A DNA stretch of 64,000 nucleotides, taken from the NCBI GenBank assembly GCA_021202515.1, contig JAJQCW010000026.1, positions 1-64,000 on the forward strand, given 5' to 3'. The notes below the pieces were generated by a model. That model saw only the letters and a program-made list of their open reading frames with translations, was not told the origin of the DNA and did not search any database. The DNA is from Clostridiales bacterium. GTDB lineage: Bacteria > Bacillota > Clostridia > Oscillospirales > Oscillospiraceae. The stretch's first letter is position 1. Each line of letters begins with the position of its first letter. Below are positions 1-64,000 of the stretch, in pieces. A program made the translations under genes and the position numbers.

Positions 1-766
1 CACACCTTCTTGCCATCACCTTGTCTCCCGGTATCATATCGTAAATCTCAGTCAGGCCCTCCAGCGTTACGACCCAATCGTCTCCACCTCCGGCACCGGA
101 CATCAACAGGATCGGTATATCGATTTGTGTGGCATCATAAGGCCATTGACACGCTACTGCCAACTCATAGTTCGTGGGCGACAGCGCCACAGCAGCCTTA
201 TAAATATCCTTGTGGTCAGTATTGGTAATAGCATTTATCACGCCAACGCCGCCCTGGGAATGACCGATGATTCCCACATTGTCAAAGTCAATCTTCTGAT
301 AAAAAATACTCGGATTCCCTTCGTCATCTATGTATTCATTCAGAAGTTCCAGATAACGGATGCACATTTCAGCGCCGAACGAATTCCAGGAATAGGTTTC
401 TTCCGTGGCTATGACGATGAAGCCATAGGAAGCGTAAAACTGATGCTGCGCCGTGGACAAAGAGCCTTTCCACCCTGTTCCATTGCATACAACAATGACA
501 GGATACGTTTTGTCCTCCGTCTCCAACTCTGTCGGATAGCTGATCTCGTATTTCTCGAAAACCTGCACGGCGGTTTGTTCATAATAGGATGTAGCATAGG
601 GGCCGGTCTCCAGATAGGCCGCTTCAATGGTGCCGCCAGTCTCTATGCTGTCACGGTAATTCTCCTTTAAGGAGCTGTCTCTGTGCGTCAGCCAGAAAAG
701 GAATACAGCAATCAAAGCGACGATTACTAAGAGTATGATCCCGATTATCTTCAACACCTTTTTCAT
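1..766 (-). CDS. alpha/beta hydrolase, membrane-anchored (3' end outside window)
   Basis: This gene starts at 766 and runs off the left edge, so only the first 255 residues are visible. Residues 4-26 form one hydrophobic segment, an uncleaved signal anchor that would place the enzyme outside the membrane. The nucleophile elbow GHSQGG lies at about residues 168-173 (Ser170), and an oxyanion-hole-like NGTG stands near residue 96. The acid and histidine of the triad would be beyond the edge. It is a clear paralogue of the next gene, sharing the IETGGTIEA / IQTGGEIEA block after the anchor and the NGTG and SQGG motifs. GGAGAGAGGA precedes the ATG. It is the last visible gene of a four-gene minus-strand cassette. 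The family is sound; the substrate is unknown, with dienelactone hydrolase or lipase-type esters the likeliest. Confidence 0.85.
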   Translation of the reverse strand, partial: MKKVLKIIGIILLVIVALIAVFLFWLTHRDSSLKENYRDSIETGGTIEAAYLETGPYATSYYEQTAVQVFEKYEISYPTELETEDKTYPVIVVCNGTGWKGSLSTAQHQFYASYGFIVIATEETYSWNSFGAEMCIRYLELLNEYIDDEGNPSIFYQKIDFDNVGIIGHSQGGVGVINAITNTDHKDIYKAAVALSPTNYELAVACQWPYDATQIDIPILLMSGAGGGDDWVVTLEGLTEIYDMIPGDKVMARRC

Positions 767-798
767 TTTCCTCTCTCCTGATTTGTAATGGTATACTT

Positions 799-1734
799 TT
801 ATTCTATATCGATCTGTACATCCTGATAAAGTTCATTGCTCCATAGTTCCGCATCCTCTCCGACAAACGCCTTTGCCGCTTCCTCGTCATCCTGTAGCTG
901 CCACATAAACCATGCAACAACATATCCACCGGCAGAGTACATCATATCATCATGCGTCATTCCAATTTTTCGAGCCATGATTTTAGTCGTAGAAATCTTT
1001 TCATATATTTGGTTCATCTGTTCCAGTGGTATCACAATCTCTGTTTCAAATTCACCTTCGGTACCTGCGAACATCAATATAGGACAGTTCACTGCTGCGC
1101 TGTCGTATGGGTAATCAGTCATCTGCATTGCCGTCGATTCGCTGACTGGTGATAATGCCACAGCTGTCTTAAAATATTCGCTTTCATCATACTTTGTCAG
1201 AACATTGAAAACAGCTGCCCCACCTTGTGAAAATCCTGTAATTCCTATATTTTCTTCGTCTATCTTATGATAGAAAATGCTATCCGGATTATCATTTTCT
1301 TCCAGCATATGGTTTAATGTATCTACAGTAGTCTGACCTGTTCCTGTTCCCTTGTCCTGTGTGCCAACCACGATAAATCCCCAGGAAGCATACAATTCAA
1401 ATTCGGGTTCATATCTTGTGGCTTTTCCGCCTGTTCCATTTACAACCAGAATCATTGGGTATACTTCCTGATTGCTTTCCATCTCAGCCGGATAATAAAT
1501 TGTATATTTCTTAATAGGGTCAGGGGCTTTTTCTGTTACCTTTTTTGTTTCCAGTTCCCCCATTTTCAAATAATAAGCTTCAATTTCGCCGCCTGTTTGA
1601 ATGTTTTCATAGTATTTTCCCCGTATATACGGACTATTGTCTGCGTATAGATATCCCGCTGTCAACAGGACTGCTAAAACAGCAAGAATACTGATTAGTA
1701 TCTTCATTATTTTTTTCAGTTTTTTCATTTTCAT
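799..1734 (-). CDS. alpha/beta hydrolase, membrane-anchored
   Basis: A 311-residue esterase-type hydrolase with an N-terminal membrane anchor (about residues 10-30). The nucleophile elbow GFSQGG is at about residues 167-172 (Ser169). A likely acid lies in FAGTEGE and a late histidine in GMTHDD, so the triad looks complete. It is a paralogue of the truncated gene downstream and lies 6 bp after the third hydrolase. AAGGAAC sits 3 nt before the first ATG and 9 nt before the ATG at 1728, so translation may begin at 1728. The DNA is visibly more AT-rich than the rest of the window, which suggests a different origin. The substrate is unknown. Confidence 0.87.
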   Translation of the reverse strand: MKMKKLKKIMKILISILAVLAVLLTAGYLYADNSPYIRGKYYENIQTGGEIEAYYLKMGELETKKVTEKAPDPIKKYTIYYPAEMESNQEVYPMILVVNGTGGKATRYEPEFELYASWGFIVVGTQDKGTGTGQTTVDTLNHMLEENDNPDSIFYHKIDEENIGITGFSQGGAAVFNVLTKYDESEYFKTAVALSPVSESTAMQMTDYPYDSAAVNCPILMFAGTEGEFETEIVIPLEQMNQIYEKISTTKIMARKIGMTHDDMMYSAGGYVVAWFMWQLQDDEEAAKAFVGEDAELWSNELYQDVQIDIE

Positions 1735-1740
1735 TGTTCC

Positions 1741-2718
1741 TTATTTTACCAGCAGATAGGTCGCCAGGTATTCCTCGACGGTCTGCATATATAGGATATA
1801 CAGATCGTTGTCGTTTTGCAAGGCGTGACCGGAATGGGGGAATTCGATATATTCATAGGTCACGCCGTTTTCTTCCAATGCGTTCACCAGCCACTTTGCA
1901 GACGCAAACGGGCAGACCTTGTCATAAGCGCCATAGGCGCAGACAGTCGGCACTGAATTCTCTGTGACCCACATATAGCCGGAGATAGGGCGTATGGCTT
2001 CTTCATATTCCTCCGTACCGAGAACGTCCATATCTATTTCTGTCCCGGCCATAACGCCAAAGAGATACGCAGCCGCTTCCGCATTCTGATCCAATCCGTA
2101 GCATGTCCAGTCCTCTGCATAAAAGCTGGATGGGCCGACGGCCTCAAAGAGCATGGTCACAGGAATGGGAGACTCGTCCGAATCCCGATAGGCGTAGAGC
2201 ATGGCCAGCGTTCCACCGGCACTCCCTCCGCCGATTGCCATGGCGTCCAGGTTGTAACCCATTTCAGCGGCTGCTTCGACTACAGCGGAAATACTGCTCT
2301 TGATCTCCATGGACTGAGAGTACACGCTAGCATCCGGGTGGTCATCGTCCCGCAGGGTGTAATTAATGCCCGCAGCAACGTATCCCTTCGAGCAGAGCCA
2401 CTGGAGCATTTCGGTATCATCCGACTTATCGCCGGTGGTAAAGCCGCCTGCATGAAGGTATACGACCAGTCCATAAGTTTCCTTTGTGTTATCCGCAGGC
2501 ACATATAAATCAAATGTGTTTGACTCCCCGTCCCCATAGGACAGGTCGGTGTACACAGTTCCGATCTCATCGCTCCAGTCAACGGTGTATGCAGCCAGCG
2601 CCGGGGAGGTATAAGAAACCTTAAAGACTGCGGAGCCAATGAACGATACAAGGAATGCCGCAATGCTCAGCAAGATAAACAGCCCACGCCTGTTATGCTT
2701 TTTCTTCTCTCTGCTCAT
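1741..2718 (-). CDS. alpha/beta hydrolase, hormone-sensitive-lipase-like esterase
   Basis: A 325-residue hydrolase with an N-terminal anchor (about residues 12-33). It has the HSL/BD-FAE signature: the oxyanion motif HAGGF near residue 89 and the nucleophile motif GGGSAGG (Ser166). A candidate acid is in YGAYDKVCP and the catalytic histidine is in HSGHAL. It belongs to a different subfamily from the two downstream paralogues. Its ATG overlaps the stop codon of the upstream 46-residue membrane protein (ATGA), so the two are probably translationally coupled. The role is probably hydrolysis of small acyl or peptide esters at the cell surface; the substrate is not evident. Confidence 0.88.
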   Translation of the reverse strand: MSREKKKHNRRGLFILLSIAAFLVSFIGSAVFKVSYTSPALAAYTVDWSDEIGTVYTDLSYGDGESNTFDLYVPADNTKETYGLVVYLHAGGFTTGDKSDDTEMLQWLCSKGYVAAGINYTLRDDDHPDASVYSQSMEIKSSISAVVEAAAEMGYNLDAMAIGGGSAGGTLAMLYAYRDSDESPIPVTMLFEAVGPSSFYAEDWTCYGLDQNAEAAAYLFGVMAGTEIDMDVLGTEEYEEAIRPISGYMWVTENSVPTVCAYGAYDKVCPFASAKWLVNALEENGVTYEYIEFPHSGHALQNDNDLYILYMQTVEEYLATYLLVK

Positions 2719-2855
2719 AGGAAGTTACCTCCAAACAATGTTCCGCCAACCATCAGGTTGATAAACGCCCTGACCGCCAGCCGTCCTAAAAGCACCCCCA
2801 GCACGATGACGATCAATAGAATGATGACCCGTTTCCTTGTAAAAAACCTCTCCAT
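2715..2855 (-). CDS. small single-span membrane protein, translationally coupled to the esterase
   Basis: This 46-residue frame begins MERFFTRKRV, then has a hydrophobic span at about residues 10-30 and ends in GGNFL. The ATG is preceded by an excellent ribosome binding site (GGAGGG, 7 nt spacing). The stop TGA overlaps the ATG of the downstream esterase (CTATGAGC), a classic coupling junction. The positive residues before the span predict a cytoplasmic N-terminus. It may help insert or partner the anchored esterases. No family is recognised. The ribosome binding site, overlap and membrane-helix composition argue that it is a real gene. Confidence 0.7.
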   Translation of the reverse strand: MERFFTRKRVIILLIVIVLGVLLGRLAVRAFINLMVGGTLFGGNFL

Positions 2856-2881
2856 AAAATTTCCCTCCGTTCATTGTGACT

Positions 2882-2923
2882 ACTATATCTCTCTTGACAA
2901 AGTGGTGTAACAGTTGTACCATC
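2882..2923. promoter_or_regulatory. overlapping divergent promoters of esterase cassette and TetR stub
   Basis: On the plus strand TTGACA (2894-2899) stands 17 bp before TACCAT (2917-2922), pointing at the TetR stub. On the minus strand TTACAC (complement of 2905-2910) stands 17 bp before TATAGT (complement of 2882-2887), pointing at the esterase cassette. The two promoters overlap, as expected for a locally acting regulator. Confidence 0.6.
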
Positions 2924-3007
2924 AAGATGTGACGATTGTACCATCCGCTTTTGCCGGGGTCAATACTTCGCACAAAAATGGCACAAAACAGGGAGGTTTG
3001 TACCATC
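2914..3007 (+). promoter_or_regulatory. three direct copies of TTGTACCATC, candidate TetR operators
   Basis: The 10-mer TTGTACCATC occurs at 2914-2923, 2936-2945 and 2998-3007. The first overlaps the plus-strand -10 region, the second lies between the promoter and the gene, and the third ends just before the TetR stub's GTG. Direct repeats in such a divergent region suggest a binding site. The regulator that would bind them is truncated here. Confidence 0.5.
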
Positions 3008-3112
3008 GTGAATAACGAAGAAAAGAACACCTATGTAAAAAAACAAATCACCGAGGCGCTGCTGAAACTGCTTGAGCAGCTCGGTCATCTCCTCGTTTTT
3101 CAGTACCTTTAA
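3008..3112 (+). pseudogene. TetR-type regulator, 5' stub only
   Basis: A GTG start after GGGAGG opens a frame beginning VNNEEKNTYVKKQITEAL. This matches the opening helix of TetR-family regulators, where a YVKxxIxxALLxLL helix precedes the helix-turn-helix. The similarity stops after about 24 residues at roughly 3075-3085 and the frame closes at 3112, so the helix-turn-helix and ligand domain are absent. It is divergent from the esterase cassette and was presumably its regulator before truncation. The remainder of the frame runs antisense through the sigG fragment. Confidence 0.6.
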
Positions 3113-3154
3113 TTTGGCGGTGTTCACGCCGCAGATCTCCACTTTGCCCCGCAT
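3062..3154 (-). pseudogene. sigG: sporulation sigma factor SigG, N-terminal fragment only
   Basis: From the ATG at 3154 (AAGGAGG 11 nt upstream) the product begins MRGKVEICGVNTAKLKVLKN and continues EEMTELLKQFQ. This is the highly conserved start of RNA polymerase sigma-G (KVEICGVxTxKLxVLKNxEM). After about 31 residues the similarity ends, and the frame reads into sequence complementary to the TetR stub until a stop at 2960-2962. Sigma regions 1.2-4 are missing. An intact sigG is expected elsewhere if this genome still sporulates. Confidence 0.75.
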
Positions 3155-3256
3155 AAAAATCAGGCCCTCCTTGCCGGATGTGGTAACACCAGTTTTCCCG
3201 GCAAAGGGGCGGCTATGCAGTCGGTTTCGGGGAGATTTTGGGGCAGGGGAGGATAG

Positions 3257-3295
3257 CGAACCCCTCCGGCAGCGCATTGCCGCCGGAGGGGTTCG
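3257..3295 (-). terminator. hairpin downstream of the symporter gene
   Basis: A perfect 14-bp stem (3257-3270 with 3282-3295) and an 11-nt loop lie 35 bp after the symporter's stop. No T-run follows on the minus strand, so termination strength is uncertain. Confidence 0.55.
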
Positions 3296-3329
3296 ATTGG
3301 TTTCAGTCTCTCAGTTGGATCAGTGGAAG

Positions 3330-4628
3330 TTACTTCTTCGCCGGAGCCACGTCCTCGCGGTTGAAGATCTCGCGGTTCAGCGCGTGGTTCTGGTGGGAAA
3401 CGATGATGGTGCAGACCGCGTCGCCGGTGATGTTGACGGCGGTGCGCAGCATATCCAGGATACGGTCGATGCCCATGATGAGGGCGATGCCCTCGGTGGG
3501 CAGACCCACGGAGGAGAGCACCATAGACAAGGTGACCAGGCCCACAGAGGGGACGCCGGCGGTGCCGATGGAGGCCAGGGTGGCTGTGGCGATGACCGTC
3601 AAAATCTCCGCCGGGCCGAGGTTCACACCGTAGACCTGGGCGATGAAGATGACCGCCACGCCCTGCATGATGGAGGTACCGTCCATGTTGATGGTGGCGC
3701 CCAGAGGGATGGTGAAGGAGCAAATTTTCCGGGAGACGCCCAGTTTGTTGGTCAGGGTGTCGATGGACAGGGGAATGGTGGCGTTAGAGGTAGCCGTGGT
3801 GAAGGCGAACATCTGCACCGGGAAGAACTTCTTCAGGAACGTGATGGGGTTCAGCCGGGTGAAAACCACCAACAGCAGCATATACACGCCGAAGCACTGA
3901 ATGACCAGAGCCAGCGTGACCGACCCCATGTATTTGAGCATGGGCAGAAAAGCGTCAAAGCCGATGCCCGCGAAGGTCTTGGCGATCATGCAGAACACGC
4001 CGATGGGAGCGATGGTCATGATGGACATGGTCATTTCCATCATCACGTCGTTAAACTGGCTGAAGAAGTTGGCCACGGTGCTGGCCTTGCTGCCCAGCTT
4101 GGCCAGCATCACGCCCACAAACAGCGCAAAGACGATGATGGGCAGCATATCGCCCTCGGCCAGTGAGTTGATGGGGTTCTTGGGGATGATGTTCAGCAGC
4201 GTGTCGGCAAAGCTGGTGGACTCTGCCACCGTCACCTCGGAGGTCTCAATGGCGTCCAGAGAGATGCCGATGCCGGGGTTGATGAGGGACGCGATGCTCA
4301 GGGCGACGCACACCGCCAGAGCGGTGGTACACAGGTAGAAAATGATGATGCGAACGCCTACGCCGCCCAGGGTCTTGGTGTCGCCGATAGCCATGCTGCC
4401 GCACACCAGCGAGCAGAACACCAGCGGGACCACCAGCATTTGCAGCAGACGCACGAAGCCCTGACCGATGACGTAGAGGATACCGTTGATGATGATGGTG
4501 TCCCGGATGTATCCCTCCGGCATAAAGTAGTGGATGAGCACGCCCACGATTGCGCCGCCGATCAGCGCGATAAAAATCTGGGAGGATAAGCCCAGCTTCT
4601 TCTTTTCTGTTTTCTCTTTTGCAGCCAT
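3330..4628 (-). CDS. dicarboxylate/amino acid:cation symporter (DAACS family)
   Basis: A 432-residue sodium- or proton-coupled symporter of the GltP/DctA/SstT family that imports glutamate, aspartate, serine or C4-dicarboxylates. Eight or so hydrophobic segments run throughout. The family hallmarks are all present: a serine-rich re-entrant region, the NMDGTSIMQG motif in TM7, SSVGLPTEG in the second re-entrant loop, and MGIDRILDMLRTAVNITGD with its substrate-binding Asp/Arg in TM8. Length is normal. The ATG overlaps the stop of the upstream reductase (TAATG), so the two are translated together. The exact substrate cannot be fixed from sequence. Confidence 0.92.
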   Translation of the reverse strand: MAAKEKTEKKKLGLSSQIFIALIGGAIVGVLIHYFMPEGYIRDTIIINGILYVIGQGFVRLLQMLVVPLVFCSLVCGSMAIGDTKTLGGVGVRIIIFYLCTTALAVCVALSIASLINPGIGISLDAIETSEVTVAESTSFADTLLNIIPKNPINSLAEGDMLPIIVFALFVGVMLAKLGSKASTVANFFSQFNDVMMEMTMSIMTIAPIGVFCMIAKTFAGIGFDAFLPMLKYMGSVTLALVIQCFGVYMLLLVVFTRLNPITFLKKFFPVQMFAFTTATSNATIPLSIDTLTNKLGVSRKICSFTIPLGATINMDGTSIMQGVAVIFIAQVYGVNLGPAEILTVIATATLASIGTAGVPSVGLVTLSMVLSSVGLPTEGIALIMGIDRILDMLRTAVNITGDAVCTIIVSHQNHALNREIFNREDVAPAKK

Positions 4629-5467
4629 TAGCCCTTTCCTCCTGTCGCTTTGATGTAGTCGGCCAGCGCCGTTTTCCAGTCCTTGGGTTCTTCCAGCCCC
4701 TCCAGCCGCAGCATCATGTTGTCCAGCACGGAGTACTTGGGCCGCATCCCGTGGTTGCTGTCTACCGGCACCAGGTTGGCGGTTTTTCCGGTGAGACGCA
4801 AAACCTCCTGGGCAAACTCATACCGGCTGCAACTGCCCTTGCAGACCGCGTGGTAGATGCCGTAGATGTCCTGGTCGATGAACTGCTTGATGACCTTCGC
4901 CAGCTCCACCGCGCTGGTGGGGCAGGCGATCTGGTTGATGGGAACGCGAAGCTCTGCGCCGCTGTCCGCGGCCTCCAGCACGGTGTTGACAAAGTCCTTG
5001 CCAATGCCGTACACCCAGGAGCTTCTGACGATGACATGGCGGGTGCTCAGAGACACGATCATCCGCTCCCCGGCGTACTTGGATTTGCCATAGACGTTGT
5101 TGGGCATGGCCACGTCAAACTCCGTGTAGGGGAAGGACTTGTTCAGGTCGAACACGTCGTCGGTGGAGAACTGGATGACCTTGCAGTTGACCGGCTCCGC
5201 CTCGGCGGCGATGTTCCGCGCGCCCAGGGCGTTGACGCGGTAAGCCTCGTCCGGGTTGTCCTCGCACTCCTGCGGGTCGGTGATACCCGCGCAGTTGATG
5301 ACCACGTCCGGGCGGTTGCGCTGCATGTACATCCGCACCTCGTCCCGGTCGGTCACGTCCACCTCGTCCTTGTCGGTGGGGAAAAGCTCATAGGATTGCA
5401 GGTTCAGCAGTTCCATCAGCGCGGAACCCACGTGGCCCTTCACCCCGACGATCCAAATTTTTTTCAT
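4628..5467 (-). CDS. SDR family sugar-nucleotide reductase (dTDP-4-dehydrorhamnose reductase-like)
   Basis: A 279-residue NAD(P)-dependent reductase of the RfbD/RmlD type. It has the N-terminal Rossmann motif GVKGHVGSA, an FSTDDVF block, and the catalytic YGKSKYAGE (YxxxK). It would reduce a 4-keto sugar nucleotide. No rfbA, rfbB or rfbC lies nearby, and it sits instead in an operon with an amino/dicarboxylate symporter, so a true rhamnose role is doubtful. An operon pairing of unrelated functions or another substrate is possible. The start has a purine-rich ribosome binding site (AAGGAGATGATG region). Confidence 0.8.
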   Translation of the reverse strand: MKKIWIVGVKGHVGSALMELLNLQSYELFPTDKDEVDVTDRDEVRMYMQRNRPDVVINCAGITDPQECEDNPDEAYRVNALGARNIAAEAEPVNCKVIQFSTDDVFDLNKSFPYTEFDVAMPNNVYGKSKYAGERMIVSLSTRHVIVRSSWVYGIGKDFVNTVLEAADSGAELRVPINQIACPTSAVELAKVIKQFIDQDIYGIYHAVCKGSCSRYEFAQEVLRLTGKTANLVPVDSNHGMRPKYSVLDNMMLRLEGLEEPKDWKTALADYIKATGGKG

Positions 5468-5632
5468 TGTTTCATCATCTCCTTAATACTTTGAAACGTT
5501 TCGTTTCACTATATCATATTTTGTCACCAAAGGCAACAAAAACATGGCGGAAAAAGACAAAATCAACATTTATTAAAGAATTTGTTGCGGCTGGAACGCA
5601 AAAAAACACCGCATTTCGCTGCGGGCGCAGAA

Positions 5633-5680
5633 AATCCCCCGCCGCGGTCGCGCCAGGCATGGCTGCGGCAGGGGATTTGT
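5633..5680 (-). terminator. hairpin downstream of ROK regulator
   Basis: Imperfect inverted repeat: AAATCCCC(C)GCCGC pairs with GCGGC(A)GGGGATTT, about 20 bp after the ROK stop codon. The 238-bp gap 5468-5705 otherwise holds only the reductase promoter region. Confidence 0.5.
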
Positions 5681-5705
5681 GTCCCCCGGGAAAGGGTGCA
5701 GGAGG

Positions 5706-6830
5706 TTAGATTTGGTCGATGAAGTCAGAGATAAAGTGCAGCGCCACGCCCACGCAGGTGGACCAGCTCAGGTAGCGGGACAGCTTCAGGAAGTCGCCGG
5801 TGGTTTCGAAGGAGCTAATGTTGCGCAGCCGGAACCGCAGGTCGTCCAGATAGGGGCCCATGAAGTGGGCCAGCACGCCGCCCAGGATGATGTCGCAGTC
5901 CAGCACCATGCGGATGTTGTTGATGCCGATGGCCAAGTGGTCCAGGTAGTCGCTCCAAATCTTCTGGTACTCGGTGTTACCGGCCTCCAGCGCCTCGAAG
6001 AACTCCTCCCGGGTGATGCCCAGGTCGGAGGAGATGCGGGCGGTGGAGCAGTACGCCTCCAGGCAGCCCCGGCGTCCGCACAGGCACCGCTGTCCGCCGG
6101 GGACGATGCACATATGGCCGAACTCGCCGCTGTGGTGGTGGCGGCCCATGTAACGCACGCCGTCCAGCAGCACTGCGCCGCCCACGCCCCGCTGGATGGA
6201 GAGATAGACCATGTTGTCGTGCTCCTGGTGGTTCCACCACTCGGCTACGCCGCCGGCGTTGGCGTCGTTTTCCACGAAGCAGGGATAGGGGATGTGCTCC
6301 GTCAGCTTGGCGATGGAGATGTCCTTGGAGGACAGGGTGCGGGAGAGGGTGACAATGCCCCGGTCGATGTCGGGGATGCCGGGCAGGGCGATGCCCACCC
6401 CCAGCAGACGGCTGCGGTCGATCTCATTGCTGTCCAGGAAGGACTCCAACTGGCTGCCGATCTCCTGGAAATAGGCGTCGCTGTCCTCAAAGTCGTGGGC
6501 GATGGTCTTTTGCGCCACCACCTTGGCCCGCAGATCGATGCAGACGATGTGGATGTGGTAGTTGGAGAGCATGATGCCCACGCTGTACTTGACGTTGGAG
6601 GCCACGCCAATGGCCCGGGGCTTCCGCCCGCCGGTGGAGTCGAAGGTGCCCTGGGTCTCCAACAGGCCGACCTCCTGCAATTCTTTCAGGTTCTGGCCCA
6701 CGGTGGGCAGACTCAGGTTCAGCGAGTGGGCCACGTCCTGCTTGGTGACAGGGGTATCGGAGGAGTAGATATAGCGGAAAACCCGGTTGCGGTTTTGTCT
6801 CCGAAGCTCAGCGGTGTTATAGGTCGGCAT
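5706..6830 (-). CDS. ROK family transcriptional regulator (NagC/XylR-like)
   Basis: A 374-residue repressor. Residues about 10-65 form a winged helix-turn-helix (RVFRYIYSSDTPVTKQDVAHSL region). A ROK sugar-kinase-like domain follows, with STGGRKPRAIG, the GVGGAVLLDG stretch and the zinc site GQRCLCGRRGCLEAYCS (CxCGxxGCxE) typical of active ROK proteins. Such proteins bind a sugar or sugar phosphate and release DNA. No sugar operon is adjacent: downstream on the same strand lie the reductase and symporter after a terminator-like hairpin, so the target is open. Confidence 0.88.
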   Translation of the reverse strand: MPTYNTAELRRQNRNRVFRYIYSSDTPVTKQDVAHSLNLSLPTVGQNLKELQEVGLLETQGTFDSTGGRKPRAIGVASNVKYSVGIMLSNYHIHIVCIDLRAKVVAQKTIAHDFEDSDAYFQEIGSQLESFLDSNEIDRSRLLGVGIALPGIPDIDRGIVTLSRTLSSKDISIAKLTEHIPYPCFVENDANAGGVAEWWNHQEHDNMVYLSIQRGVGGAVLLDGVRYMGRHHHSGEFGHMCIVPGGQRCLCGRRGCLEAYCSTARISSDLGITREEFFEALEAGNTEYQKIWSDYLDHLAIGINNIRMVLDCDIILGGVLAHFMGPYLDDLRFRLRNISSFETTGDFLKLSRYLSWSTCVGVALHFISDFIDQI

Positions 6831-7028
6831 TTGTCATCATCCTTTGCATAAAATTGTAGTATCGTTGGGGGAGAATCATAGAATAAATAAAACTGTCCAG
6901 ATGTCTATTTGATTTCTTTTAGAAAAGTGCCTATACACATATATAATAACACAATCAATTGAAATTGCACGCATTTTTTAAAATATAATTGAAAAAGCAA
7001 CGGCAAAATGGAACGGAGTGCGGCAGGC

Positions 7029-7952
7029 TCAACGGTTCACCAGCACGATGCCGCCCGCCACCAGAACAAGTGCCAGCAGCGTGGCAGGGGAGAAGAGGGA
7101 TTCCGCCAGCACCAGACTGGACAGCAGCGCCCCAAACACAGGCGTCAGGAAGGAAAAAACGGCGATTTTCCCCACCGGGTTGTATTTCAGCAAAAAGGTC
7201 CAAATGGTGAACCCCACGGCGGAGATGGTCACCAGCAGCACCATCAGCCCCACGCCGAAGGGCGCAGGAGCGCCGATTTTGCCGCCCAGCAGCAACCCCG
7301 CCCCCAGCAGCACACCGCCGCCCAGGGTCAGTTGCCAGCCGGTGATGAGGAAGGGGTCCCGGCCCTGGGTCAGCACCTTGGAGCAGATGGCTCCGGCAGA
7401 GACGAAACACACCGACAGCAGGATCATGCCCTCGCCCAGCAGGGCAAAGGGCTGCCCGCCCAGACTGCCGCCCAGGTTGACCAGCACCACGCCGGCCAGC
7501 CCCATCAGGCAGCCCAGCCACTTTTTTGCCGTCATCGGCTCTTTTTTTCGCCAGATCAGCGCGGAGAGCAGCACCGTCAGGAAGGCGGAGGCGGCGTTGA
7601 GGATGCTGGCCCGGACGCCGGTGGTGTGGGCCAGGCCAATGTAATAAAATAGGTATTGCCCCGTGGTCTGCACCAGGCCGATGGTCACGATACCCGGACC
7701 GTCCGCCCGGTGGGGGACGGGGAACCGGCGGTGGAGCAGGCTGCACAGGGTCAGCGTGGACAGCCCCGCCAGGGTGAAGCGGGTCCCGGCAAACACCATC
7801 AGGCAGGCGGGGGAGGAGGTGTCCACCTGAAAGGCGGCGTACCCCAGCTTCACCGAGGGGTAGGCGGCTCCCCACAGCAGGGTGGCGCACAGAGCCAGCA
7901 AAACGATGTGGGCAGAGTTTTGGTAAAAGGCCGCAGCCTTGGTTTCATTCAT
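7029..7952 (-). CDS. EamA/DMT superfamily transporter
   Basis: A 307-residue integral membrane protein with about ten hydrophobic helices arranged as two EamA repeats (first at roughly residues 15-145, second at 160-300). An LWGAAYPSVKLG motif sits in TM1 and TIWTFLLKYNPVGKIAVFSF in the second repeat. Members export metabolites or amino acids. I place the start at the ATG at 7952 (GAAGGGAA upstream) rather than an in-frame codon 75 bp earlier, because the extra segment is not membrane-like. It is monocistronic between the ROK gene and divergent recG. Confidence 0.87.
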   Translation of the reverse strand: MNETKAAAFYQNSAHIVLLALCATLLWGAAYPSVKLGYAAFQVDTSSPACLMVFAGTRFTLAGLSTLTLCSLLHRRFPVPHRADGPGIVTIGLVQTTGQYLFYYIGLAHTTGVRASILNAASAFLTVLLSALIWRKKEPMTAKKWLGCLMGLAGVVLVNLGGSLGGQPFALLGEGMILLSVCFVSAGAICSKVLTQGRDPFLITGWQLTLGGGVLLGAGLLLGGKIGAPAPFGVGLMVLLVTISAVGFTIWTFLLKYNPVGKIAVFSFLTPVFGALLSSLVLAESLFSPATLLALVLVAGGIVLVNR

Positions 7953-8107
7953 AGGAAAAATTCCCTTCACGAACAGTACCATAAGGGTATCACTTTTAGA
8001 AAATAATGTCCATTGGAGAAATTGCAAGACTTTCTTCCCAGACCGATGAATTTGTGGTAAAATAGAACAAAAATCGCCTCTTGGGACGAAGAAAGGAAGC
8101 GGTGGCT

Positions 8108-10198
8108 GTGGCGATCACGCTGGACGGTCCCATCCGGCAGCTCACCCGCATCGGGGAGCAGCGGGCCAAAAAGCTGGAAAAGTTGAAGATCTACACCCCC
8201 AGGGATTTGCTCTATTGGTTCCCCAGGGATTACCAGGACCTGCGGCAGATCTACGACATCACTCAGGCCCCGGTGGGGGAACCCTGCTGCGTGGAAGGCA
8301 TTGTGGCGGAGCGGCCCGTCACCCAGTACGTCCGCCGGGGCATGGAGCTGACCAAGACCCGCGTGGTGGACGGGCGGGGACAACTGTTCCTGACCTTTTT
8401 CAACCAGAGTTATGTCAGCCGCGCCCTGCATCCCGGCGAAGAATATATTTTTTACGGGACGATTGAACAGACGGGCAGCCGAAAGAGCATGACCAACCCC
8501 ATGTTTGAGTCGTCTGGGAGGCGACACTTCACCGGGCGCATTATGCCGGTCTACCCATTGACAGCGGGCATCACCAACTTCACCCTCTCCGAGGCGGTGC
8601 GGCAGGTGCTGGTGAACTGCGCCGGGGAACTCCACGACCCGCTGCCGGAGGACCTGCGGGAAGAGCATCATCTGGTGGGGCTGGGCTATGCCCTGCAAAA
8701 CATCCATTTTCCCAAGGACGACCAGACGCTGGCCGCCGCCCGGCGGCGGCTGGTGTTCGAGGAGCTGTTTTTCTTCTCGGCGGGGCTGGCGATGATGAAG
8801 GGCCAGCGTTCCGGCCAGGCCGCCATTACCTGCCAGCGGCGCTCCATCCAGCCCTTCTGGGACACGTTGCCCTTTACGCCTACGTCCGCCCAGCGGCGGG
8901 CGGCAGAGGAAGCGGCGGCGGACCTCTGCTCCGGCAGCCCCATGAACCGGCTGCTTCAGGGAGACGTGGGCAGCGGCAAAACCGTGGTGGCGGCGGCCTG
9001 CGCCTGGCTCATGGCCCAAAGCGGGGGACAGACTGCCCTGATGGTCCCCACGGAGATTTTGGCCCGGCAGCACTGCCAGACCCTGACCCCGCTGCTGGAA
9101 CAGAGCGGTCTCCGGGTGGGGCTGCTCACCGGCTCCATGAAGGCCAGGGAGAAGCGGGACGTGTACGAGCGGCTCCAGTTGGGGATGATCGACCTGGTGA
9201 TAGGTACCCACGCGCTGTTGACGGAGGGGGTGGCCTTCCGGCGGCTGGGGCTGGTCATCACCGATGAGCAGCACCGCTTTGGGGTAGACCAGCGGGCGAA
9301 GCTGGCGGAGAAGGGCCGGGAGGCGGAGGGCCTCGCCCCCCATGTGCTGGTCATGTCGGCCACGCCCATCCCCCGGACGCTGGCACTCATCCTCTACGGA
9401 GATTTAGAGGTGTCCGTCCTGGACGAACTGCCCCCCGGACGGCAGCAGATCGACACCTTCCTGGTGGGGGAGGACAAACGGGAGCGGATGTACGGTTTTG
9501 TCCGCAAACAGGTGGCCCAGGGGCACCAGGTCTACATCGTCTGCCCCTCCGTCAGCGCGGAATCCGCACTGGAGCGGGGGACGATGACGGCCACGGAGCT
9601 GAAAGCGGTGGAGGAGTACGCCGAGAAACTGCAAACAGAGGTTTTTCCCGACCTGCGCATCGGCTTGGTCCACGGCAGGCAGTCCGCGAAAGCCAAGGAG
9701 CAGGTCATGGTTCAATTTGCCCAGGGGGAGCTGGACATTCTGGTGGCCACCACGGTCATCGAGGTGGGGGTAGACGTGCCCAACGCCACGCTGATGGTCA
9801 TCGAAAACGCCGAGCGGTTCGGCCTCTCCCAGATCCATCAGCTTCGGGGCCGTGTGGGACGTGGAAAGGCCAAGTCCTACTGCGTGCTGGTGTCGGACAA
9901 CCGGAACCCGGAGACCCGCCAGCGGATGAAGGCCCTCTGCGCCACCAACGACGGATTCCAAATCGCGGAGGAGGATTTGAAGCTCCGGGGACCGGGGGAC
10001 TTCTTCGGGGCGCGGCAGCACGGCCTGCCCCAGCTTCGGGTGGCGGACCTGGCCGGAGACGTGCGGGTGCTACAGGAGGCCCAGGCCGCCGCCGCAAAGC
10101 GGGTGAAGGACGACCCGGAGCTGCAAAAACCGGAAAATATTCCCATCAAAGCGCAAATTCAGGCGCTGTTCGAGACGAATACGGACCGGCTCAACTAG
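8108..10198 (+). CDS. recG: ATP-dependent DNA helicase RecG
   Basis: A 696-residue branched-DNA helicase that reverses stalled forks and processes Holliday junctions. The N-terminal wedge/OB domain (about 20-200) contains GIVAERPV and YGTIEQTGSRKSMTNP. The helicase core has Walker A GDVGSGKT near residue 285, the DEQH box (TDEQHRFGVDQR) near 386, the SATPIPRTLAL motif III, and the RIGLVHG, TTVIEVGVDVPNA and LRGRVGRG motifs. A TRG-like C-terminus follows. I prefer the GTG at 8108 because AGGAAG lies 8 nt upstream; GTG 8102 and TTG 8081 are alternatives. Length is normal. Confidence 0.96.
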   Translation: MAITLDGPIRQLTRIGEQRAKKLEKLKIYTPRDLLYWFPRDYQDLRQIYDITQAPVGEPCCVEGIVAERPVTQYVRRGMELTKTRVVDGRGQLFLTFFNQSYVSRALHPGEEYIFYGTIEQTGSRKSMTNPMFESSGRRHFTGRIMPVYPLTAGITNFTLSEAVRQVLVNCAGELHDPLPEDLREEHHLVGLGYALQNIHFPKDDQTLAAARRRLVFEELFFFSAGLAMMKGQRSGQAAITCQRRSIQPFWDTLPFTPTSAQRRAAEEAAADLCSGSPMNRLLQGDVGSGKTVVAAACAWLMAQSGGQTALMVPTEILARQHCQTLTPLLEQSGLRVGLLTGSMKAREKRDVYERLQLGMIDLVIGTHALLTEGVAFRRLGLVITDEQHRFGVDQRAKLAEKGREAEGLAPHVLVMSATPIPRTLALILYGDLEVSVLDELPPGRQQIDTFLVGEDKRERMYGFVRKQVAQGHQVYIVCPSVSAESALERGTMTATELKAVEEYAEKLQTEVFPDLRIGLVHGRQSAKAKEQVMVQFAQGELDILVATTVIEVGVDVPNATLMVIENAERFGLSQIHQLRGRVGRGKAKSYCVLVSDNRNPETRQRMKALCATNDGFQIAEEDLKLRGPGDFFGARQHGLPQLRVADLAGDVRVLQEAQAAAAKRVKDDPELQKPENIPIKAQIQALFETNTDRLN

Positions 10199-10353
10199 GG
10201 AAGCGACCGGAAAAGGCCAACGGAAAAAAGAAACTGGCAAGGGGAATTTTATTCTGAAAAGAAATTTCGATTCGGTCTAGATTTGTTCACAATTATCTGG
10301 TATCCTTAGGGTTAAAATAATCATTCCGCAACTGCGTGAAGGAGAAATTGACT

Positions 10354-12903
10354 ATGCAACCGACACTTTGTTCCAAATGCCGCAAAAATGTGGCAGTGGT
10401 GTTTATCACAAAAATAGAAAACAACGAAACCAAAAACGAGGGCTATTGCCTGAAATGCGCCAAGGAGCTGGGCATCAAGCCCGTGGACGATATGTTCAAG
10501 CGAATGGGCATCTCTGACGACGACCTGGACGGCCTGACCAGCGAGATGATGAACGCATTCGGCGGACCGGAGGCGATGGAATCGCTGCCGGATATCTCCC
10601 AGGTAGAGAATGACGACGAGGAGGACGAGGAGGGCAAGACCGCCACCTTCCCGTTTTTGAACAAGCTGTTCAACAGCAACCAGCCGCCCAGGGAGAACGG
10701 CGAGCGCCGCCAGGAAAACCGGGAAAAGGACGACAAAAAGAAGGAAAATCGTCCCCAAAAGCTGAAATACCTGGAGAGCTACTGCGTTTCCCTGACCAAC
10801 CGGGCCAGAGAGGGCAAACTGGACCGGGTCGTTGGCCGGGAGGAGGAAATTTCCCGGGTCATTCAAATCCTGAACCGGCGGCAGAAGAACAACCCCTGTC
10901 TCATCGGTGAGCCGGGCGTGGGCAAGACCGCCATCGCCGAGGGGCTGGCCCAGCGCATCGCCACGGGCAACGTCCCCTACAAGCTCAAGGAGAAGGAGGT
11001 CTACCTGCTGGACCTGACCGCTCTGGTGGCGGGGACCCAGTTCCGGGGCCAGTTTGAGAGCCGAATGAAGGGCCTCATCGAGGAAGTCAAAAAGGTGGGC
11101 AACGCCATCCTGGTCATCGACGAGGTCCACAACATCGTGGGTGCGGGAGACGCGGAAGGCTCCATGAACGCCGCCAACATCCTGAAGCCCGCACTGTCCC
11201 GTGGGGAAATTCAGGTCATCGGCACCACCACTTATAATGAGTACCGCAAATATATCGAGAAGGACGCCGCCCTGGAGCGCCGGTTCCAGCCGGTGACGGT
11301 GGAGGAGCCTTCCATCGAGGACAGCGTTCAGGTCATCATGGGCATCGCCCGGTACTATGAGAACTACCATCAGGTGGTCATTCCCGCTGCTGTGGCGCGG
11401 GAGGCGGTGCTGCTCTCCGAGCGGTACATCACCGACCGCTACCTGCCCGACAAGGCCATTGACCTGATCGACGAAGCCTGTTCCGACGTGAATCTGCACA
11501 ACAAGGCTTTGGCCCATCGTGCGGAGCTGGAAAAGGATAAAGCGGACCTGGAGAAGGAGATGGAGCTGCTCTCCGGCCAGTCCGACGAGTTTACCAACCG
11601 CAAGACCCAGGAGCTGACCGCCAACGAGCGCAAGCAGTCCCGTTGCCGCCAGGAGCAGGCCACCCTGAACCAGGCGCGGCAGACCCTGCGCACCAACACC
11701 ACCTTGACCGAGGAAGAGCGGGACGAGCGCCTGGCGCTGAACGAGAGCCAGATGCAGAAGAACCAGGAGCAGTTGCGGGCCTTGCAGGAGGAACGCCGCC
11801 GCATCCAGTCGGAGACCGACACCACGTTCTTCGAGCAGCGCGCCATCGTCCAGAGCAAGATCCAGCAGGTCCAGCAGCAGTTGGACGAGATGGGCAGCCA
11901 GCCTGCCCCGGAGCTGACCATGGAGCATTTGGCCCGGGTCATCGAGCAGTGGACGGGTATCCCCGCCAGCCGCATCGAGGAGGCGGAGTTCTCCCGGCTG
12001 TCCAAGCTGGACGAGCGGCTGAAAAGCCACATCGTCGGTCAGGACAAGGCGGTGGACGCCGTCACCCGCGCCATCCGGCGCAACCGGGTGGGCATCTCCC
12101 CCAAGCATAAGCCGGTATCCTTCATCTTTGTTGGCTCCACCGGCGTGGGCAAGACGGAGCTGGTGAAGCAACTGGCCGCCGACCTGTTCGACACCCCGGA
12201 TTCCCTGATTCGGCTGGATATGTCCGAATATATGGAGAAATACGCCGTTTCCCGCATCATCGGGTCCCCTCCCGGCTATGTGGGCTATGACGAGGCCGGG
12301 CAGTTGACCGAAAAGGTTCGCCGCAAGCCCTACTGCGTCATCCTGTTCGACGAGATCGAGAAGGCTCACCCGGACGTGCTGAATATCCTGCTCCAGATTT
12401 TGGACGACGGGCGCATCACCGACGCCCATGGGCGCACCGTCAACTTTGAACACGCCGTCATCGTCATGACCTCCAACGCGGGCAGCGCCAGCAAGGAGGG
12501 GACGGTGGGCTTTGGCCGCACCCTCGACGAGCAGGACGAGGAGCGCACCATGAAGGCGCTGCAATCCTTCCTGCGGCCGGAGTTTATCAACCGCGTGGAT
12601 GAGATCATCCACTTCAACCGCCTGACAGAGGAGAACTTCAAGAGCATCACCAACATCATGCTCTGCGAGCTGAAAGATTCTCTGGCGGACAAGAACATCA
12701 ACTTTATGTGGGACGACGCGCTGGTGGACTACCTGACCGAGAAGTCCTACTCGCTGACCTACGGCGCCCGGAACCTGCGCCGCCTGATTCAGCGGGAACT
12801 GGAGGACGCCATCGCCACCTTGCTCATCAACCAGTATATGGAGGCCATCACCCAAATCAAGGCCACGGCGGTGGATGGGAATATCCAGTTGTTGTCTATG
12901 TGA
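10354..12903 (+). CDS. clpE: ClpE-like Clp ATPase with N-terminal zinc finger
   Basis: An 849-residue Hsp100 unfoldase. Residues 6-40 form a Cys4 zinc finger (CSKCRKN...CLKCAKE), the feature of ClpE rather than the double Clp-N repeat of ClpC. NBD1 has GEPGVGKT near residue 185. A long charged helical middle region (about 385-520) follows, then NBD2 with GSTGVGKT near residue 594. A VGF tripeptide (GTVGFGRT) sits where Clp ATPases dock on ClpP, so it probably feeds the ClpP protease. The middle region is much longer than I expect for ClpE and recalls ClpB. The start is the ATG at 10354 with AAGGAGAA 8 nt upstream. No CtsR-like or CIRCE operator was recognised. Confidence 0.9.
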
Positions 12904-12918
12904 CCCGTACAAAAACCA

Positions 12919-12957
12919 AAAAAGGACTGTGCCGATAGATTTGGCACAGTCCTTTTT
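12919..12957. terminator. bidirectional terminator between clpE and AraC gene
   Basis: A perfect 15-bp stem (AAAAAGGACTGTGCC with its complement, 12919-12933 / 12943-12957), with T-runs on both strands, separates convergent genes. Confidence 0.9.
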
Positions 12958-12973
12958 GCATCGTTTTCATTTG

Positions 12974-13885
12974 TTATTCCTGAGAGGAAAGCGTCTGCAA
13001 TTGCGCCCGGTACTGGCTGGGGGTCATCCCCGCTCGGCGCTTGAAGGCGGCGAAGAAGGTCTTTTCGTCGGGAAAACCGCAGTCCATCCCAATCTGGCCC
13101 ACGCCATGGTCGGTGGTGCGCAGCAGCCGCAGTGCCGCGTTCAGCCGCAGCTCGGTCAGATATTGCTTAAAGGTCTGGTTGGAGTGGCGTTTGAACAGCC
13201 GACAGAAGTATTCCCGGCTGTAGCCGAAATAGCTGGACACGTTCCGGGTGGTCAGGTTCTCCTGGTAGTTTTCCTCCAGGTAGAGCAGCGCCTCGAACAG
13301 GCGGCTGTTCCCTTCGCTGCTGCGCCGCTCTCCCGTGCAGAAGTCCGTGTCGATTTGGTGCAAAATCGCGGCGAGGGTGTCACTGACGGCGGAAGCCTGG
13401 TCCGGGTCGTCCCGCTCCAGTTCCGCCTGCTCCAGGAGCTGCCGACACAGGGATTGCAACTGGGCGACAGCGGCGGCAGATGCGCCGGGAGCGTCCCGGC
13501 TGACGGCCAGGGCGGAGCGGTCAGACCCCAGGCAGCGGGGCAGAAAGCTGACCGACAGCAGGTCGTATTCCTCTGCCGGGTCCCTAGGCGTCAGCACATG
13601 GAGAGCGTAGCAACTGATGAGCAAAAAGTCGCCGGGCCGCAGCAGGTGTTCTTCCCCGTCGATGAGAACGGCGACCTCTCCCTTTTGGGAGTAGAGCAGT
13701 TCCGCGCCGGGGTGCCAGTGGAGGGGGACGGTCTGGGCGCTCTGGCTGAGCGAGACCTGTACCAGCGCGGGGCAATCCTCCGGCAGTTCCATGCGCAGGA
13801 ACAGGTCCCGGCAGACATAAGGAGTGCCGCCCGGTTCCAAAAAGGAAACAATATGATTTTGAAATAGCTTATCCTCCGACGCCAT
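12974..13885 (-). CDS. AraC family transcriptional regulator with cupin sensor domain
   Basis: A 303-residue regulator. The N-terminal half is a cupin-like ligand domain (LHWHPGAELLYSQKGEV and IDGEEHLLRPGDFLL strands). The C-terminal 100 residues hold two helix-turn-helix units: VSSYFGYSREYFCRLFKRHS, then IGMDCGFPDEKTFFAAFKR with the PSQYRAQ end. The ATG at 13885 with AGAGGCG upstream is preferred over an earlier in-frame start. The target is unknown: the neighbours are unrelated, and the only divergent-side gene is the 59-residue protein on the same strand. Confidence 0.9.
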   Translation of the reverse strand: MASEDKLFQNHIVSFLEPGGTPYVCRDLFLRMELPEDCPALVQVSLSQSAQTVPLHWHPGAELLYSQKGEVAVLIDGEEHLLRPGDFLLISCYALHVLTPRDPAEEYDLLSVSFLPRCLGSDRSALAVSRDAPGASAAAVAQLQSLCRQLLEQAELERDDPDQASAVSDTLAAILHQIDTDFCTGERRSSEGNSRLFEALLYLEENYQENLTTRNVSSYFGYSREYFCRLFKRHSNQTFKQYLTELRLNAALRLLRTTDHGVGQIGMDCGFPDEKTFFAAFKRRAGMTPSQYRAQLQTLSSQE

Positions 13886-14058
13886 GAAACTCGCCTCTTT
13901 GCCCTTCACGGGGTAGATATCTATGCGGCCTTCGCCGCGCAAATAAACCGCACAGCAGTTTATTTGACAAACATTACTATAGCACAAAGAAAGAGGAAAG
14001 TACAGGATTTTTTGCTATTTCGAACGAAAATCATTTTGAGGCGGCGAAAAGGGACGTA

Positions 14059-14238
14059 TTACGCCATGCTGTAGTCGAACATCACCCGTTGTACTCGGCA
14101 GCCTTCGGTCACTTCATCGGGCAGCAGGGCCAGCGCCACCATAATTGGTTCGGCGGCAGGGTCCGTCACCCGGCGCAGCCAGGCGTAATCGCCGTCAATT
14201 TTGAGGACGGTGTAGAGAATGGGGTCAGAAAATGCCAT
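14059..14238 (-). CDS. small hypothetical protein (59 aa)
   Basis: This frame begins MAFSDPILYTVLKIDGDYAW and ends RVMFDYSMA. A strong ribosome binding site (AAGGAGG, 7 nt before ATG) supports it. The order of an IDGDYAxLRRV strand pair and then LLPDEVTEGCRVQ recalls the small beta-rich DUF3006-type proteins, which have a GDxAxL stretch followed by LLPxxxxEGD; this is only a resemblance. It is divergent from the STAND gene, with 213 bp between the starts. The function is unknown. Confidence 0.6.
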   Translation of the reverse strand: MAFSDPILYTVLKIDGDYAWLRRVTDPAAEPIMVALALLPDEVTEGCRVQRVMFDYSMA

Positions 14239-14384
14239 AATGTGCCTCCTTGTTCACCTGATAACAGGATTCTTTGATAAGAGTAGCCTACCACAAAGCC
14301 GGGGATTTCGCAAGCGCCGCCTGAGAAATTGCGCCTTTTGAACGGGAAAGCGCCGGTTTTACAGAGCGTGATTGCAAAACAGGG

Positions 14385-14414
14385 TTGCGAAAGGGGCGGG
14401 AAATAGGGTATAAT
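14385..14414 (+). promoter_or_regulatory. promoter of the STAND NTPase gene
   Basis: TTGCGA (14385-14390), an 18-bp spacer and TATAAT (14409-14414) end 37 bp before the ATG. Confidence 0.65.
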
Positions 14415-14451
14415 CAAAACAGGTAAAAATTGCTCGAAAGGGGGCGTTATC

Positions 14452-16977
14452 ATGTGGGTATTTGACGCTGCACTCTCCACATTGCAGGATTTTATCGGGG
14501 ATAATCTGGCAGAAAAGGCAACCGACACGGCTGCGGCAGCCATGGACCGCAAAGAATTGATGGAGCGGGTGCAGGACCTGGCGGAGCGGTATCGACCGCA
14601 GTTTGAGGCCGTGTCCCTGAAAGAAGAATTTGACTTTGAGGGTTTAAACAACTTTTTACAGGAGAATCTTTTTCCGCGGGTCGCCGCCTGCTTCAACGCC
14701 CCTGGCCACGACCAGCAGGAAGCGGCCAAACGGCTGCTGTTTGCCTACGCCTGTGACCACGCAGGGGCGAACACCCAGGCGAAAAAGGATGCCGTCCGGC
14801 GGTATTTGGAGCTGTTTCTCGCCGTGGTAGAGGGCTTCTTTTTGGAGCATGTGGACGGGCAAACGTGGTTCCTGTGCGGCAGGGCCGTGGCCGAAGTGGA
14901 TAAGCTGGTCAAAGCCTATTTGCAGCAGCAAAAAGACCAGATCATCGAGGCCATCCGCTACCACAACTCCTTCGCTGAATACATCGACAACCTCCAGCCT
15001 CCCGTGACCACCACCAACCGGTTCCACTATCGGAACGCCAAGCTGCGCTTTTATGGCCGGGAGCAGGAAACAGCGGCGCTGAACGCCTTTTTGAACCGGA
15101 ACGAACAGATTTTGTGGATGGCCGTGGTGGGGGACGGCGGCGTGGGCAAGAGCAAGCTGCTCTACCACTTTTGCGACCAGACCAGCAACCGGCCCGGCTG
15201 GAAAACGGTGTGGTTCGGCAAAAATAGCAGCAAAAAAGTCAACGACTACCAAAATTGGCACTATCCCGGCGGACTGTTGGTGGTGGCGGACTACGCGGGA
15301 GAAATAGCGGAGCAACTGGGCGACTGGCTGGCAAATCTGGCGGAGACCGGCGAAAACCGTTGCCCGAAGAAGCTGCGGCTCATCCTGCTGGAACGGGAAA
15401 ATCTGGGCGAGGCGGTGACGCCCTTCTGGTATCAGACCTTCACCGGCGGCAGGGAACGCAGCCGGGCGGTGAAGCAATTCCAGGCAAAGCCGACCAGCAT
15501 AGAGCTGCCCGGCTTGGGAGACGAGGCGCTGGGTGCTCTGGTGCAGGACTACGCCCGCAGCGAAAAAGGCCGGGAACTGACCCAAACCGAGCTGTCGTCG
15601 GTGCTGGAAAAGGCCCACGAAATCGACCGCGACAACCCCGCGCCTCGCCCTCTGGTCACTCTGTTTATCGCGGACGCGGTGCTGGAGGGGAACGACTACA
15701 CCCACTGGGACATCCCGGCGCTGGTGGAGAACATCATCGAACGCTATCAGGACCACTGGCGGAACACCGTCTGCAACGGCGACGAAAAACTGTATGACGC
15801 GCTGCAACAGGTGCTGGTGTATGCCACGGCGGTGGGCGGCTGGGATCTGACCGAACTGCCGGAGCCGCTGGAGGCCGCCTCCAAGACGCTGCTGGCCTCC
15901 GGGTGGGTGCTGGAGCCGCTGGTCTGCGCCGTCAATGAAGAGAACACCTTCCGGGAGCGGCTGTCCCCATTGGAGCCGGATTTGGTCGGTGAGTTCTATG
16001 TGCTGGATTATTTGAACGATCTGCGTTATGATAAAAGCAGGTTGGCGGCGTGGGTGCAATTGTTTTGGGAAGATGAAGAAAACTTTGGATATTTTCTTGA
16101 GCGCTGCATTGAGAACTACTGTAACGAGAAGCGGTTTCAGGCGCTGTTTCGGGATGGGATGGTGGTGTTTCAGCCGAGGGCAGAGGATATGTCTGAGGTT
16201 GTCTTATTTGCAATGTTGCTAGCAAAATTAACCTATTGGCAACCTTTGAACGAGCGAAAGGTCACTGTCTCTAAACTGAAGGCGTTGGCAGAGCAACATC
16301 CCCGTTCTGATGACATTAGTTTTACATATGCCGCAGGTCTGTTCTTCCTTACCGCTGAACAATCCCTGGAGGATAAAACACGGGCTGTCGCTGAGCTGGA
16401 GACGATGCAATATCTCCAGTCTGTCAAAATCGCCATTATGTATGCCAATGCGCTGCTAGTACTTTTTCGGGATCAGCTTACGGATGAGGCAGCGCAGACC
16501 ATTGCCAAACTGAGAGCATTGACAGAAAAATATCCCTATTCGGCTGAAATCGCCCATGCATATGCCACTGCTCTAGTCCGTCATCCCGACGAACAATCTC
16601 TGAAAGATGTGGTACAGGTCGTTGACAAACTGGAGAAATTGTTGACGGACTTGAACACGTGGCATTCTAGTTCCGAGGAAATTGCAGGTTTATATGCTTT
16701 GGAGCTGGTTAAACTTTCCTTTCTTCAACCCGTAGAGACAGCAGTACAGTCCACTGCCAAATTGAAGACGTTGGTGAATCTGTATCCCAATTCAGTTGAT
16801 ATTGCCGTTGCATATGCTGGTGGTTTGTGCAACGTTTCCTTTGATCAATCCTTGGAAAATGCTACGCAGGCCGTTGCCACATTGGGAGAACTGGCAAACA
16901 ACCACTCCGATTCAGATACCATTGCCCATCTGTACGCTATTGCACAGGATTGGCTTGCTGCAAAGAAAAAACTTTGA
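14452..16977 (+). CDS. STAND/NACHT-type P-loop NTPase with C-terminal helical repeats
   Basis: An 841-residue protein with three parts. The first ~200 residues are helical (effector or adaptor, no catalytic motif seen). At about 200-450 lies a STAND-type NTPase core: a YGREQETAALNAFL lead-in, Walker A GDGGVGKSKL near residue 227 and a Walker-B-like LLVVADYAGE. From about residue 590 there are roughly five degenerate 50-55-residue helical units carrying KLxALxExxPxS and IAxxYAxAL, of TPR/SEL1 type. This architecture (effector, switch ATPase, repeat sensor) is shared by bacterial Avs/bNACHT antiphage proteins and some regulators. The repeat part (16.2-16.98 kb) is visibly more AT-rich than the front. 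It has its own promoter and terminator. Antiphage defence is inference. Confidence 0.75.
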   Translation: MWVFDAALSTLQDFIGDNLAEKATDTAAAAMDRKELMERVQDLAERYRPQFEAVSLKEEFDFEGLNNFLQENLFPRVAACFNAPGHDQQEAAKRLLFAYACDHAGANTQAKKDAVRRYLELFLAVVEGFFLEHVDGQTWFLCGRAVAEVDKLVKAYLQQQKDQIIEAIRYHNSFAEYIDNLQPPVTTTNRFHYRNAKLRFYGREQETAALNAFLNRNEQILWMAVVGDGGVGKSKLLYHFCDQTSNRPGWKTVWFGKNSSKKVNDYQNWHYPGGLLVVADYAGEIAEQLGDWLANLAETGENRCPKKLRLILLERENLGEAVTPFWYQTFTGGRERSRAVKQFQAKPTSIELPGLGDEALGALVQDYARSEKGRELTQTELSSVLEKAHEIDRDNPAPRPLVTLFIADAVLEGNDYTHWDIPALVENIIERYQDHWRNTVCNGDEKLYDALQQVLVYATAVGGWDLTELPEPLEAASKTLLASGWVLEPLVCAVNEENTFRERLSPLEPDLVGEFYVLDYLNDLRYDKSRLAAWVQLFWEDEENFGYFLERCIENYCNEKRFQALFRDGMVVFQPRAEDMSEVVLFAMLLAKLTYWQPLNERKVTVSKLKALAEQHPRSDDISFTYAAGLFFLTAEQSLEDKTRAVAELETMQYLQSVKIAIMYANALLVLFRDQLTDEAAQTIAKLRALTEKYPYSAEIAHAYATALVRHPDEQSLKDVVQVVDKLEKLLTDLNTWHSSSEEIAGLYALELVKLSFLQPVETAVQSTAKLKTLVNLYPNSVDIAVAYAGGLCNVSFDQSLENATQAVATLGELANNHSDSDTIAHLYAIAQDWLAAKKKL

Positions 16978-16998
16978 GTGCCCCTACCCCCACCCAAA

Positions 16999-17030
16999 AA
17001 GCCCTGTCCCCTAAACAAGGGACAGGGCTT
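16999..17030. terminator. bidirectional terminator between STAND gene and purA
   Basis: A perfect 12-bp stem (AAGCCCTGTCCC and complement, 16999-17010 / 17019-17030) with an 8-nt loop lies between convergent genes. Confidence 0.85.
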
Positions 17031-17050
17031 CAATCATGCTATTTGCGAAC

Positions 17051-18337
17051 TCACACCCGCCGGAAGGTCATCTCGTGGCGCTTCGGCCCGGTGGAGACCA
17101 TGGTGATGGGCGCGTCGATCTGGCTCTCCAGGAAGTCTACGTACTTCTTGGCGTTCTCCGGCAGAGCGTCATAGTCGGTGATGCCCCGGATGTCGCATTT
17201 CCAGCCGGGGAGAACGGTGAACACCGGCTTGGCCCGCTCCAGCACACCGGGGACGGGGAAGGTGGTGGTCACCTGGCCGTCGATCTCGTAGCCGGTGACC
17301 ACGGGAATCTCGTCCAGGTAGCTGAGTACGTCCAGACAGGTCAGGGCCACCTGGGTCGCGCCTTGGACCATGCAGCCGTACTTGGTGGCCACGGCGTCGA
17401 ACCAACCCACCCGGCGGGGCCGCCCGGTGGTGGCGCCGAACTCGCCCTTGTCGCCGCCGCGCCGCCGCAGCTCGTCGCCTGCGTCGCCCAGCAGCTCGGA
17501 GACGAACGGCTCGGTCTTGGCCCCCACGCAGGAGGAATAGGCTTTGGTGACGGCGATGACGTCCTCAATGGAGGTGGGCGGCACGCAGGCCCCCACGCAG
17601 CCGAAGCCCGCCAGGGTGTGGGAGGAGGTGGTCATGGGGAAGATGCCCAGGTCGGGGTCCTTCATGGAGCCAAGCTGTCCTTCCAGCAGGACGGACTTGC
17701 CCTCCCGCAGAGCCTGATGAACGAAGCCGACCGCGTCCCCCACGTAGGGGCGCACCAGCTCCCGGTACTCCATGAGCTGGTCGAACAGCTCGTCGGCGTT
17801 CAGGGTGGGCTTGTGGTAGAGGTACTGGAACATGACGTTCTTCCGCTCCACGGCGGCGTTCAGCCGCTGGCGCAGCCGCTCCTCGTCGAACAGGTCGCAG
17901 ACCTGGATGCCGGTCTTGGCGTATTTGTCGGAGTAGAAGGGGGCGATGCCGGACTTGGTGGAACCGAAGGCTTTGCCGCCCAGCCGCTCCTCTTCATAAG
18001 CGTCCTGCAAAATATGGTAGGGCATCAGAAGCTGCGCCCGCTCGGAGACGATCAGGTTGGGAGCGGGGACGCCCTGGGCGGTGATGTCCTTCAGCTCGTT
18101 CACCAGCCGCTGGATGTCCAGCGCCACGCCGTTGCCGATGATATTGGTGACGTGGGGATAGAAGGAGCCGGAGGGGAGGATGTGCAGCGCAAAGCGGCCA
18201 TACTCGTTGATGATGGTGTGGCCCGCGTTGGCGCCGCCCTGGAAGCGGATGACCACATCAGACTCCTCGGCCAGCATATCGGTAATTTTTCCTTTGCCCT
18301 CGTCGCCCCAGTTTGCGCCTACGATTGCTTTTACCAT
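17051..18337 (-). CDS. purA: adenylosuccinate synthetase
   Basis: A 428-residue enzyme that joins IMP and aspartate using GTP, the first step from IMP to AMP. It has the N-terminal GTP loop GANWGDEGKGK, FQGGANAGHTI with the catalytic His, the MTTSSHTLAG stretch, TGRPRRVGWFDA and C-terminal TTFPVP. The start is the ATG at 18337 with AAAAGGAG upstream. The reading frame extends much further upstream only because the GC-rich leader has no stops. guaB, the competing IMP enzyme, lies 21 kb away in this window. Confidence 0.97.
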   Translation of the reverse strand: MVKAIVGANWGDEGKGKITDMLAEESDVVIRFQGGANAGHTIINEYGRFALHILPSGSFYPHVTNIIGNGVALDIQRLVNELKDITAQGVPAPNLIVSERAQLLMPYHILQDAYEEERLGGKAFGSTKSGIAPFYSDKYAKTGIQVCDLFDEERLRQRLNAAVERKNVMFQYLYHKPTLNADELFDQLMEYRELVRPYVGDAVGFVHQALREGKSVLLEGQLGSMKDPDLGIFPMTTSSHTLAGFGCVGACVPPTSIEDVIAVTKAYSSCVGAKTEPFVSELLGDAGDELRRRGGDKGEFGATTGRPRRVGWFDAVATKYGCMVQGATQVALTCLDVLSYLDEIPVVTGYEIDGQVTTTFPVPGVLERAKPVFTVLPGWKCDIRGITDYDALPENAKKYVDFLESQIDAPITMVSTGPKRHEMTFRRV

Positions 18338-18493
18338 AGTGAAAATTCTCCTTTTGCGCTCCGGCGGAGCCAAAGCGCCCATGATCCGCCCAGGACCGGC
18401 GCGCAGAATGATCCCTCTGCCACAGGCCGCCTGACGGTAGCTCGTCCCGGTCCGCCGCGATGGACAGCAGGCGTCAGAACAAAGCACGACTCT

Positions 18494-18522
18494 ATTATAC
18501 GGAAAAAGAACCCTGATTGCAA
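18494..18522 (-). promoter_or_regulatory. purA promoter
   Basis: On the minus strand TTGCAA (complement of 18517-18522) stands 17 bp before TATAAT (complement of 18494-18499). It would give a leader of about 150 nt containing mutually exclusive stems such as GGACCGG...CCGGTCC and CGCCTG...CAGGCG. Confidence 0.75.
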
Positions 18523-18591
18523 GGGCGTACAGGGAATTTGTCAGGACAACAACAGTAAAAAGTCCAAAAAAGTTCCGCCTGCCGCCGCAGC

Positions 18592-19317
18592 TCAGGTTTC
18601 GCCGTCCGCCAGCCAGCGGGGAGCCTCCCGAAGCCACTGGGTCAGTTCCTCCTGGGCCTGTTGCAGCCAGACCCGCCGGGGTGCGTCCTCCGGCTTGGCG
18701 GAGCGCTCCAGCCCCCGGAGCAGCTTCTCGTTCTTCTCCACCAGGGCGCGGAGGGCCTCCAGCCGTTCCGGTTCCCGCACCCAATGGGCGGGCCGTCCCG
18801 CCAGTTCCTCCGCCGGGGAGAGGGGGGCCTCCTGGCCGCCCTCGGCCAGCAGCAGGGCGTACCACCTGGCCCCTTCCCGGACCACCCGCTCCCGGCGGAC
18901 GGCGTAGCCGTTGGCCGCCAGCCAGCGGCGCAGCTCCGGCTGGGAGCGCTGGGGCTGCAAAATCAGCCGGACGCCCTGCTTGGTCCAGGGCGCGGCCTCC
19001 AGAATGTGCAAAATCATCTCGCCGCCCATGCCGAAGATGGTCACGGCGTCGGCTTCGCCGGGGGCAATGCCCTCCAGACCGGGGCAGAGCCGCAGCTCCA
19101 CCTGGTCCTCCAGCCCGTACCGCCGAACGGTGGCCTCCGCCCGGCTCAGAGGGCCGGGGCGGATGTCGGAGGCGATGGCCCGGCTGATTTTTCCCTCCAG
19201 CAACAGCGCGGCGGGGAGGTGGGCGTGGTCGGTCCCCACGTCACAGAGACGCGCCCCCTCCGGCACCCAGTCGGCGGCGGCCCGGAGCCGGGGCGTCAGT
19301 TGTATCGTCTGTTTCAT
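18592..19317 (-). CDS. trmK: tRNA (adenine(22)-N1)-methyltransferase, TrmK family
   Basis: A 241-residue class I SAM methyltransferase that makes m1A22 in tRNA. Motif I is ARLCDVGTDHAHLP, followed by AIASDIRPGPLSRAE (motif II) and the family's VTIFGMGGEMI catalytic stretch. RLILQPQRSQPELRRWL and a C-terminal coiled coil complete the TrmK fold. The start is the ATG at 19317 (AAAGGAAAC). It ends 254 bp before purA, which has its own promoter. Confidence 0.92.
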   Translation of the reverse strand: MKQTIQLTPRLRAAADWVPEGARLCDVGTDHAHLPAALLLEGKISRAIASDIRPGPLSRAEATVRRYGLEDQVELRLCPGLEGIAPGEADAVTIFGMGGEMILHILEAAPWTKQGVRLILQPQRSQPELRRWLAANGYAVRRERVVREGARWYALLLAEGGQEAPLSPAEELAGRPAHWVREPERLEALRALVEKNEKLLRGLERSAKPEDAPRRVWLQQAQEELTQWLREAPRWLADGET

Positions 19318-19525
19318 GTTTCCTTTATCTATAAACGGAGAAATCCCGGAAGCGCGATGCACCCCAGGAACTATAAGATAGCAAAAAAGTGATTTTTGCA
19401 AAACAAAGATGTTGAAAAATGCGAAAGCCCTCCGCAGGAGTTTTGCCGCTTTGCGGCAAAATAAATTGAAATCCGTGCTTATAGCCGGGCATATACCGGC
19501 AAAGCACACAGGCAGGGAGCGCAGC

Positions 19526-19673
19526 GGAAGTGCCGCTTGACGGCGGAGGCCCCAAACGTGCGCGCTTGCGCGTGCGCTGCCGGGGCCGCATTTTCGACCA
19601 AAATCCGTGATTTTGGTCGAGAGCCTGTCTTTGACAGACTCAGAGTCCCGGAAGCGCAGCCGCGTTCCGGGAC
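19526..19673. repeat. hairpin-rich intergenic repeat cluster
   Basis: The 384-bp gap 19318-19701 holds no gene. It contains an inverted copy of the dispersed GTCAAGCGGCACTT repeat (19526-19552). Two perfect hairpins follow: TCGACCAAAATC with its complement (19594-19605 / 19609-19620) and GTCCCGGAA with its complement (19645-19653 / 19665-19673), with a weaker stem between them. One of these may terminate the DUF1858 gene. Confidence 0.65.
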
Positions 19674-19701
19674 CTGACCAGGTTTAAAACCAGCGTGACA
19701 C

Positions 19702-19908
19702 TTACTCTTTCAGGGCCATATGGCTGTAGATCTCGTCCAGCAACGTGTCGCAGTCGATGCCATGGACATAGCAGGCTTCCTCGATGGTCTCGCCCTGAGA
19801 GGCGGGGCAGTACAGGCAGTGCATCCCGGCGGCCATGAAGATGGGAGCGGTGTCCGGCGCAATGGCGAGGACCTCACCAATGATGGTGTCTTTTGTAATT
19901 TCAGGCAT
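19702..19908 (-). CDS. DUF1858 domain protein
   Basis: A 68-residue protein composed of one DUF1858 unit: ITKDTIIGEVLAIAP, then AAGMHCLYCPASQGETIEEA. The HCLYC motif is the conserved CxxC of this family, which also occurs fused to hybrid-cluster or ScdA-type proteins and may bind a metal or Fe-S centre. GGAGGTG precedes the ATG. It is monocistronic, with a near-consensus promoter. Confidence 0.88.
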   Translation of the reverse strand: MPEITKDTIIGEVLAIAPDTAPIFMAAGMHCLYCPASQGETIEEACYVHGIDCDTLLDEIYSHMALKE

Positions 19909-19937
19909 GGTAACACCTCCAAATCGTATTATAGCTT

Positions 19938-19966
19938 ATTATACCCGGCCCCGCTGGACTTTTCAA
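19938..19966 (-). promoter_or_regulatory. promoter of DUF1858 gene
   Basis: TTGAAA (complement of 19961-19966), a 17-bp spacer and TATAAT (complement of 19938-19943). Confidence 0.75.
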
Positions 19967-20028
19967 TATCCAAATTGTGAAATTCTCACGCAGCCGCAAA
20001 AATTCCTGTTTCGGGCCGTTCCCGCCCC

Positions 20029-20057
20029 TTGCCTTTTGGAGCAGGGAACGGTATAAT
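20029..20057 (+). promoter_or_regulatory. trkA promoter
   Basis: TTGCCT (20029-20034), a 17-bp spacer and TATAAT (20052-20057), 53 bp before trkA. Confidence 0.7.
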
Positions 20058-20109
20058 GCACAGTGTATTAAGAGAAAAACGGCGAAACGCCGAAGAAGGC
20101 GGAACAACC

Positions 20110-21510
20110 ATGAAAATCATCATTGTAGGCTGCGGCAAAGTGGGGTACACCCTGGCCGATACCCTCAGCGGCGAAAACCACGACGTCACCGTCATCGACA
20201 ACAACCAGGAGAAGCTGGACCGGCTGGCCAACGAGCTGGACGTGGCGGCGGTGGCGGGCAACGGGGCCAGCTACCGGGTCCTCCAGGAGGCCGGTGTGGA
20301 GGACTGCGAGGTGCTCATCGCCGCCACCAGCCAGGACGAGGTCAATATGCTCTGCTGCCTGATCGCCCGGAAAGCGGGCCGGTGCAGGACCATCGCCCGT
20401 GTGCGGGACCCCAATTATTATTCCGAAATCGGCTTCATTCAGGAGGAGCTGGGCCTCTCCCTGGCCATCAACCCGGAGCTGAACGCGGCCATGGCCTGTT
20501 ACCAGTTGGTGCGCGCTCCCTTCGCCATGGCGATGGACACCTTTGCCAACGGCAAGGTGGAGATGATCACCTTCGACCTGCCCGACAACTCCCCGTGGAT
20601 CGGCAAGAGCCTGATGGAGATCACCCAGTCCAGCCGGAACCCCCTGCTGATCGCCATCGTCACCCGGCGGCACAAGGCCATTATCCCCAACGGCAGCACC
20701 GTCATAGAGCGGGGGGACCGCCTCTCCCTGATGCTGGATGCCCAGTACCTCCGGGCCACGCTGGAGAGCATCGGCGTGCGGGTGCGGCCCATCCGCACGG
20801 TGGTCATCGCCGGCGGCGGCAACGTGGGCTATTACCTGGCCAAACGCCTGTGCGAGACGACCCGGCTGAAAATCACCATCATCGAGCCGAACCGGGCCAG
20901 GTGCGACACCCTCAACGACCTGCTGCCCAAGGTCAATGTCATCTACGGCGACCCGTGCAGCGAAAGCCTGCTGATGGAGGAGGGTATCGACGAGGCCGAC
21001 GCTTTTTGCTCTCTGCTGGGTACCGACTCGGAAAACATTATGCTCAGTATGTTTGTCAGCAAGGTCTCCAACGCCAAGGTCATCACCCGCATCAACAAGA
21101 TGTCCATGAGCGGCGTCATCAACGAGCTGCCCTTGGGGGCCATTGTCTCTCCCAAGGCGCTGACGGCAGAGCACATCCTTCGCTATGTGCGGGCCATGGG
21201 CAACTCCGCCGGGTCCAGCAGCATGGAGGCGGTCTACCGCCTGGCCAGCGACCAGGTGGAGGCCATCTCCTTCACGGTGGAGAGCGCTTCGGCGGCCACC
21301 GGGCGGCGGCTGATGGACCTGCACACCCGCAGCGGGATACTGGTCTGCGCCGTCATCCGGGAGGGGAAGATCACCATCCCCTCCGGCCAGGATATGATTT
21401 TGCCGGGAGACCAGGTGGTTATCGTCACCACCCGGCGGGGTATCTGTGACGTGACGGACATCCTGAGCAGAGGCGCAGGCGGCGGAAGCAGCGCTCATCG
21501 GCAGCGATAA
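20110..21510 (+). CDS. trkA: Trk system potassium uptake regulatory subunit TrkA
   Basis: A 466-residue cytoplasmic gating subunit. It has two Rossmann RCK-N domains (IVGCGKVGYTLADTL at residue 4 and IAGGGNVGYYLAKRL near 235), each followed by an RCK-C domain. It binds NAD(H)/ATP and assembles on TrkH to gate K+ uptake. The start is at MKIIIVG because the nucleotide fold begins there and AAGGCGGA lies upstream. trkH follows after 31 bp, forming one operon. This is the full-length tandem form rather than single-domain KtrA. Confidence 0.95.
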   Translation: MKIIIVGCGKVGYTLADTLSGENHDVTVIDNNQEKLDRLANELDVAAVAGNGASYRVLQEAGVEDCEVLIAATSQDEVNMLCCLIARKAGRCRTIARVRDPNYYSEIGFIQEELGLSLAINPELNAAMACYQLVRAPFAMAMDTFANGKVEMITFDLPDNSPWIGKSLMEITQSSRNPLLIAIVTRRHKAIIPNGSTVIERGDRLSLMLDAQYLRATLESIGVRVRPIRTVVIAGGGNVGYYLAKRLCETTRLKITIIEPNRARCDTLNDLLPKVNVIYGDPCSESLLMEEGIDEADAFCSLLGTDSENIMLSMFVSKVSNAKVITRINKMSMSGVINELPLGAIVSPKALTAEHILRYVRAMGNSAGSSSMEAVYRLASDQVEAISFTVESASAATGRRLMDLHTRSGILVCAVIREGKITIPSGQDMILPGDQVVIVTTRRGICDVTDILSRGAGGGSSAHRQR

Positions 21511-21541
21511 ATGAATGTGAGAGGCATGGCCTGAATTATTT

Positions 21542-22987
21542 ATGAACTATCGGAGTATTATCAACATATTGGGGTGGATCACCGGCATTGAGGGCGCTTT
21601 TATGCTGCTGCCACTGCTGTGCGCCCTGGTGTACGGCGAGCGGACGGGCATTTTCTTCGCCCTGTGCGCGGCGGGGTGCTTCCTGGCCTGTCTGGGGCTG
21701 ACCCGCATCAAGCGGCGCAAGGACCGCTTTTACGCCAGAGAGGGCTATGTCACCGTGGCGCTGGCGTGGATCGTGATGTCCCTCATTGGCGCGCTGCCCT
21801 TCACCCTCAGCGGGGAAATTCCCAACTATCTGGACGCGGTGTTTGAGACGGTGTCCGGCTTCACAACCACCGGCGCCAGCATTTTGGACGACGTGGAGGC
21901 CCTGAGCCACTGTATGCTCTTCTGGCGGAGCTTCACCCACTGGGTGGGCGGCATGGGCGTGCTGGTTTTTGTGCTGGCCATCCTGCCCCTGGCGGGGGGC
22001 GGCTCCAGCTTCGCCCTGATGCAGGCGGAAAGCCCCGGCCCCTCGGTCTCCAAGCTGGTGCCCCACCTGAAAGCCACCGCCCGGAATCTCTACACCATCT
22101 ACACCGGTCTGACGGTGACGCAAATCATTTTGATGTGCCTGGGCGGGATGCCCCTGTTCGACTCCCTGTGCATCGCCTTCGGCACGGCGGGCACCGGCGG
22201 CTTCGGCGTGCTGGGCGACTCCTGCGCCGCCTACAGCACCTACCTCCAGGTGGTCATCACCGTTTTTATGGTGCTGTTTGGCATCAACTTTGAGTTCTTT
22301 TTCCTCTGCACCCTCCGCCGGTTCCGGGAGGCCGGGAAGATGGAGGAGGTGCGGTGGTATCTGATCATCTTCGTGGGCGCGACCCTGCTGGTGGGAGTGG
22401 ACGTGTTCTGTAAGCAGGGGGGCGGCCTGCTCTACGACTTGCAGCAGAGCGCCTTCCAGGTGGCCAGCGTCATGACCACCACCGGCTTCTCCACCTGCGA
22501 CTTCGACCAGTGGCCCATGTTCGCCAGGATGATTTTGGTGACCATCATGTTCTCCGGGGCCTGCGCCGGCAGCACCGGCGGCGGCCTGAAGGTCAGCCGC
22601 ATCCTGCTCTACGCCAAGGCAGGCGTCCGGGAGGCCCGTGCCCTCATCCAGCCCCGGCGGGTCAGCGCTGTGCGGCTCAATGGCAGCAGCGTGGAGCGCT
22701 CGGTCCTCCAGGGGGCCATGATGTTCCTGGCCTGCTACCTGGGCATTTACGTGGTTTCCATGCTGCTTTTGGCGCTGGACTGCGAGGACTTCACCACCTG
22801 CTTCACCGCCGTGGCCGCCACCATCAACAACATCGGCCCCGGCCTGGCCCAGGTGGGTCCGGCGTGTAACTACGGATTCCTGTCCCCGCTGTCCAAGCTG
22901 ACGCTGATTTTCGACATGCTGGCGGGGCGGCTGGAGGTGTTCCCCATGCTGATTTTGCTGTTCCCCTCCACCTGGAAAAGGAAATGA
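21542..22987 (+). CDS. trkH: Trk/Ktr potassium transporter membrane subunit TrkH
   Basis: A 481-residue K+ translocating subunit with four M1-P-M2 repeats. The filter glycines are visible in TTGASIL, GTGGFGVLG, TTGFSTCD and NNIGPGLAQVG. SGACAGSTGGGLK precedes the intramembrane loop that gates the pore. It pairs with TrkA immediately upstream. No strong ribosome binding site precedes the ATG, so translation may depend on coupling to trkA. A heptad-repeat array begins directly after the stop codon. Confidence 0.95.
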   Translation: MNYRSIINILGWITGIEGAFMLLPLLCALVYGERTGIFFALCAAGCFLACLGLTRIKRRKDRFYAREGYVTVALAWIVMSLIGALPFTLSGEIPNYLDAVFETVSGFTTTGASILDDVEALSHCMLFWRSFTHWVGGMGVLVFVLAILPLAGGGSSFALMQAESPGPSVSKLVPHLKATARNLYTIYTGLTVTQIILMCLGGMPLFDSLCIAFGTAGTGGFGVLGDSCAAYSTYLQVVITVFMVLFGINFEFFFLCTLRRFREAGKMEEVRWYLIIFVGATLLVGVDVFCKQGGGLLYDLQQSAFQVASVMTTTGFSTCDFDQWPMFARMILVTIMFSGACAGSTGGGLKVSRILLYAKAGVREARALIQPRRVSAVRLNGSSVERSVLQGAMMFLACYLGIYVVSMLLLALDCEDFTTCFTAVAATINNIGPGLAQVGPACNYGFLSPLSKLTLIFDMLAGRLEVFPMLILLFPSTWKRK

Positions 22988-23074
22988 GCAATTAGCAATG
23001 CGCTGACCAATTAGCAATTTGCAATTAGCAATGTGCTGACCAATTAGCAATTTGCAATTAGCAATGTGCAATGA
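22988..23074 (-). repeat. heptanucleotide-period array abutting trkH stop (locus A)
   Basis: Read on the minus strand this is a run of TTGCACA, TTGCTAA and TTGCAAA units ending at the trkH stop codon. It includes two perfect 33-bp tandem copies (23002-23034 and 23035-23067). Confidence 0.85.
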
Positions 23075-23143
23075 CGCAAACCAGCCGTTTCTGCGATGAA
23101 GTGTGCAGAGCAAAGATTTCTTCGCATAAGTGCAAAAAGTATT

Positions 23144-23170
23144 CCCCCGGCGCTGCCGGGGGCTTTCTTT
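23144..23170 (+). terminator. terminator of trkAH operon
   Basis: CCCCCGGC - GCT - GCCGGGGG (23144-23151 / 23155-23162) followed by CTTTCTTTT. Confidence 0.9.
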
Positions 23171-23349
23171 TGCCTGTTCGAGAAAAATTTGCGCCGTGCC
23201 AAATTTTTTGTGATAATCCGGCCCTCTGCCACGTCTAATGTACCAGATTTCAAAAAAAGGCAACACCTCCGGCGAGTTTGAGACCGTAGAGGAGGGCGAC
23301 AGATCTGCGGGCTGACCGCTTTCCACAGGCTGAGGAAACCACAATGACA

Positions 23350-23378
23350 AAAGGGGCGGCAGATGCGTTCTGCCGCCC
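23350..23378 (-). terminator. terminator of small membrane protein gene (and phosphate operon)
   Basis: A perfect 10-bp stem GGGCGGCAGA (23354-23363 / 23369-23378), followed on the minus strand by CTTTTGT. Confidence 0.85.
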
Positions 23379-23409
23379 ATCATGTTTCCAGAGGGTGAAT
23401 TGTCTGGTC

Positions 23410-23703
23410 TCAAAACTCCGTGTGCAGGTACAGATACAGCACCCCGCCCCACAGTCCGATGAGAATGGCGGGATACCCTGCGGCGCACAGCAGCCAGCCC
23501 CACTGGATGGGGTGCCCCAGCACCGCCCAGACCGCCAGGCAGACCCCGCCGCCGATGACGCCCCACAGGAGGGTGTTCAGCATCAAGAAAAGCTTGCAGC
23601 CCAACAGACTGATGCCCTCTGTGGCGGGTTTTGTGATTTCCTGTTTGCCCGTCCGCAGCAGCCAGTTCAATAGCTGCTGGACGATTCCGATTTGCATTGT
23701 CAT
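23410..23703 (-). CDS. small integral membrane protein (97 aa)
   Basis: Begins MTMQIGIVQQLLNWLLRTGK. Two strongly hydrophobic spans (about residues 32-60 and 66-92) make it a two-helix membrane protein with a short amphipathic N-terminus. The start ATG at 23703 follows GAGGTG. It lies 67 bp after phoU on the same strand and ahead of the first terminator, so it probably shares the phosphate transcript. I recognise no family. Confidence 0.65.
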   Translation of the reverse strand: MTMQIGIVQQLLNWLLRTGKQEITKPATEGISLLGCKLFLMLNTLLWGVIGGGVCLAVWAVLGHPIQWGWLLCAAGYPAILIGLWGGVLYLYLHTEF

Positions 23704-23770
23704 CGTATTTTCACCTCTTACTCTTTTTTCGATGATATCTCTGGGGAATTGACGCTGATTTGCAGCGGGG

Positions 23771-24463
23771 TTATCTCTGGCTGGGTTCCGCTCCAAAGCT
23801 TTCCCCGTCAAGCTGTTCGGGGTGAACGCCCAGGATGGAGAACTCCACCCACTCCGCGATGTTGGTGGCGTGGTCGCCGATGCGCTCCAGGTACTTGGCG
23901 ATCATCAGGAAGTCCAGCGCCTGCTGCCCACAACTGGGGTCCTTGGCGATAAGGCCGATCAGCTCGTGCTGGATGGTGATGAACAGGCCGTCCACCTGGT
24001 CGTCGGCCTCGATGACCTCCTGGGCCAGCTTGAGGTCCTGCTCCACATAGGCGTTGATGCACTTCTGCACCATCTCGATGGTGGCCTGGGCCATGGCCGC
24101 GATGTGGTCCACCTTTTTGATGTAGTCCTGACTGGTCAGGGCCAGCACGATTTCCGCGATGTCCCCGGCCTGGTCGCCGATGCGCTCCATGTCGGAGATC
24201 ATTTTCAGCGCGGAGGAGATCTGTCGCAGGTCGCGGGCCACCGGCTGCTGTTTCAGCAGCAGTTTCAGGCACAGGGACTCGATGTCCCGCTCCATATGGT
24301 CGATTTCCGCGTCCATTTCGATGGTTTTCCGGGCCAGCTCCGGGTCCTTCTCCATCAGGGACCTGGCGGCAGAGTCAATGGCCTGCTCGCAACTGGCTCC
24401 CATCTGGATCAGGCTGCGGTTGAGCTGGCTCAACTGTTCTTCAAAGGTTTTTCTGGGTTTCAT
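23771..24463 (-). CDS. phoU: phosphate signalling protein PhoU
   Basis: A 230-residue all-helical protein made of two three-helix PhoU units with paired metal-binding motifs (MERIGDQAGDIAE near residue 90 and LERIGDHATNIAEW near 195; consensus ERxGDxxxxIxE). It couples the Pst transporter to the PhoR kinase and restrains phosphate uptake. The ATG at 24463 has GGAAGGA upstream. It is the last canonical gene of the pst operon, 23 bp after pstB. Confidence 0.96.
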   Translation of the reverse strand: MKPRKTFEEQLSQLNRSLIQMGASCEQAIDSAARSLMEKDPELARKTIEMDAEIDHMERDIESLCLKLLLKQQPVARDLRQISSALKMISDMERIGDQAGDIAEIVLALTSQDYIKKVDHIAAMAQATIEMVQKCINAYVEQDLKLAQEVIEADDQVDGLFITIQHELIGLIAKDPSCGQQALDFLMIAKYLERIGDHATNIAEWVEFSILGVHPEQLDGESFGAEPSQR

Positions 24464-24486
24464 AGTAGTTCCTTCCTTTCCCGCCG

Positions 24487-25266
24487 TTATCCAAACCGGC
24501 CGGTGATGTAATCCTCGGTCCGCTGGTCCTTCGGCATGGAGAAGATCTGGTCGGTCTTGCCGAACTCTACCAGTTCCCCCAACAGGAAGAAGGCGGTGTT
24601 GTCGCTGATGCGGACGGCCTGCTGCATGTTGTGGGTGACGATGACCACGGTGTAATTCTTTTTCAGCTCGCTCATCAGCTCCTCGATTTTCATGGTGGAG
24701 CCGGGGTCCAGGGCGGAGGTGGGTTCGTCCATCAGCAGCACCTCCGGCTTTACCGCCAGGGCGCGGGCGATGCACAGCCGCTGCTGCTGGCCGCCGGAGA
24801 GACCCAAGGCACTCTTTTTCAGACGGTCCTTGACCTCGTCCCACAGGGCGGCCCCCCGCAGGGACTCCTCCACCAGCTCATCCAGCTTGGCGCGGTTCTT
24901 GATGCCATGAATTTTGGGGCCATAGGTGATGTTGTCGTAGATGGACATGGGGAAGGGGTTGGCCTTCTGAAAGACCATGCCCACCTTGCGGCGCAGCTCG
25001 TTGACGTCCTGTTCCTTGGCGAAGATGTCCTTGCCGTGGAGTTTGACCTCGCCGGTGATCTTCACACCCTCAACCAGGTCGTTCATCCGGTTCAGCGTCT
25101 TTAAAAAGGTGGACTTGCCGCAGCCGGATGGACCGATGAAGGCGGTGATCTCCCGCTCGTTGATGTCCATATCAATGCCCTTCAACGCCTGGAAGGTGCC
25201 GTAATACAGTTCCAGGTTGCGGGCCGTCATGACCGGCGCGGCCTGGGTGATTTCCTGTGTGCTCAT
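24487..25266 (-). CDS. pstB: phosphate ABC transporter ATP-binding protein PstB
   Basis: A 259-residue ATPase that powers the PstCA permease. It has Walker [10 protein letters not shown], the Q-loop in [12 protein letters not shown] (the [11 protein letters not shown] block is PstB-specific), signature LSGGQQQRL, Walker [13 protein letters not shown] and switch His in [12 protein letters not shown]. An 8-bp gap separates it from pstA. Confidence 0.97.
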
Positions 25267-25274
25267 AGTAGCTC

Positions 25275-26117
25275 TTACCCTTTCTTCAGCTTTGTCTTGG
25301 CAAATTTCGCCATAAAGTTGATGATTAAGACAATTATCATCAGAATGGCGGCGATGGCGAAGGCCAAATCGACCTCGCCGTACTCCTGGTAGTAGACGTA
25401 CAGCATGACGCTCAGGGAGCCGCTGCTGGTGTGCAGGGCCTGGAGGTAGTTGGTGACCAGCTTGTAGCCGGTGCCGGCGGTGTACAGCAGCGCCGCGCTC
25501 TCGCCCACGATCTTACCCACGGAGAGGATGGCACCGCCCACCACGCCGTCCAGAGTGCAGGGCAGGACGATGGTCCAGATGGTGTGCCATTTGGTGGCGC
25601 CCAGGCCCACGGAGCCTTCCCGGTAGGACTGGGGAACCGTTTTCAGCGCCTCCTGGGTGGTGCGGAGAATGTTGGGGAGGATCATAATGGCCAGGGTGAG
25701 AGAACCGGCCAGAATGCCGGACCCCATGGACATCCCCTGGACAAAGACCATCATACCCACCAGACCGTAGATAATGGAGGGGATACCCGCCAGGCTCTCG
25801 GTGGCGAACTCGATGATGGAGACCAGCTTGCGGTTTTTGGCGTACTCTGTCAGGTAGATAGCGCCGCCGATGCCGATGGGCAGGGCCACCACCAGGGTGG
25901 TCAGAATCAGGTATAGGGTGAAGATGATGTTGGGCAGGATGCCGATGGTGCCGTTGATGGCGCTGCGCTGGGTGGTCAGAAGCTGTACAGTGATGTAGGG
26001 GAGACCCCGCACCATGATGTACCCGATGAGGCCCACCAGCAGCGCCACCGTGATAATCACGCAGACCCAGATAATGGCTTTGACGGCGGTGTTCCACGCC
26101 TTTCTTGAACTGCTCAT
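25275..26117 (-). CDS. pstA: phosphate ABC transporter permease PstA
   Basis: A 280-residue permease with six hydrophobic helices, the EAA-loop region [21 protein letters not shown] and the [10 protein letters not shown] motif typical of PstA/PstC. The ATG overlaps the pstC stop (ATGA), so the two permeases are coupled at stoichiometric levels. Confidence 0.96.
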
Positions 26118-26986
26118 TTCTTATCGTCGTCCCCTTTCTTCAACAGGCGGCCCATGACCGTGTTGATAATCATGATAAAGAGGAACAGAATCAGGCCGAT
26201 GGAGTACAGCGCCTGCCGCTGGAGGCCGCTGGAGTAGCTCATTTCCTTGGCAATGGCAGTGGTCAGGAAGGTGACGCTGGTGAACAGGCCGGGCATATTC
26301 GCCACGTTGCCAGCCACCATCATGACGGCCATGGCCTCGCCCACGGCCCGGCCAATGCCCAGCACGATACCGGCGGCCACGCCGCTCCGGGCGGCGGGAA
26401 GGGACACCTTAAAGTAGGTCTCCATCTCCGTAGCGCCCAGGGCTAGACTGCCCTCCTCATACTCCTTTGGAACGGCGGAGAGGGAGGTCTCGCTGACGCT
26501 GATGATGGAGGGGAGAATCATAATGGACAGCACGATGATAGCCGCCAGCAGGCAGGTGCCGTTTTTCAGGGAGAAAGCGCTCATGATCAGCGGCACCAGG
26601 ATGATAGCGCCCACCAGGCCGTAGACGACGGAGGGGATGCCGCTGAGCAGTTCCACTGCGGTGCGGACCACGCTCGCCGTCTTTTTCCCGGCGATTTTGG
26701 AGAGGAAAATGGCGGTCATCAATCCCACCGGCACGCCGATGAGACAGGCCCCGAAGGTACCGTAGACAGAGGCCAGGATAAAGGGTAGGATGCCGTATTT
26801 GGGGTCTGCCGCTGTGCTGGCCCATTCGGTTCCAAACAGGAAGTTGATGGGGCCGATTTTGATAATGGCGGGCAGTCCGCTGGCGATCATGTAGATCGTG
26901 ATGAGGGCCACCATTGCGATGGACACCATGCCGCAGACAAAGAACAGCCCGTTCATGAACTTTTCGATTGCGTCTCTGAGTTTCAC
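26114..26986 (-). CDS. pstC: phosphate ABC transporter permease PstC
   Basis: A 290-residue permease, partner of PstA, with six helices, SGIPSVVYGLVGA and the EAA loop LSAVPKEYEEGSLALGATEME. The likely start is the GTG at 26986 (VKLRDAIEK), preceded by GAAAGGG. Further upstream the frame runs through the intergenic repeat and does not look like protein. A 313-bp gap separates it from pstS. Confidence 0.95.
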   Translation of the reverse strand: MKLRDAIEKFMNGLFFVCGMVSIAMVALITIYMIASGLPAIIKIGPINFLFGTEWASTAADPKYGILPFILASVYGTFGACLIGVPVGLMTAIFLSKIAGKKTASVVRTAVELLSGIPSVVYGLVGAIILVPLIMSAFSLKNGTCLLAAIIVLSIMILPSIISVSETSLSAVPKEYEEGSLALGATEMETYFKVSLPAARSGVAAGIVLGIGRAVGEAMAVMMVAGNVANMPGLFTSVTFLTTAIAKEMSYSSGLQRQALYSIGLILFLFIMIINTVMGRLLKKGDDDKK

Positions 26987-27042
26987 GTTTTTGACCCTTT
27001 CTTTTGTGTTTTCGGGAAATCCCTTTGAAACAGCTATATACA

Positions 27043-27118
27043 GGAAACCCCTCCGCCACCGCCAAAGGCGGCGGCCCTCCTCTCCTTTCAGGGGAGGCAA
27101 GAGGGGGTGGTCAGTTGC
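27043..27118 (+). repeat. dispersed intergenic repeat between pstS and pstC (copy 1)
   Basis: Begins GGAAACCCCTCCGCCACCGC, then an inner GCCGCC...GGCGGC hairpin, then CTCCTTTCAGGGGAGG. It matches, in opposite orientation, the element at 56863-56935. It lies inside the pst transcript, in the 313-bp gap 26987-27299. Confidence 0.75.
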
Positions 27119-27299
27119 GGAACAAACACCTCTGTGAATCAAGTAGATTCGTTGACCGCCAAATGCTGTCCTGCTATCGCTGACTATGGGAGATATAGCC
27201 ACATCAAGGGAATCCCCCATGCTTTCATCTAAAATGCCGGAGCGGGAGCTTCTCCCGCCCCGGCTGTCATTGGGCTAAGCGAAACGGTTTGTGGTCCGG

Positions 27300-28214
27300 T
27301 CAGGGCTGGATCGCGCCGGCCTGGGAGATGTAGTCCGCCACGTCCTCACTCAGGCAGAAGTCCAGGAACGCCTGGGCCGCGTCGCTGAGGGTGGTGGAGT
27401 CGTTGACCACCATGTTGAAGTCACGCTGGATGGAATAGGTGCCGTCCTTGACGGTCTCCTCGCTGGCGGCGACGCCGTCAACGGTAACCATCTTCACGGA
27501 CTCGTCCTCGGCGGCCTCAGACAGGGAGGCGTAGCCGATGGCGTACTGGTTCTGCGCCACAGCGGTGATGACCGCGCCGGTGGAAGTCAGCTCCTGGTCA
27601 TAGACGCAGGCGTCCTCCACGCCGACGACGCTCTCAAAGCCGTCGCGGGTGCCGGAGCCGGCCTCACGACCGATGACAGCGACTTCCATATCCTCGCCGC
27701 CGACTTCGCTCCAGTTGGTGATGGTGCCGTTGAACAGACCGGCGATCTGCTCCAGGCTCAGGTCCTCCACGCCGTTGGAGGGGTTGACGATGACGGCGAT
27801 GCCGTCCAGGGCCACGACATAAGCGGTCAGGCCGGTTTCGTCCTCTTTCAGGTCACGGCTGGCCAGGCCGATGTCGGCGCTGCCCTCGATGGCGGCAGTG
27901 ATGCCGGAGCCGGAGCCGGTGGCGTCATAGGTGACGGTGACGTTGGGGTACTGCTCCTCGAAGGCTTCGATCAGGATGGACATGACCTTTTCCATCGAAG
28001 TGGAGCCGTTGGTGGAGACGCTGCCGCTGATGTCGGCGGTGCTGGTCTCCTCCGTGGTGTTGGTCTCTTCGGTTTCGTCCGTGGTCTCTTCTTCGGTGGT
28101 GCTGGCCTCGGTCGTGGTGGTGTCCTCGTCGGTGCTGGACTGAGAGGAGCTGCCGCAGGCCACCAGGCTGAACGCCATCGCCATGGCCATCAGCAAAGCA
28201 ATCAGTTTCTTCAT
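27300..28214 (-). CDS. pstS: phosphate-binding lipoprotein PstS
   Basis: A 304-residue solute-binding protein. A signal peptide with lipobox LVACGSSS (lipidated Cys near residue 19) is followed by a long Thr/Glu/Ser-rich linker (about 25-60). The PstS domain then has VSTNGSTSMEKVM, the phosphate-site DATGSGSGITAAI and GREAGSGTRDGFE. It is lipid-anchored and hands phosphate to PstCA. GGAGATC precedes the ATG at 28214. It heads the pst operon. Confidence 0.96.
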   Translation of the reverse strand: MKKLIALLMAMAMAFSLVACGSSSQSSTDEDTTTTEASTTEEETTDETEETNTTEETSTADISGSVSTNGSTSMEKVMSILIEAFEEQYPNVTVTYDATGSGSGITAAIEGSADIGLASRDLKEDETGLTAYVVALDGIAVIVNPSNGVEDLSLEQIAGLFNGTITNWSEVGGEDMEVAVIGREAGSGTRDGFESVVGVEDACVYDQELTSTGAVITAVAQNQYAIGYASLSEAAEDESVKMVTVDGVAASEETVKDGTYSIQRDFNMVVNDSTTLSDAAQAFLDFCLSEDVADYISQAGAIQP

Positions 28215-28314
28215 GTTGTTTCGATCTCCTAATCTCCATAAAAGGAAGGATGTATGATTCCGTCTGAACGGATTTGCCGCAGAATTTGCGCGGTGTTTCC
28301 TTGACGGTGAGGCC

Positions 28315-28320
28315 ATTATA
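28315..28320 (-). promoter_or_regulatory. pstS: -10 element of the pst operon promoter
   Basis: A perfect TATAAT (complement) lies about 100 bp before pstS with no good -35 at 16-18 bp. This fits an activator-dependent promoter such as a PhoB/PhoP target, but no clear Pho box was identified. Confidence 0.5.
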
Positions 28321-28425
28321 GCAGGGGGTTTGTAAAGCCCTCTATCCCGAAAGAGGAAAATCTCTCACAGCGATTCGTAAATTGTTTGCAAGTTTTTTTG
28401 CCCGCTGATTACTTACAATGTGTTA

Positions 28426-28498
28426 GCCCCCACTGCCGTCAAGCGGCACTTTCGAAGCTTCGCTTCTCCCTGTGCCGCGCAGAGGTGACAGTGGGGGC
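28426..28498. repeat. nested inverted-repeat element (GTCAAGCGGCACTT family)
   Basis: A long cruciform with three nested arms: GCCCCCACTG (28426-28435 / 28489-28498), GCGGCAC (28443-28449 / 28472-28478) and the palindrome CGAAGCTTCG (28453-28462). It occupies most of the 343-bp gap between pstS and cotJC. Confidence 0.8.
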
Positions 28499-28541
28499 AT
28501 CTCATTTTGTATTCGACAAGGCGCAGGGCGTTTTATTCCGC

Positions 28542-28556
28542 TTCATTGCTCATTGG
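28542..28556 (+). repeat. short heptad-repeat remnant abutting cotJC stop (locus F)
   Basis: TTCATTGCTCATTGG ends one base from the cotJC stop codon (complement of 28558-28560). It has the same 7-nt step and orientation as the longer arrays. Confidence 0.5.
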
Positions 28557-28557
28557 T

Positions 28558-29169
28558 TTACGCTTTCATGGCTCCTTTGTCGAAGGACGGGTTGTAGAAA
28601 TAGACGTTTTTCCGGTTGAGCTTCTCCTTGGTCAGCTCCAGGACCTCTCCGAACCGCTGGAAGTGGACCACCTCCCGCTCCCGCAGGAACCGGATCACGT
28701 CGTTCACGTCGGGGTCGTCGCTGAGCCGCAGGATGTTGTCGTAGGTGAGACGGGCCTTCTGCTCCGCCGCCAGGTCCTCGGTCAGGTCGGCAATGGCGTC
28801 GCCGGTGGAATTGAAGGTGGCGGCGGTCCAGGGGTAGCCGCTGGCGGCGGTGGGGTAGACGCCGGCAGTGTGGTCTACAAAGTAGGTGTCGAACCCGGCG
28901 GTCTTGATCTGCTCGTCGGTCAGGTTGCGGGTCAGTTGGTAGACCAGCGTCCCCACCATCTCCAGGTGGGACAGCTCCTCGGTGCCGATGTCGGTCAGCA
29001 GCCCCTTGGCCTCGTCGTTGGGCATGGCGAACCGCTGGCTCAGGTAGCGCAGGGACGCGCCCAGCTCGCCGTCCGGCCCGCCGTACTGGGTGATGATGAT
29101 GTTGGCCAGCCGGGGGTTGGGATTCTTGACGCGGATGGGGTATTCTAACTTCTTTTCATACACAAACAC
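28558..29169 (-). CDS. cotJC: spore coat protein CotJC, manganese-catalase family
   Basis: A 203-residue ferritin-like four-helix protein of the Mn-catalase family. It has the metal-ligand pattern expected: E in the first long helix (DGELGASLRYL), TEELSHLEM, then DLAAEQKARLTYDN and REREVVHFQRF. It would detoxify peroxide in or on the spore coat. The GTG at 29169 is the likely start (FVYEKKLEYP is the usual CotJC beginning), and its ribosome binding site GGAGGG lies inside the end of the upstream gene, so the two are coupled (2-bp gap). Confidence 0.93.
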   Translation of the reverse strand: MFVYEKKLEYPIRVKNPNPRLANIIITQYGGPDGELGASLRYLSQRFAMPNDEAKGLLTDIGTEELSHLEMVGTLVYQLTRNLTDEQIKTAGFDTYFVDHTAGVYPTAASGYPWTAATFNSTGDAIADLTEDLAAEQKARLTYDNILRLSDDPDVNDVIRFLREREVVHFQRFGEVLELTKEKLNRKNVYFYNPSFDKGAMKA

Positions 29170-29171
29170 AG

Positions 29172-29639
29172 TTATTTCCCTCCCATCTGTTCCCAGGGCC
29201 ACGGCCCGTTCACCCAGGTGAACTTGTCATCCTCCGCCGCGTCGTTCCGGCAGAGGGGGCCGTACTGGGCCTCGTACTTCTGGCGGCCTTCCTTCTCCAG
29301 GGCGGCGTACTGCTGGAACAGGGCAAAGGCTTCTTCGTCGTCCTTGTGGCTGTCCAGATACAGCCCCAGTTCCACCAGCACAAATTCCAGCGCCTGTAAC
29401 TCGCTCAGCGGGGTCTGGGGCACCGGGTCGCCGTTGGGCTTCAGGTGGAAGGGCAGATTCAGCCCCGGAAACAGGGTACCCTGGGCCAGCGCCTCGCTGC
29501 GCTGGTAGACCTCCGGGTCCTCCGGCTGGAAGGGCACATAGGGCACCGCAAGCTGACCGCAGCAGGGCAGCTTCCCCTGTCCGTCGGCGCACTGGTTCAG
29601 CGGGCAGGACTTCTTGGGTAAAGTCGTTTCAGAAAACAA
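29172..29639 (-). CDS. fused CotJA-CotJB spore coat protein
   Basis: A 155-residue protein covering two normally separate coat proteins. Residues about 28-68 match CotJA (PYVPFQ, then SEALAQGTLFPGLNLPF). Residues about 78-150 match CotJB (LQALEFVLVELGLYLDSHKD, YGPL, and the ending WVNGPWPWE). The start is a TTG at 29639 with AAAGGAGG 7 nt upstream. Four cysteines cluster near the N-terminus (residues 12-27). It is co-transcribed with cotJC. CotJA/B are assembly partners of CotJC in the inner coat, so a fusion would fix their stoichiometry. Confidence 0.87.
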   Translation of the reverse strand: MFSETTLPKKSCPLNQCADGQGKLPCCGQLAVPYVPFQPEDPEVYQRSEALAQGTLFPGLNLPFHLKPNGDPVPQTPLSELQALEFVLVELGLYLDSHKDDEEAFALFQQYAALEKEGRQKYEAQYGPLCRNDAAEDDKFTWVNGPWPWEQMGGK

Positions 29640-29816
29640 ACGGATTCCTCCTTTGGAAGAACTGGGGGACCGGGCGAGCGGCCTTGCGCCGCTTTACCGG
29701 ACCGACCCAAAGACAGCGTTCCGCTGCCTTCGACCTATTTTATTCCCCTGACCGGCGGGGTGTGCGTTCGATGGACAGATTCACGCCCAGGCGTCCATTT
29801 TTCTTTCCGAAAAGGG

Positions 29817-29845
29817 TTGCAACTGAGTTTTGCACGTGCTATAAT
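29817..29845 (+). promoter_or_regulatory. yebC promoter
   Basis: TTGCAA (29817-29822), a 17-bp spacer and TATAAT (29840-29845), 95 bp upstream of the ATG. The rest of the 301-bp gap 29640-29940 is a structured cotJ leader with no gene. Confidence 0.75.
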
Positions 29846-29940
29846 AGCTGAATAATAGGTTTATATGCAGTTTTGCCGATCCCCGGCGGGGAATGACAGG
29901 AAACCGCAGCAACATACTCATATGAAGGGATGAATCACTC

Positions 29941-30675
29941 ATGTCCGGACATTCCAAGTGGCATAACATTCAAAAAACGAAGGGCGCTGCCGACGCCAAG
30001 CGCTCTCAGGCGTTCACCAAGATCGCCCGCGAAATGATCGTGGCCGTTAAGACCGGCGGCAGCGGCGACCCCAAGAACAACTCCAAGCTGGCTACGGTCA
30101 TCGCCAAGGCCAAGGCCGTGAATATGCCCAAGGACAACATCAAGCGCACCATCGACAAGGCGCTGGCCTCTGGCAGCGGCGACAACTACGAGACCTTGCA
30201 GTTTGAGGGCTACGGCCCCTCCGGCGTGGCGGTCATCGTGGAGGCCCTGACCGACAACCGCAACCGCACCGCCCCCAACATCCGCCACCTGTTCGACAAG
30301 TACAACGGCAACCTGGGCGCCACCGGCTGCGTGTCCTGGAACTTCGAGCGCAAGGGCCAGATCGTCATCAACAACGAGGACGAAGAACTGGACGAGGACA
30401 CCGTCATGATGGACGCGCTGGAGGCCGGCGCGGACGACCTGAAAAACGAGGGCGACGTGTTCGTGGTCTACTGCGCCCCTGAGGACCTGGTGGCCGTCTC
30501 CGAGGCGCTGGAAGCCGCCGGTTACACCTTCGAGTCCGCGGAAGAGGCCATGATCCCCAACGACATGGTCAAGCTGGAAAAAGAGGGCGACATCAAGAAC
30601 ATGGAGCGGATGCTGGAGCTGCTGGAGGAGGACGACGACGTCCAGAACGTCTGGCACAACTGGGATCAGGACTGA
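29941..30675 (+). CDS. yebC: YebC/PmpR family protein
   Basis: A 244-residue member of the TACO1/YebC family, recognised from the start MSGHSKWHNIQKTKGAADAK and the GYGPSGVAVIVEALTDNRNR block. Members bind DNA or ribosomes; recent work on the family points to relief of ribosome stalling as well as transcriptional regulation. Length is normal. It stands alone, between its promoter and a perfect terminator. Confidence 0.95.
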   Translation: MSGHSKWHNIQKTKGAADAKRSQAFTKIAREMIVAVKTGGSGDPKNNSKLATVIAKAKAVNMPKDNIKRTIDKALASGSGDNYETLQFEGYGPSGVAVIVEALTDNRNRTAPNIRHLFDKYNGNLGATGCVSWNFERKGQIVINNEDEELDEDTVMMDALEAGADDLKNEGDVFVVYCAPEDLVAVSEALEAAGYTFESAEEAMIPNDMVKLEKEGDIKNMERMLELLEEDDDVQNVWHNWDQD

Positions 30676-30706
30676 TTTTCGCTTACAACACCAAAGAAAC
30701 GATACA

Positions 30707-30746
30707 AAACGGGACAGGATACCATTTTCAGTATCCCGTCCCGTTT
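30707..30746. terminator. yebC terminator (bidirectional)
   Basis: A stem AAACGGGACaGGATAC with its complement (30707-30722 / 30731-30746), interrupted by one mismatch. It separates convergent yebC and the thioesterase gene. Confidence 0.85.
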
Positions 30747-30768
30747 ACTTGTGCAAAAAATGTTGGGG

Positions 30769-31161
30769 TCACTGCTGCCCTTTGCTCTGGCATCGGCTCA
30801 GAAAGCGGTCGTTCCAAATCAGGCAGCGCTGCTGCTTGCAGCGGCCAATGATCCCGGCCTCGTCGTAGGCGGTGACGGAAAAGGTCAGCTTTTTGCCCTC
30901 CACGGCCACCAGCTCGCTTTCCGCCCACACCTTCATGCCCACCGGGGTGGGGGAGACGTGGGTCAGCTCCATCCCCATGCCCACGCTGCCCTGGTTTTCC
31001 GCCAGGGCGTTTTTCAGGCTGTTGCAGGCGGCTTCTTCCATCAGCGCCAGCATCCAGGGGGTGCCGTAGACGGGCAGGGAGCCGGAGCCGCAGGCGGCGG
31101 CGGTCTTTTCCGGGGTGACGACGGTCTCTGCCCGGCCCTTCAAACCCAATTCGATGCTCAT
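30769..31161 (-). CDS. hotdog-fold thioesterase, FlK-like
   Basis: A 130-residue single hotdog domain resembling fluoroacetyl-CoA thioesterase family proteins: the TPWMLALMEEAACNSL helix with its Glu, then GMGMELTHVSPTPVGMKV and the ending EAGIIGRCKQQR. The usual RHxR/H ending is CKQQR here. It probably hydrolyses a small acyl-CoA; the substrate is unknown. The ATG overlaps the lipoprotein gene's stop (ATGA), making it the third gene of an rluA-lipoprotein-thioesterase operon. Confidence 0.85.
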   Translation of the reverse strand: MSIELGLKGRAETVVTPEKTAAACGSGSLPVYGTPWMLALMEEAACNSLKNALAENQGSVGMGMELTHVSPTPVGMKVWAESELVAVEGKKLTFSVTAYDEAGIIGRCKQQRCLIWNDRFLSRCQSKGQQ

Positions 31162-32456
31162 GCGGATGCGTCTCCTTCCTCGGTTTCAGTGTCTGTGTCG
31201 TTATCCGTGGTCTGGCCGGTCAGTTGCGCCCAGCGCTGGTTGACCAGTTCCCGGTTCTCGGCGGAGAAGGTGGTGATGATTTGCGTCCCCGTGAGAATAC
31301 TCTCGTCCGGGTAGGCCACGGGGTTGGTGCTCCAGTAGTCGTCCAACTGCTCCTTTGCTGCGTCGGAGGTCAGGGAGTATTTGGAATAGACGGCGTTTTT
31401 GGCCAGGTTGGTGGCGCTGCACATGTAGTTGATAAACTCCATGGCCTCCTCGCTGTACTGGCTGTCCGCCGCCACCGCGTAGCCGAAGGTAATGCGGCAG
31501 GTGCCGCCGGAGGGGATGAGGAAGGCCAGGTTTGCGTTTTCGCCCATCATGGACAGGGCGTCGCCGGAGAAGCAGGGGTACAGGGCGGCCCGGTTGTTTT
31601 GCATCAGAATGAAGGCGTCCCGGTTGGAGTAGTCCGCCACCAGTGGCTGCTGTTCCTCCAGCTTGTCAAAAGCGGCGTTCAGGGTGGACTCCTTGGTGGC
31701 GTTGGGGTACTTTTCCAGGGAGAGCAGGGCCACGCTCAGGCAGTCCCGCAGGCTGTCCGGCATAATGATCTGCCCGGCATAAGCCTCGTTCCACAGGTCG
31801 TCCCAGGAGGTCAACTGTTCCTCCACCAGTTGGGTGTTCCACAGCACGCCCAGCATCCCCCACATGGTGGTGACGGTGTAACGGCTGTCGGGGTCGTAGT
31901 CCAGGCCAGTGAACTCCTCGTTGATGTTGTCCCCGTTGGTGACGAGAGAGGCGTCCAGGGGCAGCAGCAGGTCGTTTTCGACCAGCTCGCCCAGGGTGGC
32001 CCCGTCGGTCAAAATCACATCGTAAACGGCGGGGTCATACTCGATTTCCCCGATGCTGGCGTCGCCCTTTTTGGCGGCTTTTTCCTCCGCCTCTGCGATG
32101 GAGGCGTCGCGGGTGGACTGCAAAATCTCCACCAGGGTCATGCCGCTGTAGGCGTCGTCGTAGGGGTCTCGTTCGTCGTCGCTGGCAGGGGAGAGGGCCT
32201 CCTCCACGGCGGAGGCGGCGGTCTGGGTGCTGGTGTCCTCGAACAGGGTCTCCTCCTCGGCCTCCGGGGTGCGGGAGCCGGTGACATAGGTCACTTCGAT
32301 GCCCGTCTCCTCGGTGAAAGCGTCGAGGACGCTTTGGGAGATGTAATCGCCGTCGGCGTAGACGGTGAAGGTGTGCTTTTCGCCGCAGCCGGTCAGACAG
32401 GCGCACAGCAGCGCCGTCAGCGCCAGCAGCAGCGGAAATTTCAGGGGTTTGCTCAT
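31158..32456 (-). CDS. extracellular solute-binding lipoprotein, PotD-like
   Basis: A 432-residue lipoprotein with lipobox LLCACLTGC near residue 24. It has the type-2 periplasmic-binding fold of spermidine/putrescine or iron-binding proteins: FTVYADGDYISQSVLDAFTEE at the start, then DVILTDGATLGELVENDLL, GLDYDPDSRYTVTTMWGMLG and MEFINYMCS. Residues about 62-135, between the first strand and DVILTD, form an acidic low-complexity insertion absent from ordinary PotD. No permease or ATPase gene is near, so it may act with a distant transporter or only as a sensor. RluA lies upstream (18-bp gap). Confidence 0.85.
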   Translation of the reverse strand: MSKPLKFPLLLALTALLCACLTGCGEKHTFTVYADGDYISQSVLDAFTEETGIEVTYVTGSRTPEAEEETLFEDTSTQTAASAVEEALSPASDDERDPYDDAYSGMTLVEILQSTRDASIAEAEEKAAKKGDASIGEIEYDPAVYDVILTDGATLGELVENDLLLPLDASLVTNGDNINEEFTGLDYDPDSRYTVTTMWGMLGVLWNTQLVEEQLTSWDDLWNEAYAGQIIMPDSLRDCLSVALLSLEKYPNATKESTLNAAFDKLEEQQPLVADYSNRDAFILMQNNRAALYPCFSGDALSMMGENANLAFLIPSGGTCRITFGYAVAADSQYSEEAMEFINYMCSATNLAKNAVYSKYSLTSDAAKEQLDDYWSTNPVAYPDESILTGTQIITTFSAENRELVNQRWAQLTGQTTDNDTDTETEEGDASA

Positions 32457-32474
32457 AAAATTTGCTCCTTTTCC

Positions 32475-33464
32475 TCAGAAACGGGAAGAAATGCGGGACA
32501 GGTCGAAGCCGGGGAACAGCTCCTCCACAAAGTCGATGTGGTTTACCTGCCAGTGCTTGCCGTTCAGGTACTCCAGCTCTCCCGCCGGGGTGGTGAACTG
32601 GAACCGGAGATACCAGCTCCACAGGGCCTGCCCCTTCCGGTGCCAGCGGCGGTTGACCGCTTCCTGCCCGTACTTGCCATCCCCCAGCAGGGGGTGGCCC
32701 ACGTAGGATAGCTGCGCCCGGATCTGATGGGTGCGCCCGGTGATGAGGTCGCACTCCACCAGGGAGAGGCCATCCCGTACCGTCAGCGTGCGGTACTTGG
32801 TGATGGCGGTCCGTGCGCCGGGGGTGGGCTTGGCGGTGACGTAGACCTGTTTTTTCTTCTCGTCCCGGCGCAGCCAGGATTTCAGCGTCCCGTCAGGCGG
32901 GCGAAGCTGCCCCACTGCCGCGCAGAGGTAGCGCTTGGTCAGCTCCCGGTCCCGGATTTTCTGGTTCATCACCCGCAGGGCCTCGGCGGTCTTGGCGGCG
33001 ATGACGATGCCGCCGGTGTTCCGGTCGATGCGGTTGCAGAGGGCCGGGGCGAAGGCGTTCTCCTGGCGGGGGTCCCACTCCTTTTTCTGGTACAGATAGG
33101 CCAGGATGTGGTTGATGAGGGTGTTGACCTGTTCGGTCTCGTCGGCGTGGACCACCATGCCGGGGGCCTTGTTGACCAGCAGGATCTGGTCGTCCTCATA
33201 GAGAATGTCCAGCTTGGGGCTGGCGATCTTCAAAAAGGCGTTCTCCGGGGTGGGGGCGTCGAAAAACTCGTCGTTGATGTAAAGCTGGAGGGTGTCGCCC
33301 ACCTCCAGCCTGGCGTCCCGCTCGGTCCGCTTGCCGTTGCGCTTGACCCGCTTCAGGCGGATGTACTTTTGGGCCAGCGCCGCAGGCAGCAGCGGGACGG
33401 TTTTCGCCAGCCAGCGGTCTACCCGCTGGCCCGCGTCGTTGGGGGTTATGGTAAATTCTTTCAT
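32475..33464 (-). CDS. RluA family 23S rRNA/tRNA pseudouridine synthase
   Basis: A 329-residue enzyme with an N-terminal S4 RNA-binding domain (QRVDRWLAKTVPLL to VGDTLQLYIND) and the RluA catalytic domain. The signature NRIDRNTGGIVIAAKT carries the catalytic aspartate, followed by RTHQIRAQLSYVGHPLLGDGKYG. It isomerises uridine in structured RNA. AGGTG lies 6 nt before the ATG at 33464. Which uridine is modified cannot be told from sequence. Confidence 0.93.
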   Translation of the reverse strand: MKEFTITPNDAGQRVDRWLAKTVPLLPAALAQKYIRLKRVKRNGKRTERDARLEVGDTLQLYINDEFFDAPTPENAFLKIASPKLDILYEDDQILLVNKAPGMVVHADETEQVNTLINHILAYLYQKKEWDPRQENAFAPALCNRIDRNTGGIVIAAKTAEALRVMNQKIRDRELTKRYLCAAVGQLRPPDGTLKSWLRRDEKKKQVYVTAKPTPGARTAITKYRTLTVRDGLSLVECDLITGRTHQIRAQLSYVGHPLLGDGKYGQEAVNRRWHRKGQALWSWYLRFQFTTPAGELEYLNGKHWQVNHIDFVEELFPGFDLSRISSRF

Positions 33465-33522
33465 GTGTTGCACCTGGGTTGTAACTTCTTGTTACCGTTT
33501 GGTTTCATTTTGTCACACTTCT

Positions 33523-33552
33523 ATTATAGCACAGTGCGATACCCTTTTGCAA
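33523..33552 (-). promoter_or_regulatory. promoter of the rluA-lipoprotein-thioesterase operon
   Basis: TTGCAA (complement of 33547-33552), an 18-bp spacer and TATAAT (complement of 33523-33528). The 333-bp gap 33465-33797 also holds the leader of the repeat-protein gene. Confidence 0.65.
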
Positions 33553-33797
33553 TGGAGAAAACGCCGGAAACCGGAGCGGTACCGCCGGGAATCCCCCCAA
33601 AAGAACGGAAAAGCGCCAGCGGTTGGGGCGGCGTGGAAGGATGCGCCCTCCTTCCTGATTTTTCAGGGTGAGAAAACCCGTTTTCGTACAAGGTGCCTCT
33701 TTCTTTTTGGGGAAAGATGTGAGATAATACTTAGACAATGCCGGACTGCGACCTGTGCGGCGTTATCTTGGAAAGTCTGTCCGGGAGGAGGACACGC

Positions 33798-36122
33798 ATG
33801 AACCCTCAACAGCGCATTGCGGCGGTTTGCTGCGCCGTGTGCATCAATATGCCTCTGCTCTCCGGCCGGGCCGCCGCGCTGGAGATCGACACCCAGGCGT
33901 TCCAGCACCACCCGGTCCGCATGACCGTGGGACTGGTCTCCCTGGCGCTGGCGCTGATTCTGATCATTTACGCCACCACCCGCGCCGCCATCCACCGGGC
34001 CAAACGGGACAAAAGCTATGGCGAGGGCGGCAAGCTGCGGGGCGTCTCCGTCCCGTCCTATAAGAAAAAACGCGGAAACGACAAGCAGTATGGCAGCCGC
34101 TTTCTGGGGCGGGTGCTGCCCAACTACAAGGGGGGCAAGTCCAGCGCGGAGAACGCCAACCTCAAGGGCAGTCTGCCCCTGAGCTACAAGGAAAGCTGGG
34201 GCAGCCAGAAACGCTATGGCAAGTTCCACTTCGGCGCGTTCTTGCCCTTCTATAAAGGCGGCAAGTCCGCCGCAGGAGAGGCCCGCGTTCCCACGCTCCA
34301 CCAGCCCAAGAGCTACGAAAAGCGCAAGGGCCGCCGCTCCCTGGGCGGGATGCGGTTCCCCCTGCCGCTTCCCAGCTATAAGGGAGGTAAATCCTCCGCC
34401 TCTGCCGCCGACCTGCGGGGGACGCTGCCCAACAGCTACAAGGAGAGCCGGGGCAGCGCGAAACGTTACGGTTCCTACCGGTATGGCAGCGCCGTTTCGC
34501 ATTATAAAGGCGGTAAGTCCGCCGCAGGAGAGGCCCGCGTCCCCACCGCTCACCGGCCCGGCAGTCACACCGGCGTCCGGCGGTACAAGGGGCCGGACAG
34601 CACCTGGCGGCCCAACCTGCCCACCCCCAGCTATAAGGGCGGCGCGTCCTCGGCGCGGGGGGCCAAGCTCTACACCACCATGCCCACCAGCTACCGCAAG
34701 GGCAAGGGCGCGGCGGGAGAGGCGGTCATTCCGGTGCCCCACACCCCCAGCAGCCACGGTGGGCGCAGGAGCGACCCCAAGGGGATGACCGGGTGGCGGC
34801 CCAATCTGCCCACCCCCAGCTACAAGGGCGGTGCGTCCTCGGCCAGAGCCGCGAAGCTCTACACCACCACACCCGCCAGCTACCGCAAGGGCAAGGGCGC
34901 GGCGGGAGAAGCCGTGGTTCCGGTGCCCCACACCCCCAGCAGCCACGGTGGGCGCAGGGGGAACGGAAAGCAGTTCACCGGCTGGCGGCCTGATCTGCCC
35001 ACCCCCAGCTATAAGGGCGGCGCGTCCTCGGCCAGAGCTGCGAAGCTCTACACCACTACTCCTGCCAGATACCGCAACGGCAGAGGCGCGGCGGGAGAGG
35101 CAGCCATTCCGGTGCCCCACACCCCCAGCAGCCACAGCGGGCGCAGGATCAATGGGAAGCAGTTCACCGGCTGGCAGCCGGACCTGCCCCTGCCCAGCTA
35201 CAAGGGCGGCATATTCGCCCAAGGCCCCGGCGAAGTCCCCACCACCCACCAGCCCGCCAGACACACCGGGTTCCGGCTGTCCAACCTGCGCTTTGGCGCG
35301 TGGCGGCTGGACGCGCCCATTCCCAGCTACAAGGGCAGCTTTGCCCCGGCGAAGGCAGCGGGGTTCACCCGCCAGGCCCCTCAGACCCATCGGCGGCGGT
35401 TCAACGGCCAGCGCCTGACCGGAAAAACCTGGTGCATCCCGGTGGACAGCTACAAGGGCGGCTATGGCGTGGCCGGCGTGGGCAAGCCTCTCCAGGCGTT
35501 GCCTCCCAGCTACAAAGCCCCCTGGGGCAGCCAGCGGCGCTACACCGGCGTTATGCTGGCGGTGCCCATCCGCATGGACGGCTCACCCATGCCCGCCCGG
35601 ACGGCCATGGAGCTGCCCATGAGCTATAAAGAACCCTGGGGCGGCAGCCGCCGGTACACCGGCGTCCGGTTCCGCCTGCCCATCCGCATGGACGGGTCGC
35701 CAACGCCCCGCTCCCGCGCGGTGGTGGAACTGCCCATGAGCTACAAAGAGCCGTGGGGCAGTCAGCGGCGCTACGGAAAAATCACCGCCATTCCCCACCC
35801 CTTCTCCATCCGCATGGACGGCTCCCCTGTGCCGGAGTCGAAGGTAGTGGTGGAGCTGCCCATGAGCTACAAGGAACCCTGGGGCAGTCAGCGCCGCTAC
35901 GGTTCGGGCTGGGAGTATCCCCCGCTGCCCAAGGCATACCATGGCGGCAGCGTCACCAACCCCAAAGCCCCCTGGCAAAACCCGGAGACCGGCGAGGTCT
36001 ACGTGGAGCATTTGTCCGACGCCAAACGCTACGGCAACCGGCGCTATGGCGGCAAGCTCTACGCCCAGCGGAGCTGTAAGCACTACCAGGCGAAGAAGCC
36101 GGAGACAGCCGATATTACATGA
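33798..36122 (+). CDS. giant basic Tyr-Lys-Gly repeat membrane protein, unknown family
   Basis: A 774-residue protein I cannot place. Residues 1-27 resemble a signal sequence (AAVCCAVCINMPLLSGRAAA). A transmembrane helix follows at about 42-62, then RAAIHRAKRDK, so the long tail is predicted cytoplasmic if the first segment is cleaved or loops out. From residue 75 to the end it is extremely rich in K, R, Y, G, S and P, with about 22 YK/YR motifs in two classes: PSYKGGxSSA and MSYKEPWGSQRRYG. A 63-residue unit repeats exactly in register three times (189-bp DNA repeats from 34605, 34794 and 34983). The C-terminus has three 39-42-residue units containing IRMDGSP. GGGAGGAGGA precedes the ATG. 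The composition recalls CotG-like coat proteins; function unknown. Confidence 0.85.
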   Translation: MNPQQRIAAVCCAVCINMPLLSGRAAALEIDTQAFQHHPVRMTVGLVSLALALILIIYATTRAAIHRAKRDKSYGEGGKLRGVSVPSYKKKRGNDKQYGSRFLGRVLPNYKGGKSSAENANLKGSLPLSYKESWGSQKRYGKFHFGAFLPFYKGGKSAAGEARVPTLHQPKSYEKRKGRRSLGGMRFPLPLPSYKGGKSSASAADLRGTLPNSYKESRGSAKRYGSYRYGSAVSHYKGGKSAAGEARVPTAHRPGSHTGVRRYKGPDSTWRPNLPTPSYKGGASSARGAKLYTTMPTSYRKGKGAAGEAVIPVPHTPSSHGGRRSDPKGMTGWRPNLPTPSYKGGASSARAAKLYTTTPASYRKGKGAAGEAVVPVPHTPSSHGGRRGNGKQFTGWRPDLPTPSYKGGASSARAAKLYTTTPARYRNGRGAAGEAAIPVPHTPSSHSGRRINGKQFTGWQPDLPLPSYKGGIFAQGPGEVPTTHQPARHTGFRLSNLRFGAWRLDAPIPSYKGSFAPAKAAGFTRQAPQTHRRRFNGQRLTGKTWCIPVDSYKGGYGVAGVGKPLQALPPSYKAPWGSQRRYTGVMLAVPIRMDGSPMPARTAMELPMSYKEPWGGSRRYTGVRFRLPIRMDGSPTPRSRAVVELPMSYKEPWGSQRRYGKITAIPHPFSIRMDGSPVPESKVVVELPMSYKEPWGSQRRYGSGWEYPPLPKAYHGGSVTNPKAPWQNPETGEVYVEHLSDAKRYGNRRYGGKLYAQRSCKHYQAKKPETADIT
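34605..35171 (+). repeat. three in-frame 189-bp tandem repeats
   Basis: Units start at 34605, 34794 and 34983, and a diverged fourth starts at 35172. Each encodes about 63 residues from WRPxLPTPSYKGGASSA to the next W. The exact multiple of three keeps the frame, so unit gain or loss would not break the gene. Confidence 0.9.
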
Positions 36123-36128
36123 AATCAG

Positions 36129-36173
36129 CCGCCGCAGGCCTTGTGAGGAGGGTTTGCGGCGGTGTTTTCTTGT
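36129..36173 (+). terminator. terminator of repeat-protein gene
   Basis: CCGCCGCA and complement (36129-36136 / 36155-36162), then TGTTTTCTTGTT. Confidence 0.85.
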
Positions 36174-36190
36174 TGAAATGCCAAAAATCA

Positions 36191-36277
36191 TTCTATAGAA
36201 TATAGATATGTTCTATCAATTATGTATTCTAAACCTTGCACCGGTTATACTTTTCTTTAGAATCACAACTCGTTCTA
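36191..36277 (+). promoter_or_regulatory. operators of the XRE regulator gene
   Basis: The palindrome TTCTATAGAA (36191-36200) and the inverted pair TAGAA - N10 - TTCTA (36258-36262 / 36273-36277) lie upstream of the XRE gene. The second pair touches the ribosome binding site, as expected for autoregulation. Confidence 0.6.
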
Positions 36278-36291
36278 AAGGAAGTGACGCA

Positions 36292-36609
36292 ATGGATATG
36301 CAGGCGGTGGGCGAACGCATCCGCGTGGCGCGGGAGGCAAAACATTTGACCCAACAAAGTCTGGCGGAGGAAGTCGGACTGAGCGCCCCGCATATCAGCG
36401 TCATTGAGCGCGGGGTCAAAGCGCCCCGGTTGGACACCTTTGTGGCCATTGCCAACGCATTGGATGTTTCTGCGGATGAGCTGCTGATTGACGTGGTGGA
36501 CCACGCGACGCAGGGAGTAGCCACGGAGTTGTCCTCCGCTATTGCAGAGCAGCCCCGGGAGTATCAAAAGCGCATTTTGAACGCGGTCAAAGCGTTGGTC
36601 GCGGATTAA
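36292..36609 (+). CDS. XRE family helix-turn-helix regulator
   Basis: A 105-residue regulator starting MDMQAVGERIRVAREAKHLT. The HTH_3 domain (residues about 8-62) contains TQQSLAEEVGLSAPHISVIERG as turn and recognition helix. The C-terminal 40 residues are helical and could dimerise. The ATG at 36292 follows AAGGAAG. The same 10-bp palindrome occurs before this gene and before the next, so it probably represses both. Confidence 0.9.
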   Translation: MDMQAVGERIRVAREAKHLTQQSLAEEVGLSAPHISVIERGVKAPRLDTFVAIANALDVSADELLIDVVDHATQGVATELSSAIAEQPREYQKRILNAVKALVAD

Positions 36610-36615
36610 ACGAGG

Positions 36616-36643
36616 AAAAGAGAGCCGGGTGGCTCTCTTTTTT
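36616..36643 (+). terminator. terminator of XRE gene
   Basis: AAAAGAGAGCC and complement (36616-36626 / 36631-36641) with a 4-nt loop and trailing T-run. Confidence 0.85.
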
Positions 36644-36715
36644 CACGTTCAGGCAAAAATTATCAAGAAAACATTTTTTTCGCTCTTTTTCGACCTGTTC
36701 CATAGCTTAAACTAT

Positions 36716-36742
36716 TTCTATAGAATTAATACATATTCTAAA
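36716..36742 (+). promoter_or_regulatory. second TTCTATAGAA operator
   Basis: TTCTATAGAA (36716-36725) and a TTCTA half-site (36736-36740) lie within 36 bp of the next ATG. They are identical to the operator before the XRE gene. Confidence 0.6.
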
Positions 36743-36751
36743 GAAAGAAGA

Positions 36752-36988
36752 ATGAGCATGGAGTTTAACACTATCATAAAAATAATTGCCCAAAAGAACG
36801 GCGTCCGAGAGGATGAGGTACTTCGGGAAATGCAAGCTGCTATCGAGGCCGCACTGAAAAGCGAGGAGCCAACAGCGCAGGCCCATTGGAGAAGCCTTCC
36901 CAAAAGGGGAGACATACCGACCCCGGAAGAAGTGGTTGCGTATCTGGTGCAGCAGGTTATAGAGGATAGCAGGGGGGATTCCCTGTGA
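36752..36988 (+). CDS. small protein, possibly Spo0A C-terminal-like (78 aa)
   Basis: Begins MSMEFNTIIKIIAQKNGVRE and continues with EVLREMQAAIEAAL, then WRSLPKRGDIPTPEEVVAYL. Compact helical proteins with this KNGVxxxEVxxEMQxAI and IPxxGxxPTPEE pattern occur widely in Clostridia and, as I recall, are often labelled Spo0A C-terminal-like. I cannot confirm that. The start follows GAAAGAAG. It has its own XRE-type operator, so it is probably the XRE regulator's target. A heptad array lies between it and convergent spoVAE. Confidence 0.65.
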   Translation: MSMEFNTIIKIIAQKNGVREDEVLREMQAAIEAALKSEEPTAQAHWRSLPKRGDIPTPEEVVAYLVQQVIEDSRGDSL

Positions 36989-37011
36989 AACAGAGTGGGA
37001 TTATCCGGTTT

Positions 37012-37053
37012 CATTGCACATTGCACATTGCTAATTGCTAATTGCTAATTGTT
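37012..37053 (+). repeat. heptanucleotide-period array abutting spoVAE stop (locus B)
   Basis: ATTGCACATTGCACA followed by three TTGCTAA units and a final TTG. It ends about 5 nt from the spoVAE stop (complement of 37058-37060). Confidence 0.85.
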
Positions 37054-37057
37054 CTGC

Positions 37058-37426
37058 TCAGTTTTTGTCCCCCGGCTTAAACACCGCCGCCGCCAGCCAG
37101 CCGAACAGCACCGCCGCGGCAATGCCCCCCGCCGCGGCAGTCGTCCCGCCGGTGAAGGCCCCCAACAGGCCCTTTTCCGCCACGGCGGTCTTGACGCCCT
37201 TCGCCAGATTGTATCCGAAGCCGGTCAGCGGCACCGTGGCCCCTGCGCCGCCCCACTCCGCCAGGGGCTGATAGAGGCCCAGCGCTCCAAGCACCACCCC
37301 CGCCACCACGTAGGCGGTGAGGATTTTTGCCGGGGTCAGGGAGGTGCGGTCGATGAGCACCTGCCCCACGGCGCAAATCAATCCACCGCAGAGAAACGCC
37401 CGGACGAATTGCCAAAACAGTTCCAT
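37058..37426 (-). CDS. spoVAE: stage V sporulation protein AE
   Basis: A 122-residue membrane protein with about four hydrophobic helices, of the short SpoVAE (SpoVAEb) type: MELFWQFVRAFLCGGLICAVGQ, then LTPAKILTAYVVAGVVLGALG and GFGYNLAKGV. With SpoVAC and SpoVAD it forms the forespore channel that loads dipicolinic acid and releases it on germination. The ATG at 37426 follows AAAGGAG. It is 24 bp after spoVAD. No spoVAC lies next to the pair, which is unusual. Confidence 0.93.
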   Translation of the reverse strand: MELFWQFVRAFLCGGLICAVGQVLIDRTSLTPAKILTAYVVAGVVLGALGLYQPLAEWGGAGATVPLTGFGYNLAKGVKTAVAEKGLLGAFTGGTTAAAGGIAAAVLFGWLAAAVFKPGDKN

Positions 37427-37450
37427 GTTCAAATCTCCTTTCTGACTGGC

Positions 37451-38473
37451 TTATCCTTCCCGGCTGTTGCAGATGGCCACAGCGTGGCAGATGCCGGGGA
37501 TGGATTCCCCCTGTCCCACGGCGGTGGGGGAGTGGAGCGCGCCGGTGGCGCAGAACAGCAGGCGGTCCCACTTGCCCTCCCGCATCCCGTTGAGCAGGTA
37601 GCCGGTGAGGACGCAGGCGGAGCAGCCGCAGCCGGAGCCGCCACAGTGAACGTCCTGGGTCTCGCAGTCGTAGAGCAGGCAGCCGCAGTCGTTGTAGTTG
37701 CCGGATAATTCCACTCCGTCCCGCCGGAACAGTTCCACCAGCAGGCTCCGCCCCAGCTTGCCCAGGTCGCCGGTGACGATGAGGTCGTAGTAGGAGGGAG
37801 CGCGCCCGGTGTCCCGCAGGTGACAGGAGATGGTGTCGTAGGCCGCCCAGGTCATGGCCGCCCCCATGTTGTTGGCGTCCCTGATGCCCTTGTCGTTGAT
37901 TTTGCCCACGGTGACGTGGGTGATATACGGCCCTGGCCCCTCTTTTGCCAGCACCGCCGCTCCCGCCGCCGTAGCAGTCCACTGAGCGGTAGGGGTCCGC
38001 TGTCCGCCGTACTCCAGCGGTGTGCGGTACTGCCGCTCGGCGGAGCAGAAGTGGGAGGAGGCCATTGCCGCCGCCCACTCCCCGAATCCCCCGTCCAGGG
38101 TCATGGCGGCCAGGGCCAGGGATTCCGCCATGGTGGAGCAGGCCCCGTACAGGCCGAAGTAGGGCACGCCCAGGTCACGGGCGGCGTAGCCGGAGCCGAT
38201 GCACTGGTTCAGCAGGTCCCCGGCGAAGAGGAAATCCAGGGCGGAAAGGGGCTGCCCCGCCTTTTCCAGGGCGTGGGTCAGCGCCAGCTTCTGCATGGCA
38301 GTCTCCGCCTTCTCCCAGGTGCTTTGTCCAAATGTGGCGTCCTGGCTGATGAGGTCGAAGCTGTCCGCCAGCGGCCCCTGCCCCTCCTTCTTGCCCACCA
38401 CGTTGGCGTGGCCCGCGATGGAGGGCGGAGTGGCCAGAGCGTAGGTCTGTCCGCCCAGTTTTTTTGCTGTCAT
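37451..38473 (-). CDS. spoVAD: stage V sporulation protein AD
   Basis: A 340-residue protein with the thiolase-like fold of SpoVAD, which binds dipicolinic acid on the forespore inner membrane. Recognisable blocks are PEDIATFGQSTWEKAE-like DATFGQSTWEKAE, YGACSTMAESLALA, SSHFCSAERQYRTPLEYG, TAAGAAVL and DCGCLLYDCETQDVHCGGSG. It is followed directly by spoVAE. A sigma-G-like promoter is visible upstream. Confidence 0.96.
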   Translation of the reverse strand: MTAKKLGGQTYALATPPSIAGHANVVGKKEGQGPLADSFDLISQDATFGQSTWEKAETAMQKLALTHALEKAGQPLSALDFLFAGDLLNQCIGSGYAARDLGVPYFGLYGACSTMAESLALAAMTLDGGFGEWAAAMASSHFCSAERQYRTPLEYGGQRTPTAQWTATAAGAAVLAKEGPGPYITHVTVGKINDKGIRDANNMGAAMTWAAYDTISCHLRDTGRAPSYYDLIVTGDLGKLGRSLLVELFRRDGVELSGNYNDCGCLLYDCETQDVHCGGSGCGCSACVLTGYLLNGMREGKWDRLLFCATGALHSPTAVGQGESIPGICHAVAICNSREG

Positions 38474-38506
38474 AGCTGCACCTCCGTTTGTGGTTCAATA
38501 TGGGGA

Positions 38507-38536
38507 TAGTCTGCGCGGAAGGGGTGAAAATATTCT
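38507..38536 (-). promoter_or_regulatory. sigma-G-like promoter of spoVAD-spoVAE
   Basis: On the minus strand AGAATA (complement of 38531-38536), a 17-bp spacer and CAGACTA (complement of 38507-38513). Sigma-G promoters resemble TGAATA - N17 - CATACTA, so this is two mismatches away. Confidence 0.5.
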
Positions 38537-38579
38537 AAAACAGTCCCGTCGGAACGGAGAAAATTGTACGCAACCGCTA

Positions 38580-38608
38580 TTGTTTTTTCAAAGTTGGGCT
38601 GGTATAAT
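38580..38608 (+). promoter_or_regulatory. sigma-A promoter of the zinc-rich protein gene
   Basis: TTGTTT (38580-38585), a 17-bp spacer and TATAAT (38603-38608), 37 bp before the ATG. Confidence 0.6.
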
Positions 38609-38644
38609 AGCTGAAATCAGCCGCCAAAGAGGGAGGAATGTTTC

Positions 38645-40808
<2,164 letters not shown>

Positions 40809-40827
40809 CTTTTTGAACCAAAACCAT

Positions 40828-40857
40828 GCCCCCGCCGTTTCCACGGCGGGGGCTTTT
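40828..40857 (+). terminator. guaB terminator
   Basis: GCCCCCGCCGT - TTCC - ACGGCGGGGGC (40828-40838 / 40843-40853), then TTTT. Confidence 0.93.
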
Positions 40858-40865
40858 GCACTCTC

Positions 40866-41114
40866 TCAGTTCATGGAAGAATAGGTCTGATACGCCTGGG
40901 CGATCTGCGCGCCGTCGGCGGGGGTGGTGGTGAACCAGCCCCGGTTCATGGCCTCGTCAAAGAGCTGGGTAGCGGTGTTGTGACCGCTGCGGATCATGTT
41001 CACGAAGGTGTCCCGCAGCCGGGTGTTGGTACACTCCGAGGCGAAGGTGTTGTAGTTGGTGGTCATTTTCTTCTCGGTCAGGATCAAATCGGTCATCCGT
41101 TCCTTGTCGGTCAT
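40866..41114 (-). CDS. CotF-like spore coat protein
   Basis: An 82-residue helical protein: DKERMTDLILTEKKMTTNYN, then TFASECTNTRLRDTFVNM and FDEAMNRGWFTTTPAD. This is the CotF (ferritin-like helical) pattern of small Clostridial coat proteins, where a DLLxxEKxxTxxYNTxASEC stretch is typical. It follows the next entry by 13 bp as the second gene of a two-gene operon. Confidence 0.82.
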   Translation of the reverse strand: MTDKERMTDLILTEKKMTTNYNTFASECTNTRLRDTFVNMIRSGHNTATQLFDEAMNRGWFTTTPADGAQIAQAYQTYSSMN

Positions 41115-41127
41115 GTTGGGTCCCTCC

Positions 41128-41313
41128 TCACTTTAAAAAGGTCAGCAGCGTGTTGAAATTCTGCTGGTGCTGCCCCGCGTACTGGTCGAAGCACTGTTTC
41201 AGGGCGTTCTCGTTGGTCTCCTGGGAGGCGCACTGGTACTTGACGATGCAGGTGTGCTCGAAATCCAGTTGGTCTTTCAGCGCGGACAGCTCCTTGCTGG
41301 TCAGATTTGCCAT
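41128..41313 (-). CDS. small CotF-associated helical protein (61 aa)
   Basis: Begins MANLTSKELSALKDQLDFEH and continues TCIVKYQCASQETNENALKQ. It consists of two amphipathic helices, like one helical hairpin of the CotF/ferritin-like coat family, and commonly precedes a CotF gene in Clostridia. AAAGGAGATGG precedes the ATG. It is the first gene of the pair and lies behind a sporulation-type promoter. Confidence 0.75.
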   Translation of the reverse strand: MANLTSKELSALKDQLDFEHTCIVKYQCASQETNENALKQCFDQYAGQHQQNFNTLLTFLK

Positions 41314-41342
41314 GGTTCCATCTCCTTTGCGGTTGATGGTTC

Positions 41343-41372
41343 CAGTATGACCCGAAACGTGAAAAATATGCG
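41343..41372 (-). promoter_or_regulatory. sporulation-type (sigma-G or sigma-E) promoter of the cotF pair
   Basis: On the minus strand CGCATA(TT) (complement of 41367-41372), a 17-bp spacer and CATACTG (complement of 41343-41349). It fits sigma-G (TGMATA - N17 - CATACTA). Reading ATATT as the -35, it could also serve sigma-E. Confidence 0.55.
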
Positions 41373-41376
41373 AAAA

Positions 41377-41404
41377 ATCCCCACGGACAAATGCCCGTGG
41401 GGAT
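41377..41404 (-). terminator. terminator of acidic-tail protein gene
   Basis: ATCCCCACGG and complement (41377-41386 / 41395-41404), followed on the minus strand by TTTTTCG. It lies only 5 bp upstream of the cotF promoter -35. Confidence 0.85.
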
Positions 41405-41437
41405 GAATATTATTAGATGGACAGGGGAGAGGGGAGC

Positions 41438-41926
41438 TTATTCCTCTTTGGGTTCCTCCTCAGCGGGAGCAGCCTCATCCTCGGCAGGGGCTTCCTCAGC
41501 AGGAGCGGCCTCATCCTCGGCGGGAGCCTCCTCAGCGGGAGCGGCCTCTTCGTCGGCGGGAGCCTCTTCTTCGACGGCCTCTTCCTCAGCAGGAGCTTCC
41601 TCGTCAACGGGGACTTCCTCGGCCTCAGGCTTGGCGGACATCTCCTCGATGAGGGCGTTGTTGGCGGCGATGGCGGCCTGGGCCTCTAGGATGGTGGCGC
41701 AGGCGGCGACGAACTCGTCCTCCGGGTTCTCGCCGTACTTGGCGAAATACTGCTTGCCCAGCTCTGCGTAAGCCTTGCGGATGGTGTCCTCTTCGCCCAG
41801 GTTGGCGGCTTTCAGCTTGGCAATGGCGGCAAGCTGACGGGACTTGGCGGCTCCGGTTTGGGCCAGGTCGCTGGCCTGCTGCGCCAGACCGTTGGCTCTC
41901 TTTTTCAAATCGTCGATAAATGCCAT
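41438..41926 (-). CDS. helical protein with acidic Ala/Pro/Glu repeat tail
   Basis: A 162-residue protein. Residues 1-100 are helical, beginning MAFIDDLKKRANGLAQQASD and containing IRKAYAELGKQYFAKYGENP, the small-protein pattern often seen in Firmicutes proteins that pair such helices with a zinc ribbon. Here the ribbon is absent and residues about 103-162 are an acidic low-complexity tail of EEAPAEDEAAPA-type repeats. That tail gives a highly acidic, probably disordered C-terminus. GGAGGAATTT precedes the ATG. Function unknown. Confidence 0.75.
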   Translation of the reverse strand: MAFIDDLKKRANGLAQQASDLAQTGAAKSRQLAAIAKLKAANLGEEDTIRKAYAELGKQYFAKYGENPEDEFVAACATILEAQAAIAANNALIEEMSAKPEAEEVPVDEEAPAEEEAVEEEAPADEEAAPAEEAPAEDEAAPAEEAPAEDEAAPAEEEPKEE

Positions 41927-42109
41927 GATAAATTCCTCCTAAAAAATGGGTACAACTTGCGGGAAATGTACGCTGTGCCTCTATTGTAGCGGATTTGCAC
42001 CCAAAGAGCAAGGGCAGAACTTGATTTTTTAGTGGATTTTAATAGTGAGTTCACCGTTGATTCACAAAAAACGGGGCGTTTGTTCTTCTTCCGGGAACGG
42101 AGAGAGGGG

Positions 42110-43774
42110 TCAGAACAGGCCCACGATCTTGCCGTTCTCGTCGATGTCGATGCGCTCCGCCGCCGGGACCTTGGGCAGGCCGGGCATGGTCATGATGTCG
42201 CCGGTCTGGGCCACGATGAAGCCCGCTCCGGCGGAAACCTTCACTTTGGTGACGGAGACGGTGAAGCCTTCCGGCCGACCCAGCAGGGTGGGGTCGTCGG
42301 AGAGAGAATACTGGGTCTTGGCCACGCAGACGGGCAGGTCGCCGTAGCCCAGCTTCTCCAGGTTGGCGATGGACTGCTCCGCGGCCTTGGAATAGGTCAC
42401 GCCTGCGCCGCCGTAGACCCGCTTGACCAGAGTCTCCAGCTTGGCCTTGATGGGGGTGTGCAGGGGATAGGCGAACTGGAAGTTGTGGGGCTGCTCGCAC
42501 AGCCGCAGCACCTCTTTGGCCAGCTCCACGCCGCCTGCGCCGCCCTTGCCCCAGACCTCGGAGAGCACCACGTTGACCCCCAGCGCCCGGCACTTTTCCC
42601 GGATCAGGTTCAGTTCCGCGTCGGTGTCCTGGGTGAAGCGGTTGATGGCCACCACGCAGGGCAGATTAAAGACACGGGTGATGTTCTCCACGTGCTTGAG
42701 CAGGTTGGGCAGGCCCTTTTCCAGGGCCTCCAGGTTCTCGTGGCCCAACTCGGTCTTGGGAACGCCGCCGTTGTATTTCAGCGCCTTCACCGTGGCGACG
42801 ATGACCACCGCGGAGGGGTCCAGCCCCGCCGCCCGGCACTTGATGTCCAAAAACTTCTCCGCGCCCAGGTCCGCGCCGAAGCCCGCCTCCGTGACCACGT
42901 AGTCGGCCAGTTTCAGCGCCGTGTCGGTGGCGGAGATGGAGTTGCAGCCGTGGGCGATGTTGGCGAAGGGGCCGCCGTGGACCAGAGCGGGGTTGTGCTC
43001 CAGGGTCTGCACCAGGTTGGGTTTGATGGCGTCCTTCAACAGCACGGTCATGGCGCCCTCGGCCTTCAGGTCGTGAGCGGTGACGGGGTTGCCCTTCCGG
43101 TCATAGGCCACGATGATGCGGGCCAGCCGCGCTTTCAGGTCCTTCAGGTCGGAGGCCAGGCACAGCACTGCCATGACCTCCGAGGCCACGGTGATGTCGA
43201 AGCCGTCCTCTCTGGGCACACCCTGGAGGCGGCCACCCAGCCCGTCGATGACGTTGCGGAGCTGGCGGTCGTTCATGTCCACGCAGCGCTTCCAGGTGAT
43301 GTTCTTCACGTCGATGTCCAGCTCGTTGCCCTGCTGAATGTGGTTGTCCAGCATGGCGGCCAGCAGGTTGTTGGCTGCGCCGATGGCGTGGAAGTCGCCG
43401 GTGAAGTGGAGGTTGATGTCCTCCATGGGCACCACCTGGGCGTAGCCGCCGCCGGCAGCGCCGCCCTTGATGCCGAACACGGGGCCGAGGGACGGCTCCC
43501 GCAGGCACAGCAGGGCGTTTTTATTCAGCAGGGCCAGGGCGTCCGCCAGGCCCACGGAGGTAGTGGTCTTGCCCTCTCCAGCGGGGGTGGGGTTGATAGC
43601 CGTGACCAAAATCAGCTTGCCCTTCCGGGGGGCGTCTTTCAGGGAGGTGATGTCCAGCTTTGCCTTCACATTGCCATAGTATTCCAGCAGATCCTCGTTG
43701 ATGCCCGCTTTCCGGGCCACCTCCGCGATGGGCAGCATGGGAGTCTCCTGTGCGATCTCAATGTCCGTTTTCAT
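42110..43774 (-). CDS. fhs: formate--tetrahydrofolate ligase
   Basis: A 554-residue enzyme making 10-formyl-THF from formate, THF and ATP, feeding purine synthesis and the methyl branch of the Wood-Ljungdahl pathway. The P-loop [49 protein letters not shown] and [17 protein letters not shown] blocks are diagnostic. The ATG at 43774 follows AAAGGAAG. It is controlled by the ZTP riboswitch immediately upstream. Confidence 0.97.
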
Positions 43775-43827
43775 ACCGCAAATCTTCCTTTCTCTTGTGG
43801 ATTTCAACGTTTTACCAATTATTTACC

Positions 43828-43930
43828 AATAAAAAAACCGCACGCTTGGGTCCCTCACTGGCCCAGACGGTCGGCACTTCAAATCCCATACTCCCCGTGG
43901 TCGATTCCACTTCCGTCAGTCGTATGGTAA
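43828..43930 (-). ncRNA. ZTP (pfl) riboswitch with terminator, upstream of fhs
   Basis: Read on the minus strand, ACTGACGGAAGTGGAA, then a GACCAC helix partner, and GTGCCGACCGTCTGGGC (complement of 43861 onward) reproduce the two conserved halves of the ZTP riboswitch: CUGACGGAAxGUGGAAxxxACCAC and GCCGACCGUCUGGGC. A CCCAAGCGTGCGG strand and T7 follow directly, making an intrinsic terminator that would compete with the 3' aptamer helix. ZMP/ZTP, which builds up when 10-formyl-THF is short, would relieve termination and raise fhs. Confidence 0.93.
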
Positions 43931-43934
43931 GGTA

Positions 43935-43963
43935 AAGGTACCATACCCGTCCGAATTTGTCAA
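43935..43963 (-). promoter_or_regulatory. fhs promoter
   Basis: TTGACA (complement of 43958-43963), a 17-bp spacer and TACCTT (complement of 43935-43940) lie just upstream of the riboswitch. Confidence 0.8.
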
Positions 43964-44044
43964 TGGGTCGCGGACACAATTTTTGTTTTTGTCTTTTGGA
44001 TTTTTTGACGATTTGATATATAGAACAGTTCAACTACAAAGTGC

Positions 44045-44071
44045 GCCCGGACGCGGCGAACGCGTCCGGGC
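44045..44071 (-). terminator. uxaC terminator
   Basis: GCCCGGACGCG and complement (44045-44055 / 44061-44071), 15 bp after the uxaC stop. Confidence 0.8.
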
Positions 44072-44085
44072 GGGGAAGGTTCCTA

Positions 44086-45492
44086 TTACAGTTCGATGCC
44101 GAACCGGAAGAAGTTATTGGTGTTGTTGAAGCTCAGGTCGGCCACCAGCTTTTTCAGTTGCTTTTCGTCGTTGGGGTACTGGCCGCTCTCCACCCACTCG
44201 CCGACCAGCTCGCACAGGATGCGGCGGAAGTACTCGTGGCGGGTGTAGCTCAGGAAGGAGCGGGAGTCAGTCAGCATACCGACAAACTGGCCCAGTGCGC
44301 CGTCGGCGGCCAGGGTGGTCAGTTGTTCCCGCATACCGGGACGGGTGTCGTTGAACCACCAGGCGCTGCCCTGCTGGAGTTTGCCGGCCACGCCGCCGCC
44401 CTGGAAGCAGCCCATGATGGTGACGATGGCGGCGTTGTCGATGGGATTCAGCGAATAGAGGATCATCTTGGGCAGGCCGTTGTTCTCCACAAAGGCGTTG
44501 AGCAGGGGAGCCAGGTTCTCCACGCCGGACTGACTGTTGATGGCGTCATGGCCGTGGTCGGGACCCATCAGGGCCACGGCGGGCTTGTTGTTGTTGCGCA
44601 GACAGCCGAAGTGGATCTGCATGACCCAGTTCAGCTCGGTGTAGCGCTTGGCGCAGGCGATGGTGACCAGCGTCTTGAAGGCGTCGCCCTGGTCCTTGGG
44701 GGGCTGTTTGCCGGTCATGGCGATCTGGAAGGCGGCGTTGGCGGCGGCGGAGTCCGGCTCGGCGTACATGCAGTAATCCAGGCCGTGGTCGGCGCACAGG
44801 CAGCCCTTGCTGTTGAAGTAGTCGATGCGCTCCACCAGCGCGGCGGCCACGTCCTCGGCGGAGGTCAGCTCGCGGCCCACCACTTCGCCCAGCTTGCGGA
44901 TGTAGGCGTCGAAGCCGGGCTTCTCGATGGCGATGGCCTTGTCGGGCCGGAAAGCGGGCAGGACCTTGATCTCCATGGTGGGGTCGTCGGCGATGACGCC
45001 GTGCCAATACAGGTCGTCCACGGGGTCATCGGTGGTGCAGATGGCCTTGACGTTGAACTTCCGCATCAACTGGCGGGCGGAGTAGTTCTTCAAAATCTCA
45101 TTGCACTTGTCGTAGATCTCGTCGGCGTTGTCGGCGTTCAGAGGCTCGTAGATGTCAAAGCCCCGTTGCAGCTCCAGGTGGCTCCAGTGGTACATGGGGT
45201 TGCCGATGAGCTGGGGCAGGATGGTGGCAAAGGCGCGGAACTTCTCCCGGTCAGGGGCGTCGCCGGTACACAAGTCCTCCGTGACGCCGCAGGTGCGCAT
45301 CTGACGCCACTTGTAGTGGTCGCCGCCCAGCCAGACCTGGGTGATGTTGTCGAATTTCCGGTCCTCAGCGATCTCCCGGGGGTCGATGTGGCAGTGGTAG
45401 TCGATGATGGGCAACTGCTCCGCCACCTCGTGATAGAGCTTTTTGGCGGTTTCGGTGCTGAGCAGGAAATCCTGGTCCATAAATGCTTTCAT
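44086..45492 (-). CDS. uxaC: glucuronate isomerase
   Basis: A 468-residue amidohydrolase-fold isomerase converting D-glucuronate to D-fructuronate (and galacturonate to tagaturonate). It begins MKAFMDQDFLLSTETAKKLY, with the metal motif YHCHIDPREIAED, WLGGDHYKWRQMR, ICTTDDPVDDL and HFGCLRNNN. AGGAGG precedes the ATG at 45492. The rest of the hexuronate pathway (uxuA, uxuB, kdgK, kdgA) is not in the window. It lies 131 bp downstream of the GntR regulator, likely co-regulated. Confidence 0.96.
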   Translation of the reverse strand: MKAFMDQDFLLSTETAKKLYHEVAEQLPIIDYHCHIDPREIAEDRKFDNITQVWLGGDHYKWRQMRTCGVTEDLCTGDAPDREKFRAFATILPQLIGNPMYHWSHLELQRGFDIYEPLNADNADEIYDKCNEILKNYSARQLMRKFNVKAICTTDDPVDDLYWHGVIADDPTMEIKVLPAFRPDKAIAIEKPGFDAYIRKLGEVVGRELTSAEDVAAALVERIDYFNSKGCLCADHGLDYCMYAEPDSAAANAAFQIAMTGKQPPKDQGDAFKTLVTIACAKRYTELNWVMQIHFGCLRNNNKPAVALMGPDHGHDAINSQSGVENLAPLLNAFVENNGLPKMILYSLNPIDNAAIVTIMGCFQGGGVAGKLQQGSAWWFNDTRPGMREQLTTLAADGALGQFVGMLTDSRSFLSYTRHEYFRRILCELVGEWVESGQYPNDEKQLKKLVADLSFNNTNNFFRFGIEL

Positions 45493-45623
45493 AAAGTACC
45501 TCCTAAACAAAACTGATTGCCGCCGACGGCGGGCAAGAAGTAACTATAGTATACATGACTTTTTGGTAATTGTCCACAGATTGAAAAGAGGATTTTGAAG
45601 AAATTTGAGAAAAAGTGCGATGT

Positions 45624-46331
45624 TTACCGGCTCCGCTCTGCCTGAGCGATGTAATCCCGGTCAATTTCGAAGTGCTGCTCCAGGGCGGCCAGGCCCGCGT
45701 CCAGATCCTTCTCCATCAGGGCGTTGTAAATGGCCCAGTGGGACTGCTGCAACTGCTGGACCTGAGCGCCGTCCAGCAGGATGGTGGTGCGCAGACTGCG
45801 GATGAACTGGTTCAGCAGCTCGTTGAACAGCGAAGTGTAGAAGGACAACAGCCGGTTGTGGGAGGCCAGGACCAGGGAGTTGTGAAAGGCCAGATCCAGC
45901 CGGGAGCTTTCCTCCGGGCTGTCGGTCTGGTCCATAGAGACCAAAATCTGCCGCAGGGAGCCTAACTCCTCAGCGGTGGCGCAGTTCATGGCCATTTCGA
46001 TGGCGCCGGCCTCATACCAGCGGCGCATTTCCAGCACCTCGGTGTAGCTGGCCTGCTGGAGCACCATGAACATATTGAAAAACTTCAACATATAGTCGTG
46101 AGGGTCACAGCGGACGTAATTGCCGCTGCCCTGGAGACACTCCACCAGCCCCATCATTTCCAGCACATGGAGGGCTTCACGGGCAGAGTTCCGGCTGACG
46201 CCCAGCCGCTCGGCGATGTCCCGTTCGGTGGGGATGCGGTCGTTGAGTTTTAACTCCCCGCTGAGGATCAGCCGGGAAAAATAGTCGAATACGTGTTCAT
46301 ATGCCTTTTTGTTGGCAGTCAAATTATCCAT
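45624..46331 (-). CDS. GntR family regulator, FadR subfamily (hexuronate type)
   Basis: A 235-residue regulator. The winged helix (about residues 5-70) contains RIPTERDIAERLGVSRNSAREALHV, and the C-terminal all-helical FCD domain has the metal/ligand histidines in DLAFHNSLVLASHN and SHWAIYNAL. Such FadR-type regulators (UxuR/ExuR-like) sense hexuronates. Its position just upstream of uxaC supports that role. The ATG at 46331 is favoured by AGGTGA spacing over the GTG two codons earlier. Confidence 0.9.
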   Translation of the reverse strand: MDNLTANKKAYEHVFDYFSRLILSGELKLNDRIPTERDIAERLGVSRNSAREALHVLEMMGLVECLQGSGNYVRCDPHDYMLKFFNMFMVLQQASYTEVLEMRRWYEAGAIEMAMNCATAEELGSLRQILVSMDQTDSPEESSRLDLAFHNSLVLASHNRLLSFYTSLFNELLNQFIRSLRTTILLDGAQVQQLQQSHWAIYNALMEKDLDAGLAALEQHFEIDRDYIAQAERSR

Positions 46332-46475
46332 TGGCACATTATCACCTGCAAATCAGACGAGTTTTGTACCATCTAGTATACCAGATGATGTGCGATTTGC
46401 AAGGGGCTGTTTGCTGTTTTGCGTGCCGGATTTTTGGATTTCCGAAGAAAGCACGCTTCGGCCTCCGGCAGTTCC

Positions 46476-47765
46476 TCAGCCGGACTTTTCCCCGGCGGCG
46501 TGGTCGATGGGGCTGGCGGGGGAGGAAGCCTGGCTCGTCTGGTAGAAGTCCGCCATGGAGGTGTTCTCCCGGAACACCTTGGGGGTAACGCCCACGATTT
46601 GCTTGAACAGGCGGCTGAAATAGTGCATATCGGAGACGCCGCACTGCACCGCCACCGACTTGGTGGGAAGGTCGGTACACAGCAGCAGGCGCTGGGCGTG
46701 TTCGATGCGGTGCTGGTTGACGTACTCCGTCAGGGGGATACCCATCTCCTTCTTGAACAGGGAGGACAGGTAGCTGGCGTTGATGTTCAGCCGGGAGGCG
46801 AAGGCTTTCAGGCTCAGGTCCGCCGTCAGGTCGGTGTTGACATAGTTGATGATCTTCTGAACAGGCAGGGAGTGGTCTTTCAGGTTGTACTCGTTGACCA
46901 TGCGGCAGTAGCCCTGGACGAGCTTCCGGCGGAACTGGTTGATCTGGTCCGGGCTGGTGATGGCCTCGATCTGTTGAACGTTCTGGTTGGAATAGGCGTC
47001 GATGTGGATGGGGTGGACCCCGGCCTGTTCCGCCGACTTGCGCAGCAGCGTGTTCAGGGTGATAGTGTAATCCTTCTGGTCCCGCAGGGCGTCAGACAAC
47101 CGCTGGGGCAGGGTAATGGTGTTGAACCGGGCAACCAGTTCCAGAGCCTGGTTTTCGTTGCCCTTGGCCACTGCCTGGAGCAGGTCGTTTTCTACCTGGT
47201 ACCGCTCCTCAATATACTGGATGCCCTGGAAGGGCCGGTCGGGGACCTGGAGGTAGTTGCTGTACATGCGATACCAGTCGTCCAGGTCGTTCTCGCTGGT
47301 GCGCTGGACCTCATATTGTCCCTCGCCGCAGAGGTAGTTGGCCAGCAGCGTGAAAAGGGTCTCAAGAGAGTTTTGGTCGGTAAAGACCGGCAGGCAGTAA
47401 TAATACGCCTGCAAAGGCTCCCGCAGCCGTTCCGGCAGGTTCAGGTGGGCGAACAGCGCCTCAAACCGGATGCCGGTGATGTTCTCGTACAGCACCGGTC
47501 CCGCCAGCAGAAAATCGTCCTCTTCGCCGTAGCGTATGATCACATAGTTGCACTGAAACACGTCCTTGAAGTATCGCACCGTGAAGCTGGGCATTTTTTT
47601 CAGTTCCGCGTTGCAGGACTCCGTCAGACGATGGTCGCCCAGGATGGTGCTGCGCAGTCCGCGGTCCAGCCAGTCGAAGTCATCGCAGGGCAGCGTGACG
47701 GCATGGATGGGGATATTGTTGATGGAAAACAGGTTTTGAATGAAATCCGATAACTCTTGGGTCAT
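46476..47765 (-). CDS. AraC family transcriptional regulator
   Basis: A 429-residue regulator with a long N-terminal sensor half of no obvious cupin pattern and a C-terminal double helix-turn-helix (about 325-425): LSLKAFASRLNINASYLSSL, then KSVAVQCGVSDMHYFSRLFK and GVTPKVFRE. The last 20 residues are a low-complexity tail. The ATG at 47765 follows GAGGTG. It is divergent from the GH2-transporter operon across a 392-bp AT-rich region, so it probably activates that operon. Confidence 0.92.
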   Translation of the reverse strand: MTQELSDFIQNLFSINNIPIHAVTLPCDDFDWLDRGLRSTILGDHRLTESCNAELKKMPSFTVRYFKDVFQCNYVIIRYGEEDDFLLAGPVLYENITGIRFEALFAHLNLPERLREPLQAYYYCLPVFTDQNSLETLFTLLANYLCGEGQYEVQRTSENDLDDWYRMYSNYLQVPDRPFQGIQYIEERYQVENDLLQAVAKGNENQALELVARFNTITLPQRLSDALRDQKDYTITLNTLLRKSAEQAGVHPIHIDAYSNQNVQQIEAITSPDQINQFRRKLVQGYCRMVNEYNLKDHSLPVQKIINYVNTDLTADLSLKAFASRLNINASYLSSLFKKEMGIPLTEYVNQHRIEHAQRLLLCTDLPTKSVAVQCGVSDMHYFSRLFKQIVGVTPKVFRENTSMADFYQTSQASSPASPIDHAAGEKSG

Positions 47766-48157
47766 AAAGTAGGCACCTCGTTGGAAAAAACAGTTCGAGA
47801 AAAGCGCAAATCGATTCAAAAGGGGAAAACGGAAGATATTTTTTTCATTATTTATTGCACATTCTTTAGGCAGTTGCAAGGGGTTCTAAAAAAAATACAA
47901 AAACACACAAAAATTATTCCTATCCATCAAGGTCTTTTGGAAATATAATAACAATGTACAAAAAGTGAAATTGAAAAGTGCGCTTCATTATGCAAAATGG
48001 TAAAAGATAGGGAGAAAGAAGAATTTATTTATTTCTGTTGTTTTTTGTGAGAAAATGAGCGGAAAACCGGAGAAATTTTCCGTTTGGGGAGGGCATTTTT
48101 GTTACGTCTGCCGGCGTTGACCGGTGAAGGTAAATATCTGAGTAAGGAGCAAGCATT
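47766..48157 (+). promoter_or_regulatory. divergent AT-rich control region of the GH2 operon
   Basis: This 392-bp region has no gene. A TATAAT (47944-47949) on the plus strand has only a poor -35 (TATCCA) at 17 bp, as at an activator-dependent promoter. ACAAAAACACACAAAAATT-like direct repeats just upstream could bind the divergent AraC regulator. Confidence 0.5.
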
Positions 48158-50428
48158 ATGAGGAATGTCATCAACTTAAACAAAGGGTGGAAATTCATCC
48201 AGCAGGATGTAGGACTGCCCGCGGCCTACCCCACGGACTGGCAGGACGTTGACCTGCCCCACACCTGGAACGCCGTGGACGGGCACGATGGCAACGGCAG
48301 CTATGACCGGGGCAGCTATTGGTATGCTAAATCCTTCCCCACGCCCAAGCAGCCGCTGGCTGGCGGGCGCGTCTACGTCGAGATCATGGCGGCGGGCCAG
48401 CAGGCCACCGTCTATGTCAACGGCGAAAAGGTCACCTACCACGAGGGCGGCTACTCCATCTTCCGGGCGGACATCACCGACCTGTGCAAGGACGGCGAGG
48501 ACAACCTGCTGGTGGTCAACTGCTCCAACGAGTACAAGGACAGCGTCTATCCCCAGTCCGCCGACTTCACCTTCTACGGCGGCCTGTACCGGGGCGTCAA
48601 CCTGATTTCCGTCCCCAACGCCCACTTTGATCTGGACTACTACGGCGGCCCCGGCCTGAAAGTCACCCCCAAGCCCTGCGAGAAGTGCGGCGGCGCCACC
48701 TTCGAGCTGGAGACCTACGTCACCAACCCCGACGAGAACTTCACCGTCCTCTACTCCATCAAGGACCCCGACGGCAAGGAAGTCGCTTACGCCTGCCGTC
48801 CCTCCGACAGCACCGCCGTCACCCTGTACGTCCCCGACGCCAAGCTGTGGGACATCGACAGCCCCAACCTCTACACCGTCACCGCGCTGCTCCAGCGCCG
48901 CAACGAGGCTTATGACGAGGTCTCCTGCAAGGCGGGCGTCCGCAGCTTCTCCGTCACCCCCGACGACGGCTTCATCATCAACGGCGTTCAGACCCCCCTG
49001 CGGGGCGTCAGCCGCCACCAGGACCGCCTGTATAAGGGCAACGCCCTCTCCAAGGAAGAGCATTACGAGGACGCGCAGATCATCAAGGAGCTGGGCGCGA
49101 ACACCATCCGTCTGGCCCACTATGAGCACTCCCAGGACTTCTATGACGCCTGCGACGAGCTGGGCTTCATCATTTGGGCGGAGATCCCCTTCATCAGCGT
49201 GTTCAACAAGGACCCCGCCGCTCATCAGAACTGCATCAGCCAGATGAAAGAGCTGATCGTGCAGAATTACAACCACCCCTCCATCTGCTTCTGGGGCATC
49301 TCCAACGAGATTTTGATCGGCGGCATCTCCCAGCAGTTGGTGGACAACCATGTGGAGCTGAACAAGCTGGTCAAGGAGATGGACCCCACCCGTCTGACCA
49401 CCATCGCCCACGTTACCATGACCCCTGTGGAAAGCCCCATGCACCACATCACCGACGTCATCAGCTACAACCACTACTTCGGCTGGTACGGCGGCAAGTT
49501 CGAGGACAACGGACCCTGGCTGGATGACTTCCACAAGCTCCATCCCGACCTGAGCCTGGGCATGAGCGAGTACGGCTGCGAGGGCGTTATCAGCAACCAC
49601 GGTCCCGAACCCGCCTGCAAGGACTACAGCGAGGAGTATCAGGCCATGTACCACGAGCATCTGGCGAAGGTGTTCGACGAGCGGCCCTGGATGTGGTCCA
49701 CCCACGTCTGGAACATGTTCGACTTCGGCTGTGCGGCCCGGAACGAGGGCGGCGTAGCGGGCCGGAACAACAAGGGCCTGGTCACTATGGACCGCAAGAC
49801 CAAGAAGGATTCCTATTACATCTATCAGGCGTACTGGACCAAGGCCCCCATGGTTCACATCGCGGGCAAGCGTTACGCCCAGCGCGCCGGGGAGACCACC
49901 CTCATCAAGGTTTACACCAACCAGCCCAGCGTCTGCCTGTACCTGAACGGCGAGCTGGTGGAGGGCAAGGCCGCTGTGGATCACATCGCCGCCTTCACCG
50001 TGGCGCTGGCCGATGGCTTCAACATCCTGGTCGCTGAAGCGGGCGGCGTGAAGGACTCCACCACCCTGGAGAAGGTGGAGACCGAACCCGCCATCTACAC
50101 CCTGCCCGAAGTCAACGAGCGCCGCGAGGGTGTCGCCAACTGGTTCAGTTCCGTGGGCGACATGGACCTGGAGGCCCCCATGGAGTTCCCAGAAGGTTAT
50201 TACAGCATCAAGGACCCCATAGAGGTGATTGCAGGGAGCGAGGAGGCCATGGAGATTACCCGTAAAGCCATCAAGCTGGCCACCAACTTCGACGTGGCCC
50301 CCGGCGTAGGTATGTGGGATATGATGAGGACGATGTCTCCCGAAAGCATGACCTCTATGATGCCCACTATCCCCGATGGCTTTATGGAGAGTCTGAACGG
50401 CCAGCTCATCAAAATCAAGAAGGTGTAA
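48158..50428 (+). CDS. glycoside hydrolase family 2, beta-galactosidase/beta-glucuronidase
   Basis: A 756-residue cytoplasmic GH2 enzyme (no signal peptide): sugar-binding jelly roll (1-175), immunoglobulin-like domain (175-270) and TIM barrel (270-570). The acid/base is Glu384 in WGISNE and the nucleophile is Glu471 in GMSEYGCEG. GRNNKG (Asn537, Lys539) keeps the N-x-K that binds the carboxylate in E. coli beta-glucuronidase, but some GH2 galactosidases have similar sequence, so specificity is open. The C-terminal ~110 residues (from about 645) are Met/Glu-rich and do not resemble a usual GH2 domain. AAGGAGC precedes the ATG. It is followed by the GPH transporter. Confidence 0.92.
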   Translation: MRNVINLNKGWKFIQQDVGLPAAYPTDWQDVDLPHTWNAVDGHDGNGSYDRGSYWYAKSFPTPKQPLAGGRVYVEIMAAGQQATVYVNGEKVTYHEGGYSIFRADITDLCKDGEDNLLVVNCSNEYKDSVYPQSADFTFYGGLYRGVNLISVPNAHFDLDYYGGPGLKVTPKPCEKCGGATFELETYVTNPDENFTVLYSIKDPDGKEVAYACRPSDSTAVTLYVPDAKLWDIDSPNLYTVTALLQRRNEAYDEVSCKAGVRSFSVTPDDGFIINGVQTPLRGVSRHQDRLYKGNALSKEEHYEDAQIIKELGANTIRLAHYEHSQDFYDACDELGFIIWAEIPFISVFNKDPAAHQNCISQMKELIVQNYNHPSICFWGISNEILIGGISQQLVDNHVELNKLVKEMDPTRLTTIAHVTMTPVESPMHHITDVISYNHYFGWYGGKFEDNGPWLDDFHKLHPDLSLGMSEYGCEGVISNHGPEPACKDYSEEYQAMYHEHLAKVFDERPWMWSTHVWNMFDFGCAARNEGGVAGRNNKGLVTMDRKTKKDSYYIYQAYWTKAPMVHIAGKRYAQRAGETTLIKVYTNQPSVCLYLNGELVEGKAAVDHIAAFTVALADGFNILVAEAGGVKDSTTLEKVETEPAIYTLPEVNERREGVANWFSSVGDMDLEAPMEFPEGYYSIKDPIEVIAGSEEAMEITRKAIKLATNFDVAPGVGMWDMMRTMSPESMTSMMPTIPDGFMESLNGQLIKIKKV

Positions 50429-50451
50429 GTTCACCACTTGTTTTACTCCGT

Positions 50452-50615
50452 AGAAAACCGGTTCGCCGGTTTCCTGCCCCCGCCGCGGGGTCCCGCGGCG
50501 GGGAACCAGCATATTTGCCTGTCCAAAGGAAGGAGGAAATATCTCCCCCGCTATTCCCAACGGGGCGCGGACAAGGCAGTTTTCATACCCATTCCGCCGG
50601 ATTGCCACGGCGGAA
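50452..50615 (+). repeat. three intercistronic hairpins between GH2 and transporter genes
   Basis: In the 222-bp gap: AAACCGG-TTCG-CCGGTTT (UUCG tetraloop, about 50455-50472), CCCCGCCGCGGG and complement (50478-50489 / 50492-50503), and TTCCGCCG and complement (50592-50599 / 50608-50615). None has a T-run, so they look like mRNA-stability or partial-termination elements. Confidence 0.65.
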
Positions 50616-50650
50616 CCTGTCAAACTTATTAGAAAAGGAGCTTGAGAAAA

Positions 50651-52045
50651 ATGGCAACAAAAGACACCACTGCCGTGAAGCCGTTTGGCTGGGCTGATAA
50701 AATCGGCTACGCCATGGGCGACTTCGGCAACGACTTTACCTTTATCCTGGCTTCCAGCTTCATGCTGAAGTTCTACACCGACGTTATGGGCGTCTCCGCC
50801 GGTCTGGTCGGCCTGCTGATGATGATGGCCCGTTTCGTGGACGCTTTCACCGACACCGCTATGGGCCAGGTCGTGGACCGCAGCGAGCCCACCGAGAAGG
50901 GCCGCTTCATCCCCTGGATGCGGCGCTTCATGGGTCCCGTGGCCCTGGCCTCCTTCCTGCTGTACGCCTCCTGGTTCCAGAATATGCCCATGGCGTTCAA
51001 GATCTTCTGGATGTTCTTCACCTACCTGCTCTGGGGCAGCGTCTGCTACACCGGCGTCAACATCCCCTACGGCTCCATGGCTTCCGCCATCACCGACAAG
51101 CCTGACGAGCGCACCCAGCTGTCCAGCTGGCGGAACATCGGCGCGACTCTGGCTAGTACCGTCATCGGCGTGGTCCTGCCCCTGGTGGTCTACTACACCG
51201 ACGCCAACGGCAACACCCAGCTCTCCAGCACCAAGATGACCATGGCCGCTCTGGTCTGCTCCATCTGCGCTGTCATCTGCTATCTGCTCTGCACCAGCCT
51301 CTGCACTGAGCGCGTCAAGATTCCCACCAAGACCGAAAAGTTCAGCCTGGGCGCTCTGCTCAAGCAGTTGGGTTCCAGCCGCGCCCTGATTTCTATCATC
51401 GCCGCCGCCATCGTTCTGCTGCTGGCCCAGTTGACCATGCAGGGCATGAACAACTATATCTACCCCAACTACTTCAACAACGCAACCGGCGCGTCTATCG
51501 CCTCTCTCGTCGGCAGTGTGATGATGTTGATTTTGGCTGCGTTTGTCATCCCGCCGCTCTCTAAAAGAGTTGGCAAAAAGGAGGTTGCCATTGCCGGCAA
51601 CGTGGTCGCCGTTATCGCGTTTGCCGCTGCTTTCGTTCTCCGCATTCAGAACATGTATGTTTACATTGTGTTCTACACACTGGGCTACTTCGGCGTTGCC
51701 TTCTTCAATACCTGCGTGTGGGCCATGATCATCGACGTCATCGACGAGGACAACATTCGCCGGGGTACCCGTTCCGACGGCACCATCTACTCCCTGTACT
51801 CCTTCGCCCGTAAGATCGGCCAGGCGCTGTCCTCCGGTCTGACCGGCGCTCTGCTGACCATGATCGGCTACACCGCTGAGACCGCGTTCGACACCAGTGT
51901 TGTCAACGGCATTTACACCATTTCCACCCTGATTCCCGCCATCGGCTTCGGCCTGCTGGTCGTGATTCTGGCCTTCTGGTATCCGCTGGACAAGAAGACC
52001 GTCGATGCCAACGCTGCTAAGCTGGCTGAGATGCGTAAGCAGTAA
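50651..52045 (+). CDS. GPH family sugar:cation symporter (MFS)
   Basis: A 464-residue, 12-helix glycoside-pentoside-hexuronide transporter (MelB/UidB type). It begins KIGYAMGDFGNDFTFILASS, with VDAFTDTAMGQVVDRSEPTEKGRFIPW between TM2 and TM3, the PYGSMASAITDKPDERTQLS motif, and the YALVIDVIDEDN-like MIIDVIDEDNIRRGTRSDG in the second half. It imports glycosides with H+ or Na+. AAAGGAG stands 10 nt before the ATG at 50651. It is paired with GH2, so it probably brings in the enzyme's substrate. Confidence 0.95.
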   Translation: MATKDTTAVKPFGWADKIGYAMGDFGNDFTFILASSFMLKFYTDVMGVSAGLVGLLMMMARFVDAFTDTAMGQVVDRSEPTEKGRFIPWMRRFMGPVALASFLLYASWFQNMPMAFKIFWMFFTYLLWGSVCYTGVNIPYGSMASAITDKPDERTQLSSWRNIGATLASTVIGVVLPLVVYYTDANGNTQLSSTKMTMAALVCSICAVICYLLCTSLCTERVKIPTKTEKFSLGALLKQLGSSRALISIIAAAIVLLLAQLTMQGMNNYIYPNYFNNATGASIASLVGSVMMLILAAFVIPPLSKRVGKKEVAIAGNVVAVIAFAAAFVLRIQNMYVYIVFYTLGYFGVAFFNTCVWAMIIDVIDEDNIRRGTRSDGTIYSLYSFARKIGQALSSGLTGALLTMIGYTAETAFDTSVVNGIYTISTLIPAIGFGLLVVILAFWYPLDKKTVDANAAKLAEMRKQ

Positions 52046-52087
52046 TCCGTAACCTTACAAACAACTCCTTCTCGTCCCCTCTAAGTC

Positions 52088-52167
52088 CGGCCAGGGCGTG
52101 CGCGCCCTGACCGGCGGACGGGATAGAAAAACGCTCGAATCCAGTTTGTGGCTGGGTTCGAGCGTTT
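52088..52167 (+). terminator. tandem terminators of the GH2-transporter operon
   Basis: CCGGcCAGGGCG with GCGCCCTGaCCGG (52088-52113), then AAACGCTCGAA and complement (52129-52139 / 52157-52167) followed by TGTTT. Confidence 0.85.
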
Positions 52168-52204
52168 TGTTTCGTTATGTAGGGCGGGAAACGTCCTTTG
52201 GCAA

Positions 52205-52240
52205 ATACTAGCTACTAATCACTAGCCACTGACCACTGAC
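52205..52240 (+). repeat. heptanucleotide-period array abutting fabH stop (locus C)
   Basis: ACTAGCT, ACTAATC, ACTAGCC, ACTGACC and ACTGACA succeed one another with exact 7-nt steps and end 2 bases from the fabH stop (complement of 52243-52245). The unit differs from TTGCACA. Confidence 0.75.
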
Positions 52241-52242
52241 AG

Positions 52243-53199
52243 TTACCACCGAATCAGACACGCCGCGCTGGACAGTCCGCCGCCGAAAGCGACCATAGCG
52301 ATGAGGTCGCCCCGCTGGAACTTCCCGGCCCGGTTCCACTCGTCCATCGCCAGGGGGATGCTGGCGGCGGAGGTGTTGCCGTACTTCTGGATGTTGACGC
52401 AGAAGTGGTCGGCGGGGATGGCCTTCATCCGGCGGGCCGCGCCGTCGATGATGCGCTTGTTGGCCTGATGGGGGATGACCCAGTCCAGGTCTTTTTCCTC
52501 CAGCCCGGCTTTGGCGACCACCTCTGCCACCCGCTTGGGGAAGTTGCTGACGGCGAACTTATAGGTCTCCTGACCGTTCATATGCACCAGGGGAAGTTGC
52601 TCCTCCCGGTCATACCAGGGAGAGATGCCCTTCTTGGTGGGGATGGCAATCACGTCGTCGCCCCCGGCGGTGACGAAGGAAGAGCCGAGGTAGTTGTCAC
52701 CGGCCTCCAGCACCGCAGCCCCCGCGCCGTCGCCAAAGAGGACGCAGGTGGAACGCTCGTGCCAGTTGAGGATGCGGGACATGGACTCCGCGCCCACCAC
52801 CAGCATTTTGCGGATGCCACCCTTGCAGAAGAAGGCGGCGGCGGTGTCCATCAGGTAGATCCAGGCGGTGCAGGCGGCGTTCAGGTCCAGGCAGGGGCAC
52901 TGCGCGCCCAGGTTCCGCTGGAGCAGGCAGGCGATGGAGGGGCTGATGTATTCGCTGCTGACCGTGGCGCAGAGGATCATGTCCAGCTCGTCAGCAGAGA
53001 TACCGGCGTTTTCCAGGGCGTTCTGGGCGGCCTTGGTGGCCAGCTCCGAGGTGGTCTCGTTGGTGACCACGTGGCGCTCCTTAATGCCGCTGCGGGTGGA
53101 GATCCACTCGTCGCTGGTGTCCAGAAAAACGGTCAGGTCGTCGTTGGTGACGACCTTGGGCGGCACATAGCTGCCTGTGCCGATGATTTTAAAACTCAT
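52243..53199 (-). CDS. fabH: beta-ketoacyl-ACP synthase III
   Basis: A 318-residue thiolase-fold enzyme that starts fatty acid synthesis by condensing acetyl-CoA (or a branched starter) with malonyl-ACP. The triad is visible: Cys110 in LNAACTAWIYL, His in VIPHQANKRI and Asn in KYGNTSAAS, plus the GDGAGAAVL loop. The ATG at 53199 follows GAAGGTGA. No other fab genes are adjacent, so it may be a solitary or second copy. Confidence 0.95.
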   Translation of the reverse strand: MSFKIIGTGSYVPPKVVTNDDLTVFLDTSDEWISTRSGIKERHVVTNETTSELATKAAQNALENAGISADELDMILCATVSSEYISPSIACLLQRNLGAQCPCLDLNAACTAWIYLMDTAAAFFCKGGIRKMLVVGAESMSRILNWHERSTCVLFGDGAGAAVLEAGDNYLGSSFVTAGGDDVIAIPTKKGISPWYDREEQLPLVHMNGQETYKFAVSNFPKRVAEVVAKAGLEEKDLDWVIPHQANKRIIDGAARRMKAIPADHFCVNIQKYGNTSAASIPLAMDEWNRAGKFQRGDLIAMVAFGGGLSSAACLIRW

Positions 53200-53381
53200 A
53201 TGCTTCACCTTCGTATATGGAATGTAGGCTCAAAAAAATGCGGAATACTCACAAAATCAATTTATTATACCAGAAAGTACGGAACGTGTCAATTTTGAAT
53301 TTGAACCGTTGGAAACAAACGCGGCAGTCTGTCGCAAAACGCCCCGTTTGTCGGAAAAGGGGAAACTGCCGTCGGTTTCGA

Positions 53382-53411
53382 TTGACAGCACAGGGGATTT
53401 TGTACTAAAAT
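53382..53411 (+). promoter_or_regulatory. promoter of the beta-CASP nuclease gene
   Basis: TTGACA (53382-53387), an 18-bp spacer and TAAAAT (53406-53411). The 284-bp gap 53200-53483 otherwise holds only the fabH leader. Confidence 0.7.
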
Positions 53412-53483
53412 AGAGGCAAGAAAACGGACACGTTTGACATTTTGCTGAAAATGTGCGAAAAACGAAGGAAAGAGGTGCCACGA

Positions 53484-55076
53484 ATGGAGCTTTGCTTTTA
53501 CGGAGCGGCCCACGCCGTCACCGGCTCCTGCCACTGCGTCTCCGCCAACGGGAAACACGTCCTGGTGGATTGCGGGTTGCAGCAGGGCAAGGATGAGATG
53601 GACAACCAGAGGTTTTATTTCTCCCCGGCGCTCATCGACGCGGTGCTGGTGACCCACGCCCACATCGACCACTCCGGCCGCCTGCCCCTGCTGGTGAAGG
53701 AGGGGTATCAGGGGCCGATTTACGCCACCGCCCTGACCTGTCAGTTGCTGGAAATTATGCTGCTGGACTCCGCCCACATTCAGGAGAGCGACGCCAAGTG
53801 GGAGAACCAGAAGGGCAAGCGGGCCGGGAAAGAGCCGGTGGAGCCGCTGTACACCGTCGCGGATGCGGAGGAAGCCATCCGGCGGCTGGTGCCGGTGAGC
53901 TACGGCCAGACACTGGAGCCGGTGGAAGGGTTCCGGTTCCGCATGACCGACGCGGGCCACCTGCTGGGCAGCGCCTATGTGGAGCTGTGGGTGAGAGAAG
54001 GAGCTGCGGAGAAGAAAATTGTCTTTTCCGGCGACATCGGCAACACGAATCAGCCCATCATCCGGGACCCCCAGCCCATCTCCGGCGCGGACTATGTGGT
54101 GATGGAGTCCACCTACGGGGACCGGAACCACGAGGGCGAGGGGGACTACACCACAGCCCTGGCGGAGATTCTGAACGACACCTTTGCCCAAGGGGGCAAC
54201 GTGGTCATCCCTTCCTTCGCCGTGGGCCGCACCCAGGAGCTGCTGTATTTCCTCCGGGAGATTCAGGAGCAGGGGCTGGTGACCTCCCGCCCGGACTTCC
54301 AGGTGGTGGTGGACAGCCCCCTGGCAACGAAGGCCACCCAAATCTTTTCCGGCGACCTGACCGGCTACCTGGACGAGGAGGCGCTGGCGCTCATTGACGA
54401 CGGGGTGTCGCTGTTCCAGGTGGATCACCTGCGGCTGTGCGAGAGCACCGAGGAGTCCAAGGCGCTGAACGAGGACACCACGCCCAAGGTCATCATCTCC
54501 GCATCCGGTATGTGCGACGCCGGGCGCATCCGCCACCACTTGAAGCACAACCTCTGGCGGAAGGAGTGCGCCGTGGTGTTCGTGGGCTATCAGGCCCAGG
54601 GGACCCTGGGCCGCTCCCTGCTGGAGGGGAAGAAGTTCGTCCGCCTCTTCGGGGAGGACGTGATGGTCAACGCCAAGATCATCAACTTCCGGGGCCTGTC
54701 CTCCCACGCCGGACACGACGATTTGGTGCGCTGGGCGCGGCAGTTTGACAGCCCCACGGAGATTTTCGTGGTCCACGGAGACGGCGCAGTCAGCGAGGGC
54801 TTCGCCGCGGAGCTGACCGGTCTGGGCTACCGCGCCCACGCCCCTCTCTGCCGGGAGGAGTACGACCTGCTCCGGGGCGCTGTGACCCGCCAGGGTGTCG
54901 CTCCCGTCAAAAAGAAGGAATCCCGCTGGCAGGAAGGCTCTGCCGCCTATCGCCGTCTGGAGGAGGTTGGCCGCCAGCTCATGGAGGTCATCCGCAAGAA
55001 CAAGGGCGGCACCAACAAGGATCTGGCAAAGTTCGCCGACCAAATTCGCGCCCTGATCCAGAAGTGGGACCGGTGA
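53484..55076 (+). CDS. beta-CASP metallo-beta-lactamase ribonuclease (CPSF/Ysh1-like)
   Basis: A 530-residue metallo-beta-lactamase nuclease. It has the motif 2 signature THAHIDHSGRLP, a DAGHLLGSAYVEL histidine, SGDIGNTNQPI (metal Asp) and the beta-CASP and RMMBL segments (SASGMCDAGRIRHHLKH, SSHAGHDDLVRWA). Enzymes of this group cleave RNA endo- or exonucleolytically. It is not RNase J (no J-type C-terminus) and the physiological RNA targets are unknown. GAGGTG precedes the ATG at 53484; earlier in-frame codons lack a binding site. The last ~70 residues carry a charged helical tail. Confidence 0.9.
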   Translation: MELCFYGAAHAVTGSCHCVSANGKHVLVDCGLQQGKDEMDNQRFYFSPALIDAVLVTHAHIDHSGRLPLLVKEGYQGPIYATALTCQLLEIMLLDSAHIQESDAKWENQKGKRAGKEPVEPLYTVADAEEAIRRLVPVSYGQTLEPVEGFRFRMTDAGHLLGSAYVELWVREGAAEKKIVFSGDIGNTNQPIIRDPQPISGADYVVMESTYGDRNHEGEGDYTTALAEILNDTFAQGGNVVIPSFAVGRTQELLYFLREIQEQGLVTSRPDFQVVVDSPLATKATQIFSGDLTGYLDEEALALIDDGVSLFQVDHLRLCESTEESKALNEDTTPKVIISASGMCDAGRIRHHLKHNLWRKECAVVFVGYQAQGTLGRSLLEGKKFVRLFGEDVMVNAKIINFRGLSSHAGHDDLVRWARQFDSPTEIFVVHGDGAVSEGFAAELTGLGYRAHAPLCREEYDLLRGAVTRQGVAPVKKKESRWQEGSAAYRRLEEVGRQLMEVIRKNKGGTNKDLAKFADQIRALIQKWDR

Positions 55077-55126
55077 GCCGCGTCTCAATTTCCGGGGAAA
55101 TTTGGGTGAAACGCCGTGAAAAAGCA

Positions 55127-55155
55127 TTGTCACCAAAGAGAATGTGTGGTAAAAT
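55127..55155 (+). promoter_or_regulatory. promoter of divIVA-like/fumB operon
   Basis: TTGTCA (55127-55132), a 17-bp spacer and TAAAAT (55150-55155), 31 bp before the ATG. Confidence 0.7.
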
Positions 55156-55185
55156 AAAAGAACTTCATGTTAGGGAGGCAACAAG

Positions 55186-56058
55186 ATGGTCGGAAATGTA
55201 GCGTTTCGCAGCGCCGCAATTGGCGGGTTCAACCGCAGCGACGTGATGAGTTATATTGAGAAATCTGTCCGTGAGAACACCGAGGCCCTGGAAGCGGCCC
55301 ACGCGGAGGCCGCCGCGGCCCAGGAGAAGGCGGAGGAACTGGACCGGCTGAACGCAGAGCTGAAAAACCAACTGGAGAGCCAGCAGGTCACAGTCAAGGC
55401 CCAGATGTACACCCTCCAGACGGAGATCCAGAAAATCGTCGCTGAGCGGGACAGCCTGAAGGACAAAGTGGATCAGATGGAGGTCATGGACCAGAAGATG
55501 CAGCAGATGGAGCAGCAAATTCAGGCTCTCCTGCGCACCGGCGACCAGCAGCGGGAGACCATCCAGCGGGTCCAGACCGCCAACGACGAGAAGGCCCAGC
55601 GCATTGCCGATTTGGAGGCCCAGGTGGAGAAGATGCAGGGCGATTCCGACGCCTACCATGTCCTGTGTGACAACGTGGGGCAAATCATGCTGGACGCGAA
55701 GTCCCGCACCACCCTGCTGGAGCAGAGCGCTCAGCAGGCTTACGACGAAAAGATGGCCGAGGCCCAGTCCGCCTATGACACCATCCTGGCCAACGCCACC
55801 GGCGACGCGGAGGAGGCCCGCCTGCGGGTGGAGACCCAACTGCGGCAGCTCCAGGGCGAAGTGAACAACCTGGTCTCCGGCGTGAACGACGCCGTGGCGA
55901 AGGCGCTGAGCGATGTCAGCGAAGTGCAGGCGCTGATTCAGGGCCTGAACGGGTACATGAACCAGTACGCCGGTGAGGAACCCACCCCGCAGGAGGAGCC
56001 GGTGGCGGAAGCGCTGCCGGAGGAACCCCTGCCGTTCCCGGAAGCTGCCAATGAGTGA
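55186..56058 (+). CDS. DivIVA-like coiled-coil protein
   Basis: A 290-residue protein. The N-terminal FRSAAIGGFNRSDVMSYIEK matches the DivIVA/GpsB membrane-binding motif (GYxxxxVxxFL region). Residues about 30-150 form a long coiled coil (EKAEELDRLNAELKNQLESQ and onward), and a second helical region continues to about 245. The end is acidic and Pro-rich. Such proteins bind curved membrane and organise the division site or poles. It overlaps fumB by 8 bp, so the two are coupled even though the functions differ. ylmH, a common divIVA neighbour, is 6 kb away here. Confidence 0.82.
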   Translation: MVGNVAFRSAAIGGFNRSDVMSYIEKSVRENTEALEAAHAEAAAAQEKAEELDRLNAELKNQLESQQVTVKAQMYTLQTEIQKIVAERDSLKDKVDQMEVMDQKMQQMEQQIQALLRTGDQQRETIQRVQTANDEKAQRIADLEAQVEKMQGDSDAYHVLCDNVGQIMLDAKSRTTLLEQSAQQAYDEKMAEAQSAYDTILANATGDAEEARLRVETQLRQLQGEVNNLVSGVNDAVAKALSDVSEVQALIQGLNGYMNQYAGEEPTPQEEPVAEALPEEPLPFPEAANE

Positions 56059-56632
56059 CCGGAACGTGCAGAGCGGCGGGAGCAAAACCTACCACCTCCG
56101 TTCGGAGGAACTGCGGGCCATGCAGCCCCAGCTCAACGCCGGAGACCGGGTGGTACTCAGCGGCACCATTTACACCGCCAGAGACGCGGCCCACAAGCGT
56201 ATCTTCGCCCTGCTGGACCAGGGGAAAGAGCTGCCCTTCCCGTTGCAGGACGCCATTGTCTACTATGCCGGTCCCACCCCCGCCCAGCAGGGAATGGCTG
56301 TGGGGGCCTGCGGCCCCACCACCGCCAGCCGGATGAACGGCTTTGCGCCCCGGCTGCTGGACCTGGGCCTGGGCGCCATCATCGGCAAAGGCCAGATGAG
56401 TGACGAGGTGGAGGCGGCCATGCAGCGCAATGGGTGCTGCTTCTTCGCCGCTGTGGGCGGCGCAGGGGCGCTGATCGCCCGGTGCATCGAGAAAGCGGAG
56501 GTCATCGCCTTCGACGACCTGGGTTGTGAATCCATCAAGCGTATGACCGTCCGGGAACTGCCCCTGACGGTGGCCATCGACTGCCACGGCGGGAACCTGT
56601 ACCGGACGGGGCGGGCGGCTTACCAGAGGTGA
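56051..56632 (+). CDS. fumB: fumarase class I beta subunit (Fe-S type)
   Basis: A 193-residue protein equal to the C-terminal domain of class I fumarase / tartrate dehydratase: VLSGTIYTARDAAHKRI, FPLQDAIVYYAGPTPA, GPTTASRMNGFAPRLLDLG and FFAAVGGAGALIA. With the alpha subunit (the Fe-S domain) it would interconvert fumarate and malate. No alpha gene lies upstream: the preceding gene is divIVA-like, which it overlaps by 8 bp. The start is the ATG at 56051, chosen because the family begins near here. An unlinked alpha subunit is required for function. Confidence 0.9.
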   Translation: MSDRNVQSGGSKTYHLRSEELRAMQPQLNAGDRVVLSGTIYTARDAAHKRIFALLDQGKELPFPLQDAIVYYAGPTPAQQGMAVGACGPTTASRMNGFAPRLLDLGLGAIIGKGQMSDEVEAAMQRNGCCFFAAVGGAGALIARCIEKAEVIAFDDLGCESIKRMTVRELPLTVAIDCHGGNLYRTGRAAYQR

Positions 56633-56638
56633 ACAAAG

Positions 56639-56670
56639 CGGGTTTCCCACGGCGTCGGGAGACCCGTTTT
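56639..56670 (+). terminator. terminator of divIVA-like/fumB operon
   Basis: CGGGTTTCCC with GGGAGACCCG (56639-56648 / 56657-56666, one G-T wobble), then TTTT. Confidence 0.85.
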
Positions 56671-56723
56671 TGCGGAACAACTGTCATGACTGGTATCCCA
56701 TTACGCAGCCATGCGCTTTTACC

Positions 56724-56785
56724 CCTCCGCTGTCAAGCGGCACTTCCGGGGCTTTGCCTGGGTTCCCATTAGGGGGCTAGAGGGA
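56724..56785 (+). repeat. dispersed GTCAAGCGGCACTT repeat, third copy
   Basis: CTCCGCTGTCAAGCGGCACT, then TCCGGGGCTTTG, similar to the elements at 19526-19552 (inverted) and 28426-28498. It lies in the 391-bp gap 56633-57023. Confidence 0.7.
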
Positions 56786-56862
56786 TGGTCAGTTGTCAAA
56801 CGATTGTTCTCAGCGGAAAATTTGTACTATATTGGGTAAAATTGCTGACCAAACAGCAAGTA

Positions 56863-56935
56863 CTATCCCCCCTCGCCTCCCCTGAAAGGGGAGGGGGGAC
56901 CATGCGTAAGCATGGTGGAGGGGTTTCCTGTTGGA
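56863..56935 (-). repeat. dispersed intergenic repeat (copy 2)
   Basis: Read on the minus strand: GGAAACCCCTCCACCATGC, then CTCCCCTTTCAGGGGAGGCG. It is homologous to 27043-27118, differing mainly in the inner hairpin. Confidence 0.75.
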
Positions 56936-56972
56936 ATCAATGACAAGGCTGATTCAAAGAGATAGCCAGAAT

Positions 56973-57001
56973 TGCACATTGCACATTGCTAATTGCACAT
57001 T
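56973..57001 (+). repeat. heptanucleotide-period array upstream of epimerase (locus D)
   Basis: ATTGCACATTGCACATTGCT followed by AATTGCACATT, with TTGC every 7 nt. Unlike the others it faces a gene start, 23 bp from the epimerase ATG and next to its ribosome binding site. Confidence 0.8.
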
Positions 57002-57023
57002 TTCACAGAGAGGAGCGTCATCC

Positions 57024-57905
57024 ATGAACATTACCCTGAAAAACGATCAGCTCACCGTCGTCATCAGCACCCTGGGTGCGGAGATCCAGAGCATGACCAC
57101 TGCGGAGGGCCTGGAGCTGATGTGGCAGGCGGACAAGGCCATCTGGGGCCGCCACGCCCCGCTGCTGTTCCCCATCATCGGGCGGCTGAAAGATCAGCAG
57201 TACACCCTGGACGGAGAAGTCATCTCCATCCATCAGCACGGCTTCGCCCGTGACACGGAATTTACCCTGGTGCAGCAGGACGAGACCTCCGCAACCTTCA
57301 CCATGGAGGACTCGGAGAGCAGCCGAAAGGTCTACCCCTTCGCCTTCTCCCTGACCGTCTCCTACACCCTCTCCGGGAACACGCTGACCAAGCGCCATAC
57401 CGTGGTCAACCGGTCCGACAAGGTGCTGCCCTACGAGATCGGCGGGCACGACGGCTACCGCACCTCCCTGCTCCCCGGCGAGGAGATGTCCGACTACTAT
57501 GTGGAGTTCCCCGGTCAGACCGCCATCCACCCCTTTGGCATGGACGAGCACTGCTTCCTGACCCCGGAGAAGCTGGACTATGCCCTGACAGACGGCGCGC
57601 TGCCCCTGCCCCCCAAGGTGGGCGGGCTGGACACCGTGGTACTGGAGAACCTGCCGGTGCATCAGGTCACGCTGGCCAACCGGAAGAACAGCGTCCGGGT
57701 GACGGTGGACTTTCCGGAGTTCGATTATCTGGGCATCTGGACCAAGCCGGTAGACTTCGACACCAATTATATCTGCATCGAGCCGTGGACGACCCTGCCA
57801 GAGTGTACCTTCGTCAGCAGCGAGCTGGCGGAGAAAGCGGGCATCCGTCTGCTCCAGCCCGGCCAGGGGGAGACGCTGAGCTATGACGTCACTGTGAGCT
57901 GGTGA
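57024..57905 (+). CDS. aldose 1-epimerase family protein
   Basis: A 293-residue galactose-mutarotase-fold protein with ISTLGAEIQSMTTAEGLELM near the start, LLFPIIGRLKD, HQHGFARDTEFTL carrying the catalytic-type His, IGGHDGYRT and the Glu in FICIEPWTTLP-like YICIEPWTT. It is of the GalM-related subgroup often annotated LacX-like rather than classic GalM. It would interconvert alpha and beta anomers of a sugar or sugar phosphate. GAGGAG precedes the ATG at 57024. The gap 57906-58151 downstream holds an inverted repeat. Confidence 0.9.
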   Translation: MNITLKNDQLTVVISTLGAEIQSMTTAEGLELMWQADKAIWGRHAPLLFPIIGRLKDQQYTLDGEVISIHQHGFARDTEFTLVQQDETSATFTMEDSESSRKVYPFAFSLTVSYTLSGNTLTKRHTVVNRSDKVLPYEIGGHDGYRTSLLPGEEMSDYYVEFPGQTAIHPFGMDEHCFLTPEKLDYALTDGALPLPPKVGGLDTVVLENLPVHQVTLANRKNSVRVTVDFPEFDYLGIWTKPVDFDTNYICIEPWTTLPECTFVSSELAEKAGIRLLQPGQGETLSYDVTVSW

Positions 57906-57973
57906 GAATTATTACTGGTCATCCTGGTGACTCACCTTCAACAGTTTTCATTCAAAAGTTTCCCCAAACTCCT

Positions 57974-58040
57974 GTAGGGGCGGCCCCTGGCCGCCCGGAA
58001 AACTACTCGCTGGATGCGGGCGGCCAAGGGCCGCCCCTAC
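57974..58040. repeat. 23-bp inverted repeat element
   Basis: Arms at 57974-57996 and 58018-58040 (starting GTAGGGGCGGCCC; one mismatch) flank a 21-nt centre. It resembles the GGGCGGCC palindromic repeats scattered in GC-rich Clostridia. Confidence 0.8.
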
Positions 58041-58151
58041 ACACGCCGTAATAAAAAAGAACTGCGTGTCTATTTGCACAAGAGAAGGTGGTTTTTTCAG
58101 GGAGTTGAGCAGAAGGAATACTCAAATCACTATTTTCTGGAGAGAGATACC

Positions 58152-58958
58152 ATGTGTGAGTTCTATGGATTTATCGGCTGCGGCAACATGGGCGCGCCCC
58201 TGGCGCGGGCCGCGGCAAAAACCCTGTCCGGCGGTCAGATCATGCTGGCCAACCGCACCCCCAGCAAGGCCGAGGCCCTTGCGGAGGAACTGGGCTGTCT
58301 GGTGGGGGAGAACGCCGACGTAGCCCGCCGGGCTGGGACCATTTTCCTGGGGGTCAAGCCCCAGATGATGGGGGACATGCTGAGCGGCATCGCTCCGGTG
58401 CTGGCAGAGCGGAAAGACCGTTTTGTGCTGGTGACCATGGCGGCGGGGCTGACCATCGCCCGCATCCGGGAGATGGCGGGGGGCGATTACCCCGTCATCC
58501 GCATCATGCCCAACACCCCCGCCTCCATCGGGGAGGGGATGATCCTCTACGCCGCCGAGGGCGTCACCGGGGAGGAATTGGAGCGCTTTTTGTACAACAT
58601 GGCGGCGGCGGGACGCTTTGACGCCCTGCCGGAGAGCCTCATCGACGCGGGGAGCGCCGTCTCCGGCTGCGGTCCGGCCTTCGTCTACCCCTTCATCGAG
58701 GCGCTGGCTGACGGCGCGGTGGCCTGCGGTCTGCCGCGGGCCAAGGCTCAGGAGTACGCCGCCCAGACTCTGGTGGGGGCGGCCAAGCTGGTGCTGGAGA
58801 GCGGCCAGCACCCCGGCGCATTGAAGGACGCGGTTTGCTCCCCCGGCGGCTCCACCATCGCGGGGGTCCGCGCACTGGAGCAGGGCGGGTTCCGCAGCGC
58901 CGCGACTGAGGCGGTCGTCGCCGCCTACGAAAAGACCAAGGCGCTGGGGAAACAGTAA
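58152..58958 (+). CDS. proC: pyrroline-5-carboxylate reductase
   Basis: A 268-residue NAD(P)H enzyme performing the last step of proline synthesis. The Rossmann start YGFIGCGNMGAPLARAAA is followed by FLGVKPQMM, VTMAAGLTIARI, VIRIMPNTPASIGEGM, and the C-terminal signature AVSGCGPAFVY with DAVCSPGGSTIAGVRALEQGG. GGAGAGAG precedes the ATG at 58152. proB follows after 27 bp. Confidence 0.96.
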   Translation: MCEFYGFIGCGNMGAPLARAAAKTLSGGQIMLANRTPSKAEALAEELGCLVGENADVARRAGTIFLGVKPQMMGDMLSGIAPVLAERKDRFVLVTMAAGLTIARIREMAGGDYPVIRIMPNTPASIGEGMILYAAEGVTGEELERFLYNMAAAGRFDALPESLIDAGSAVSGCGPAFVYPFIEALADGAVACGLPRAKAQEYAAQTLVGAAKLVLESGQHPGALKDAVCSPGGSTIAGVRALEQGGFRSAATEAVVAAYEKTKALGKQ

Positions 58959-58985
58959 GGAAAAATACGGAAGGAAACAATCAAC

Positions 58986-59762
58986 ATGAGAATCGTTGTC
59001 AAGGTCGGCACATCGACCATCGCCCACTCCACCGGGCGGTTGAACATTCGCCATATTGAGGAGCTGTGCAAGGTCCTCAGCGACCTGAAAAACGCCGGAC
59101 ATCAGGTGATTTTGGTGTCCTCCGGCGCGATCGGGATGGGAGTGGGCAAGCTGTCCCTGACCAGCCGACCCAAAGATATGTCCACCAAGCAGGCCGCCGC
59201 CGCCGTGGGCCAGTGTGAGCTGATGTACATCTACGACAAGCTGTTCACCGAGTACAACCATGTGGTGGCGCAGATCTTGCTGACCGGCGCCGACCTGGAC
59301 CACGAGAACCGGCGCACCAACTTCCAAAACACCCTGTCCCGGCTGCTGGAGATGGAGACGCTGCCCATCGTCAACGAAAACGACACCGTGGCCACGGAGG
59401 AAATATCCCTGGGGGACAACGACACCCTGGCGGCCATCGTCGCCAAGTGCGCCAGCGCCGACCTGCTGGTGCTGCTCAGCGACATCGACGGGCTGTACAC
59501 CGCCGACCCCCGGCGGGATTCCTCCGCCCGGCTGCTGCCCTTCGTCACCTACCTGTCGCCGGAAATTTACGCTCTGGCGGGGGAGAAGGGCAGCGAACTG
59601 GCCACCGGCGGCATGACCACCAAGCTCAACGCGGCGAAAACCGCCATGGAAAACGGCTTCGACATGGTCATCTCCAACGGCAGCCGCCCCGCCGACCTCT
59701 ACGATATCGTGGAGGGCAAGCCGGTGGGTACCCGCTTCATCGGGAAAACCGCCATTGTTTGA
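58986..59762 (+). CDS. proB: glutamate 5-kinase
   Basis: A 258-residue amino-acid-kinase-fold enzyme that phosphorylates glutamate, the first proline step. It has VVKVGTSTIA, SSGAIGMGVGKL, IVNENDTVATEEI, FGDNDTLAA-like LGDNDTLAAIVA and TGGMTTKLNAAKTA. It lacks the C-terminal PUA domain found in longer homologues; short forms are common in Firmicutes. GGAAGGAAAC lies before the ATG. The third gene, proA, is not next: a terminator follows. Confidence 0.95.
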   Translation: MRIVVKVGTSTIAHSTGRLNIRHIEELCKVLSDLKNAGHQVILVSSGAIGMGVGKLSLTSRPKDMSTKQAAAAVGQCELMYIYDKLFTEYNHVVAQILLTGADLDHENRRTNFQNTLSRLLEMETLPIVNENDTVATEEISLGDNDTLAAIVAKCASADLLVLLSDIDGLYTADPRRDSSARLLPFVTYLSPEIYALAGEKGSELATGGMTTKLNAAKTAMENGFDMVISNGSRPADLYDIVEGKPVGTRFIGKTAIV

Positions 59763-59788
59763 GCAAAAATCGTACAACATCCATGGAA

Positions 59789-59827
59789 CAAGGGCTGTAC
59801 CGAGGGAAATCGGTACAGCCCTTGTTT
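59789..59827 (+). terminator. proCB terminator
   Basis: A perfect 15-bp stem (59789-59803 / 59810-59824) with a 6-nt loop followed by TTT. Confidence 0.9.
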
Positions 59828-59885
59828 ACGTTATGGAAGCTGTGTGCGTGGCAATGGACCGCAGGCGTTCCCCGCCGGTTCATCG

Positions 59886-59921
59886 CACACTGCACATTGC
59901 ACATTGCACATTGCAAATTGT
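59886..59921 (+). repeat. heptanucleotide-period array abutting EF-G paralogue stop (locus E)
   Basis: Three TTGCACA-type units and a TTGCAAA in exact 7-nt steps, ending 1-2 bases before the stop (complement of 59923-59925). Confidence 0.85.
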
Positions 59922-59922
59922 T

Positions 59923-61986
59923 TTACTCGTTCAGCGCTTTGGCTTCGGCGATGGCCTTCTCCTGGGCGGCGGCGGGGCACTGCTCATAGCGGACGAAATG
60001 GAAGGTGAAGGAACCACGGCTCTGGGTCATGGCCCGCAGGTCGATGGCGTAGTTGCCCATCTCGGCCATGGGGACCTCGGCGCTGATGACCTGGTTGCCG
60101 CCCTCCACGGGGTCCATGCCCATGACGCGGCCACGGCGTTTGTTCAGGTCGCCCATGATGTCGCCCATGTAGTTGTCGGGCACCGTGACCTTCAGCTCGC
60201 CCACCGGCTCCAGCAGCACGGGGTTGGCGTCGGGCAAGGCGGCCTTATACGCCAACTGCGCGGCGGTCTTGAAGGCGATTTCGGAGGAGTCCACCGGATG
60301 GTAAGAGCCGTCGTACAGGGTGGCTTTCAGGTTGACCATGGGATAACCGGCCAGCACACCGTGGAGGCACGCATCCCGCAGGCCCTTTTCCACGGCAGGG
60401 AAGTAGTTCCGGGGCACGCTGCCGCCGAACACTTCCTCGGCAAAGACCATATCCTCAGACTCGTCGTTCGGCTCGAACCGCACCCAAACGTCGCCGTACT
60501 GGCCGCTGCCGCCGGTCTGCTTCTTGAACTTGCCCTGCTTGGAGACGGTCTTGCGGATCTTCTCGCGGTAGGGGACGCGGGGGGTCTCCAGGTTGACTTC
60601 CACACCGAAGCGGCTCTTGAGCTTGGCGCACAGCACGTCGATTTGGATGTCGCCCGCGCCGGAGACCACCACCTGATGGGTCTCGGCGTTGTTCTCCACG
60701 CTGAAAGAGGGGTCCTCTTCGTTCAGACGGTTCAGGCCCATGCCCACCTTGTCATCCTGGCCCCGCTTGACGGGGGAGATGGCCTTGGAGTAAACCGGCT
60801 CTGCGAAGGCGGGCGGGTCCAGACGGATGCCGTCCACGGAGAGGGTGTCGCCGGTCTTGAGCTTATCCATCTTGGAGATGGCGCCGATGTCGCCGGCGTT
60901 CAGCTCTTTCAGTTCGGTGGCCTTCTTGCCGCACATGGAGTACAGGCGGCCGATCTTCTCGTTGTCGCCGGTGCGCCCGTTGATGAGGGTCATATCGGGG
61001 GTCAGCTTGCCCCGCAGCACTTTCACATAGGAATATTTGCCATACTGGTCGGAGACGGTCTTGAACACATAAGCCACGGTGCTGCCCTCGGTGGAGACGG
61101 CCACCTGCACCGGCTCGCCGTCGGCGTCTACGCCGTTCATGGGGTCGGTGTTCATGGGATACGGGCCCATGGTGATGAGGCCGTGGAGCAGGGCCTCGGT
61201 GCCCAGCCCGGTCAGGGCGCTGCCGCAGTAGACGGGGGTGATGGTGCGCTCCTTCACGCCGGTGAGCATACCCTGGGCGACCTCTTCGGGGGTGAACTCG
61301 TGGCCGTCGAAGAACAGCTCCATGAACTCCTCGCTGGTCTCAGCCACGTTCTCCATCAGGGCGTCATAGGATTCTGCCAGGAAGTCCTCCTTGTCGGCGG
61401 GCACGTCCATGGCCTTGCTCTTGCCGCCGGTGACGCCATAAGCGCACTTGTTCAGCACGTCCAGCACGCCGTAAACCGCCTTGCTGTCGTCCCACAGGGG
61501 GGAGACCACAGGAGTGACCTGGCTGCCGAATTTCTCCTTCATCTCGTCCACCACGGCGTTGAAGTCGCCGTTCTCCTCGTCGGTCTTGGAGACGTAGATG
61601 ATGGTGGGGAGGTCGTGGGCACGAGCCGCTTTCCAGGCCCGCTCTGCGCCGACGGGAACGCCGCCCTTGGCGGGCAGGACGATGACCACCGCGTCGGCCA
61701 CGGTCAGGGCCTCGACCACCTCGCCGTCGAAGTCGAAGTTGCCCGGACAGTCGATGATGTTCAGCAGGCAGCCCTCGTACTGCACGGGGATGATGGAGGC
61801 GGAGATAGAGACCTGGCGCTTGATCTCCTCAGGATCATAGTCAGAAACGGTGTTGCCGTCGGTGGTCTTGCCCAGCCGCTGGGTGACACCGGTCACATTC
61901 AGCATACTTTCGGTCAACATGGTCTTGCCGGAGCCGCTGTGACCCAGCAGACAGACATTGCGGATTTGTTTGGCGGTGTAGCTCAT
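59923..61986 (-). CDS. elongation factor G-like GTPase (EF-G paralogue)
   Basis: A 687-residue five-domain translation-factor GTPase. G1 is GHSGSGKT (residues 15-22), G3 is IDCPGNFDF instead of the canonical DTPGHVDF, and G4 is YVSKTD instead of NKMD. These changes, and the start SYTAKQIRNVCLLGHSG, mark the FusA2-type paralogue rather than the housekeeping EF-G. Domains II-V follow (EVPGAGDIQIDVLCAKLKSR-like domain III, MGDIMGDLNKRRGRVMGM in domain V). It may act in ribosome recycling or under stress. A housekeeping EF-G is expected elsewhere. Confidence 0.92.
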   Translation of the reverse strand: MSYTAKQIRNVCLLGHSGSGKTMLTESMLNVTGVTQRLGKTTDGNTVSDYDPEEIKRQVSISASIIPVQYEGCLLNIIDCPGNFDFDGEVVEALTVADAVVIVLPAKGGVPVGAERAWKAARAHDLPTIIYVSKTDEENGDFNAVVDEMKEKFGSQVTPVVSPLWDDSKAVYGVLDVLNKCAYGVTGGKSKAMDVPADKEDFLAESYDALMENVAETSEEFMELFFDGHEFTPEEVAQGMLTGVKERTITPVYCGSALTGLGTEALLHGLITMGPYPMNTDPMNGVDADGEPVQVAVSTEGSTVAYVFKTVSDQYGKYSYVKVLRGKLTPDMTLINGRTGDNEKIGRLYSMCGKKATELKELNAGDIGAISKMDKLKTGDTLSVDGIRLDPPAFAEPVYSKAISPVKRGQDDKVGMGLNRLNEEDPSFSVENNAETHQVVVSGAGDIQIDVLCAKLKSRFGVEVNLETPRVPYREKIRKTVSKQGKFKKQTGGSGQYGDVWVRFEPNDESEDMVFAEEVFGGSVPRNYFPAVEKGLRDACLHGVLAGYPMVNLKATLYDGSYHPVDSSEIAFKTAAQLAYKAALPDANPVLLEPVGELKVTVPDNYMGDIMGDLNKRRGRVMGMDPVEGGNQVISAEVPMAEMGNYAIDLRAMTQSRGSFTFHFVRYEQCPAAAQEKAIAEAKALNE

Positions 61987-62229
61987 AGCTTGTTCTCTCC
62001 TTAAAATGTATGTTGTTTCAAGTCATACTCCCGCAAAAGGAGCAACTTGGGGATTCTGTGCCGGGGGAGTTCCGTTTCAAGTCATGTCCCATCATGCCCG
62101 GGGCAAGTCCGTTAGTCATTATACCTTAAATTCGCTTCTAATGCAATGGGTAAAACTGCGAAAATCAACAAAACTTTAAAAATTTACTTTTGAAAACGGT
62201 TTCATCACTGCTGTTCCTGCTGTATTTGG

Positions 62230-63021
62230 TCAGAGATACCGCTCCAAAGTGACGTTGATCCGCCCCTTTCGGCTCAAATTCCCCACTGAAACCAGCCTGC
62301 ATTTGCCCTGTCCCCGCCAGGAGAGCCGATCCCCCTCCACCACGGGGCAGTCGGTTTTGGTGACGGTGCGCCAGTTCACCGCCACCTTCCCAGCGGAAAT
62401 GGCCTCCGCCGCGGCCTTCCGGCTGGCGGAGAACCCTGCCGCCGCCACTGCGTCCAGCCGGAGAGAGGGGACGGTGTCGTGGAGGGTTTTCATCTCCGGC
62501 TGGGGGAAGTGCAGGTTGTCCAGCGCCACCGGCGACACATGGAGCTTTTCCCGCCCGGCGTGGGTCAGATTCTCCGCCACGAAGGGCGCCAGCTCTGGCA
62601 GCAGCAGGATGTCGCAGCTACCGGGCGACACCAGAATGTCCCCGATGGCCTCCCGCTTGACTCCCAGGCCCATCAGCGAACCCAGAAAATCCCGGTGGGT
62701 CAGCGGGTGGGCGGCGTACCAGGTGGCCCGGACAGCGGCGGTCAGCTCGCTGGGGTCCAGGTCCTCCGGTTCCTGCCACTGGGGGAGGAAGGCGCAGCGC
62801 ACTCGTTCCGCCTCGGCGTAGCCGCCGGAAAAGACGTGTTTTGCCCCGCCCACCGCGTCCAGCAGCGCCAGCAGCAGCCCCCGCTCCGCCGGGGAGAGGA
62901 AGGCCGTCTGGGTGGGGACAGAGTGGGTGTCCGCCGCCTGGAGGAGGTCCAGGGCGTGGGACAAAAGCTGCCGTTCCTCGGTGGTAGCGGCCAGGCGGCG
63001 GAGCAGTTCGGTTTTGTTCAT
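62230..63021 (-). CDS. ylmH: YlmH family S4-domain RNA-binding protein
   Basis: A 263-residue protein. The N-terminal two thirds match YlmH: VFSGGYAEAERVRCAFLP, HRDFLGSLMGLGVKREAIGD, then ILLLPELAPFVAENL. The C-terminal S4 RNA-binding domain covers about 175-255 (SLRLDAVAAAGFSASRKAAA, VNWRTVTKTDCPV). YlmH-type proteins bind the ribosome and act in rescue of stalled nascent chains. GAGGTGAT precedes the ATG at 63021. It is divergent from the small-RNA-like locus. Confidence 0.93.
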   Translation of the reverse strand: MNKTELLRRLAATTEERQLLSHALDLLQAADTHSVPTQTAFLSPAERGLLLALLDAVGGAKHVFSGGYAEAERVRCAFLPQWQEPEDLDPSELTAAVRATWYAAHPLTHRDFLGSLMGLGVKREAIGDILVSPGSCDILLLPELAPFVAENLTHAGREKLHVSPVALDNLHFPQPEMKTLHDTVPSLRLDAVAAAGFSASRKAAAEAISAGKVAVNWRTVTKTDCPVVEGDRLSWRGQGKCRLVSVGNLSRKGRINVTLERYL

Positions 63022-63124
63022 GGAGATCACCTCAAGGGATGTGTCGGCAGGCTGGTTTCCTGCCGGTATCTGTTGTATTGTATCGCTTTTGTGGCTGTCC
63101 ACCGAAGAAAAACAGCAGCGCCGA

Positions 63125-63153
63125 TTGACAAATCATTGAAGCCGTGGTACAAT
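63125..63153 (+). promoter_or_regulatory. consensus sigma-A promoter
   Basis: TTGACA (63125-63130), a 17-bp spacer and TACAAT (63148-63153). This is the best promoter match in the window. Confidence 0.85.
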
Positions 63154-63159
63154 ACAAAT

Positions 63160-63233
63160 GTTCTTACAAAAGGACATAACACTATCTTCGGATGAATTTT
63201 ATGTAGTTCGACAGGGATAGTGTTTCTTTTTTT
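63160..63233 (+). ncRNA. candidate small RNA or attenuator leader
   Basis: The transcript from the upstream promoter would start near 63160. It contains a short stem (TGTTC / GGACA), then AACACTATC paired with GATAGTGTT (63178-63186 / 63216-63224), ending in TTTCTTTTTTT, a strong intrinsic terminator about 75 nt from the start. The 308-bp gap 63022-63329 has no ORF there. It may be a free sRNA, or an attenuator for the gene at 63330. Confidence 0.55.
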
Positions 63234-63329
63234 GGGGTTCACTGGCTCTGCGGGCTGCGCGGGGGCCGGTGTTTTTTTGCGTCAGTTCCTGCAGGAAGAA
63301 CCACCCTATCATTCCAAGGAGGAACTGTT

Positions 63330-63731
63330 ATGGACATCTATCAGAACAACAAGCTCTCCACCATCGGCTGTAGCTTTGCTATTGCCCCGAACTTCACCTG
63401 GTCCGCCCAGGAGGGCGGGAAGGAGCTGGCGGACGACACCGTCCGCTATGCGGTGCGCCGATACCTGAACCACAGCGACGCCCTGCGCCGCCGTCTGGCC
63501 CGCGCCAGCTACCGCCTGCGGCTGGCCTCCGGGAAGAGCGGTAAGTCCCAGCGGCTGCGCTGCGTGGTCCCGGCCAGGGAGATGGAGCTGCCCGGCGGTT
63601 GGGCGGAACTGCGGGTGACGGTCAACGCCTGGGGCGTCACCGTGACCCAGCTCCGCCTGACGCAGGATTACCCCGCTCCTCGTCCGCCCAGGACGCAGAT
63701 CTCCGGTGAGACCTACAGCCCCCAGAGCTAA
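63330..63731 (+). CDS. hypothetical protein (133 aa)
   Basis: Begins MDIYQNNKLSTIGCSFAIAP. It has no membrane segment and is Arg-rich in the middle (RRYLNHSDALRRRLARASYR). Later segments LPGGWAELRVTVNAWGVTVT look beta-stranded and the end is Pro-rich. An ideal ribosome binding site (AAGGAGGAA) precedes the ATG. I recognise no family. It is transcribed behind a strong promoter with a terminator-like hairpin in its leader, which suggests conditional expression. Confidence 0.65.
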   Translation: MDIYQNNKLSTIGCSFAIAPNFTWSAQEGGKELADDTVRYAVRRYLNHSDALRRRLARASYRLRLASGKSGKSQRLRCVVPAREMELPGGWAELRVTVNAWGVTVTQLRLTQDYPAPRPPRTQISGETYSPQS

Positions 63732-63750
63732 AGCTCCGTTCCCAAAACTG

Positions 63751-63792
63751 CCGCCTGGGACGCTTGAAAGCCCAGGCGGCTTGTGCTATAAT
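63751..63792 (+). promoter_or_regulatory. Rrf2-gene promoter embedded in a hairpin
   Basis: TTGAAA (63764-63769), a 17-bp spacer and TATAAT (63787-63792). The -35 sits in the loop, and part of the spacer in the 3' arm, of the perfect stem CCGCCTGGG (63751-63759 / 63771-63779) that follows the hypothetical gene. Confidence 0.7.
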
Positions 63793-63849
63793 ACTGTCTG
63801 CTGAACAAACCGCCATATGGTTTGTTTGCGCGGCAAAGGGGGGCTTTGT

Positions 63850-64000
63850 TTGAGAATTTCGACCAAAGGGCGCTATGCCCTCTCCATGATGGTGGACCTG
63901 GCCCAGCACCAGGAGGACGGCTATGTCTCGCTGCGGGACGTGGCGGAGCGGCAGGGCATCTCCAAAAAGTACCTGGAGCAGATCGTGCTGATTTTCAACC
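63850..64000 (+). CDS. Rrf2/IscR family regulator (3' end outside window)
   Basis: A TTG start at 63850, with AAAGGGGGG upstream, opens RISTKGRYALSMMVDLAQHQ and continues VSLRDVAERQGISKKYLEQI. This is the N-terminal winged helix-turn-helix of Rrf2-family regulators (IscR, CymR, NsrR). Only the first 50 codons are visible, so the cysteine cluster that separates Fe-S sensors from CymR cannot be checked. Confidence 0.92.
   Translation, partial: MRISTKGRYALSMMVDLAQHQEDGYVSLRDVAERQGISKKYLEQIVLIFN

Follow-up and report, generated by a model that had tools for sequence, protein, structure and literature searches.

A basic repeat protein of Oscillospiraceae that probably arose from the membrane anchor of a 5'-nucleotidase

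The window, by which we mean the whole stretch of 64,000 nucleotides of Clostridiales bacterium DNA that was analysed, encodes a large basic repeat protein which is best explained as the former anchor of a 5'-nucleotidase, turned into a membrane-tethered, multivalent, cytoplasmic repeat scaffold; we give this explanation as a whole a probability of about 0.6. Descent of the anchor and tail from a 5'-nucleotidase anchor is, judging from profile comparisons, very likely, and the scaffold function, taken as a separate step, is tentative and somewhat doubtful. The ancestor would have been a secreted 5'-nucleotidase anchored in the membrane. Its catalytic ectodomain would have been lost and its signal-like segment, transmembrane (TM) anchor and basic cytoplasmic tail retained, and tandem duplication would then have lengthened the tail from some 25 to some 700 residues. 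One bacterial family would accordingly offer a candidate stepwise route from an enzyme's membrane anchor to a large disordered repeat protein, with an enzyme with a 25-residue tail, an enzyme with a 50–90-residue tail, an enzyme-less anchor with a tail and a giant repeat tail as its stages. The original prediction had put the gene forward as an undescribed system, which is too strong for a single gene apparently derived from the membrane anchor of a known enzyme family.

The gene and its product

The features discussed below are, in window coordinates:

33680..33731, + strand: leader block of 52 bases, one of which varies among five window-clade species (alignment A1)
33798..36122, + strand: whole gene, 774 amino acids from the ATG at 33798; dN/dS 0.048–0.318 against six relatives
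33798..33878, + strand: signal-peptide-like segment, residues 1–27, from the sequence, with its end set by eye; model helix 3–27, low confidence
33879..33920, + strand: short outer segment, residues 28–41, partially aligned by hhalign to the juxtamembrane part of the 5'-nucleotidase
33921..33977, + strand: transmembrane helix, residues about 42–60, very likely homologous to the nucleotidase anchor
33978..36119, + strand: basic Tyr/Gly-rich repeat tail of 714 residues, predicted to be cytoplasmic and disordered
34604..35210, + strand: three tandem 189-bp units (63 amino acids), inexact, 83–87% identity
35508..35903, + strand: four C-terminal units of 38–42 amino acids with SYKxPWGxxRRY; IRMDGSP three times
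36024..36062, + strand: conserved C-terminal motif KRYGNRRYGGKLY, residues 743–755 (alignment A3)
37058..38473, - strand: spoVAE (37058–37432) and spoVAD (37451–38473), convergent neighbours of the gene

The gene is a real coding gene under purifying selection, because dN/dS against the six relatives is 0.194 (L021), 0.118 (L022, where codons falling in a run of N were left out), 0.066 (L023), 0.048 (L024), 0.077 (L027) and 0.318 (L026), and codon position 3 is the most variable. The reading frame has no internal stop codon; an in-frame ATG also lies upstream at 33738, and a start there would give 794 amino acids. The predicted signal-like segment and single TM helix are both apparent in the sequence and agree with the AlphaFold model of the protein, which has helices at residues 3–27 and 39–73 only. 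In that model, built from just seven aligned sequences, pLDDT is below 50 for residues 68–774, which is consistent with a disordered tail. Signal-like segments are also found in the other long rows of alignment A3, with the exception of L031. Near the C-terminus, the YGGK of residues 750–753 is invariant across the seven complete rows of A3; in L037, whose row is truncated where its contig stops, YGGK occupies an internal position.

As originally stated, the protein belongs to no recognisable family: Pfam gave a best E-value of 1.5 and no family match, NCBIfam zero matches, PHROGs a best E-value of 0.04 and no match of weight, and the PDB, searched with profile A3, zero matches. A SPMIP4-like match (E 1.5 in the window protein, 0.0012 in L035), below the 27-bit cut-off, was put down to composition. 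In open-licence full texts we found no paper on this protein or on the expansion of nucleotidase tails. Profile searches had been suggested as the check for a characterised family; the databases yielded none, but profile comparison connects the protein's anchor and tail with the C-terminal end of a 5'-nucleotidase.

Distribution of forms and relationship to membrane-anchored 5'-nucleotidases

A search with the single protein matched seven of 400 genomes of the bacterial family, all within the window's genus, and profile A3 matched 23 of the 32 genus genomes, 16 of them strongly (the long form) and seven weakly. Five weak matches (L054, L056, L057, L058, L060) are proteins of about 240–265 amino acids with the TM pattern R-x-x-x-G-x-x-C-L as in the long form and a basic loop with Y-x-G motifs; the same five also show additional hydrophobic stretches resembling TMs. 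In G012 the weak match falls on the C-terminal end of a 5'-nucleotidase that starts with a signal-like segment and finishes with the same TM, followed by a basic tail with RYG and SYRG; the seventh (G436) is truncated by a contig end. The 32 genomes divide into 16 with the long form, three with a nucleotidase with a longer tail (G012, G019, G435), six with a short enzyme-less form (G021, G023, G005, G016, G008, G007; that of G005 ends at the contig end), three with another small anchor-tail protein (G010, G436, G011) and four in which the profile search found no form (G013, G001, G009, G003). None of the 32 clearly contains two forms; G010 has one more, interrupted match to profile A6 (E 6.7e-4), and the long form of G006 and of G314 is split over two contig-end pieces. 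The nucleotidase domain 5_nucleotid_C (PF02872) is present in 12 of the 32 genomes, namely those with the three anchored nucleotidases, six long-form genomes (in a different gene) and G005, G007 and G013; none was found in the window's own genome. Tails measure 23–27 amino acids in four nucleotidases of other genera, 51, 73 and 92 in G012, G019 and G435, 90 and 135 in two intermediates (one short and one mid form), and 495–820 in nine long forms.

The case for common descent draws on profile–profile alignment, on gene slots common to the different forms and on the intermediate tail lengths just given. With hhalign, the long-form N-termini (A8) matched the nucleotidase C-termini (A9) over 73 columns with a score of 73.5, a probability of 97.3 and an E-value of 1.6e-11, against 19.8 for reversed A9 and 13.5, 14.5, 13.0, 16.7 and 11.3 for five unrelated TM families; among these six controls only the reversed one matches A9 in composition, and a cluster had to have at least three members and a strong hydrophobic stretch to serve as a control. 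The short and mid forms matched the nucleotidases over 56 columns (probability 98.3, E 1.2e-14), and the long and short/mid profiles matched each other over just 30 TM columns (E 1.3e-8). In a plain tblastn of the G019 nucleotidase against the window, the anchor was reached with no better than E 9.3; profiles thus detect a link that a pairwise search misses. As for membership in the enzyme family, tblastn of two nucleotidases against the window gave nothing better than E 0.56, and neither the Metallophos nor the 5_nucleotid_C Pfam domain was found in the window protein, which does have the C-terminal TM anchor with a basic tail that is a feature of the local nucleotidase subgroup. With these domains missing it is not a nucleotidase, and it would have no enzymatic function left.

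Outside the genus, profile A6, built from the anchors of long and short forms and of one nucleotidase, matched 16 genomes. Five of these matches fall on nucleotidase tails found separately by profile A7 (G117, G320, G243, G167, G084), and among nine loci opened with a crude motif filter an anchor with a basic tail was seen in L077 (G154) only. Profile A7, made from nucleotidase C-termini, matched 60 of 300 family genomes and 30 of 106 genera, its weakest rows (E about 1e-4 to 1e-3) including non-enzymes. Where the nucleotidase tail could be read (29 of 30 A7 loci), YRG occurs in the last 12 residues in 22 of 29, mostly as YRxYRG at the very end, and is absent there in seven. A conserved C-terminal YRxYRG on surface nucleotidases is a handle with which a partner on the cytoplasmic side can be sought. 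As a general tag, YRxYRG-COOH was rejected, with 23 matches in 20 genomes against 17 for the reversed pattern; 12 of the 23 lie at A7 nucleotidase places and the other 11 in five loci, none with a long membrane protein.

The relationship also bears on topology. A possibly cytoplasmic tail had been suggested from the start, and the suggestion is strengthened by G012, G019 and G435, in which the homologous TM and tail follow the enzyme domain. Because that domain stands behind a signal-like N-terminus, and the basic residues come after the TM, the tail should be cytoplasmic.

Gene neighbourhood and loss of the enzyme part

The different forms are found in the same places in the genome. One slot, next to the same histidine kinase/response regulator pair in each genome, is occupied by the nucleotidase in G012, G019 and G435, by the short form in G007, G016, G008, G005 and G023 and also by the protein of G011, mostly together with a common AraC-type gene and another that encodes a Germane domain. 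In G023 the gene caller had overlooked the short frame, which a separate reading placed. In a second slot, the short form of G021 is convergent with a LUD-domain gene, as are the clade-b long forms L033, L035, L036 and L248. In the third, which is that of the window, the long form is convergent with spoVAE-spoVAD in G000, G314, G015 and G006 (where the contig reaches), and in other genera the same side is taken by the nucleotidase (G113, G089, G128, G126, G052); these are five of 101 spoVA loci read, some of them cut by contig ends, with one gene between in G128 and a contig-end fragment in G052. In G154 a small anchor-plus-basic-tail protein lies beside spoVA. Six clade-b genomes have a pseudouridine-synthase gene after spoVAE, the long gene not lying in between; at 28–33% identity to the window's, that gene is perhaps not its orthologue.

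A phylogenetic frame for the forms comes from a SpoVAD tree with 52 rows, 30 from the genus and 22 from elsewhere; G001 and G435, without a SpoVAD match, were left out. One clade (100/98) contains six short, two nucleotidase, two mid and two "none" rows together with G011, the six short rows forming a single group (100/99). The other side, weakly supported (85/63), combines all 16 rows of long forms with one "none" row and two rows of a neighbouring genus, G154 and G052, the latter retaining the enzyme. Since enzyme forms occur both in the outgroups and in the first clade, parsimony needs at least two enzyme losses; two or more separate losses of the enzyme part, each sparing the tail, are thus probable. 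Weak support for the placement of G154 and G052 amid the long forms, in a tree of a single gene, makes the number uncertain, and re-gain of the enzyme part by fusion is a possible alternative to repeated loss. It is conceivable, though on balance unlikely, that the Tyr/Arg tail is an independent module, which would have begun as a small tag on the cytoplasmic side of a surface nucleotidase, been freed at least twice and been amplified in one line into a membrane-bound condensate scaffold, turning the anchor of an enzyme into a new structural protein.

Promoters and a possible role in the spore

The position beside spoVA raises the question of a spore function. Synthesised in the mother cell, the protein could enter the outer forespore membrane and point its tail towards the coat, where it would nucleate or crosslink coat layers like CotG or CotL without being a member of either group. 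We regard this as unlikely. SpoIVA occurs in 30 of the 32 genus genomes, so that the hosts carry sporulation genes; it accompanies long, short and nucleotidase forms alike, however, and therefore does not track the long form. The neighbourhood itself is weak evidence, since certain enzyme forms also occupy this place and other clades carry the gene elsewhere. If the protein sat in the outer forespore membrane, its predicted topology would turn the tail towards the coat; the repeats are rich in Tyr and Lys, and the Germane domain found in the nucleotidase/short slot (PF10646) is described as "sporulation and spore germination". A sigma-K regulon table in PMC3789822 includes CD2537, a membrane-associated 5'-nucleotidase of C. 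difficile that resembles the present enzymes by description only. On the opposite side, no match to CotH (PF08757) was found in the window's own genome, which is 97.55% complete, so that the check originally proposed for a coat role, a CotH-like kinase gene in the same genome, came out negative; the positive control gave matches in three of 14 genomes, B. subtilis included.

Upstream sequences also speak on this point. Extended -10, sigma-A-like sites matched by none of 300 Markov-resampled sequences precede seven genes, namely five clade-b long genes, the G007 short form and the G113 nucleotidase, and the fraction of equally good resampled sequences is 0.007 in G012, 0.013 in G019 and 0.03 in G024. 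The -10 of the clade-b genes, CATAAT, is also similar to the -10 of sigma-G. A crude motif scan of 18 upstream stretches found no sigma-E-, -G- or -K-like site. The sigma-A-like promoters of the relatives would speak against a coat role. The leader block of the window gene holds a TGnGATAAT extended -10-like element (GATAAT at 33723–33728), but 0.27 of 300 resampled sequences are equally good and the four window-clade promoters tested (0.25–0.37) are not above chance, so the sigma-A argument does not extend to the window gene itself.

The repeat tail

The region of about 700 residues rich in K, R, Y and G that had been noted at first sight corresponds to the 714-residue tail, which is strongly positive (17.4% K+R, 6.0% Y, 13.0% G and 5.2% D+E; net charge about +87 to +88). 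The estimate of some 22 YK/YR motifs was accurate: there are 22 such dipeptides after residue 75, above all of 2000 shuffles (mean 7.3, maximum 19), and SYK occurs 14 times in the tail (shuffle mean 0.3, maximum 4, again in 2000). Three 189-bp repeats do stand in tandem, but they are not exact, as had been claimed, since 157, 162 and 164 of 189 bases are identical in pairwise comparison; TRF gives 3.2 copies with 85% matches. Of the C-terminal units, three had been described, containing IRMDGSP and YKEPWGSQRRY. The former is indeed present three times (residues 591, 629, 671), whereas SYKxPWGxxRRY is found four times (residues 571, 609, 648 and 690, spaced by 38, 39 and 42) and the exact YKEPWGSQRRY only at residues 649 and 691. 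An alternation of two motif classes holds loosely: Y[KR]GG-type and SYKE/SYKxPWG-type motifs take turns in the first third, and the second class predominates in the last third.

Misassembly had been a concern with such repeats. It is partly allayed by nine long forms, among them that of the window, whose full-length frames contain no internal stop; one, from G022, includes 33 X from a run of N. The contigs of relatives end in or at the gene (L021, L023, L024, L025, L026, L027), and repeat number is therefore unreliable. When the window tail is compared with six long relatives (38–52% identity in the three pairs printed, the alignment of the repeats not being unique), the most conserved residues are W (76% identical), Y (69%) and P (64%); K and R are identical at 31% and 49% of positions, or 57% and 54% if K/R exchange is allowed. 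Such a pattern would be expected if aromatic residues act as stickers and the charges are exchangeable; equally, the conserved W, Y and P could be docking motifs for a single partner.

Under the scaffold reading, the disordered tail would face the cytoplasm, tethered at the inner face of the membrane, and its Tyr/Trp and Arg/Lys motifs would bind each other and/or anionic partners such as nucleic acid, ribosomes or acidic lipid, concentrating them there; a matrix or condensate role, as first suggested, is possible. The tail might instead be a stop-transfer tail expanded near-neutrally by slippage, on a leftover anchor that itself serves no specific function, as its wide length range in the nine long forms, its tandem repeats and the four of 32 genus genomes without any detected form would allow. 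Such an origin accords poorly with dN/dS of 0.05–0.19 among five close relatives, with the retention of W, Y and P positions and of the C-terminal motif, and with nine full-length frames free of internal stops, and appears to us improbable. Least of all do we favour a convergent origin, in which some basic-tailed TM protein of other descent would have settled in slots used by the nucleotidase: the similarity of long forms to nucleotidases is confined to the TM and tail and escapes plain BLAST, but three common slots, one form per genome in the genus and a profile score far over six controls make it very improbable.

Comparison with known systems

CotL of C. difficile, a clostridial spore-former, is a lysine-rich coat protein; it is set beside the window protein by description only, being alike in basic composition and different with respect to the membrane anchor. 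To our knowledge, neither CotL nor the CotG-like coat proteins have such an anchor; for CotG, PMC9765600 makes no use of the word "transmembrane". The comparison first offered was with CotG of Bacillus, a small supercharged protein which, according to PMC9765600 and PMC4130616, has 195 amino acids, 47% K/R/H, 19 repeats of 6–7 residues and CotH-dependent phosphorylation, and which shares with the window protein positively charged tandem repeats, SYK/SYR tripeptides and predicted disorder. Unlike CotG, the window protein has a TM anchor, 17% K+R in its tail and repeats of 38–63 amino acids, and its genome has no detected CotH; on the missing CotH, the anchor and the far lower charge density, membership among coat proteins of the CotG/CotH type was rejected. 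In its mode of action it may nevertheless be akin to a coat scaffold or to a condensate scaffold.

The known system that the window protein most resembles is the anchored 5'-nucleotidase (Metallophos PF00149 plus 5_nucleotid_C PF02872) of the same bacterial family, with which it has in common a signal-like N-terminus, a similar TM anchor, a basic tail with YRG/RYG motifs and gene slots. It differs from that enzyme in that the enzyme domains, roughly 600 residues, are missing, and in that its tail, with 714 amino acids compared with 23–27, is about 27-fold longer.

Tails and C-terminal ends

The short form of one relative, G021 (L054:1489-2286), an anchor-and-tail protein with no enzyme part, carries an additional copy of the W-N-P-x-Y-x-G unit, and this looks like a duplication within the tail. 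The long form of another relative, G004 (L035:8729-10570), matched PF15093 (sperm microtubule inner protein 4-like) with an E-value of 0.0012, below the cut-off, which is probably an effect of composition. The membrane-anchored 5'-nucleotidases of many genera terminate in YRxYRG-COOH (gene ends, L212-L241); of the 29 ends read, 22 have YRG among their final 12 residues.

Genomic surroundings

The gene neighbourhood shared by the nucleotidase and short forms includes, in L098, a stretch of a relative's DNA, the following gene, adjoined by histidine kinase and response regulator genes:

L098:789-1670, Germane-domain gene (PF10646, E 1.3e-26)

The distance from the long gene to spoVAE, far smaller in G314 and G006 than in the window, here accommodates two features:

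within window 36208-36988, XRE-type HTH gene (PF01381)
within window 36208-36988, 78-aa ORF with a sub-threshold Spo0A_C-like match (E 0.005)

On the upstream side, an insertion of ~160 bases in L023 (before 5998) separates the conserved leader block from the long gene's start codon, in that species only (1/5 aligned).

The window also contains three short tandem arrays, whose AT-rich units (CAATTAGCAAT, CATTGCTAATTGCA and CATTGCA) are related to one another:

window 22983-23072, tandem array
window 37012-37051, tandem array
window 59881-59920, tandem array
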